64,000 bases of DNA, taken from contig NC_087390.1 in NCBI RefSeq assembly GCF_963675165.1, forward strand, positions 6,354,319-6,418,318. Direction: 5' to 3'. The translations under genes and the position numbers were made by a program. Shown here in pieces: positions 1-64,000 of the stretch. The stretch's first letter is position 1. Each line of letters starts with the position of its first letter. The notes beneath the pieces were generated by a model. The model ran no database searches and was not told where the DNA came from. It worked only from the letters and a program-made list of their open reading frames with translations. The stretch is from Halichondria panicea (lineage: Eukaryota > Porifera > Demospongiae > Suberitida > Halichondriidae).

Positions 1-837
1 ATACACATGATATTACTGTGTATGCACATTACCCCCCCCCCCCACACACACACACATGATATTACTGTGTATGCACATTGCCCCCCCCCCCCCACACACA
101 CACACATGATATTACTGTGTATGCACATTACCCCTCCCCCCACACACACACACACACATGATATTACTGTGTATGCACATTACCCCCTCCCTCACACACA
201 CACACATGATATTACTGTGTATGCACATTACCCCCCCCCCCCCACACACACACACATGATATTACTGTGTATGCACATTACCCCCCCCCCCACACACACA
301 CATGATATTACTGTGTATGCACATTACCCCCCCCCCCACACACACACACATGATATTACTGTGTATGCACATTACCCCCCCCCACACACACACACACACA
401 CACACATGATATTACTGTGTATGCACATTACCCCTCCCCCCACACACACACACACACATGATATTACTGTGTATGCACATTACCCCCTCCCTCACACACA
501 CACACATGATATTACTGTGTATGCACATTACCCCCCCCCCCACACACACATGATATTACTGTGTATGCACATTACCCCCCCCCCACACACACACACATGA
601 TATTACTGTGTATGCACATTACCCCCTCCCCCCCACACACATATGATATTACTGTGTATGCACATTACCCCCCCCCCCACACACACACACATGATATTAC
701 TGTGTATGCACATTACCCCCCCCCCCCCACACACACACACACACACACATGATATTACTGTGTATGCACATTACCCCCCCCCCACACACACACACATGAT
801 ATTACTGTGTACATATATTACCCCTCCCCCCACACAG
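1..837. repeat. CA/C-run minisatellite in a calaxin intron
   Basis: About 17 tandem copies of a 47-57 bp unit. Each unit has a constant core (TGATATTACTGTGTATGCAC), a run of 7-13 C and a run of CA dinucleotides; the length differences lie in the C and CA runs. The array ends exactly at the acceptor AG of the calaxin exon starting at 838, so it fills the 3' part of that intron. Peptides rich in PPPTHTH read from it are translation artefacts. Confidence 0.95.
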
Positions 838-1869
838 TTTCTAAGGATGAGATTGAGCAGCTACTATACACGTATCGAGCCATCACTGGTGACCCCAACG
901 GACGAATAGACAGAATCAAGTTCCGGGACCTACTACAAGACCACTTCCACATGAGTGATGACTTCTTTATGGATCGTGTGTTCCGTGCATTTGATAAGGA
1001 CAGTGATGGCTACCTCAGTCACGAGGAGTGGGTGGTTGGTATGATCACCTTCATCAAGGGAGATCTGGACAGTGACATTGAGTGTGAGGCATAGCCAGCC
1101 ATTATTGTAACTGGCTTTCCAGTATAGCTACCATGCAATGTAGATATTAATTTGCCACGTACTGATAACTCAACTAATTAGTCGGCCATTTCCTAGTGCC
1201 AATCGTTTGGTTGATAGAAACAATTCTTGATACTGAATTTTAATTTCAGTTATTCTGGGTGACAAAATTCTTATAGCTTTTTCCAACATTATTATAGCCA
1301 TATATTGTAGCCACAGATATTATACGTATAACTATTAGGCCCTCGTCATCCATTGCCCCTGTCCCTTTTATTAGATTGCTTTGGAGTGTACGACCTCAAC
1401 GATGACGGCTACATCAGTCGTGAGGAGATGTTTCAGATGCTCAAGAACACGATGCCCAAACAGTTGACAGAGGAGGACCCTGACGAGGGCATCAAGGAGA
1501 TAGTGGAGGGCATGGTCAAGAGAATGGTGAGACAGAGACTACCTTATATAAACGGGTACTAATTTTAGCGAATTTGTAATTAACGCTAAATTAAGTACGC
1601 GCTAATAATAAAACGCAAGTAAAAAATTATGAATCTCAAAATTTTTTTAAATGCACTTTTACATTACATTGTATATACACATGTATCTGTAAGTACATTT
1701 ACGACATCGTTCCGTTTCTCTGCAGGATCATGACAATGACTCAAAAGTGTCACTGGAGGATTTCAAGAAATCTATTGAGAACGAGCGACTGTTGATTGAA
1801 GCATTTGGACCTTGTTTACCAGACTCTACCTTGTTAGAGGACTTCTCAGCTAAAATATTCAATAGCTAG
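838..1869 (+). CDS. CLXN: Calaxin (EFCAB1-like) EF-hand protein, 3' part
   Basis: The last three exons are visible: 838-1083, 1375-1526 and 1726-1869 (stop TAG). The 5' exons lie upstream of the window. Exon phases join cleanly. The product carries EF-hand loops [12 protein letters not shown] and [12 protein letters not shown], then a degenerate third loop ([12 protein letters not shown]), and ends in [12 protein letters not shown]. This order and the C-terminal motif match calaxin/EFCAB1, the Ca2+ sensor of outer-arm dynein in motile cilia and flagella. The junction residues YCF..YDLN also fit the family. The last exon has been copied at least four times into the downstream receptor array (6591, 12807, 14634, 16187), always in the same orientation. 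The gene converges on HPRT, whose 3' end faces it about 15 kb away. Assignment is by remembered family sequence; family confidence is high. Confidence 0.93.
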
Positions 1870-2158
1870 TGGCCATTATTATTATAGTGCTTGATACTGC
1901 ATTACCTGTGATATAATTATATATATTATGAGTGCTATAATTGATTGGAGCTTAATGTCAGAGTAGATCTATAGTGTACTTAGAGTGATGTGTATTGAAG
2001 ATTGAGTGGGTGCATGGCTCTGCAGTATATATCAACAGATATCAGATAAAATGTAACTATATAATTATAAGCTATGTACGGAGGGGTATATAGAGCTACA
2101 GAACTTTCTACTCATTACATGCACATAATGTTTCAGTTAAGTTTCAGAAAAATACTTA

Positions 2159-3014
2159 TTAAATCAGTAGGTTTCGAGTATAAGGACACTTGGTGACAGT
2201 CAGTGTGCAGACCGCATTATTACTTGGCGAGAATGAGCTGTGACTACCACCACTGGGATAGGTAACTTCACAGGAGCAGTAAATATTGTTTCCACTCTTC
2301 CAGTATGAGGTGGATGTGAAGTAGCTGGTAAAGGAAAAATCACACAAAATGCTGGATGTGAAGTACTGTGTGTCCTGTATGGGATTGATATGGTTATGAG
2401 CTGTACACTTGATCATGTGATTATAGTGTATTAGGGCTTGGACTTACTCCACGATTGATGGACACACCACTAGTGCTGCAAGAGTGATAACTAGTGGTTG
2501 ATGATGTTGACATCGTACAAGTCCTGGTCTCCTGGATACAGCCCTCATAGAGGTTGATTGTGCGGAGACGGTCCAAATCTTGACGAAGGTTGTTCTGTGC
2601 CAAAGTTGAGGTCTGTATTAAGCTCTGCATGCTGGCTATCTGGGATTCTTTAGCAGTGTTAGTTTCCTCCAGCTGTTGAATCCTCAACAACAACAGATTA
2701 TCTCCGGCAGTGCTTGCACTTGATTCAGTGTTGTCTCCACCACTGGCCAGAGGACTGTATATGATGACAGCCACCAGAGACACAACTAGAGCAATGACCA
2801 GAAATACAGTCATCAGAGCAATCACAACACATTTCCACCTCTTGATTTTAGTGGAGATTTGACCAGCTAGTTGGGATTTGTCCTCAACTTCAATGCGGTT
2901 AGGGCGATTGATTGTCATGTAATGAGATTGTTGTTCCTGCATCTCGACGTGCTCGTACAACTCTTGTTCTTTGTTTGGCTGGTGACTTGTTTTAGCAGCT
3001 GGTTGACGACTCAT
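2159..3014 (-). CDS. Type II membrane receptor-like protein, array copy R1 (subtype 1, intact)
   Basis: Two exons, 3014-2448 and 2374-2159, joined at a phase-0 GTAAGT/AG intron, encode 260 aa. The start at 3014 (MSRQP) is chosen because all copies begin there. In order: a cytoplasmic tail of about 70 residues with YEHV and YMTI eight residues apart; a basic KIKRWK stop; one hydrophobic span (about residues 73-95); a coiled-coil stalk with leucine/isoleucine heptads (IQQLEE, LRQDLDRLR); then a C-terminal domain with eight cysteines, starting EGCIQETRTC and ending KCPYT. There is no signal peptide, so it is a type II protein. I recognise no named ectodomain; C-type lectin and TNF signatures are absent. 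A role as a surface receptor is inferred from the architecture. Confidence 0.82.
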
Positions 3015-4344
3015 CTTCTCAACTAATTGGGTCACATCACATATAATGTGTATTTATAGCCTTTATGGTGCAGCAATGTGCGTACATGTCTAGAGCATAA
3101 TTATCATATTGATAGGGGGAGGTAAACAGTTCCTGTTTGTTGCTATGATAATAGTGAAAGCAAACGCCCACATTATACAGTAAACATGCACACGTAGACT
3201 ACATTAAGCACAAAACAGATGGACTGTATCTGCCACCAAGTCACAATAAGTTACATTATATAGTTCATATTCTGCTATTGTGCAGCACTGTATCTACTGT
3301 TACAGTATAGTAATTTCTGTGCAATTGTGTGTGTGCCTGAGTGGATCTGCAAAATATCAATCGACATTGAAAGTTGGGTACTGGATGGCTGTGCTTATAG
3401 CTACCTATAATTATATCTACATTGGAACTTGACTAGGCGTTCTTTCAGATAGCGAACGGCTGGTCTCGAGGCTATACCAGCTACTGAGGGAGGGAGGTTA
3501 TCATTATTCATTATTGTGACATCACTTCCTGTAAAACCCCATTTCCTGTTAATTAAAAACACAACAACACAAACTATGGCGGCGGCCGTCCCTGACGGGA
3601 GGTCGGGTTGCAAGCTCATCTGGGATTTGTCCTGCTGCATTATGTAACACTGCTATGAATATTGTTATTCTCAAGTGGGTGTTAACCGACTTGATGACGT
3701 GTAGACCATAGCCTACACTGCATGCGGTTTCGCAACTAGATGCAAACGGAAGTGTAACCAAGCACGTGAAAAGTGCTTCAATCTGATAGGGCGCCACTAT
3801 AGTGGCGCTAGAACAAATCCCAGATAGGCTTGCAACCCGACATCCCGTTAGGGACGGCCGGGTTGCAAGCCTAGCTATGGCACAAATTGAATCACTATCT
3901 ACTGTCTAAGTACACAGAAACAACCTTCCACTATAGCAGACCTTCTTGATTCCGGACAGAGGACAATTAAGCTTTGTGCTCCCAAAACTGACCAACTTGG
4001 CTCTCTGTGCAAAACTGCCTCTTATAATTATAAAAGACGAACAGGAAACCACATTATGCCCAACAATTATGCCATGCCATATTGGGCATAAAATAATAGT
4101 ACTATAATTATACAACATAATTATTAATAGAAATAAGCAAAAAACTGTATGCAGGTAATTGGGTATGTGTTTGGAGTTCAGTGCCAGAGTGGTAAATTAT
4201 TCTCATAAACTCATGCACATAATAATTTATAGTAAAGGGTAACATCACAATCTATGCAGCTATAATTATCTATTGAACTACTTGAACTACACACAATGTC
4301 ATAAGAGAATTCAGTTTCAGCAAAATACGTATTATCAAGTCAGT
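3015..4344. other. Spacer between array copies R1 and R2
   Basis: No convincing gene. It holds the upstream flank of R1. The stretch 3291-3400 (with GTGTGTGCCTGAGTGG) recurs after the R6 relic at about 13380-13490, so it is part of the duplicated unit. It also contains the foldback element at 3585-3860 and the AT-rich 3' flank of R2. Confidence 0.6.
3585..3860. mobile_element. Foldback/MITE-like element
   Basis: Two inverted arms of about 48 bp enclose about 180 bp. The left arm, 3587-3633, runs from GGCCGTCCCTGACGGG to the word TCTGGGATTTGT. The right arm, 3812-3860, is its imperfect reverse complement, from ACAAATCCCAGATAGG to CGTTAGGGACGGCC. No coding capacity; non-autonomous element by structure. 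Confidence 0.65.
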
Positions 4345-5345
4345 TCAGTTGAGGAGGTTTTGAGTGTAAGGACACTTGTGATAGTCAGTGTGCAGACGGC
4401 AATACTTCCCAAGGCTACTGAGCCATGACCATGACCGTCGGGACACAGTCACAGCGAATATAATATTGTTTCCACTCTTGTAGTACGAGGTTGACACAAA
4501 GAAGCCGGTATTGGACAGATCACCATAATATACTGGATGTGAAGTACTCTGTGTCCTGCATGCATGTGGGATTGATACCACCCTCAATGTATGTAGATAT
4601 ATAATTATGATAAATACACTTACACCAGGATTGATGGTTATATCTCCAGTTTGACAGCCGATCCAGTAAGGATTAATTGGAATTGGCAACGTACAAGTCC
4701 TGGTCTCCTGGATACAGCCCTCATAGAGGTTAACTGTGCGGAGACGGTCCAAATCTTGACGAAGGTTGTTCTGTACCAAGCTCAGGTTTTGCATTGAGTT
4801 CTGCACAATAAGAAACTGTGAGGAGACAGTATCATCATAGTCCGATTGCCGCTGAAATTGTACTTATACCCTGCATCTCATTTGGTACAGTGGATCTCCT
4901 TTTATTATGACGTACACTTTGGGAAACAAAATTTTGGCCATCATAATTATATATAGAGGCCTTTATTGAGAGGTTCTTTTGCACACACTGTGACTGTGTT
5001 CATTTGGGACCTGGGTGGCTGGCCTTAATATCACAGTTGGCCTTCAGGAGTGGCCAGTAGGAGGGTTCCATGCACTTACAATAGCAAATCCCTGTAGTCA
5101 CCACCACTCTTGCAAATTTGATTTTGTTATAACCATAAGTACATACATATAACTATAGCAATCTACTACACTAGAAGAGCTGTATGATGACTGCCACCAG
5201 AGACACAACTAGAGTACAGGCCAGAAATAAAGCATTAGTGCAATCACAACAACATTCCTCCTCTTGGTTTTAATGGAGATTTGACCGAGTATATGTAGTT
5301 GAGAACTGTCCTCAACGGGGTTGGGGTGAATTGTGGTCATGTCCT
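4345..5345 (-). pseudogene. Receptor array copy R2 (subtype 2), broken
   Basis: The tail/membrane-span coding region survives as a decayed fragment at about 5162-5345. The stalk with the subtype 2 motif PIPINPYWIGC is at 4610-4830 and the C-terminal exon at 4345-4560. About 290 bp of unrelated sequence separates the span from the stalk. The C-terminal exon carries an extra base at the conserved LCDL position and further shifts that destroy the CxC and VC motifs, although the KCPYT end is still readable. It is a relic and not an expressed receptor. The segment 4641-5310 was duplicated to make R3. Confidence 0.85.
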
Positions 5346-5584
5346 GAGATTGTTCTAGGAATCAATTTTCTTCTTTCTTGAGGTCCTGGTAAGCCACATA
5401 ATACAATAAATAATAACAACAATAGATACATGTAAATAAGTCTTTTCTTCTCAGTGACTTTATATAGATAAGCTAACTTTAATATAAAATTCATTATAGA
5501 AACTAATATAACACTCTAATACTTTTGAGCGAAAGCAAAAACACGGCGAGAGGCATTAGCACAGCGCCAGCTTGAACACTAGTA

Positions 5585-6340
5585 TATCCAGTTTGACAGC
5601 CGATCCAATAAGGATTAAATGGAATTGGCAACGTACAAGTCCTGGTCTCCTGGATACAGCCCTCATAGAGGTTGACTGTGCGGAGACGGTCCAAATCTTG
5701 ACGAAGGTTGTTCTGTACCAAGCTCAGGTTTTTCACTGAGTTCTGCACAATAAGGAACTGTGAGGAGACAGTATCATTATAGTCCGATTGCTGCTGAAAT
5801 CTTATACCCTGCATCTCATTTGGTACAGTGGATCTCCTTTTATTATGACGTACACTTTGGGAAACAAAATTTTGGCCATCATAATTATATATAGAGGCCT
5901 TTATTGAGAGGTTCTTTTGCACACACTGTGACTGTGTTCATTTGGGACCTGGGTGGCTGGCCTTAATATCACAGTTGGCCTTCAGGAGTGGCCGGTAGGA
6001 GGGTTCCATGCACTTACAGTAGCAAATCCCTGTAGTCACCACCACTCTTGCAAATTTGATTTTGTTATAACCATAAGTACATACATATAACTATAGCAAT
6101 CTACTAGATCTACACTAGAAGAGCTGTATGATGACTGCCACCAGAGACACAACTAGAGTACAGGCCAGAAATAAAGCATTAGTGCAATCACAACAACATT
6201 CCTCCTCTTGGTTTTAATGGAGATTTGACCGAGTATGTAGTTGAGAACTGTCCTCAACATGGTTTGGGTGAATGGTTGTCGAGATTGTTATTCCTGCATG
6301 TCCATACAGTTGTTCATACACCTCTTCTTCTTTGCTTGGC
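5585..6340 (-). pseudogene. Receptor array copy R3 (subtype 2), broken
   Basis: Near-identical tandem copy of part of R2, offset by about 945 bp. The stalk part is at 5585-5800, followed by the same inserted block, and the membrane-span and tail coding remnants are at about 6119-6340. It is truncated just after GCQTG, so the C-terminal exon is missing altogether. It has a small local difference from R2 (GATCTA inserted near 6107). The close similarity of non-coding and coding parts alike points to a recent duplication. Confidence 0.85.
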
Positions 6341-6519
6341 TGTCCTTTCACTGTGTGACTTATCATGTTTAGAAGCTTGGCTATATATACTTATCTCCTC
6401 AACTGATGTGTGTAATATAAATCATGCAAATCATAATTATTTATATAGCATACTAGCAATTATTGCATGGACCACCTTGTATGTAAAATCACAGTATATA
6501 ATTATTATAACAAACAGTA

Positions 6520-6676
6520 TACATCTGCCATGAAGTCATAAATTTAAGTTTATAGTTGTCTCATGTGATGTCTCACTGCGTATTACGTACTGAGAACGAG
6601 TGACTGTTAGTCTGTTAGTTTACCAGACTCTATACCTTGTTAGATCTGAAATTTCTCAGCTAAAATATTCAGTGCC
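6520..6676. pseudogene. Junction of HPRT 3' end relic and calaxin last-exon relic
   Basis: The stretch 6540-6585 resembles the sequence around the HPRT stop codon at 16690-16725 (GTTGTC...GTGATGTC...CTGC). It runs straight into a degenerate plus-strand copy of the calaxin last exon (6591-6672; GAGAACGAGTGACTGTT, TTTACCAGACTCTA, TTCTCAGCTAAAATATTC). The calaxin copy lacks its first half and has lost its reading frame. This marks the boundary between two duplicated array units. Confidence 0.7.
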
Positions 6677-6947
6677 TAACACTTAATGAGAATGCAGATA
6701 TTGTATCTTAATGCCAATTAAAGCAAGTCAATTAGTGCAGTCAATACTGGGTGTTGGGTATGTGTGTGGGTGATCATGACTCTGCAGTAAACTTCAACAA
6801 CGCATCATATACTCCAAAAATCAGGTATACAAGCAATTAATTAGGGTGACAGACAACATTATATACACCAGCGTATACACGTAACTACTCATGCATTGTT
6901 TCACAATCTCAGTTTAGTACATTTCAGCAATAATAGTTGAAGTCAGT

Positions 6948-7761
6948 TTAGTTGAGGAGGTTTTTAGTATAAGGACACTTGGTGACAGTCAGTGTGCAGA
7001 CAGAATCATAGACAGAGAATGAGCTGTGACCATCACTACTGGGAGCAGTAACTTTACAGAAGCAGTAAATATTATTTCCACTCTTGTAGTATGTGGATGA
7101 TGTGAAGTAGCTGGTATAGGAAAAATCACACACTATGCTGGATGTGAAGTACTGTGTGTCCTGTATGGGATTGATATGGTTATGATCATGTGATTATAGT
7201 GTATTAGAGGCTTGGACTTACTCCAGGATTGATGGTCACACTACCAGTGTTACAAGTGCGATAAGTACTCGTTGATGATGTTGACATCGTACAAGTCCCG
7301 GTCTCCTGGATACAGCCCTCATAGAGGTTGATTGTGCGGAGACGGTCCAAATCTTGACGAATGTTGTTCTGTACCAAAGTTGAGGTCTGTATTAAGTTCT
7401 GCATGCTGGCTATCTGGGATTCTTTAACAGTGTTTGTTTCCTCCAACTGTTGAATCCTCGACAATAGATTCCCAGTGTCTCCATCGCTGATCAGAGGACT
7501 GTACATGATGACAGCCACCAGAGACACAACTAGAACAATGACCAGAAATACAGCAATTAGTGCAATCACGACACATTTCCACCTCTTGATTTTAGTGGAG
7601 ATTTGACCGGCTAGTTGGGATTTGGCCTCAACTTTAGGGCGATTGATTGTCATGTAATGAGATTGTTGTTCTTGCATCTCAACGTGCTCGTACAAATCTT
7701 GTTCTTTGTTTGGCTGTGGTTTGACCTGGTGACTTGTTTTAGGAGCTAGTTGACGACTCAT
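6948..7761 (-). CDS. Type II membrane receptor-like protein, array copy R4 (subtype 1, intact)
   Basis: Exons 7761-7222 and 7160-6948 encode 250 aa with the same phase-0 intron as R1. It starts MSRQLAPK. The tail has YEHV and YMTI eight residues apart. The membrane span (CVVIALIAVFLVIVLVV) is followed by a shorter stalk than in R8, still containing RQDLDRLR. The ectodomain keeps all eight cysteines: EGC, GTC, RTC, VCDF, YCFC, VCTL and KCPYT. It differs from R1 mainly in the loop after the CxC motif and in the serine/threonine-rich segment before the intron, so variation is concentrated outside the membrane. R1 and R4 are the only copies with both exons fully open. Confidence 0.82.
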
Positions 7762-8718
7762 CTTCTTAATAGTTTCTCATCACATGGTTTTTGTAAATTG
7801 ATGAGGCCTCTATACAATAATTATTTTAATGATATTCATTACACAAACAAAATTACATCATGCAGTAATTGAACTTTTGGTTTCTTAATAAGGGGTGTGG
7901 CTCATTAATTTAGACCACACCCCGAACATGATGAATACTGAACTTCTTTGGGAAGCCATGAGGGGGCTGATGAGAAACTGCTAATCTACTTTGCCTGGCC
8001 TAATTGAGTCACATCACATAATTATTGTAGCCTTGAATCCATGCCGATTAAAACACGTATTTTAATCAGCGTGGATTTAAGGCTACATCACATACTGTGT
8101 TTTTATGGTACAACACTAATGTGCATGTCTATATTATAGCATTGATAATTAATGATAGGGAGGTGAACAGTTTCCGTTTGTTGTTTTAATTACAGTAGAT
8201 AATGAAAGCAAACCACATTTAATACAGTAAACACACATGCAATAAGCATAAAACAGATGGACTTCATCTGCCATCAAGTTGCAGTAAGTACTCATGGTAC
8301 TTAAAGTGCGAATTTCAATCGACATTGAAGGTGGGTGGGTGGCTGTGCTTAGCTATCTATAACATTACCGAGTCACATTACATAATAATATACAGTAGCT
8401 CATTGTAGAGAGTATAATTATGCGTTGTAGTTGAGTGGGTGCATGGTGGTTCTGCAGGACATTCACAACATAAATTATATGAACTGAGTCATGATTATGC
8501 AGGGTAACAAAGTATAATCTATATATATCTACATGGAGTTGAGTGCATGTGTATACAGTGGTTTTGCAGGACGTCATATAATGAACTCACGCACATAGTA
8601 AAGGGTAACGAACTAAATCTATCTATCCAGCTATAATTATACACACATTCGATTGTTGAACTACACACAATGTCACAAGACAATTCAGTTTCAGTAAAAT
8701 ACTTATTATTATGTCAGT
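7762..8718. other. Spacer between array copies R4 and R5
   Basis: No gene seen. It contains a short perfect-looking hairpin at about 8032-8087 (TAGCCTTGAATCCATG paired with its complement near CGTGGATTTAAGGCTA). It also holds flank sequence shared with the R1 upstream region (8150-8345, including CAATCGACATTGAAGG). Confidence 0.55.
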
Positions 8719-10120
8719 TCAGTTGTCAATGAGAAGGTTTTGAGTATAAGGACACTTGGTGACAATCAGTGTGCAGACTGCATTACTTCCCGAGGCTACT
8801 GAGCCGTGACTATCACCATTGGGAGGAGCAGTAATATCACAGTCACAGCAAATACTGTTTCCACTCTTGTAGTACGAGGTTGACACAAAGAAGCCAGTAT
8901 TGGACAGATCACACAATATACTGGATGTAAAGTACTCTGTGTCCTGCATGCATGGGATTGATACCCTCAATGTATAATTAAAGCTAAGTATAATTATATG
9001 TATATATTATTATGATATAAATACACTTACACCAGGATTGATGGTTATATCTCCAGTATGACAGCCGATCCAATAAGGATTAATTGGAATTGGCAACGTA
9101 AAAGTCCTGGTCTCCTGGATACAGCCCTCATAGAGGTTGACTGTGCGGAGACGATCCAAATCTTGACGAAGGTTGTTCTGGATCAAAGTTGAGTTCTGTA
9201 TTAAGTTCTGCATGCTGGCTATCTGGGAGGAATGTGATGCCAACATCATTGTGATAGTGTCTTCCCTAGAACTATCTCCGGCAGTGCTGGTATTTGATTC
9301 AGTGTTTCCATGCAGATCCACCGCTGACCAGAGGACTGTATATGATGACTGCCACCAGACACACAACTAGAGCACAGGCTAGAAATACAGCCACCATTAG
9401 TGAAATCACACAAAACTTCTCTCTCTTAGTTTTAGTGGAGATTTTACCGACTAGTTGAGAACTGTCCTCAACGCAATTAGGGTAAATGCACTGTTAAAAA
9501 CGGTGTGTTGAATAGCACACTACTTTTCACAGGTAATTTTTAGTGTGTGTTAATGTGCACACCTGTGCATATCTGTGTTCACTGACACTCAATTGTGTGT
9601 AATAGAACACTCAACTGCACAGTGTGTAACTGAACACTCCTGACATTCACCTATGGACAAAATTAGTTTAAGTACAAGGTGCTAATGTTAAAGAATTTTA
9701 CTCAATGACATCGCTCTAAAATCTCATTGGTTAGTTTGTAGTTTTCTCACTTCACTGCCACATGTTTCTCTTTGAAACTCAAGAGAACCAGCTTGGAGAA
9801 GTTGGAGCTAGCTGAAGCAACAACTTGATCTAGTCTAGATATATAATGATATAATAGTATCTACCAGTTCTCCAAGGTCTTTTGGTCAAAGAGAGATCAA
9901 TCCAGCACCCAAAGACGCGAGGACACGAGTGTATCAAAGCAAGACAGCTGTACATATAGCCAGGAGTACTCAGTCCTGATAATAGCAGCCATGTAAGTCA
10001 TTTGTTATACACTATAGAGGTTTATCTTAATCTTTTTACACAGGGAGCTCGTCTACATGTCTATGCCAGTGAATAAGAACCAAGAACAATGTCAATTCTT
10101 GATGTGAGTATATATACATG

Positions 10121-10593
10121 TACCGTATTCACCCGAATTACCGGGACACAATTTTAAAAATAATTATATGGCTTGCAGTGTCCCTTGAAGAAAAATTACG
10201 TTAAAGTCGAAGTGTCCCTTGTATTAGGGTGTCCCGTAGTAATTAGAACGAATATTCCCACATTTAAGGTACGTACGCGGCCTCGATTCTAGTACATGTA
10301 GAATCCAGGAGTTTCTAAGAGTTTTGAGTCTCTACCGAGCTGTGTTGAGAATGACTAGACTATCTAGATCCGTTCCTTTGCCTACCCCCTCTTGCTGATT
10401 ATTGTGTCTAGGAGCTTTCTCCACTAAGCAACGAGCAGCCCCTCCCCTTCTAGTCACGCTCCCGCATTACGCATGCTCTTTTTTGTTCTAATTACGTCTA
10501 AAAATATTTACATTTCCTGTTGTTCCTTAATATAGAGTGAAAAAATTACCTAAGTCCGAATTGTCCCTTAGAATAGTTCGGGTGAATACGGTA
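10121..10593. mobile_element. MITE with TACCGTAT-type ends, nested in the transposon
   Basis: The 17-bp ends TACCGTATTCACCCGAA at 10121 and TTCGGGTGAATACGGTA at 10593 are perfect inverted repeats that start and end with TA. This is compatible with a TA target site (mariner-like). Internal sequence repeats the word GTCCCTT. No coding region. Confidence 0.8.
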
Positions 10594-10787
10594 TACACGT
10601 ACTGAATATTTCTCTGTCTAATTATTATTATGATGCCTATAAATGTATTCATCCAGGCTGAAGAATGTGGAGACAAACATGAAGAGCCCATGACAAGCAT
10701 GGTATCCGTCAGACTGCTTTAGCAAAGAAAATTCTTCAATTATGTGACTTTGTACAAAACTTGGTATAATTATACTGCTTAGGTTTC

Positions 10788-11733
10788 ACCAAGGGCGTAT
10801 ACAGAGAAGAGGGCATGCAACTCGCCCAATTCTCAGAATCATCCGACTTCGTATTGAGCTATTTTTAGAACTGCCCACAAAACGCCCACGCGTAATCTTT
10901 GACCGCACAAGGTAAATCAAAGTCTTTTTTATATCTGTGCTAGCTAGCTAGCTCGATTGCAGCATAGTAAAACTAGTTCTCAGCAGCAGTATGGCTCGTA
11001 CTAGCAGTGTCAAAGGCAAACCATCCAACAGTTGCAACTCCAAGAAGATGAAACCTAGGTACAATAAACCTGTCTTCCTGAGTCTCTGGTACTTCTTAAC
11101 AATGCGCCCAGCACTTAACTTCCCGCTCGAAGGGGTTGTCTTGGACCTGGCTGGACTAGGACTGGTCATGACACTTCTCTAAAATAATACTCCACTGTTA
11201 GGCCAAGCAAAGTCAATTTGTAGTTTCTCAGGCTATTATTCCTAAAATAGCAAGCGGATTGAGGCATTTGATAAATATTAATGATAATGATATTCATAGA
11301 ATTTTAATTGAAAACACACCCCTAACTTCCTCAATAAGCGGAAGTGCATAATTTTCACTTATTAATTTTAGTCATAATTATATTCATGACCAAAAAACCA
11401 TACAAGTTTATCCTTTTCTTTTAGTGCCTTTAATTTGAGGTCACGTGATATTTAACTTTTTTGTAAAGCTGCCAATTTCCAAGCGCGAGGGCCTGAGAAA
11501 CTACAAATTGACTTTGCATGGCCTTAGCTAGCTAGCTAGCAAAGGCTAGGCAGCTCTGATGTACACGCCCATAATTATAACTCCGTAAACAACACCGCCC
11601 ACTTGTTCACGTCCGTATACTGGATTCTATTTTTAGCATATCCGGTCTCTGATACGAAGTCGGATGAGTACGTAGGGTACATAGTGAGTTGCATGCCCTC
11701 TTCTCTGTATACGCCCTTGGTTTCACTATATAT
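10788..11733. repeat. Nested foldbacks inside the transposon
   Basis: The outer arms are 10788-10856 (ACCAAGGGCGTATACAGAGA...) and 11651-11733, which is its reverse complement, ending TCTGTATACGCCCTTGGT. A separate inner pair is at 11200-11235 (AGGCCAAGCAAAGTCAATTT) and 11488-11525. Between them are GCTAGCTAGC runs. Short reading frames on both strands at 10948-11182 have no recognisable similarity and are probably chance. Confidence 0.7.
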
Positions 11734-12539
11734 GTACGTTACATTGTTTTTTTCTTGTGTTTTATCAACCATTATACATACGTGTACTCTAATGTTTCAT
11801 CACTGCTAATATTTTTATTGATCAGATGATTGTGTAATTGTTAAATGCATGCCATGCATATAGGCACGCTTTGGCATGTAAGGCTAGCACACTAAGGGTG
11901 TTGCTTTACATTCATTACGTGCAGTAGAGCACACCACAGCAGTGTCCCTGAACACTCTTGAAATGTGTTAAACAGCACTCTTCATAGGTGTGTTGTGTAG
12001 CACCCTAAAGTAGGTAAAACTTAAACAGTCATCCCAACGCCCCAAAAGTGTGTTAATCAACACATCATTTTTAACAGTGTGGTGGTCATGTCCTGAGATT
12101 GTTCTTCTTCCTGCATCTCCAGTTGTTCATACACCTCTTCTTGTTTCCTCGGCTCTGTTTTAACCGCGGGGCGACTTGTTTTAGGATTTGGTTGACTATA
12201 ATTATATATATATATATATATACTTGAGTATATAAAGCTATAGAGTCCCCCATCACATATTTATAGCATGCATGGTAGAGCAAATGCATGTAGATGAATG
12301 CATAACAGGACGGCCTTGTGGCAGGTGGATAACAGTTGTTTTGATCAAAGCAAAGAGATATAGTCTGGACTCAGTTTAGAGAGCTACAATACACAAAATA
12401 CACACCACAATAATACACATGTAAGCACAAGCATTATTATGTCTTCACAATAAACACCACCGATATACTTATGATAAACAAGTATATACGGACATGCCAA
12501 TAAAGTCATCAAGCTATAAGTTGTCTCATGCATGTGATG

Positions 12540-12630
12540 TCAATGCACGCTGCATATACTTTTTTGGCCAGTTTCGTTAATAACACACACACATGGCTGC
12601 ATAATTATAAGAGAGAAACCATGGTAACAC
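12540..12630 (-). pseudogene. Relic of the HPRT last exon
   Basis: This stretch matches the true HPRT terminal exon and flanks at 16710-16800: CGCTGCATA, GGCCAGTTTCGTTAATAACA and downstream GAGAGAAACCATGGTAAC. The coding frame is disrupted around the stop codon and the Lys-Lys region. It shows that the duplicated array unit once extended into HPRT. Confidence 0.85.
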
Positions 12631-12806
12631 AGCCACAAAACACTATTGCAATGATGAAAAACTTTATTACTGTAAACGGTGTCACTTTAAACATGTGTCA
12701 CTACTTACATTGAAATCTCAGAGTTAAGAATTTGTTGTAAGTTGTTGCAAATCGTGACGACGATATAATGTAATAGCATTTACGACATCTTTCTGTTTCT
12801 CTGCAG

Positions 12807-12950
12807 GATCATGACAATGACTTAAAAGTGTCATTTGAGGATTTTAAGAAGTCTATTGAGAATGAGCGACTGTTGATTGAAGCATTTGGACCTTGTTCAC
12901 CAGACTCTACCTTGTTAGAGGACTTCTCAGCTAAAATATGCAGTATTAAT
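12807..12950 (+). pseudogene. Copy of the calaxin last exon
   Basis: The acceptor CTGCAG is kept, and the frame is open through the motif LLIEAFGPC up to SAKI. After that the original stop is lost and the frame runs on. A Ser-to-Leu change and a Leu-to-Ser change relative to the genuine exon are visible. No upstream calaxin exons accompany it, so it cannot make calaxin on its own. Confidence 0.88.
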
Positions 12951-13211
12951 TGTTATGACTATATAATTATATGCATACAAAGGATTGTGTATGCATGTGT
13001 TGAATGAGTGGGTGGCATTGCAGTATCTACAACATTATGATGCATGGTATCAAGAGTTCATTATGGTGGTATGCAGCAGCAGCAGCAATCAGACAACAAC
13101 AAATTAAATGTACACTAAATAATTATTAAGCTAGGGTAACAGATAAACATCATGTAGCTACTCATTCACACAATTCAGTTCAGTTTCAGCAAAATACGTT
13201 ATAGTCAGTTT

Positions 13212-13360
13212 AGCTCAGAAGGTTTTGAGTATAAGGACACTTGGTGACAGTCAGTGTATATACAGACTAGCCTGCCGATTATTTAATCGGCCTCGAGGCT
13301 ATGTGCAGACAGGATAATAGACAGCGAATGTGCTGTGACCAGTACTAATAGGAGAAGTAA
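13212..13360 (-). pseudogene. Receptor array relic R6 (subtype 1, C-terminal exon only)
   Basis: The end of the C-terminal exon is recognisable (GTATAAGGACACTTGGTGACAG in plus orientation). It is interrupted at about 13256-13302 by about 45 bp containing a small palindrome (GCCGATTATTTAATCGGC). The rest of the gene is deleted: by 13375 the sequence continues into flank that lies upstream of R1. Confidence 0.75.
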
Positions 13361-13808
13361 GTTATACTGTATTATAGTGTACAGTAATTTCTGTGCAATT
13401 GTGTGTGTGCCTGAGTGGATCTGCAAAATAATAATTAAAATTAATCGACATTGAAAGTTAGGTCACAGTATACTGGGTGGCTGTGCTTATAGCTAGATCT
13501 ACCTATATATATCAAAGCTACAACATCACTTTAACTTATGTAAATTTTATACAGTATAGCTCATTGTAAACAAGCAAAACTGCATGGTATGCAGGTAATT
13601 GGGTATATGTTTGAGTTGAGTGGGTGGTGGTTCTGCAGGACATCTCATATAAATTATAATGTGAACTCATGCACGCACATAGTAAAGGTAACGAACTATT
13701 AACATCATGCACAATCTATGCAGCTATAATATATATATATTGTTGAACTACACACAATGTCACAAGACAATTTAGTTTCAGCAAAATACTTATTATAATT
13801 ATGTCAGT

Positions 13809-14033
13809 TCAGTTGAGGAGGTTTTGAGTATAAGGACACTTGGTGACAATCAGTGTGCAGACCACATTACTTCCCGAGTCGTGACCATCACCATTGGGAG
13901 GAGCAGTAATATCACAGTCACAGTGAATACTGTTTCCATGCACTCTTGTAGTATGAGGTTGACACAAAGAAGCCGGTATGGGACAGATCACACAATATAC
14001 TGGATGTGAAGTAATCTGTGTCCTGTATGGATT
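13809..14033 (-). pseudogene. Receptor array relic R7 (subtype 2, C-terminal exon)
   Basis: This is a C-terminal exon of subtype 2. It still encodes IHCDCDITAPPNGDGH and the KCPYTQNLLN end, but has a short deletion after GDGH, an inserted ATGC before the CDC motif, and changes near the acceptor. No stalk or span exon is found upstream. Sequence from 14041 on is foldback DNA. Confidence 0.8.
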
Positions 14034-14086
14034 GATACCCTATAGCTCAATGTCATTATAAAACGTGTATGTATTAGTTATTGCCC

Positions 14087-14194
14087 AGCCAGCAACATGC
14101 CATATATTGCACTGGAGCAATATAATGCCCTCGGGCCGCAGGCCCCGAGGGCATTATAATTATCATCCAGTGCAATATATGGCATGTTGCACGA
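14087..14194. repeat. Perfect-looking double foldback
   Basis: The outer arms CAACATGCCATATATTGCAC and its complement enclose inner arms ATAATGCCCTCGGG and CCCGAGGGCATTAT around a GC-rich loop. The word TCCAGTGCAATATATGG recurs at about 14478 and, inverted, at about 14515-14540, so this element family has several copies here. Confidence 0.8.
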
Positions 14195-14633
14195 GGGCGC
14201 CTGCAATAACTAACTTGTTGCCCAATGACGTTAAACTCGTCTGACTGGTCATATAAATCGTAATAAAAGACATGTGTTTTGAAGGAATTTAGTGTATTCA
14301 TTAGTTTTGCTGAATTCCATAGTAAATTTTTTAGGTTTTCTTCACACTAGTAGTTGTAAAGGTAGTAGCCTATAAAAGGGACCAACTGAGTATTGGGTAG
14401 GATGGTGGGGCATAAGTCCCAACTGGATATCTCTTAAAGAAATCTACTGCATTTACACACAGTGCAAGTGCATATAATCCAGTGCAATATATGGTAGCCA
14501 TCCATGGCAGTTATGCAACATGCCATATACTGAGCACTGGATTGCTTTGATCTGCCCACTCACTGTGCAACAAATATATATATATACGTTATAGATGTGC
14601 ATTCATTTGCGACATCTTTCTGTTTCTCTACAG

Positions 14634-14786
14634 GATCATGACAATGTCTCGAAAGTGTCACTGGAGGATTTCAAGAAGTCTATTGAGAATGAGCGACTGT
14701 TGATTGAAGCATTTGGACCTTGTTTACCAGACTCCACCTTGTTAGAGGACTTCTCAGCTAAAATATTCATCCGATCATTATTATGA
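14634..14786 (+). pseudogene. Copy of the calaxin last exon
   Basis: The best preserved of the copied exons: acceptor CTACAG, open frame through [12 protein letters not shown] and FSAKIF, then a new ending IRSLL and TGA. One Asp-to-Val change sits in the degenerate EF loop. It stands alone between array units; no other calaxin exon is near it. Confidence 0.88.
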
Positions 14787-14993
14787 GTGCTTTGCACTAT
14801 GTGCAATATCTAGCTATTATACAACATGTACAGAACTGTGCAAAATGTACACAATAACTTATAGCTAGAAGATAACGTTATAAACACCATTTAGAGCAGC
14901 TATACTGCCTCAGTTAATTGTTTCAGCAAAATATAGGTAGTATTAAAACAGTTCAGTTCAGGAGGTTTCGAGTATAAGGACACTTGGTGACAG

Positions 14994-15877
14994 TCAGTGT
15001 GCAGATGCCATTACTTGGCGAGAATGAGCTGTGACCAGTACTACTGGATAGGTAACTTGACAGTAGCAACGGATATTGTTTCCACTCTTGTAGTATGTCG
15101 ATGACGTGAAGTGGCCGGTATAGGTTTGAAGATCACACAATATGCTGGATGTAAAGTACTGTGTGTCCTGTATGGGATTGATATGGTTATGGGCTGTACA
15201 CTTGATCATGTGATTATAGTGTACTAGAGGCTTGGACTTACTCCAGGAGTGATGGTCACACTAGTAGTGCCACAAGTGGCATAAGTACTCGTTGATGATG
15301 TTGGCATCGTGCAAGTCCTAGTCTGCTGGATACAGCCATCATAGAGGTTGATTGTGCGGAGACGGTCCAAATCTTGACGAAGGTTGTTCTGGATCAAAGT
15401 TGATGTCTGTATTAAGTTCTGCATGCTGGCTATCTGGGAAGAGTACAATGCTGATGATTTAACAGTGTTCGCCACTGTGACATTCAATCCCTGAATTGCT
15501 TGCACTCTTCCTTCCAGCTGCTGTATCCTCAACAACATATTATCTCCGGCAGTGCTGGCACTTGATTCAGTGTTGTCTCCACCGCTGACCAGAGGACTGT
15601 ATATGATGACTGCCACCAGAGACACAACTAGAGCAATGACCAGCAATACAGCAATCAGTGCAATCACAACAAATTTCCTCCTCTTGGTTTTAGTGGAGAT
15701 TTGACCGACTTGTTGCGATTGGGAGTTGTCCTCAACATCATCACGGTTAGAGTGAATGGTTGTCATATATCGAGGTTGTTGTTCATCGTGCATTTCGACT
15801 TCTTCGTACAGCTCTTCTTGTTTATTTGGCTGTTCTCTGTTGTGGTGAATTATTTTAGGAGCAGGTTGACGACTCAT
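14994..15877 (-). CDS. Type II membrane receptor-like protein, array copy R8 (subtype 1, frameshifted C-terminus)
   Basis: The first exon 15877-15242 (212 codons) is fully open: MSRQPAPK start, YEEV tail motif, span FVVIALIAVLLVIALVV, and the longest stalk of the family (extra block with GRVQAIQGL). The second exon starts at 15167. It has lost one base in the TYP.. loop (about 15035-15050) relative to R1, so the frame ends at a TGA at 14994-14996 without the VC and KCPYT motifs; the homologous DNA continues to about 14944. The second tail motif is YMTT instead of YMTI. The gene may make a truncated protein or be newly inactivated. If the base loss is an assembly error, it would be a third intact copy. 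Confidence 0.75.
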
Positions 15878-16186
15878 TATTATCTCTCAACTAACTTAGC
15901 ATGAGCCACATCACCTTTTTATAATAATTAACCGGATGAGTGGCGGAGGGGAGGGATGCCATACATGTACGAGTATGTAAACAGATACTGATTTACTAGA
16001 TAGTGAAAATGAAAGTGTTAGTGATAAGGTGTTAAGCATGCAGCGCTTCAAGGTGGTGAAGGTATGATAGATTCATTAAAGATACAAATAGCCATGCAGA
16101 ATTAAATAACTGTTTTGTTTAGATACTGCATAAGAATATAAACAGATGCTGCATAGGAATATAAACATCGTTCTGTTTCTCTGCAG

Positions 16187-16300
16187 GACAATAACTCAAA
16201 AGTGTCACTGGAGGATATTAAGAAATCTATTGAGAATGAGCGACTGTTGATTGAAGCGTTTGGACCTTGTTTACCATGCAGACTGTTAGTCAGCCAATAG
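16187..16300 (+). pseudogene. Degenerate copy of the calaxin last exon
   Basis: The acceptor CTGCAG and the frame from DNNSKVSLED through EAFGPCLP are kept, but the first codons (DHD) are missing and the 3' half is replaced after CLP. It is the copy nearest the true HPRT terminal exon. Confidence 0.85.
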
Positions 16301-16715
16301 CTAGTGGCCATTATCAGTGCTTGTACAACACTGTATTGCTGTGTGTTTGAGTGCTATAATTATGTAGAAGATTGTTGTATATCAAATGTGTATGAGTGGG
16401 TGAGCTCTGCAGTAGTATAATAATATACAACCATTATAATATATTATAGGTATATTACATAATGCTTGTGTTATTTTGTATGGATAGTAAAAGCAATTGT
16501 GAGAATAAAGCTTACAGGTGAAGGTAAAATGATGATAGAACTCCATTAAACTATAATTATTATAGACCACTCTTGTCAACAAAGTACACACTACAATAAC
16601 AATCAGTATTACATACACAATGTATTGGGCGGCATTATTACTATGAAGTACATAAAATGTTTATTAGTTGTCATAATTATAAAGCTAAAATATAGTTGTC
16701 ATAATACGAGTGATG

Positions 16716-18696
<1,981 letters not shown>

Positions 18697-18913
18697 CTCA
18701 AGCTGCTAAAGGGGAGAACACTTGAGCTAGCTAGTTAGTCTAGGTGTTGTGCCACGTGGGGGGCTTTTCCTTATGGGGTATAAGAGGGGGCGGCTTCAAT
18801 AGAGCTATAGGCCTAAGGATATGTGGGCGTACCTCAACCTTTAGGGAATTCCCCATACTCCACTCAATATCAGTCGAGTCAGATCATATCCATCATATCC
18901 ACTGATGATACGA
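18697..18913. promoter_or_regulatory. Shared head-to-head promoter of HPRT and beta-galactosidase
   Basis: Only 217 bp separate the two start codons, so both promoters and 5' UTRs must lie here or overlap. It includes a G-rich stretch (GAGGGGGCGGCTT at about 18786). No clear TATA box was identified. The bidirectional role is inferred from gene order. Confidence 0.55.
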
Positions 18914-21900
18914 ATGAAGATCCCATTCACAAGGACCAACATACGCATCAAGGGGACCACCAAATGGCAGGCAAGTGTGCGCATGCTCAGTAGAGAGAGC
19001 TTCCTAAAGCAAGTGCCCCTTTATTCATCATAAAATTGACTACACACACCCACCACCCACCCACACACACACACACAGATCGGGGTTGCTATAGTAATAG
19101 GGTTCGTGGGGGGTTACCTGCTCCTGCCGTACGTGTTTCCCGTCCCGCCCCCTTCCTACGGTGTGAGGAGTGTAGGTGTACGGGATCGTCATCACCCATT
19201 CGGAGCCCCCGCCAAACTCTCGCCAGGTGGGCAAGACCAGAAGAAGTGGGCGGATATGCTCAAGAGCAGAGTAAGTGGCCAGTCAGGGATAATGGTAGTC
19301 ATAGTGATGTGCCTAGCAAGTGATTAATCCTCGATCACACGGATTTGCGTCTTTTATGTTGTGGTTATTGTTGTCTAGAGGTGGTTAGTACCAACCACCA
19401 CCACTGACCAGTGTGGGCACATCACTGTGTATGTATATAGCTATAGAGCTACTGTTTAACCCAGCATAGTATATAATAGAATCTTAAGTGCAATTCCACA
19501 GCAAATTAATATTCACTGTTTCTTCCTCCTCCCTCCTCAGGTTAGGGACAGAGCGGTACATTTCGACTCTACAGGACGTCACTTCATAGTGGAGGGTAAG
19601 GAGAAGCTGATACTGAGTGGAGCAGTGCACTACTTCAGAGTGGTACCAGCATATTGGGAAGACAGGCTGCTACGTCTCAAGGCCGCCGGTCTTAACACTG
19701 TGGAAACGTACGTACATGATAGTTGGTGTATGTGAATGTTGTTTAAGAGTAGTACTACAGCCTATAATTTTAAAAATGCTTTGTGTAAAAAGCTTGTACA
19801 CTACAAGATAGATAAAGTAAATCTTGTACTTTTGTACTTTTAATAATAATTACATAATTAATCCAGCCCACCCCCCCCTCAGATATGTACCGTGGAACAT
19901 GCACGAGCCCCTCCCTGGTCAGTTTGACTTCACTGGTATACTGGACCTGGGCGAGTATATCCGCACAGCCCAACAAGTCGGGCTGCACGTCATAGTGCGT
20001 CCTGGTCCGTACATCTGTGCAGAGTGGGAGATGGGAGGACTGCCAGCGTGAGTGGGTGGTGTGGGCGTGTGTGTGGAGTGGGTGTTATCGTTTAGTGTAA
20101 AAAAAACGTTGCCTAAAAACTCTAATTGTGTTTTATAATTATTCACGATAGTGTATTGTACAGAATTGTATCAACCCCCCACCCCCCCACCCCCTCCTTC
20201 AGATGGCTGCTGCACTACAGAGACATGCAAGTGAGGACCACACACAGGGAGTACATGAATGCAGTGGAGCAGTACTTTAGACAACTGTTTGAGGTGCTCA
20301 TACCGCTCCAGTCGGCCTATGGTGGACCAATCATAGCCTTCCAACTCGAGAATGAATACGGAGCAGTCTCAGTGGATGATGATATGGGCAAAGACTACAT
20401 GACCTTCTTATTTCAGGTACGCACGTGCGTCGTGTGATCCAGTGGAGGGGGTGTGGTCAGCATCTTAGAGTGGGCGTAACTTATATTTGCATGGATGGTA
20501 CAATTTCAATGGTTCTGAAAGCTTAAAAGTGAGCCCTTTTAGAAATCATTTCAGGTCTTTTTTGACGGAAAAAATTTTGGAGCCATGTGTGAGCTGATCA
20601 TGTGATCTGAAAGAGCTCGTTTTAAGCTTTCAGAAAATCAGAATACTACTGAAATAGGACCTAAAAAATTCTATTTATCGATATAAACGTAACTAGTGTG
20701 ATGATAGTGCATGTACAGACAATGATTGTATTATCACCACCTGTGTAGATGCTACGAGAGATGAATGTGGTTGAGCTGCTGTTTGTGTCTGATGGAGCCA
20801 TCTACTTTAACTCCACCCTCTCCCGTCTCCCCATGGACGAGGTCCTCATCACTGTCAACTTCATGAATGAGAGGGGGGCCCTCGACACACTCAACAAGAT
20901 ACAGGTGGGCGTGGCCAGAGTAATAGCAATCGTGATATACACTGAGCATAACAATAGCCATAACTTTAGTTCTGTTGGTCCAATAACGTTAATTTTATGA
21001 TTTTCTGAAAGCTTAGAGATGGTTTTTCAGATGGTGTGTTAAATCAAAAGTCTATTTTGGGCCTGTTTTGTTACAAAATACCATAAGCTAGTATTTTTCC
21101 GAAAACAGGAAATTATGTCCTGTTCCAAAATTGGGATTTGAGCATACCATCTGAATGGGCTCCTTCTAAGCGTTTAGAAAATCTTAAATTTAATTGTTAA
21201 TTGTCCCTGTATATAGCCGTCCAAGCCTGCTATGATCATGGAGTGGTGGTCTGGTTGGTTTGATCACTGGCAGGAGGATCACCTGACTCGTAACCAGGGG
21301 GCGGAGCTAATAGCGGAGAGACTCACTGACTACATCACACGAGGCGTCTCCGTCAACTTCTACATGTTCCATGGTGAGCATCGTGCCTAGATACATGTAC
21401 CATATTACTAGAGTGTTTTGCGAGCATCAAACATATGCGAACTTTGCGATGGTTGATCAATTAGCAACAATAAAGTCGCAAAACCTAAATTATTACTAGT
21501 AAATACACACGATCCTTGCCAGAATGCAATAGTTAGATCGCAAACGGTCAAATTTTCGGCTGATTTGGCTCATTCGCAAAGGTTTTTCACCCGCAAAATA
21601 TTCTAGTAATACGGTAACTATATATAGATACCCTAGGCTAACTGCAAGTACCACTGGATACTATCTGTTGGCACAACGTTTCTATTCAACTGATGAGTTA
21701 GCCTCTCACTAAAGTGCTATAGCTATTTGGTAGCGGCCTTCCTCTTCCCTGCCGCCTGGAATTGAGACTGTTTTAGTTGTACCCAAGGTGAGGTAGCTTA
21801 GTAGCAAGTAGTTTTCATTCCAGTGGGTATATAAAACTGTCCGCTACATTGGAACTTATGGCAACATAAACCATCCTTGGCCTCGGGGCTTCTTGTGTCG

Positions 21901-24900
21901 GTTATTTTGCCAGGGCAAAAATGATTTATCGTGACAGTTTGGCTCGCTATATACCGTGACAACTGCCGCAGCAAAAAGCAAAACTTAGTAGATTCACACT
22001 ACTGTCTCAAATACCATGCCATACATCGATCCCTAGTTCTCTTTTCATCATAATTTATTAGTATACTATAATTATAGCTTATCCATAACTTATAGCTTAT
22101 CTATAGTAAATAAAAGTTCATAATAGTCAGTATAAGAGTTTAAGAGTTCAATCTCTTTATATAGTTCTCTCATTGTAGTTTCTGGCCACTGCATTCCTCA
22201 TAGACCAAGTGTAAGAAATGTCTGGCTACTTGGCCTCCATAATTCCCAACGATCTGGGTTGCTAGGTGGATTCCTTTTTCTTGCAGCAATCTCTTTCCAA
22301 CTTGCACTAAATTATGCCTCTCCACCGCATTCATCCCTTGGAGCACTTCCCAGAGTGGCTTGAATGTCTGCATATTGTTGGCAGCTATACCACTTCCAAA
22401 AAAATACCCTAAACCTCCTCCGACAAACATTCCAACAGGTCCACCCAACATGCCTCCAACCATGGCACCAGTTGCTGCTCCGCCTCCCATGGCTGCTGCT
22501 CCTTTCATAGTCTCCTTTACAGTGAGTCCCAGGTCATTGTTGGCTTTGGCTATCTCCTGCAGGACCTCAAATGTCAAGATAGTCACTGTAAATGCCATTA
22601 GATCTCTTCTGATTCAATTTTATAGCTCACCAAAATAATATGGGCAAGTGAGTAAGCAGATAACTCAAAATAGACTGTGTTAGTCTATTGTTATTGTCAT
22701 ATATAGTCTAGTGTGAAGGGTTTCCCCTGGGACTTTCCCTACTCTAACCACACTGTATGTAGTTATTACTCATACGTATATATATTAGTACTTTAGGTAA
22801 CTAGCTGTGAGCTGGCTAAGGCTATGGCTATCTATAGTCACTTTCAATTTGTTTTATATTGTCAAAGCTTTTCCTCGCAATGAGCGATTCTTCAGGACAA
22901 AAATAATAGAAAACAACTAGTGACTTTTATAGACAAAAATGAAACACCTGACACGTTGACTAGGTAGCCCTATAGTAAAATACCAGTCATACCAGTATAA
23001 CGTCTGGTTTGACGTCTGGTTTGGTGTCTGAGTGTCACATGTCAGGTGTTTCATTTTTGTCTATAAAAGTCACTAGTTGTTTTCTATTATTTTTGTCCTG
23101 AAGAATCGCTCATTGCGAGGAAAAGCTTTGACAATATAAAACAAATTGAAAGTGACTATAGATAGCCATAGCCTTAGCCAGCTCACAGCTAGTTACCTAA
23201 AGTACTAACCTACTCTAACCACACTGTATGTAGTTATTACTCATACGTATATATATTATAATCCTACACTTGACAACACGACAGGTGGTACCAACTTTGG
23301 GTTCATGAATGGAGGTAACTGGGACCGTGACATGCATGGGAAGTACCAACCCACCGTTACCAGTTATGGTGAGTCCTGTCATGTGACTGACATGTGATGA
23401 TCATGTGATCCCCATCCCCCTCCGCTATATATAGACTACGATGCTCCAGTTAGCGAATGTGGAGATCTTACAGAAAAGTACATCAACATTCGCGAAGTTA
23501 TTCGTAAATATGCACCGGACAGTATGCGTAAGTTCTAATCACGTGATGGTCATGTGATTTATTTTTATGACATGCCCATTTTTAGCCACCAACCCCCTCC
23601 CGCCGTTGCCTGGCAACCTCCCGAAGAGAGCCTATGATGAGACGCGATTGACATTATACATTCCAATCACCTCCACCCTTCAATTCACACCCGTACGTTA
23701 TGACCTCTGAACTGTGTATGTGTGTGTTGACCTCTGACCTGTGTATATGTGTATTTACCTTTGACCTTTAAACCTAGGAGCCTTATTATGCGGACCGCCC
23801 CATACCCATGGAGTACCTCCCCCTCAACAAGGGGTGGGGCCAGGGCTATGGTTATATCCTGTATCGTACCACCTTGCCTCGTACAGCAAGCAAAGTCAGC
23901 GTGTATGGTCTGAATGATTATGGAGTGGTGAGTGGAGATACTAGCTAGTTAGTGTATCATGTGTGTATCTTGAGAGGCTATAACTGCAGCTATTGTATTG
24001 GAAGTGGAGTTCATAGCGTTTACCTTTTTAACCTCACCCTCCACCCCCTCACACCACTCCCTCACCCTCCACCCCTCACACCACCCCCTCACTCTCTCCA
24101 GGCAATGATAAACTCAGTACCTGTGAAGCAGCTCTCTTACTTCAAATTTGAATCGTTTGTCATCCCTGAAAATGCTAAGACAAAGGTACTAACTGCTATT
24201 ATATATATATACAGTGTGTGGGTGGATGTGTGGGTGTGGGTGTGTGGGTGGGTGATTGTAAGAGTACTAGAGCCCGCTCTGTAACTAGAGTTCTGATGAT
24301 CCAAATTCTTTTTTTATGATTTTTAGTTGTAGTAGGGCCACTTGGTGGTGTGAAGCACTACCCAAGTGGCACTCCCTGCACTGGAAATTTTAAGACAGGA
24401 AGCTAGATCTACAGATCTCTAGATCTCTAGATCTGTTTTTCTGAAAGCTTAGAAAGAGACCTTTCAAATGGTACCATCAGTGTGACGATAGTGTGACGAT
24501 AGTGTGACGATAGTGTGACGATGGTGTGACGTAGTGTGACGATAGTGTGACGATGGTGTGACGTAGTGTGACGGTAGTGTGGAAACACACCATTTGAAAG
24601 GTATTTTTCCAAGCTTTCAGAAAATCATAAAATATTTGACATTAGATCAACTTTACTGAAGTTATGGCAGTTAAAAGACACCCCCCCCCCCTCTGTTTAA
24701 TCTGATTTTGGGAATCTTTCAGCTGCCATAACTTGAATTCTGTGGATCGAAAATCAAATATTTTATGTTTTTCTGAAAGCTTAGAAAGAGACCTTTCAAA
24801 TGGTACCATCAGTGTGACGATTGTGTGACGATAGTGTGATGGTAGTGTGGAAACACACCATTTGAAAGGTATTTTTTAGCTCTCGTTCTGTCAGTCAGTC

Positions 24901-26709
24901 ACACACACACTTGCTTATAATAGCTTCACTACCCTGGCCCCTAGCTCTCGTTCTGTCAGTCAGTCACACACACACACTTGCTTATAATAGCTTCACTACC
25001 CTGGCCCCTAGCTCTCGTTCTGTCAGTCAGTCACACACACACTTGCTTATAATAGCTTCACTACCCTGGCCCCTAGCTCTCGTTCTGTCAGTCAGTCACA
25101 CACATGTTTTTCTGAAAGCTTAGAAAGAGACCTTTCAAATGGTGTGACGATAGTGTGATGATAGTGTGACGATAGTGTGACGTAGTGTGACGGTGGTGTA
25201 ACGTTAGTGTACGGTAGTCTGAAGGTAGTGTGGAAACACCATTTGAAAGGTATTTTTCTAAGCTTTCAGAAAATCATAAAAATAAATTATTAATGTTTGA
25301 CATTGGATCAATTTTACTGAAGTTATGGCAGTTAAAAGACACCCCCCCCCCCCCCCTCCGTTTAATCTGATTTTAGGAATCTTTCAACTGCCATAACTTG
25401 AATTCTGTGTATCGAAAATCAAATATTTTATGTTTTTCTGAAAGCTTAGAAAGAGACTTTTCAAATGGTACCATCAGTGTGACGTAGTGTGGCGGTAATG
25501 TGACGTAGTGTGGCGGTAATGTGACGGTGGTGTGACGTTAGTGTAGGGTAGTCTGAAGGTAGTGTGGAAACACCATTTGAAAGGTATTTTTCTAAGCTTT
25601 CAGAAAATCATAAAATGTTTGACATTGGATCAATTTTACTGAAGTTATGGCTGTTGAAAGACACCCCCCCCCCCCTCCGTAGAAAGTAGAAAGTAGAAAG
25701 CTTAGAAGGAGCTCTTCCAGATGGTATGCTCAAATCTCAAATTTGGAACGGGCCATAATTTCCCATTTTCACATGGGCTTATATTTTGTCAAAAACAGTC
25801 AAAATAGACCTTTGATTTTTAACACATTATCTGAAAGGCCTCTCTCTAAACTTTCAAAATCAACGTTATTGGACCAACAGAACTAAAATTATGGCCGTTC
25901 AAAGATGATGCTATGGGTATAACGTTAATACCCCCGGTACTTGCATCAATCAGTGGTGTGCCCAGCATGTTAATGCCCCCGGTACTTGCACCAATCAGTG
26001 GTGTGCCCAGCATGTTGATACCCCCGGTACTTGCATCAATCAGTGGTGTGCCCAGCATGTTAAGTGGTGTGCCCAGCATGTTAAGTGGTGTGCCCAGCAT
26101 GTTAAGTGGTGTGGGTATTTTCAATCGCTCCTCAATCTCACAAATTGGCCTCTTACAGGCCTGAGAGATGGTTAGTACCAACCACCACCACTGACCAGTG
26201 TGTTACAGTGTTCTTTATCTCCCTCACATCTCCTCCAGAGCCCTGAGGGTGAGGGGATGACTCTGGATATACTGGTAGAGAATGCTGGCAGGGTTAACTT
26301 TGGTAGCCCTCTGGAGAACAGGAAAGGTACTCACATGAGCCATCACATGACATGTTTTTAGTATCGTCGTCTCCATGGTGATAGGTATTAATGGTAAGGT
26401 CATGGTGGACGGCAAGGAGCAACTCAAGTGGAAGATGTACTCACTGGAGTTCAAGTCATCGTATGTTGAGAGGTAAGCTGCTACAGGGACTTCCCCTAAT
26501 TATTGCCTAGGTATCTTTTTCCTGTACCCCCCTACTACTAGGTATCTTTGTTGCATAATGTATACAGCTATCTTTTAAGAGCCTGTATAATTTGTGTTAG
26601 GATTATCCAATTTCTTGATGCATTCAATAGCTTCGAAATTCCGTAATTAATTCAGCCCTTTTGTTATGTATACTCTCTATGCTATAAGGTATCTTTGTTA
26701 CCTCCCCCC

Positions 26710-26799
<90 letters not shown>

Positions 26800-27547
26800 A
26801 CACACCTCCACACACACACACACACAGCATCTACTCTGGTGGTATGTGGCAGCGGACTCCCTCGCCCACTCATCCTGGCCCCGCTCTCTTTAAGGGGACG
26901 TTCACTATACAAGGTCCAGCCTGTGACACCTTCCTGGACATGAAGGGGTGGGGCAAGGGTGTGGTCTTCATTAACGGTGCTAACCTAGGTCGCTACTGGA
27001 GTGTAGGTCCACAAAGGACTCTGTATGTACCCGGCCCAGTCCTGAGGGAGGGGGTCAATAAGGTGGGTGTGGTCTAACACATAAGGGGCGTGGTATCGCA
27101 GCTAGCTAGCTTATAGTCTGAGTACCGTATATCATAATTATTGTGTTGTGAAGTGTCCTTTGTTGACTGTGTATGGTTGCTATGGTTGCTATGGCCAAAA
27201 ATAATTTTGTCAACGGTATTGGTAGTAGCTATGTAATGCTCTTACAATCACCGCACACACACACACACACACACACTCCAATCACCGCACACACACACAC
27301 ATACTCCAATCACCGCCCACACACACACACACACACTCCAATCACCGCCCACACACACACACTCCAATCACCGCACACACACACACACACTCCAATCACC
27401 GCACACACACACACACACACACTCCAATCACCGCACACACACACACAGGTAGTGATATTCGAGTTCCACCAGCCGAAGATACCACAGAGTATTGTATTTA
27501 GAGACAGTCCCATCCTGGACAAAGACCACGCTCCTCTTCAAACATAG
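18914..27547 (+). CDS. Beta-galactosidase, GLB1L2-like (GH35)
   Basis: Sixteen exons: 18914-18970, 19079-19270, 19541-19707, 19883-20047, 20203-20416, 20749-20904, 21217-21373, 23285-23368, 23435-23527, 23586-23692, 23778-23927, 24102-24185, 26239-26326, 26385-26472, 26828-27062 and 27449-27547. They sum to 2136 nt (711 aa) in phase throughout. An N-terminal hydrophobic segment ([16 protein letters not shown], residues 20-35) suggests a signal anchor. GH35 motifs follow: [26 protein letters not shown], the acid/base motif ENEYG (Glu about 245) and the nucleophile motif MEWWSGW (Glu about 326), then [10 protein letters not shown]. The C-terminal jelly-roll part has [18 protein letters not shown]. 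The last motifs resemble GLB1L2/3 more than GLB1. The first intron appears to be GC-AG (CAG|GCAAGT), so the first exon is the least certain part. It hydrolyses terminal beta-galactosides, probably in lysosome or secretory compartments. Confidence 0.93.
20505..20650. mobile_element. Foldback of the TTCTGAAAGCTT family
   Basis: Inverted ends TTCTGAAAGCTTAAAA and TTTTAAGCTTTCAGAAAA in a beta-galactosidase intron. Related ends recur at about 20998-21185, many times at 24430-25860, and in part at 63560-63600. Confidence 0.65.
21399..21616. mobile_element. TA-flanked MITE in beta-galactosidase intron 7
   Basis: Ends TACCATATTACTAGAGTG and, reversed, TACCGTATTACTAGAATA, followed on both sides by TTTTGCG. 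No coding capacity. Same TACCGTAT-type class as the elements at 10121, 32601 and 36163. Confidence 0.75.
22170..22598 (-). CDS. C19orf12-like protein, single exon, nested in a beta-galactosidase intron
   Basis: One open exon of 142 codons on the strand opposite its host. The product has an N-terminal helix, then a long glycine/alanine-rich hydrophobic hairpin (about residues 33-70; motifs [22 protein letters not shown]). It continues as [20 protein letters not shown], which parallels FKPVPQIL..LPPAEQQRL of human C19orf12, and a helical tail. Length matches the human protein (about 141-152 aa), whose family sits at mitochondria, ER and lipid droplets and is linked to neurodegeneration with iron accumulation. 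The precise biochemical role is unknown. The absence of introns among intron-rich genes suggests arrival by retroposition (inference). Confidence 0.8.
   Translation of the reverse strand: MAFTVTILTFEVLQEIAKANNDLGLTVKETMKGAAAMGGGAATGAMVGGMLGGPVGMFVGGGLGYFFGSGIAANNMQTFKPLWEVLQGMNAVERHNLVQVGKRLLQEKGIHLATQIVGNYGGQVARHFLHLVYEECSGQKLQ
22739..23258. repeat. 166-bp hairpin flanked by a 49-bp direct repeat
   Basis: The arms 22788-22953 and 23040-23205 are reverse complements of equal length, identical as far as I can read, around an 86-bp loop. Directly outside lie two copies of a 49-bp sequence (22739-22787 and 23210-23258, starting CTACTCTAACCACACTG), five bases of spacing differing on the right. 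It lies in the beta-galactosidase intron beside the nested C19orf12-like gene. Confidence 0.92.
24430..26160. repeat. Composite tandem-repeat block in a beta-galactosidase intron
   Basis: Contains several foldbacks with TTTCTGAAAGCTTAGAAAG / CTTTCAGAAAATCATAAA ends enclosing arrays of GTGTGACGATA. It also holds four copies of a unit of about 65 bp (CTCTCGTTCTGTCAGTCAGT..., 24876-25107) and a 45-bp-type repeat (AATCAGTGGTGTGCCCAGCA, 25940-26110). No coding exon is visible between 24186 and 26238. Confidence 0.85.
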
Positions 27548-28094
27548 CAACACTCACCATAGCAACACGTACTATCATATGTGTGTGAATTATTTCTAAT
27601 TACAGCACCTCTCATCTTGATAACTATGTATGGACCTGATCAATTGGCTCACAATTAAATACTTTTTTGCACTAATTTTAAATTATTTATTAGTACATTA
27701 TTTTAATAGTGTGAGCACATAATTACGTACAATGTAATATTCTTGTGGTGACGATATTGAACAAAGAGTATACGTACATGATCACATGATCACATGATCA
27801 ATATGCAGTACAGATATATAATTATAATTATAGCGAACAAAAATAAATAAGAGCCCACTATAGTTATAAGTACAGTCATACTCGGTAAAGGATTTAAAAA
27901 CTGTTTTGTGTTGATAAAAATTCAATTGCTGACAAGACGAATAAAGACGCAGTGAAATAAAAACTATGTATATACACAAGACATGTACAGTGCAAAATAA
28001 TAGCCCACCAACTGCAAAATACTAGTAAAACTAGACAATTATGTCGTAAGTGAATTGAAACGTGGCAGAAATTAATTAGTTAGTTAATGGTTAG
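27548..28094. other. Convergent intergenic region, beta-galactosidase / PAR3
   Basis: AT-rich DNA holding the 3' ends of two convergent genes. No further gene or clear repeat is seen apart from GATCACATGATCACATGATC at about 27780. Confidence 0.6.
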
Positions 28095-41421
<13,327 letters not shown>

Positions 41422-41944
41422 CTTTCTGCAATCACCACTGCACTGGGTTTACAATATCAGATGTTGATCATGTTCCGTATACAAAATCTGCTGCTGTCAC
41501 GGTCGGATCTTTTCACTAGAAGCAGGAGATGACTGTGTAGCTAGCTAGCTAGTACTGTACTGTCGGAGATGATCTATAGGATCTAGGATACTTACTGCAC
41601 TGAATATGAAAGGTGGGAGAGGTAACACGTTTGTGGGCGTATCTAAGCTCATTAAAAAGAGGGGCGTGGCAATCATAATTAATTAATGATAGCCTCGAAT
41701 AAAAACTGCCTTCGATATCACAACGCATCTAGTCGTGATTACAAGCCGCCCTCTAAACTCTTCCTGTGGTCTGGAAGCACGTGACAAAATACACCACAAA
41801 TTGGTTTCCTAGTGAGCACACACCCCCTAGTTTACAAAGGAGCACAACAAGCTAGCTACTACTACTACTAATGTCTTTGTGCAGACAATGGTCACAAGAT
41901 TAAGAGTTTAACAGACTTTCAAGCGTGTCGTAAATGTTCTAAAG
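41422..41944. promoter_or_regulatory. Head-to-head intergenic region, PAR3 / chondroitin-synthase-like gene
   Basis: 523 bp between divergent start codons. It includes a GCTAGCTAGCTAG run at about 41538 and no obvious TATA box. A shared promoter is inferred only from gene order. Confidence 0.45.
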
Positions 41945-44637
41945 ATGTCTCTACGCTGTGTGAGCAAATGTATGGTTGGCAGGCCTCGTTTCAAAGTCTA
42001 TTCTCTTGTCATTATTGGTATTATATTTGGATTCTCAATCTCAACTATGATTCAAAGACTAGACTTGAGCTATCTCCGGTCAGTACCACAAAGCAAGATG
42101 CAGAAACTAGAAGACTTGAGACGTATGAGCAGCGCTAATAAAAGAGTTGAATTTGCAAACTTCGATGAGTATGAACCACAAATCGATCTTGGAGTGGTCG
42201 ACGAATATGAAATGAATCAAGATCAATCAAAACTGGACCAACTTTCTCAGGAAATGTTTGATAATGCAGCACAAGACAATAATGAAGACAACAATGAAGT
42301 ACCACGTGTACGTGTCAAGTCATTACCCTCAGTACCTCCTGAGATACCTAAAGATGTCAAAATGAAACAGTTGGAGTACAGAAGTGACAATTGGCAAGGC
42401 CGGAATGTGCGTGAAACTATAAACGATGGACTACCTCCGAATAAACTAGCGGACGAACTACACCCTCGGAAGACTTATGTAGTCGCTGTTATCACCACGG
42501 TAACCCAACTGATGTCACAAACGCTAGCTATTCACGGGACATGGGGACCAGAGGCCCTTCATGTCATGTATTTTGTTGGTGAAGTCAACCCCATGCCTCA
42601 CTTACCACATGGAATGAACGTCATACAACTCGAGGGCATTGATGACAAATTAGGAGGCTGGGAGTTGAAGGAATTTACAGTGATCAAGTATCTAATAGAT
42701 AATTACCTCGATACAGTGGATTGGTTTGTTGTCGTGGGTGATGAAACGTATGTGGTGACGGACAGTTTAGAGAAGAGGCTCAACAAGTGAGTGTCCACTT
42801 TATATAAGCACACACACATAGTTTTAATGGTGCCAAATTGCCATGACTCTATGGTATGTTAATTATCTTATTGGCAGAGCTCTTTACTCCATTTATCCGA
42901 ACCCCCACCCACGCACACACACCCAACACACTCCACCCACCCACACACACACTCCACAGACTTGACTCGAGTGTATCAGCGTACCTGGGCCGCCCTGGTG
43001 ATGCCTCAGACGACGATCAGAGTCTACTCTGTGACCGTGAGCCGGGAGTCATCTATAGCAAGGGATTGTTTGAACGTCTCAAGCCCTATCTCCCTCTGTG
43101 CTGGCCAGGACAAGGAGACATGAACTCCATCAGTGGTTGTATATCAGTAATGGGGCTGAGGTGCTCACAAGCTAAAGAGGTACGTGGGTTGGCGAACGTT
43201 TCATTGATATTATTATTAGAGCTGTTTTAGTAGGGTTTTGAAAACTAACTAGTTTGAGGCATCTAAATCAACTTATTATTATAGAGCGAATGTGATTGTT
43301 TGTGACAGCTGTGCTTCTGAAAAGTATATCACTTTAGTAAAGTAAATTTAATTAAATGAGTAGGTTGCCTACAGTATGTATAGGGAGGTGCCGTTTGCTA
43401 GGACAACCTTATAGTGAGTATACAACCTAGGTGGTCACTGTGTGTGTGTTGACTGCACTAAGTTGCCATTGTAAAGCTTTATTTCCTGTGATATCATTTA
43501 GCACACACGCACTGAATAGCACTAGGCCACACAATTTACACTCTACCTGATAATGGTGATTGTCATGCAAGCAGAGCTATATAGTGTTTGTGTATATCCA
43601 CCAAGAATTTCATAGACTGTTAAGGAATTGGCAGGATGCTCTAGGACGCTGGGGGAGTACTTTATTATTGATCCTGAAGCCTCTTAACATGCTCATCCGT
43701 TTCTCTTTCATTATCGCACTTTAGTGAATATAATAGACTGTGCTATGCTAGACAACAGAAGCTCTGTTGGTTGACTAACTAATTAAAGACAAAGTACTGG
43801 GAATAATTGGTGTGTATTTCAACACTGCATGTTTATCACATGCCATTGTTTCTGTGTGATGTAGCCTAGGAATGATGATATGGTACTGATAGCCCTGAGG
43901 ACATGTCCTTTAGTACACAATAACCACACACCCACTGTCTAATGACGACCACTCTGATACCCTAGCTCTCCAACACCCAGTGTGATATCATGGGTATAAG
44001 CATTGGATAGGTATCAGGATAGGTATCAGGTGCTAGTATCATCAGGGTATGTATTTCAACTACCTTCCTTTTGGTGTTATAGTATTCAAGACAATAGTAT
44101 CCATCACTACGCCCACGGAGGAGGTTGATGTTTGCTTATAGTGCTCTTGTTGAGTGTCTTATTTACCTGCTAACATCGGTAGACATGTGTTGAACAGTTA
44201 GTATGGCTGGTTAAGCAAACCTTGATCGTTAGGTCTAACAAAAGCTGTCCAGGGAATAATAACTTATTTTGAATGTGTGTCTAATGCAGTGTGCTTGTTG
44301 TGTATCACAACTGACCATTACTCACGTCCCTAGAGGCTGGTGTGGAATCTTGTAAATAATTCAATGAGGATACTATTTAGATCAAACCCACAAAGCTGCG
44401 TATGCGAAAGATTATAATATCAATGTTGCTAAACTCATTGTGAATAATGTAGCCATTTTATGAGTGGACACACAATAATTATTGTGCAATCACCAGTCAT
44501 TAATGATTAGGCTACTTTAAATATCCTCCTGTCTCTTTATGAATAATGATTGTTTAATTGTAAACACACAGTAATAATATTATTCATTATCATGAAAGAA
44601 CACACACACACACACACACGCCCACACACACACACAA

Positions 44638-44731
<94 letters not shown>

Positions 44732-46208
44732 TCAGGACCTCTTTGTTACTGATGCCAAAGTACTACTGGAATCCTCTAAGCTATTCTCAATGAAGCAACT
44801 ATCTCAAGCCCTCATCATTCATCCTGTCAAATATCCAAAGTACATGTACCGTCTGCACAGCTACTTCAAAGAGCTAGAATACAATGCTTCCATGAGCAAT
44901 GCTAAATCTCTGATGGCCACCCTCAAAAGCACACATCCGTTCATCCCTTCCCACATGAGGTCAACATTCACGCCCACGGACTGCACACAACCCTCACAAA
45001 AGTACACCCCCACCCCCTCACCTGCAAACCCCGCCCCCTCAGATCATGCCGTTAGCGTACGTCCTCGTCATGTACCAAAGAATAAATTCGAAATAAATTA
45101 CTGGGAATATTTCAATCAAACTCGACTCATGACCATCATGAATGAGTCACCAGCCCGCGGTATTATCGGAGGCTTAAGAGAAGAAGCCAGGTACTCGCTA
45201 ACCAAGGCGATATATCTGGCCAATCAAGGCGTGCCTCAGGGGAAACGATTTGTGTTTGATAAACTCGAGAATGGCTATCACAGAGTTGACCCCATGAGGG
45301 GTTCAGAGTTCATTCTAGACTTTGTTTTTCATCGAGTTTCGGATAAATCAAGAAAAATCAAGAAAAGGCTCTCAATTTTGCGACCTTACCATGAAACAGT
45401 GGTCCCTGTTGAAACACCCGAAACCTTACCAACAGTTAATTTTGTTGTAACCCTTTCTGGACTGAGTAATCGATTGGACCATTTTTTGAAAGAGTACGAA
45501 CGTAACGTGCTACAACTGCGTGAAGATGCTACCCTAACCGTCGTACTATTTGATTCGCCGGACGCCTCTAAAGTACGTGTGATGATTCAACAGTATATGA
45601 CTCGCTATGAAGGAGCTAGAATGGTTGTCGTGGATGTTCCCGGGAAATTTGCGCGAGGAGTGGGTTTGGATATTGGTGTCAAAAAGTTCGAGGATAATCA
45701 ACTTGTGTTTTTAGTCGATGTTGATTTGGACATTTCAACTGATTTTCTGCAACGCTGTCGTTTAAACACTATACAGGGAAAACAAGTCTATTTCCCCGTA
45801 TTTTTCAAGCTATATAACCCCGATTTTGTCAACAAGTATCACCGTGGTAACGCGTCCCTCCAAATAACACGGCACAAAGGTCACTGGGCGCACTATTCGT
45901 ACGGTATGGTTTGTATGTACTCGTCCGACTATCGAAAATCTGGCGGTTTTGACACATCAATGAAAGGTTGGGGGGAGGAAGATGTCGACCTTTTGAACAA
46001 AGTCATGAGAAGTGGACTAGAAGTGTTCCGAGCACCAGACCCCGGGCTTATACACAATTGGCACACGAAAAACTGCAATAAAGACACAATTACAAACGGT
46101 GCTGCATACGAACATTGTCTGCAGTCAAAGGGTGAGAATTTAGCGGACAGAGTTGAGCTATCGCAATACGTGTTTCAGAATGAACTACGAAATGGAAATG
46201 TGTTATAA
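41945..46208 (+). CDS. Chondroitin synthase/polymerising factor family glycosyltransferase
   Basis: Three exons (41945-42786, 42960-43179, 44730-46208) give 846 aa, matching the length of CHSY/CHPF proteins. The N-terminus is a short cytosolic part and one membrane anchor (about residues 18-36), so it is Golgi type II. The first GT domain contains TLAIHGTWG and VDWFVVVGDETYV; where CHSY enzymes have a DDD metal site this has GDE, as in CHPF-type proteins. The second GT domain is well kept: FLVDVDLD (DVD at about 684-686), FLQRCRLNTIQGKQVYFPV and GGFDTSMKGWGEEDVDLLNK. By family knowledge, the second domain adds GalNAc (or GlcA in related enzymes) to chondroitin chains, and polymerisation needs two partner subunits. 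The 1.55-kb second intron ends in a CA repeat at the acceptor. Confidence 0.9.
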
Positions 46209-46344
46209 CCTCTGTTGTGTTTTAGTTTAATATTTATTTATTTGTGTTCAGTCAACTTTATCGTATGCATTGAGCCTGACGATCAACATTGTATTATGAA
46301 TTATGTTAGCTTATTTCAATGGCACTATTTGTACGTATTGGCTT

Positions 46345-46500
46345 GTGATCACCACCCTCTCATATATTGCTGTGATCACCACCCTCTCATATATTGGCTG
46401 TGATCACCACCCTCTCATATATTGCTGTGATCACCACCCTCTCATATATTGGCTGTGATCACCACCCTCTCATATATTGGCTGTGATCACCACCCTCTCA
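46345..46500. repeat. Minisatellite downstream of the chondroitin-synthase-like gene
   Basis: Six tandem units of 26-28 bp, GTGATCACCACCCTCTCATA-TATTG, in the convergent spacer 46209-46723. The rest of that spacer is AT-rich UTR-like DNA. Confidence 0.93.
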
Positions 46501-46723
46501 TTATGTATGATCATCATGAACATGGTTATGTTTAATTGACAAATATTATTAATTGATACAAAATAATGTATACAAAACCAATAATTATTATAATAATACA
46601 CGATAAGAAATTAATTATTGTGATAACTAATACACAAAACTAGCAGCAATTAAGGGGGCGGGGCTTAACATTATACACAGTCAGTAAATAATTATTGTTC
46701 AACACAAGTTCAGTTTCTACAGT

Positions 46724-48550
46724 TCAGAGATATGGCGTGAAGTTGTAGAGTCCAGTTTGGAACAGGATGAGAGTAGTGAAGGAGAAAGCTGTTATAATGA
46801 ACCAGACCAGCCACGGATACACGGGGATACCGAACATGGTGGCCTGTGTGTGTGTGTGTGGGTGGGTGTGTGTGTGTGAGGGGGTGGTACACGATCAATT
46901 GATTAACTAAATTTAGATACAGCTAACTTCATAATAATGTAAAGAACAGAGTGTGTGTGTACAGTCATAGCCATGGCAACTAGAGATAGGGGAGTAGAAT
47001 GAACACTACAGCTCACACAACTCTTCTGCTGTGAGCTAATGGGAGAGGTCATGTGAAAGCTACAGATCATTAGTATTAGCAGGAGCACTTTATGTGCTTC
47101 TGGTATTAGCGAGCATCCTCGTCCACTTACTCGGAGTTTGACAGCGTTTGTGAGGCCTACGAATGAGTCTAGTTCGATCTGAGGGGTCTTGCTGTATTGG
47201 AGGGGCCGTGCTCTTATCTCCACACCTGCTCCCTTTAACTCCTGGGCAGCATGACTCACTCTGGCAGCCTGAGGGAGGGGGGTGTGCCATTGACTGAGAA
47301 CTGACATCATTATACAGTCGTACATACATTGCTATTGACATTACAATGTTCCAATCTTTTATAGAATTTTGTTCTCTTTCTAAGCTTTCAGAGAATTACA
47401 ACATCAGTGAATAACCAATTTGGCAAGCTACTTCCAAGAGGTCATTCACTAAAAAGCGATTAATATATCAAACAAAGAGATGCATGACATGCTCAGATCA
47501 AAGAGGCTAATTGGCCAGTCCACAATCACCCAGCGATCACTAACCACCAGATCTGTACCTGAATGAAGGGGAAGAAGACAAGACCCATCCAGAGGATGAC
47601 GTTTAACCCCGAGGCCACAGTGGCGAGATCTTTAAAGTACTGCCCGGCCTTGCCTGTACTGATGTCGTTTAGACCAATAATCGCTGGAGGGATGATGGGT
47701 AAAGATCGTCAAACATAGTAGTAATGCATGGGTGATATAATCGTGGTAAAATGTAAGGAATGCAATAGGGAGAGAAAAAAACACCAATTTGGGCCTGAAA
47801 TAAATTGTTGATCAGCACTATCAAAGAGCTACTCAATGCATATTTTAGCTTTGAATTCGGACGTTCCCAACACAAGTTATGGACAATCAAACTTAACGTA
47901 CATATTCTTCTGTACTTACCCAGTACTCCAGCAGAGGCAAGATTGAACATGATGAGAGCTGCAGCTGTGGCCGTCTTGCCATTGAGCACACGCAAATACT
48001 GACGACACTCAAGGATGTCCTGTGGTCATTGTGATACAAGGGGACGTCAATATGAGGTACTGTGAGTATAACACTAACAGAGACATTCACAAATCAACAA
48101 AGCTGATATTAAGCTTTGGCTTTAACGCTGAGATGAGTACCTTAATGCCAGCATCGATATCTTCATAGAACTTCTGAACAACCATCCGACGAATAGCTCT
48201 CAGTAAGTATATGTTCATCTCACTCTGGGCAGCATAGTTGATGACCGCACCCACATACACAAGGTCAAAGAAGACAAACCCACCCAGAGAAATAACCAGT
48301 AGTGTGTCCTTACCAGCTCCACTGAGTCTGTGTGGGTGTGTGTGTGTGGTGTGGGGGCGTGTGTGTGTGTGTGTGTGTGTGTGTGATGCGGGGGCGTGTG
48401 TGCTTACTCTGTTGTGTTCCAGTAGATGGTTGTGTTCCCATTCCATAGGTCCAGAGCAAATGATGTCATCAGACGCACACAAAACGATAAGACAATCCAA
48501 ACAAGAGCGATCAGAAAGAAACCACTGTACATGTGTGTGGGCGTGTGTGT

Positions 48551-48585
<35 letters not shown>

Positions 48586-49826
48586 TGCGCGTGTGTGTGT
48601 ATGTGCTTGGGCATCACTTACAATATGGTGAAGATGAGCTTCTTATTGAAGTTGAGCTTGGCCTGTGTGCCCTTCACAAACGCCCTGTCAGCAAGATTAG
48701 ACAAGTATTCCGTTTCTCCCTTTGAGAAAAGGTAGAGTCCAAAGAAATATGAGGCCAGTAGCAACAAGTCTGGGAGGATGTATGAACTGATGATATGTTT
48801 CTGACATATGACTTGTCGTCCACTGCTGTTCATGGGTGTGGTAGCAAACTAGTGTGTGTGTGTGTGGGGGGGGGTAAGTCGTAGAGAAAGTCTTGCTAAA
48901 TTACGGGCTATAGATCGCGATAATAGACTAGCCATCTACATTGAAGCTCTATAATTATAAACTATTGTAGTTAGTGCACTTACACTGTCTCTGCGAAAAC
49001 AGGTGAGGATTTGAGTGATAAATGTGAGCAGAATAGCAAGCACCCAGGACATGACCAGAGCCACTCGTGCAAGCTTCTGTACCGCGGTGTCCCCATCCTT
49101 AGATAGCTGGGTCCAACCCAACTGTGTGTGTGGTGTGGGCGTGGGGTGAGTGTGTGGATGGGCAATGATTGTACTACTGACAGAGTAACATCTGTTGCTA
49201 ATGAATATCATTAATGCAAAGGTCAATGGCAGTTTTCCCAACACTTTACTTCCCAAACAAAATCAACCCTAACACATTCTCACCATTTTAAGCAGTAGTC
49301 GATATGGCCCCAGGACCCACTTCTCACACTGCTCCAGGGCAATGGCTATTGGATCACGAGTCTGTAGACACACAGAGGAGGAAACAAATCAACCTTCTAT
49401 TACAATGATAGCAAATAACTATAGCATGGCTACTATTTCACAGAAGCTTGTAATGGAAGCATAGCTATGTGCGTACAATACAACACGTAGTTGCTATATC
49501 GTATTAAGTCTGTTATAATAACTTAGCCAGCCGGCGGCCACATTGAAACTAGGTACCAGTCATTGAAAGGCTAAATTGAGTATTGTGTTTGGGCATAAAT
49601 ATTTCATATACAGTTGTGTTGGACGTACCTCCACCTCCACAAAGCCCTCTACCCCATCAGGACTGTCCATCTCAGTCACTTCAGAGCTAGTGGCACGATA
49701 TCTCAAGCTGCTCTCAACTGATACCGTGTCTCTTGTGAAGATTTGCCCTCCCTCATGACCTGTTGAGCCGGGCTCAGGCTCCACGTCCACGATGAGCTCC
49801 TTGCGTGAACCATTCCTCGAGGCCAT
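46724..49826 (-). CDS. Seven-transmembrane protein, possible gustatory-receptor-like (GRL) channel
   Basis: Ten exons, 49826-49629, 49361-49284, 49121-48984, 48848-48622, 48524-48408, 48327-48141, 48019-47920, 47683-47559, 47268-47131 and 46843-46724, encode 475 aa in phase. After a hydrophilic N-terminus of about 105 residues, seven hydrophobic spans can be counted, such as VALVMSWVLAILLTFI, YILPDLLLLASYFFGLYLF, DTLLVISLGGFVFFDLVYVG and, last, YPWLVWFIITAFSFTTLILFQ. There is no signal peptide, and the long hydrophilic segments precede spans 5 and 7. Intracellular N-terminus, a short tail after TM7, phase-0 introns before the last two exons and the sequence around TM7 (FVGLTNAVKLRATMFGIPVYP) recall the insect Gr/GRL superfamily. 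That assignment is inference from architecture and weak sequence likeness; an unrelated 7TM family is possible. No GPCR motif (DRY, NPxxY) is seen. Confidence 0.85.
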
Positions 49827-50117
49827 CTTAAGCTTCTTGTTATCTTGTGGGGATGAGTACAAACGATCTAAAATGGCTGCGCTAAGCTAGCTAGCTAACT
49901 TGTTGTGTGTAGGACCTAGGTGGGCGTGGCATTTGTACTATAATTATACTCAATACTGGGAAAGATCGTTGTTAGAACAAACCGTTAATCCATTGAAAGT
50001 AGGGTAAAGGTCATCACATAATTATCCTAATAATCATTATACAAAAAATACAATAATGTAAAAAACTAAAATTCTATTCCTACAAACACTAACAACTAAA
50101 AGAGAGCATAATTATAA

Positions 50118-51569
50118 TCAAGTAACCATAATGCTAGGGGCAGTGTCCATTAACCCTTGTAGAGCTGCGGCTAGTCGTGCTCTGTTCACCATACCCACAA
50201 ACACTCGATCAGATAAGTTCCAATTCTCAGACAGTAACAAGTTTATTAGTCCACTGTGATTTTCGTTAAACGTCAACGCTTTTCGAACACCTTCCACGAG
50301 TACTGAATCAGCAAAACTTTCCGTTGCCCCAGCAACGAGTGGCGGGGGCATGATACAAATATCCTTGAGCTCTAGCAAACTTTGCACTCCTTCATCTACG
50401 GATGACCTTCGACCTTCAACGTCCATTTCCTCGGCTTGACCTTTGGATTTTCTCTCCGGTGATAAACCAGCGTTCTGTCTGCTAGTCAATAGCTTGTTGT
50501 TTGATTTCCCGATTGGCTTGAGGTAAAACCCGTCTTCTTCACGACGCATATCTTGAAGAAACTCGCTGTGGAAAGCTTTGACTTGATCGAGTTGCTCCTT
50601 GTCTAGCATAATACTGGGAGAGGGGAGATTCTTGGAGGGCACATTGACTGACTCCAACCAACTATGCCGCAGCACGTCCTCAACCGTTATCCGCTCACTT
50701 GCTTCCACACAGAGTAACTTTCGAACGAGGTCTTTCGTGGAGTCTGACATTCCCTTCCATTCGTTGTCAGGAAATTCGAAGTCACCTGACATGATACGAC
50801 GTCTCATACGTGCTGTGATTGGCTGATTCGGGACCTCCGAATAAAATGGCGGATATCCACACAGCATGATGTAGAGGATGACTCCAACGGACCACATGTC
50901 ACAACTCTTGTCATAGCAATACGGGCTAGACGGTGACCTATGACCTTGCCGGATTTCTTTCTGTCGTTTTTGAGCCTCCAATACTTGCGGTGCTACGTAG
51001 TACGGAGTGAACTGCGGTGTGGTGAGATCACCATTGTCGACTTTAGCAAAACCAAAATCTGCTAATTTTATGACCAAATCGTCGGTAGATTCAACTTTGT
51101 CTTGCAAGAGCAGGTTCTCGGGTTTTAGATCGCGATGAGCAATGTTTCGTCTGTGACAATATTGAACGGCCAAACAAATCTGCTTCATAATCTGACTAGC
51201 TTCTTTCTCAGTGAAATGCTGTTTTTGTGTGATATAGGAGAATAGTTCACCGCCTTTCATCAGCTCCATAACGAGCAAAATCCGTTTCTTTGCAACTCCC
51301 TCGCCCGGCAAAAGAACGTCGTTTGCGTACACATCTACAACACGGACCATATGCTCGCTCCCACTACATAACCAGTGAAGGGTGACCTCTTTACGAGCTT
51401 TGGGTCTGTCCAGGAGAATCTTGAGAGCATATTCCTCGCCATTGGATTTGTTGATACACAAACGGACAGGACCACTAATACCAGTGCCGAGATTCTTATG
51501 CCATTTTATTTCGTAGTCATCTTGGATTGAGTTGGACTTGAAAACTGGATCTCTGTCATATTTTGTCAT
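50118..51569 (-). CDS. MAPKAPK5: MAP kinase-activated protein kinase 5 (PRAK)
   Basis: A single open exon encodes 483 aa, close to the roughly 473 aa of the human protein. All kinase motifs are present: glycine loop GTGISG (28-33), Lys50 in ALKILLDRPKAR, HRDLKPEN (catalytic Asp147), DFGFAK (Asp171) and the activation-loop Thr184 in LTTPQFTPYYVAPQVLE. LLDRPKAR and PQFTPYYVAPQVLEAQ are typical of MAPKAPK5 rather than MK2/3. The C-terminal part (about 320-483) is diverged; it ends in a helical segment comparable to the human tail. p38/ERK3-type MAPKs activate the family through the activation-loop threonine. It lies 291 bp downstream of the 7TM gene in the same orientation. The lack of introns is unusual here. 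Confidence 0.95.
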   Translation of the reverse strand: MTKYDRDPVFKSNSIQDDYEIKWHKNLGTGISGPVRLCINKSNGEEYALKILLDRPKARKEVTLHWLCSGSEHMVRVVDVYANDVLLPGEGVAKKRILLVMELMKGGELFSYITQKQHFTEKEASQIMKQICLAVQYCHRRNIAHRDLKPENLLLQDKVESTDDLVIKLADFGFAKVDNGDLTTPQFTPYYVAPQVLEAQKRQKEIRQGHRSPSSPYCYDKSCDMWSVGVILYIMLCGYPPFYSEVPNQPITARMRRRIMSGDFEFPDNEWKGMSDSTKDLVRKLLCVEASERITVEDVLRHSWLESVNVPSKNLPSPSIMLDKEQLDQVKAFHSEFLQDMRREEDGFYLKPIGKSNNKLLTSRQNAGLSPERKSKGQAEEMDVEGRRSSVDEGVQSLLELKDICIMPPPLVAGATESFADSVLVEGVRKALTFNENHSGLINLLLSENWNLSDRVFVGMVNRARLAAALQGLMDTAPSIMVT

Positions 51570-52639
51570 GTCTGAGACTGGGGTGACTTTTTGTTGATGG
51601 AGTGCTGTTTTGAAGATACGGTTAAACGGATTGGATGATTTTGAAGCTCTGCAAAGTGGTTTCCTCAGTGTTTGCGTGGGCTGAGAACTAGGGTATGTAA
51701 ATATTGACCCTATCTTGATCGTCCAATCGGATTGCAGCCTGTAAAGTCACCACCTTTTTCCTGTGAGTGGGAAAATACATAGTTTAGGAATTTGAAATTT
51801 AAGCAGTTCGTCTATTGTATCAACAAATACAGGAAATGATCAGGTTTCAATAACAAGGAATGACAGTTAATACACTACATTAACAAGATATGATTACTGA
51901 CGGAATGAGCTGGTTACCTGTACACACTGATGCAATGACTTGTACACAGATAATAATTGTGAGTAAGTTCACATCCACAGAACACCATTCACCTTGTCAA
52001 TCATCAACGTACATATACTTATATTGTACAGTTCACAGACTCAATGGAAATGCTCTCATCTGACATGTGGTTTATATACGAGCAAAACAATGACTCAGCA
52101 CTTTCTATAATTAGTTGACCCCAGGAACATTTCATCATGCAGCCTAATATTAGTGATGACATAGGGAATATACCAGGGTACTGTACAGTGTGTGTGTGTG
52201 TGTGGGTGTGTATGCGTGGTGTGGGTGTGTGTGTGTGTGTGTGGTATGGGTGGGTGTGTATGCGTGGTGTGTGTGTGTGTGCGTGGTGGTGTAGGTGTGC
52301 ATGCGTGGTGTGGGTGTGTGTGATGTGTGTGGGTGTGTGTGGATACAGAATGATGTGTGTATGATATAGTATGATCCATATTTAATATAGTATACAAGCT
52401 GATAGTGAGACTCTGACAGTACTAGGTTGTGATACAGTACAATCAAACAGCTTACTTTAGTGTGTACCTTGTGATAGTGAGGCTCCTAGCCTAGCTCCAA
52501 TAGATATATATATATATACAGTCACACAGTCAAAGATGCTGATCAGAAAAATACACAGAATAAAGGAATGCCTACGCCCCCTCTCGACACACCCCCTTAT
52601 CAAAGGTCATGTAAGGTCACGAATGACGTAAGGATTTTT
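51570..52639. other. Divergent spacer upstream of MAPKAPK5 and the snoRNA host
   Basis: Contains the MAPKAPK5 5' region and a block of GT-rich repeat (52188-52345) with GCATGCGTGGTGTGGGTGTG-like units. No coding exon is recognised. Confidence 0.55.
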
Positions 52640-53642
52640 GTCGAAAATCTGATGTTTATGTGCGCATGCGCGTTTTCCATGCCACATGGTGTTCAACCAC
52701 GTGGCTGTGAAGGTGATATCAGTTGCTGGACTTCAGTTCTCAGGCATCAGTCAGTCAGTGTCTCTACGGAGGAGTGTGGTAGGTTGTAGTGTTTCTTTAT
52801 ACAGTGTCGTGTGTGTACTGCCAATGATGATCTTGACAAGCATATGTCTGATTATTGTGATGCCACTTTTTATCGCTGAGGCTAATATTCTATTGCATTT
52901 ATTGTATATAGCTACTTCAGTGATATGTTATTTGACTATTTTGTGCCCCTCTTTCAGATACATTGCTGGCAGTCTGACAAAAAACATCAGAACAGTTTTC
53001 CAGCTGCTAATAATTTATTTCCACGGCCCGGCTAGATATGATGTAAGTGAATGGATTTATTGGCTGCAATTACTTAATTTCATTTATTTGTCTCTGCACA
53101 GAATCTGAGAAGAGGCCAAGAAAAATGTCGACTAGCCCACTACCAAGCAAGCTGACGAGATTGAACTATAACTGCAAGGGCCCTCCTTCAGAGAATGGTT
53201 GCAGTGATGATGGCAGCAAGATCGTGCGTGTCAGTGAACTCAAAATCTGAAGAAGCCTATGACAGCAGAGGTTGTACAGGTGGCAACTAACCTAGTCGCT
53301 GTAATCATCTCTGGAAATCTTTTCAGTTGTACTACAAAGCCATTGGAGCGTGGGAGAGGTGAGTGTCCTTATCAGTGTGTGTGCATAGTGTGGTTGAGAG
53401 ACTAGTAATGAGTGCATAGTATGGTGGAGGGACTAGTACGCTGATGACCATGATATAACCTGAGCATGTGCTGTGACCTCACAACATCTTACCTACATTG
53501 TCTGAGTACTCACCTTTGTCAGGACATACCTTAACACTCACATTTAGAGCAAGTGTTGATTATCTGTTATTTCTGCAGGTCTAACTTGGAATGCAGTTGT
53601 ACATATCACACGGTCAGTTTGTGTAGCAGTGAGCTTTTTAAT

Positions 53643-53729
53643 GGTGTGTGATGATGATTAGCTTGACTAGAGTCTCCGATGGGCCCCAACCCCAGTTGAT
53701 GATACAACCCTTGGCTGTCTGAACGCACC
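53643..53729 (+). ncRNA. C/D-box snoRNA, family 1 copy 1
   Basis: Terminal stem GGTGTG / CGCACC, C box GTGATGA, internal C'-like TTGATGA, D box CTGA. The guide before box D (CAACCCTTGGCTGT) complements ACAGCCAAGGG of 28S rRNA as I recall it. It ends 74 nt before the acceptor at 53803. Confidence 0.85.
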
Positions 53730-53959
53730 TGTTTCAAAGCTTTATGCGCTAAACTTTAGCTATTTTAAACATCTGTTTTTCACTACATGTTACATCTCTA
53801 CAGGGAAAAACCAGATCTGAGAACTAACTGCACAGCTACTGCCTTGTGTTTGGATGTGTGCTGACAGCAAAACTCTATCTGAAATTACTTCACTGGCTTG
53901 CAGCCAAGACAAAATTCGGGAGGTGTGTTAGTTGATTTGTGTTTAGATGACGTCATTGT

Positions 53960-54046
53960 GGTGTGTGATGATGATTAGCTTGACTAGAGTCTCCGATGGG
54001 CCCCAACCCCAGTTGATGATACAACCCTTGGCTGTCTGAACGCATC
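53960..54046 (+). ncRNA. C/D-box snoRNA, family 1 copy 2
   Basis: Same 87-nt body as copy 1, with stem GGTGTG / CGCATC. It lies in the intron 53923-54119 and ends 73 nt before the acceptor. Confidence 0.85.
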
Positions 54047-54229
54047 ATTCAAAGCTTTATGTAGCCACAGCATACTTGTGTGCTTTGTGTGTTAATCGTG
54101 CCAAATCTCATATTTGCAGGCCTGGATGAAGATTGTGTCTAGTGTTAGAAGCAAGACAATGGTGAGCATTTTATCTCAAGGCAGTATCTTTTATGTATTT
54201 CTGGCTAATAGTGAGAGATTCTTTTAAAT

Positions 54230-54316
54230 GGTGTGTGATGATGATTAGCTTGACTAGAGTCTCCGATGGGCCCCAACCCCAGTTGATGATACAACCCTTG
54301 GCTGTCTGAACGCACC
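54230..54316 (+). ncRNA. C/D-box snoRNA, family 1 copy 3
   Basis: Body and terminal stem as in copy 1 (GGTGTG / CGCACC). The nearest used acceptor appears to be 54479, farther than for the other copies. Confidence 0.83.
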
Positions 54317-54562
54317 TGTTTATAATGAATATCTACCCCAGAAATATAATCTGATGTGATAGGCCTTGTCTAAAGCTACAGAATGCATATCTTAGTTTTG
54401 ATATTGATTGCTTTTTAGTGAAGTTAATGGCTTCCCGAAAGTAGTCTTGGTTTTGTATTAATTCTGCTACCCACTGTAGCACCTGCTGAGGTCATCAAGT
54501 GCTTCAAGATGTTGCAACTTCCACAAAAGTGAGTAAACTTGTTGTGGTATTTTAATCTGTAA

Positions 54563-54646
54563 GGCTGTGATGACTAGGATAATCCCAGCTCGCTTCGAGT
54601 CTCTTATAGAGATGTTGAAGAGAAATAGTTCCTTTCCAACTGAGCC
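54563..54646 (+). ncRNA. C/D-box snoRNA, family 2 copy 1
   Basis: Terminal stem GGCT / AGCC, C box GTGATGA, D box CTGA, and a candidate internal box GTTGAAGA. The body is shared with two more copies. It ends 87 nt before the acceptor at 54733. I have no target. Confidence 0.8.
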
Positions 54647-54844
54647 ACAATTACAAAGCCTGCATGTAGCCATAGCATTGCTGCATACCTCAAGTACTTT
54701 GTGTGTTAATCGTGCCAAATCTCACATTTGCAGGCCTGGGTGAAGATTGTGTCTAGTGCTAAGGAGCAAGACAATGGTGAGCATTTTTATCTCAAGGCAG
54801 TATCTTGTATGTATTTCTGGCTAATAGTGAGAGGTTCTTTTAAT

Positions 54845-54931
54845 GGTGTGTGATGATGATTAGCTTGACTAGAGTCTCCGATGGGCCCCAACCCCAGTTG
54901 ATGATACAACCCTTGGCTGTCTGAACGCACT
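54845..54931 (+). ncRNA. C/D-box snoRNA, family 1 copy 4
   Basis: Same body as copies 1-3. The stem is slightly weaker (GGTGTG / CGCACT). It lies in the intron after exon 54734-54776. Confidence 0.83.
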
Positions 54932-55139
54932 AAATACTATCCAAATTTGAGCATATCATGTGATAGGCCTTGTTGAGAACTACAGAATGCATCTCTTACT
55001 TTTGTATCTTAGAGACGTATTAACTGTTGTCTACATATCCCTGTGCAGTAACTACTGAGGTCATCAAGTGCTTGAAACTTCCACAAAAAATGAAAATGAG
55101 TGAGTATTGTTTTGTGGCATATTTAATAATCACTTGTAA

Positions 55140-55223
55140 GGCTGTGATGACCAGGATAATCCCAGCTCGCTTCGAGTCTCTTATAGAGATGCTGAAGAGA
55201 AATAGTTCCTTTCCAACTGAGCC
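55140..55223 (+). ncRNA. C/D-box snoRNA, family 2 copy 2
   Basis: Differs from family 2 copy 1 by single bases (GATGACC for GATGACT, GATGCTG for GATGTTG). Boxes C and D and the stem are intact. It ends 74 nt before the acceptor at 55297. Confidence 0.8.
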
Positions 55224-55604
55224 ACACACAATAAGTGTAGTAATGTGTGGAATGCAACTAGCTCCGTGTGATTACATGTGTATCCACTTCCTTACAGGGC
55301 AAAGCTGTGTTGAGAGGGTTCAGTCAATGTTGTAAGGAAAGTGCTGATTGTAAGGTATGTCAGTGTGTTGTGTGTTTTGTCCAGTTACTTGTGTTGCACC
55401 GATGATGATCCCACACAGACCTGTACTGAATCTCTTATGAAGCATCTTGTCAACTGATGGTGTATTTATATAGTCTCTGCGTTGCTGTGCTCATAGCTTT
55501 CTGTTTTTAACTTTCTGTTTATACGCACATGCAGATTAGAGCTGGGCCACGGATACATTTACGTTCAGGTGAGAAGTCAGTGTGTGTGCTGTGAGTGTGT
55601 GTGT

Positions 55605-55687
55605 GCTGTGATGACCAGGATAATCCCAGCTCGCTTCGAGTCTCTTATAGAGATGTTGAAGAGAAATAGTTCCTTTCCAACTGAGCC
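55605..55687 (+). ncRNA. C/D-box snoRNA, family 2 copy 3
   Basis: Boxes GTGATGA and CTGA are intact and the body matches copies 1 and 2. The 5' side of the stem is embedded in a GTGT run (GTGCT / AGCCAC). It ends 76 nt before the acceptor at 55763. Confidence 0.8.
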
Positions 55688-55870
55688 ACACCTATTTATT
55701 ACCAGCTGATGTGTTTACTTATTTTTTAACAATTATTGTAACATCTGTATGTACATTTCACAGATTGCTCAAAACCTAGCGGGGTCACGAGGTCAAGTCT
55801 GTTCAAAAGATGATCTCAGAACTATTAATTTTCGTATTGAAACTGATTTTGTTGTCATGTGTCAATATAA

Positions 55871-56150
55871 ATAATAATTCAATCAGTGGTCAACTAGAAA
55901 TCAATCATTAATAAAAAAAAATTTATGAGCAAGTTTATATATCGTATGACAAGAATAATAATTTCAAATTTTTTTGACAATTAGGCCTATATAAAAATTA
56001 CTATACAGAGCCAAAAATAATCTCTAAGTCATAATTAAGAGAAGTGATAAATATTCATATACACATAGTGCTGATGGGGAGATGGTGAATAAAGTGTACA
56101 AGAGTAGAAGTAAGAATAAATTAGAAATTGATTACACTACATGTACTGTA
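55871..56150. other. Convergent spacer, snoRNA host / ARL5
   Basis: Very AT-rich, with an A-run near 55912 and no gene seen. It holds the 3' UTR of ARL5. Confidence 0.55.
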
Positions 56151-57762
56151 CTAGGTTCTATTCTTGGTCTGTGCTCCTATCCACTCTAGCCCTTGATACA
56201 GCCTGTGTGTGGTGTGTGGTGTGTGGTGTGTGGGGGGGGGGGTAATCACAGGTTAGCTAGTGCAATAAATTAATGATCCAAGGACAAGTACTGTATAATT
56301 ATATAGGCCCAAGCTTGACTACAGTTTTAGCCCACCCCCCCTAACCGTCCTTACCCCTCGCCAGTGAGAGCACAGCAGGCCTGGACGTGCCAGCCATGAT
56401 CCTTGATGGAGGTCAGATTGAGGTGTTGAGATATCTCTGCTGCACTCATTGACCCCTTCACGTCCTGTTTGTTGGCAAATATGAGCACGCCAGAACCTTT
56501 CAGCTCCTACAGCAGAGATGGGGAGGTGGGTACATAGAGCAATATAATACAACATAGAGCACTAACAAACTAACAGTACAGCTTTGCACTAATGTAATCC
56601 AATATAGCTATTAAAAACAGTGCACTCTAAGCTAATTATTATTGAGCATTCTACGCAATTTTCTCTGAACCTGCTCTAATGACCCAGAGGCAATACTCAC
56701 CTCGTTACTGAGCATTTTATAGAGCTCTTCTTTGGTGATGGTGAGTCTCTCTCTGTCAGTGCTGTCCACCACTAGGATGAGGAAGCTGGTCCCACTGTAG
56801 TAGGTACTCCATGCTTGCCTCAGGCTCTCTTGACCACCGATGTCCCACATAACAAAGTGAAGGTTTCTCCATTTGACCTCCTCTACATTGCTCCCTATTG
56901 TGGGTGAGGTGTGGACCACCTCGTTCATCAGACTGTGTGGTGTGTGTGTGTGTGGTGTGTGTGAGTGATGTGTGTGGTGTGATGTGTGGGGGGGTGTGTG
57001 TGATGTGTGGAGGGGGTGTGGTGTGTGGAGGGGTAAGTGCATTTGTAAAAAGTACAAGGCAAATACTTTAAGTCAAACACACAGGCAGGAAGGTGAACAC
57101 AATGAAAGGAAACACTATATCCTTATTGCCTGGCACCCACACCCACACCACCCACCCCCACACCACCCCCCCCACACACACACAGGCAGGAAGGTGAACA
57201 CAATGAAAGGAAACACTATATCCTTATTGCCTGGCACCCACACCCACACCACCCACCCCCACACCACCCCCCCCCACACACACAGGCAGGAAGGTGAACA
57301 CAATGAAAGGAACCACTATATCCTTATTGCCTGGCACCCACACCCACACACACCCACCCCCACACCACCCCCCCACACACACACACGTACACAGCCAATC
57401 AAAACATGCAGTTTAAGGCAATGCTCTCTGAGAGCCAGAGCCAGATAGACACGATGGGATGCCAACTGAACAGATGTTGACTAATCAACACTATAGCTGA
57501 CTCAGGGATAGTGATGATCACACACAGTTCAGAGATCAACTTACAATTGATACAAGATGGTGGTCTTCCCAGCATTATCCAGCCCAGTTATAATAATCTT
57601 GTACTCTGTATGGAAACACACACTATTATGGAGTAGTCTAATGAGCCAAAATTAACATCATACAATATACATAGTAGTGAAGACTTGATCGAACACATAC
57701 ATATACACGTACATACCTTCACGACCAAACATTTTCCATAGCTTCGCCCAAACCAGGCCCAT
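56151..57762 (-). CDS. ARL5: ARL5 small GTPase
   Basis: Five exons (57762-57717, 57605-57545, 56932-56701, 56506-56355, 56202-56151) encode 180 aa, the family's size. It starts MGLVWAKLW, with Gly2 available for N-myristoylation. The nucleotide-binding motifs are complete: P-loop GLDNAGKT, switch [14 protein letters not shown], switch [10 protein letters not shown] and NKQD, with the ARL5-specific [19 protein letters not shown] and [24 protein letters not shown]5 acts at the trans-Golgi, recruiting the GARP tether for endosome-to-Golgi transport (family knowledge). It is divergent from CUL2, 269 bp apart. Vertebrate ARL5A and ARL5B cannot be distinguished here. Confidence 0.96.
57080..57385. 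repeat. Three-copy minisatellite of about 102 bp
   Basis: Units start CACAGGCAGGAAGGTGAAC at about 57080, 57181 and 57283 and end in C-rich CA repeat, in the second ARL5 intron. The copies are nearly identical. Confidence 0.93.
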
Positions 57763-58031
57763 CCTGATCTCCTATAAAGTCACTGTCTGTCTACTGTGTG
57801 CCTAGATCTATGGCCACTGCACTATAGCTAGTTAAGTTAATGGTGGTTTAGGTGGGCGTGGCCGTAAACCTCGGTAAAAGGCAACCACGCCCACCTATCT
57901 TTTTCTGCTGAGCATGCATATTTTGTAAATAATTTGCTCAATAATTAAGCGAAGAGGGGTGGGGCTGGTGCTTTGTAATATTGAAACTCATAGAAGAGAC
58001 AAGTGTACATAAAGACACACAGTTCTAGACA
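57763..58031. promoter_or_regulatory. Head-to-head promoter region, ARL5 / CUL2
   Basis: 269 bp separate the start codons of two divergent genes. It contains GGTGGGCGTGGCC at about 57851 and, inverted, CCACGCCCACC at about 57884, an inverted pair of GC/CACCC-type boxes. The role is inferred. Confidence 0.5.
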
Positions 58032-63322
<5,291 letters not shown>

Positions 63323-63823
63323 CAACGTGTTCCATGTGTTACAATTATTTTGTTTGTCAATTTATACATTTGAAATGAATCAGGAATTGAATTTTAGTGT
63401 ATAGCAGGTGTAAGCCACACATCTTTTAGGCTGATCTTTTGAACACTATAATTTGTCATTTTTCGGCCTTGGACCATGGGCTATTATCCATGGTATCGCC
63501 AAATTGGCAAATACTTTTATCTCTCAAATATGATTTTTGATGACACCATTTGAACTATATTTTTCAGAAAATCATAAAAAATATTGACATTGGATCCACG
63601 GAATTCAAGTTAAAGTATCTCTGAACCAATTTTATGACTATTTTTCTGAATGATAAAATTTTGTCAGAGCCCTATACATACTTGACGATCTTTTCCTAGC
63701 AAGCAAAAAACACATGGCTTTCTGTAATGACCTTTAACCTTCTGAAAGTGAAAGCCAAGAAGCTGCAAATCAAGCGGCCGCCATTTATATCATAGTTCAA
63801 CTGGTTTGCCAAGAGACGACAAA
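63323..63823. other. Spacer after CUL2
   Basis: CUL2 3' UTR, then repeat fragments related to the TTTCAGAAAATCATAAAA family at about 63560-63600, and the 5' region of the next gene. No separate gene seen. Confidence 0.55.
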
Positions 63824-64000
63824 ATGTCGCGAGACAAGGTAAGGCTAGTATAATATAGAGCATAGAATAAGCGCTTATTTATTTCATACATGCTTCCACC
63901 CACTCACTAGAGCCCTGAGGCTGTGTATGAGAGGTAAGCTTGTTACTATGTGTGTGCATGTTACCAGAGGTGACCTTTGTGTGTATGTACTACATGCAGG
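63824..64000 (+). CDS. Unidentified gene, first exons only
   Basis: ATG at 63824 begins a 15-nt exon (MSRDK, 63824-63838, donor GTAAGG). It is followed by a second exon 63911-63933 (SPEAVYER, donor GTAAGC) and the first base of a third at 64000 after ATGCAG. Splice signals are good and phases fit, but 13 residues are too few to name the product. It continues outside the window. Confidence 0.55.

Follow-up and report, generated by a model that had tools for sequence, protein, structure and literature searches.

In the sponge Halichondria panicea, a tandem array of genes encodes predicted type II receptors that join a conserved tyrosine-motif tail to an eight-cysteine head, and we propose this family as a candidate early immune-type recognition system. 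Our preferred reading, to which we give a probability of roughly 0.46, is that the proteins act as immune-type or uptake receptors at the sponge cell surface and signal through Src and Shark kinases. The array of this one gene type spans 44 kb (C14:6325787-6370195). The window, by which we mean the whole 64,000-nucleotide stretch that was analysed, holds its end, and about 28 kb more of the array lies to the left.

Architecture of the array and the wider family

The array genes follow a single plan, in which a tail with tyrosine motifs leads to one membrane span, then a heptad stalk, then an eight-cysteine head that is interrupted by an intron. Seven copies in the array are intact. In all seven, the order of tail, span and head is that of a predicted type II protein, and the two features on which the earlier note had relied, a phase-0 intron and eight conserved head cysteines, are both invariant. 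The heptad stalk was supported for three of the four stalks tested (the R1 score was matched by 10 of 2,000 shuffles). The window copies all lie on the minus strand, and two of them, R1 (positions 2159-3014, 260 amino acids) and R4 (6948-7761, 250 amino acids), are intact two-exon genes:

2159-2374, minus strand: R1 exon 2, carrying the stop codon and five of the head cysteines
2375-2447, minus strand: R1 intron, phase 0, 73 bp
2448-3014, minus strand: R1 exon 1 (tail, span, heptad stalk and first three head cysteines), an open frame from MSRQ to the donor GTAAGT
2910-2957, minus strand: R1 ITAM-like core YEHV-x8-YMTI; dN/dS 0.09 over the surrounding 25 codons in the 7 intact copies
6948-7160, minus strand: R4 exon 2, with the stop codon
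7161-7221, minus strand: R4 intron, phase 0, 61 bp
7222-7761, minus strand: R4 exon 1, intact
7645-7692, minus strand: R4 ITAM-like core YEHV-x8-YMTI

The relics in the window are R2, R3, R5, R6 and R7, the last consisting of two exon-2 fragments, and R8 (14959-15877) has an open exon 1 with a frame-broken exon 2:

4351-5292, minus strand: R2 relic, with remnants of exon 2 (4351-4521) and of the span (5224-5292) and a head/stalk part at 4618-4863
5551-6236, minus strand: R3 relic, with a head/stalk part at 5551-5832 and a span remnant at 6168-6236
8722-9460, minus strand: R5, span-to-head portion of a broken copy, with a frame break in the stalk and F in place of the second head cysteine
9489-12079, unstranded: inserted element between R5 and R6, with 33-nt inverted ends that are 88% complementary
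12084-12173, minus strand: R6, a displaced tail, probably of the R5 gene (VYEQLEMQEEEQSQDMT)
13216-13266, minus strand: R7, first exon-2 fragment
13815-14022, minus strand: R7, second exon-2 fragment, frame broken
14959-15167, minus strand: R8 exon 2, frame broken (two frames; altered protein end)
15242-15877, minus strand: R8 exon 1, open, with the tail YEEV...YMTT

The window had been described as holding eight copies of one architecture. The architecture stands, but the count probably does not, as R5 and R6 appear to be parts of a single gene that the 2.6-kb inverted-repeat element has divided. The first 213 bases of this element have near-identical dispersed copies elsewhere. Just past R3, a YEQL-bearing tail remnant was seen by eye only.

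Intact copies are not confined to the window: five of the seven in the array lie outside it, and members open in both exons, as read by eye, are present in other clusters, so the lack of intact copies elsewhere, which the earlier note had named as counting against its reading, is not seen. Paralogues were found at many further places, and the family as a whole has at least 47 exon-2 and at least 42 exon-1 places on C14, C9 and C4. As judged from sequence, the array forms a single branch within a larger, multi-cluster family that expands by tandem duplication. All 12 of the diverse wider-family members that we chose by hand keep the eight cysteines without exception, and most of these members are 25-35% identical to R1. 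Within the stretches examined, at least three cysteines are present in 39 of 43 exon-1 matches, and at least five cysteines over at least 60 amino acids in 34 of 55 exon-2 matches. In members outside the array that were read by eye, the intron sits at the same position and splits the cysteines three and five. Tails, however, differ among members that have one head type: those at C14:4.49 Mb are short and without tyrosine, and the start of the member at 5.83 Mb resembles a signal peptide.

The eight-cysteine head, about 102-117 residues long, had been said to match no family that could be named, and sequence comparison bears this out, with no convincing Pfam or PDB match. When single members and an alignment were scanned against Pfam, the head was matched only below curated cut-offs; in one divergent member an EGF model with a cut-off of 27 scored 13.7 bits, and EGF, SRCR, collagen, Ig-like and Sushi domains gave no Pfam match above cut-off in the family heads. 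A C-type lectin-like domain had no match in Pfam or among PDB sequences, in a comparison of sequences only. The lone profile-search match among PDB sequences, a pilus protein at E 0.41, was rejected. No relative was found on bacterial/archaeal and viral contigs scanned with the array head, a scan that reaches close relatives only, or in phage records searched by tblastn with the R1 exon-1 frame. AlphaFold2 modelling of the R5 region, run with the in-frame intron read through, TAA treated as a residue and an alignment of window sequences only, gave a helix followed by a beta-rich head, at a mean pLDDT of 42.6 that is too weak to use. In open-access literature on sponge receptors (ITAM, type II, allorecognition), the family is absent from the titles and abstract beginnings among the matches listed. 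The family adds a disulfide-rich head without a match in the searched libraries, and the same head is found on several tail types.

Tail motifs and selection

The ITAM consensus is YxxL/I-x(6-12)-YxxL/I. The earlier note had read YEHV-x8-YMTI in the R1 and R4 tails and called the ITAM fit approximate, and we agree on both points: both tails read YEHV-EMQEQQSH-YMTI, and the V in the first motif means that the strict consensus is missed, as it is in the other intact array copies. When V is allowed, the loose pair is found in 9 of 10 array tails, including those of R1 and R4, and in 4 of 21 others. The strict pattern is found in only one of the 10 array tails, in 2 of 21 others, both on C9, and in a relic at C14:3.06 Mb; each of the two array-type tails with a strict match comes from a broken copy. 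The two C9 members carry a strict YxxL-x7/x10-YxxL pair plus NPxY. These counts leave out 18 frames, among them frame 5956291, which matched the strict pattern yet was set aside for want of a start and a membrane span.

When the R1 tail was shuffled 20,000 times, the loose two-motif pattern arose in 0.4% of cases, and the strict pattern arose in 0.08% and 0.67% of shuffles of the two strict array-type tails; both tests are post hoc, because the motif had been picked out beforehand. For the four paired tails outside the array, 1.3-5.9% of 10,000 shuffles gave the loose pattern, so some of these pairs may be due to chance.

Most members read have a predicted tyrosine-motif tail, but the motif is not always of the paired kind. 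Outside the array, some YxxL/I/V is present in 17 of 21 tails and NPxY in 12 of 21, commoner than the ITAM-like pair with just four; in the second cluster, NPxY is found in 7 of 11 tails and the pair in 2 of 11. YxxV/I and NPxY are also compatible with simple uptake signals, as are YEHV, YMTI and YEEV/I. It is therefore tempting to regard the proteins as endocytic or scavenger receptors, in which these motifs would be clathrin-adaptor sorting signals for the uptake of food or debris, without SH2 signalling. We consider this somewhat unlikely, since an acidic-flanked core with fixed x8 spacing is kept in all seven intact array copies at a dN/dS of 0.09, and such conservation would exceed the need of a four-residue sorting signal.

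Selection differs along the array proteins. Across the intact array copies, dN/dS is 0.09 in the tail core (bootstrap 0-0.41) and 0.86 in the head (bootstrap 0.54-1.27). The family had been called fast-evolving, and for the array this holds in that the head changes faster than the tail core. It does not carry over to the second cluster, where 7 of 13 exon-1 places were compared: the contrast is absent, constraint on the tail is about as strong as on the head, and the seven heads are under ordinary constraint. Within the array, pS is 0.078 for the tail and climbs to 0.215 for the head. Because pS itself is lower in the tail, low tail divergence is partly homogenisation.

Tail distances between array copies do not track head distances. 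Together with the low synonymous divergence of the tail, the broken state of most window copies and the 6 of 13 modelled array start points that lack an intact protein, this would suit a lineage-specific expansion that is decaying and no longer serves a function, the tail being conserved by gene conversion alone. However, seven copies retain splice sites, frame and all eight cysteines, the cysteines are also invariant in the diverse members above, and a dN/dS of 0.09 goes beyond what conversion alone should give, which makes loss of function very unlikely as an account of the family.

Signalling partners and known receptor systems

A Syk-family tandem-SH2 kinase, as would be expected beside an ITAM-bearing receptor, is found in the same genome. 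The genome encodes a predicted Shark-type enzyme, an SH2-ankyrin-SH2-kinase gene read in pieces at C9:5254961-5259199; in the PDB, its kinase part is nearest to one chain that bears the name EGFR and next to ZAP-70 and SYK. At C3:8404573-8406287, two SH2 matches adjoin a phosphatase match, and this is likely an SHP-type phosphatase. A conserved two-tyrosine tail, a Shark-type kinase and a likely SHP-type phosphatase are thus found together in one sponge genome.

If the family signals through Src and Shark, the stalk would form a dimer or trimer, and the heads would bind varied ligands of microbial, dead-cell or self origin. Clustering of receptors would lead a Src-family kinase to phosphorylate the tail tyrosines, and the YEHV-x8-YMTI pair, or the YxxL-x7/x10-YxxL pair of the C9 members, could then dock a tandem-SH2 kinase of the Shark/Syk kind. 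The docked kinase would trigger engulfment or some other effector response. Tails with NPxY or a single YEEV/I may feed the same phosphotyrosine and uptake machinery. This mode of action would resemble that of Draper-Src-Shark or of type II C-type lectin receptors, although the head is unrelated to theirs.

The phosphatase invites a different account, in which the receptors are inhibitory or paired: SHYMTI and its kin would be ITIMs that recruit the SHP-type enzyme, and the diverse tails would mark activating and inhibitory members. SxYxxI does fit an ITIM, and one head is common to tails of different type. In contrast, ELYEHV, as the first motif, does not have the ITIM residue at -2, the spacing of x8 resembles that of an ITAM, and the phosphatase is known here from separate domain matches rather than as one gene model, so we regard this account as improbable. 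A broader proposal would combine a new-fold eight-cysteine head, interchangeable tails (of ITAM-like, ITIM-like, NPxY or tyrosine-free type, plus a secreted form) and rapid turnover of array heads into a paired activating/inhibitory immune or allorecognition system of pre-bilaterian origin, acting through Src, the Shark-type kinase and the SHP-type phosphatase; we judge it unlikely.

Several known systems share parts of this design. Dectin-1, CLEC-2 and DNGR-1 are type II receptors with an N-terminal tyrosine tail, a stalk, a C-terminal disulfide-rich head and clustered genes. The sponge family is like these C-type lectin receptors in all of these respects, but neither Pfam nor PDB sequences gave a C-type lectin match for its heads, and its array tails have two tyrosines where theirs carry a half ITAM. 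Class A scavenger receptors, which have a role in uptake, likewise are type II with a coiled-coil stalk and a cysteine-rich C-terminal head; the sponge family differs in lacking an SRCR or collagen match and in its prominent tyrosine motifs. Draper is a type I receptor with EGF-like repeats, whereas the sponge proteins are type II and their eight-cysteine head matches EGF only below cut-off. Even so, the tails of the two C9 members, with a strict-pattern pair plus NPxY, resemble the ITAM plus NPxY tail of Draper, CED-1 and MEGF10, and the Shark connection is matched by a kinase of Shark architecture. In parts of the Drosophila study PMC4503800, the ITAM and NPxY motifs of Draper are described as having separable functions, with signalling via Src42A and Shark.

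The array also recalls the diverse clustered receptors of colonial animals. Hydractinia Alr and Botryllus fuhc receptors have Ig-like, EGF or Sushi domains, for which the sponge heads gave no match. Passages of the review PMC12065747 report ITAM and ITIM motifs on Hydractinia candidate genes, expression of signalling parts in Botryllus ampullae, and no known signalling domain encoded by fester and uncle fester. The tandem array, the fast change of its heads and the uncoupling of tail from head distances could accordingly be those of allorecognition receptors or ligands that distinguish self from non-self tissue. Such a role seems highly improbable for the family, given the ordinary constraint on second-cluster heads, and parts of the Amphimedon grafting study PMC5450542 do not contain the words receptor or ITAM. 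The family gives concrete genes for asking whether ITAM-type signalling served recognition before bilaterians. The same genome also contains a silicatein-like gene with a CGAS site, which we take to mark silicatein, and this gene supports a sponge source.

Tandem receptor genes and their relatives

The genome examined comprises 131.5 Mb in 39 contigs, the window being C14:6354319-6418318, and positions 2159-15877 do carry the tandem copies of one gene type that the earlier note described, all on the minus strand. The layout is type II: a cytoplasmic tail with tyrosine motifs, one membrane span, a heptad stalk and an eight-cysteine C-terminal head divided between two exons. The claim of eight copies (R1 to R8) stands in part: R1 and R4 each consist of two intact exons around a phase-0 intron (73 bp in R1, 61 bp in R4), but R5 and R6 look like a single gene split by an inserted element. 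R8 has an open exon 1 and a frame-broken exon 2, and the other window copies are relics. The full array runs from C14:6325787 to 6370195, and 7 of its 13 modelled start points give an intact spliced protein (250-321 aa; every intron is in phase 0 and 61-85 bp long), two of these seven lying inside the window.

An alignment of the seven intact copies shows a nearly invariant tail core, NKEQ(E/D)LYEHVEMQEQxSHYMTINRP, invariance of the eight head cysteines in all seven, further invariant head blocks such as CTLTVTKCPYT, and stalks that differ in length. The heptad pattern was scored as well by 10 of 2000 shuffles of the R1 stalk, 8 of 2000 for R4 and none of 2000 for a 277-residue stalk from a second cluster; the fit is weak for the stalk at C14:5916948 (99/2000).

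Whole-genome protein searches, with R1, one second-cluster member and one second-cluster head as queries, recovered the relatives listed below, with relics also on C5.

Receptor relatives (protein search) and the inserted element
C14: 5.83-5.97, 6.12, 6.28, 6.30-6.31, 4.49-4.57 and 3.06 Mb, receptor relatives
C9:2.316-2.327 Mb and C4:4.33 Mb, receptor relatives
Window 9489-12079, inserted element with 33-nt inverted ends, CACTG...CAGTG

Across the stretches retrieved, profiles of the two exon halves matched 43 times at 42 places (exon 1) and 55 times at 47 places (exon 2, split relics included), counts that are lower bounds for the genome. The intron position, read by eye, is identical in diverse members. 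Each of the 12 members chosen as complete keeps the full set of eight cysteines, and identity to R1 is 25-35% for 9 of the 11 compared. Pfam and PDB sequence searches gave no convincing match for the family, in agreement with the suggestion that the head matches no nameable family.

Tail motifs and selection

The proposed R1/R4 tail, YEHV-x8-YMTI, is read in the intact array copies. It approximates the ITAM consensus (YxxL/I-x(6-12)-YxxL/I), which is strictly matched in two broken copies, at 6346927 (YEQL-x8-YMTI) and C14:3.06 Mb (YQQL-x8-YMTI), and in two C9 members (YNHL-x7-YSRL and YNHL-x10-YSQL), each with NPxY alongside. When only frames holding both a start and a membrane span are counted, which leaves out 18 frames, a loose pair (V allowed) occurs in 9 of 10 array tails and a strict pair in one; outside the array, 4 of 21 tails have a loose pair, two of them strict, while some YxxL/I/V occurs in 17 and NPxY in 12. 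Second-cluster tails have NPxY in 7 of 11, typically as NPCYEDYTLPVYEEVQL, and some contain YEEI, the optimum for Src-family SH2 domains. The C14:4.49 Mb members have short tails without tyrosine. Since tail types differ in this way, the head and stalk read as the constant unit and the tail as the variable part. In one member (C14:5832031-5833010) a signal-peptide-like start replaces the tyrosine tail, possibly giving a secreted form.

The chief rival to a signalling role is a plain endocytic receptor, in which YxxV/I and NPxY would be sorting signals. In Draper, the nearest working model, the ITAM works with Src42A and Shark, and NPxY has a role separate from it, as described in PMC4503800.

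The strict pattern arose in 0.08% (6346927 tail) and 0.67% (C14:3.06 Mb) of 20,000 shuffles each, and the loose one in 0.4% for R1, 0.4% for the 6346927 tail and 2.3% for the C14:3.06 Mb tail. Among the four paired tails outside the array, 1.3-5.9% of 10,000 shuffles gave the loose pattern; the strict one came up in 1.8% and 2.3% for the two C9 tails that have it. Shuffles reach the pair often enough that any single paired tail is weak evidence, and constraint across the array is the stronger argument.

That constraint was estimated as dN/dS (Nei-Gojobori, 21 pairs of the seven intact copies, bootstrap ranges). The tail core gave 0.09 (0 to 0.41), the whole tail 0.54 (0.24-1.51), the membrane span 0.35, the stalk 0.53 and the head 0.86 (0.54-1.27); without the invariant cysteine columns the head reached 1.13 (0.78-1.77), a post hoc choice that is biased upward. 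Gene conversion likely homogenises the 5' part of the array genes in addition to core constraint, because synonymous divergence, 0.078 in the tail, is higher in the head at 0.215, and distances between tails show no correlation with those between heads (rho 0.04 over 21 pairs that are not independent). Seven of the 13 second-cluster genes were used, and there the first tail part gave 0.48 (0.18-1.25), the next part 0.91 and the head 0.42-0.63. Thus, a head that evolves fast relative to the tail core is seen in the array but not in the second cluster, and the selection contrast is not general across the family.

Candidate partners and a possible mechanism

At an E-value cut-off of 0.001, the genome gives 71 SH2 matches. 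At C9:5254961-5259199, read piece by piece, SH2, ankyrin, SH2 and tyrosine kinase follow in that order; ankyrin repeats likewise sit between both SH2 domains of HTK16 and Shark (PMC9486129). The closest PDB match of the kinase part is one chain named EGFR, followed by ZAP-70 and SYK. Syk kinases had earlier been reported from sponges and Hydra (PMC2820527, PMC9486129). At C3:8404573-8406287, two SH2 matches are followed on one strand by a match to a tyrosine phosphatase, an order that fits a candidate SHP-type phosphatase, as judged from separate domain matches rather than an assembled gene. We also observed tandem tyrosine-kinase genes at C10:1701723-1940221 (most of these genes having open frames of about 560-640 aa, with the kinase part in one frame) and, at C4:0.04-2.6 Mb, a very large array of tandemly expanded protein-tyrosine-phosphatase domains, which accounts for the bulk of the phosphatase matches listed.

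The sequence data show the order of the topology, the motifs of the tails, constraint on the core, expansion in tandem and the presence of candidate reader proteins. In a signalling receptor of this layout, the stalk would form receptor oligomers and the head would bind ligand; Src-family kinases may then phosphorylate the tail, on which a Shark-like kinase could dock, with uptake or a defence response as the outcome.

Clustered recognition receptors with tyrosine tails are a known kind. What appears new here is the head, its type II layout and the occurrence in a likely sponge, because no description of these was found in the part of the open-access literature searched.

The inserted element and neighbouring genes

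Dispersed copies match the first 213 bases of the inserted element, and the element moved recently, since two of them, on contig C8, are 100% identical. The last exon of an EF-hand gene (window about 850-1870) occurs in three copies adjoining receptor copies (12769-12945, 14596-14772 and 16143-16319; 63-92% identical), apparently carried along by the receptor duplications. On the plus strand at about 19540-20430, frames resemble by eye a family 35 beta-galactosidase; upstream of them, a gene resembles HPRT by eye, with no Pfam match in the single frame tried.

A silicatein-like gene cluster lies at C2:656915-667884, which makes a siliceous sponge the likely source of the DNA. DNA encoding CGASYAF matched three times in 11 kb of C2, a reversed control giving none, and the first match read has papain-family and cathepsin-propeptide matches; a serine replacing the catalytic cysteine marks silicatein.
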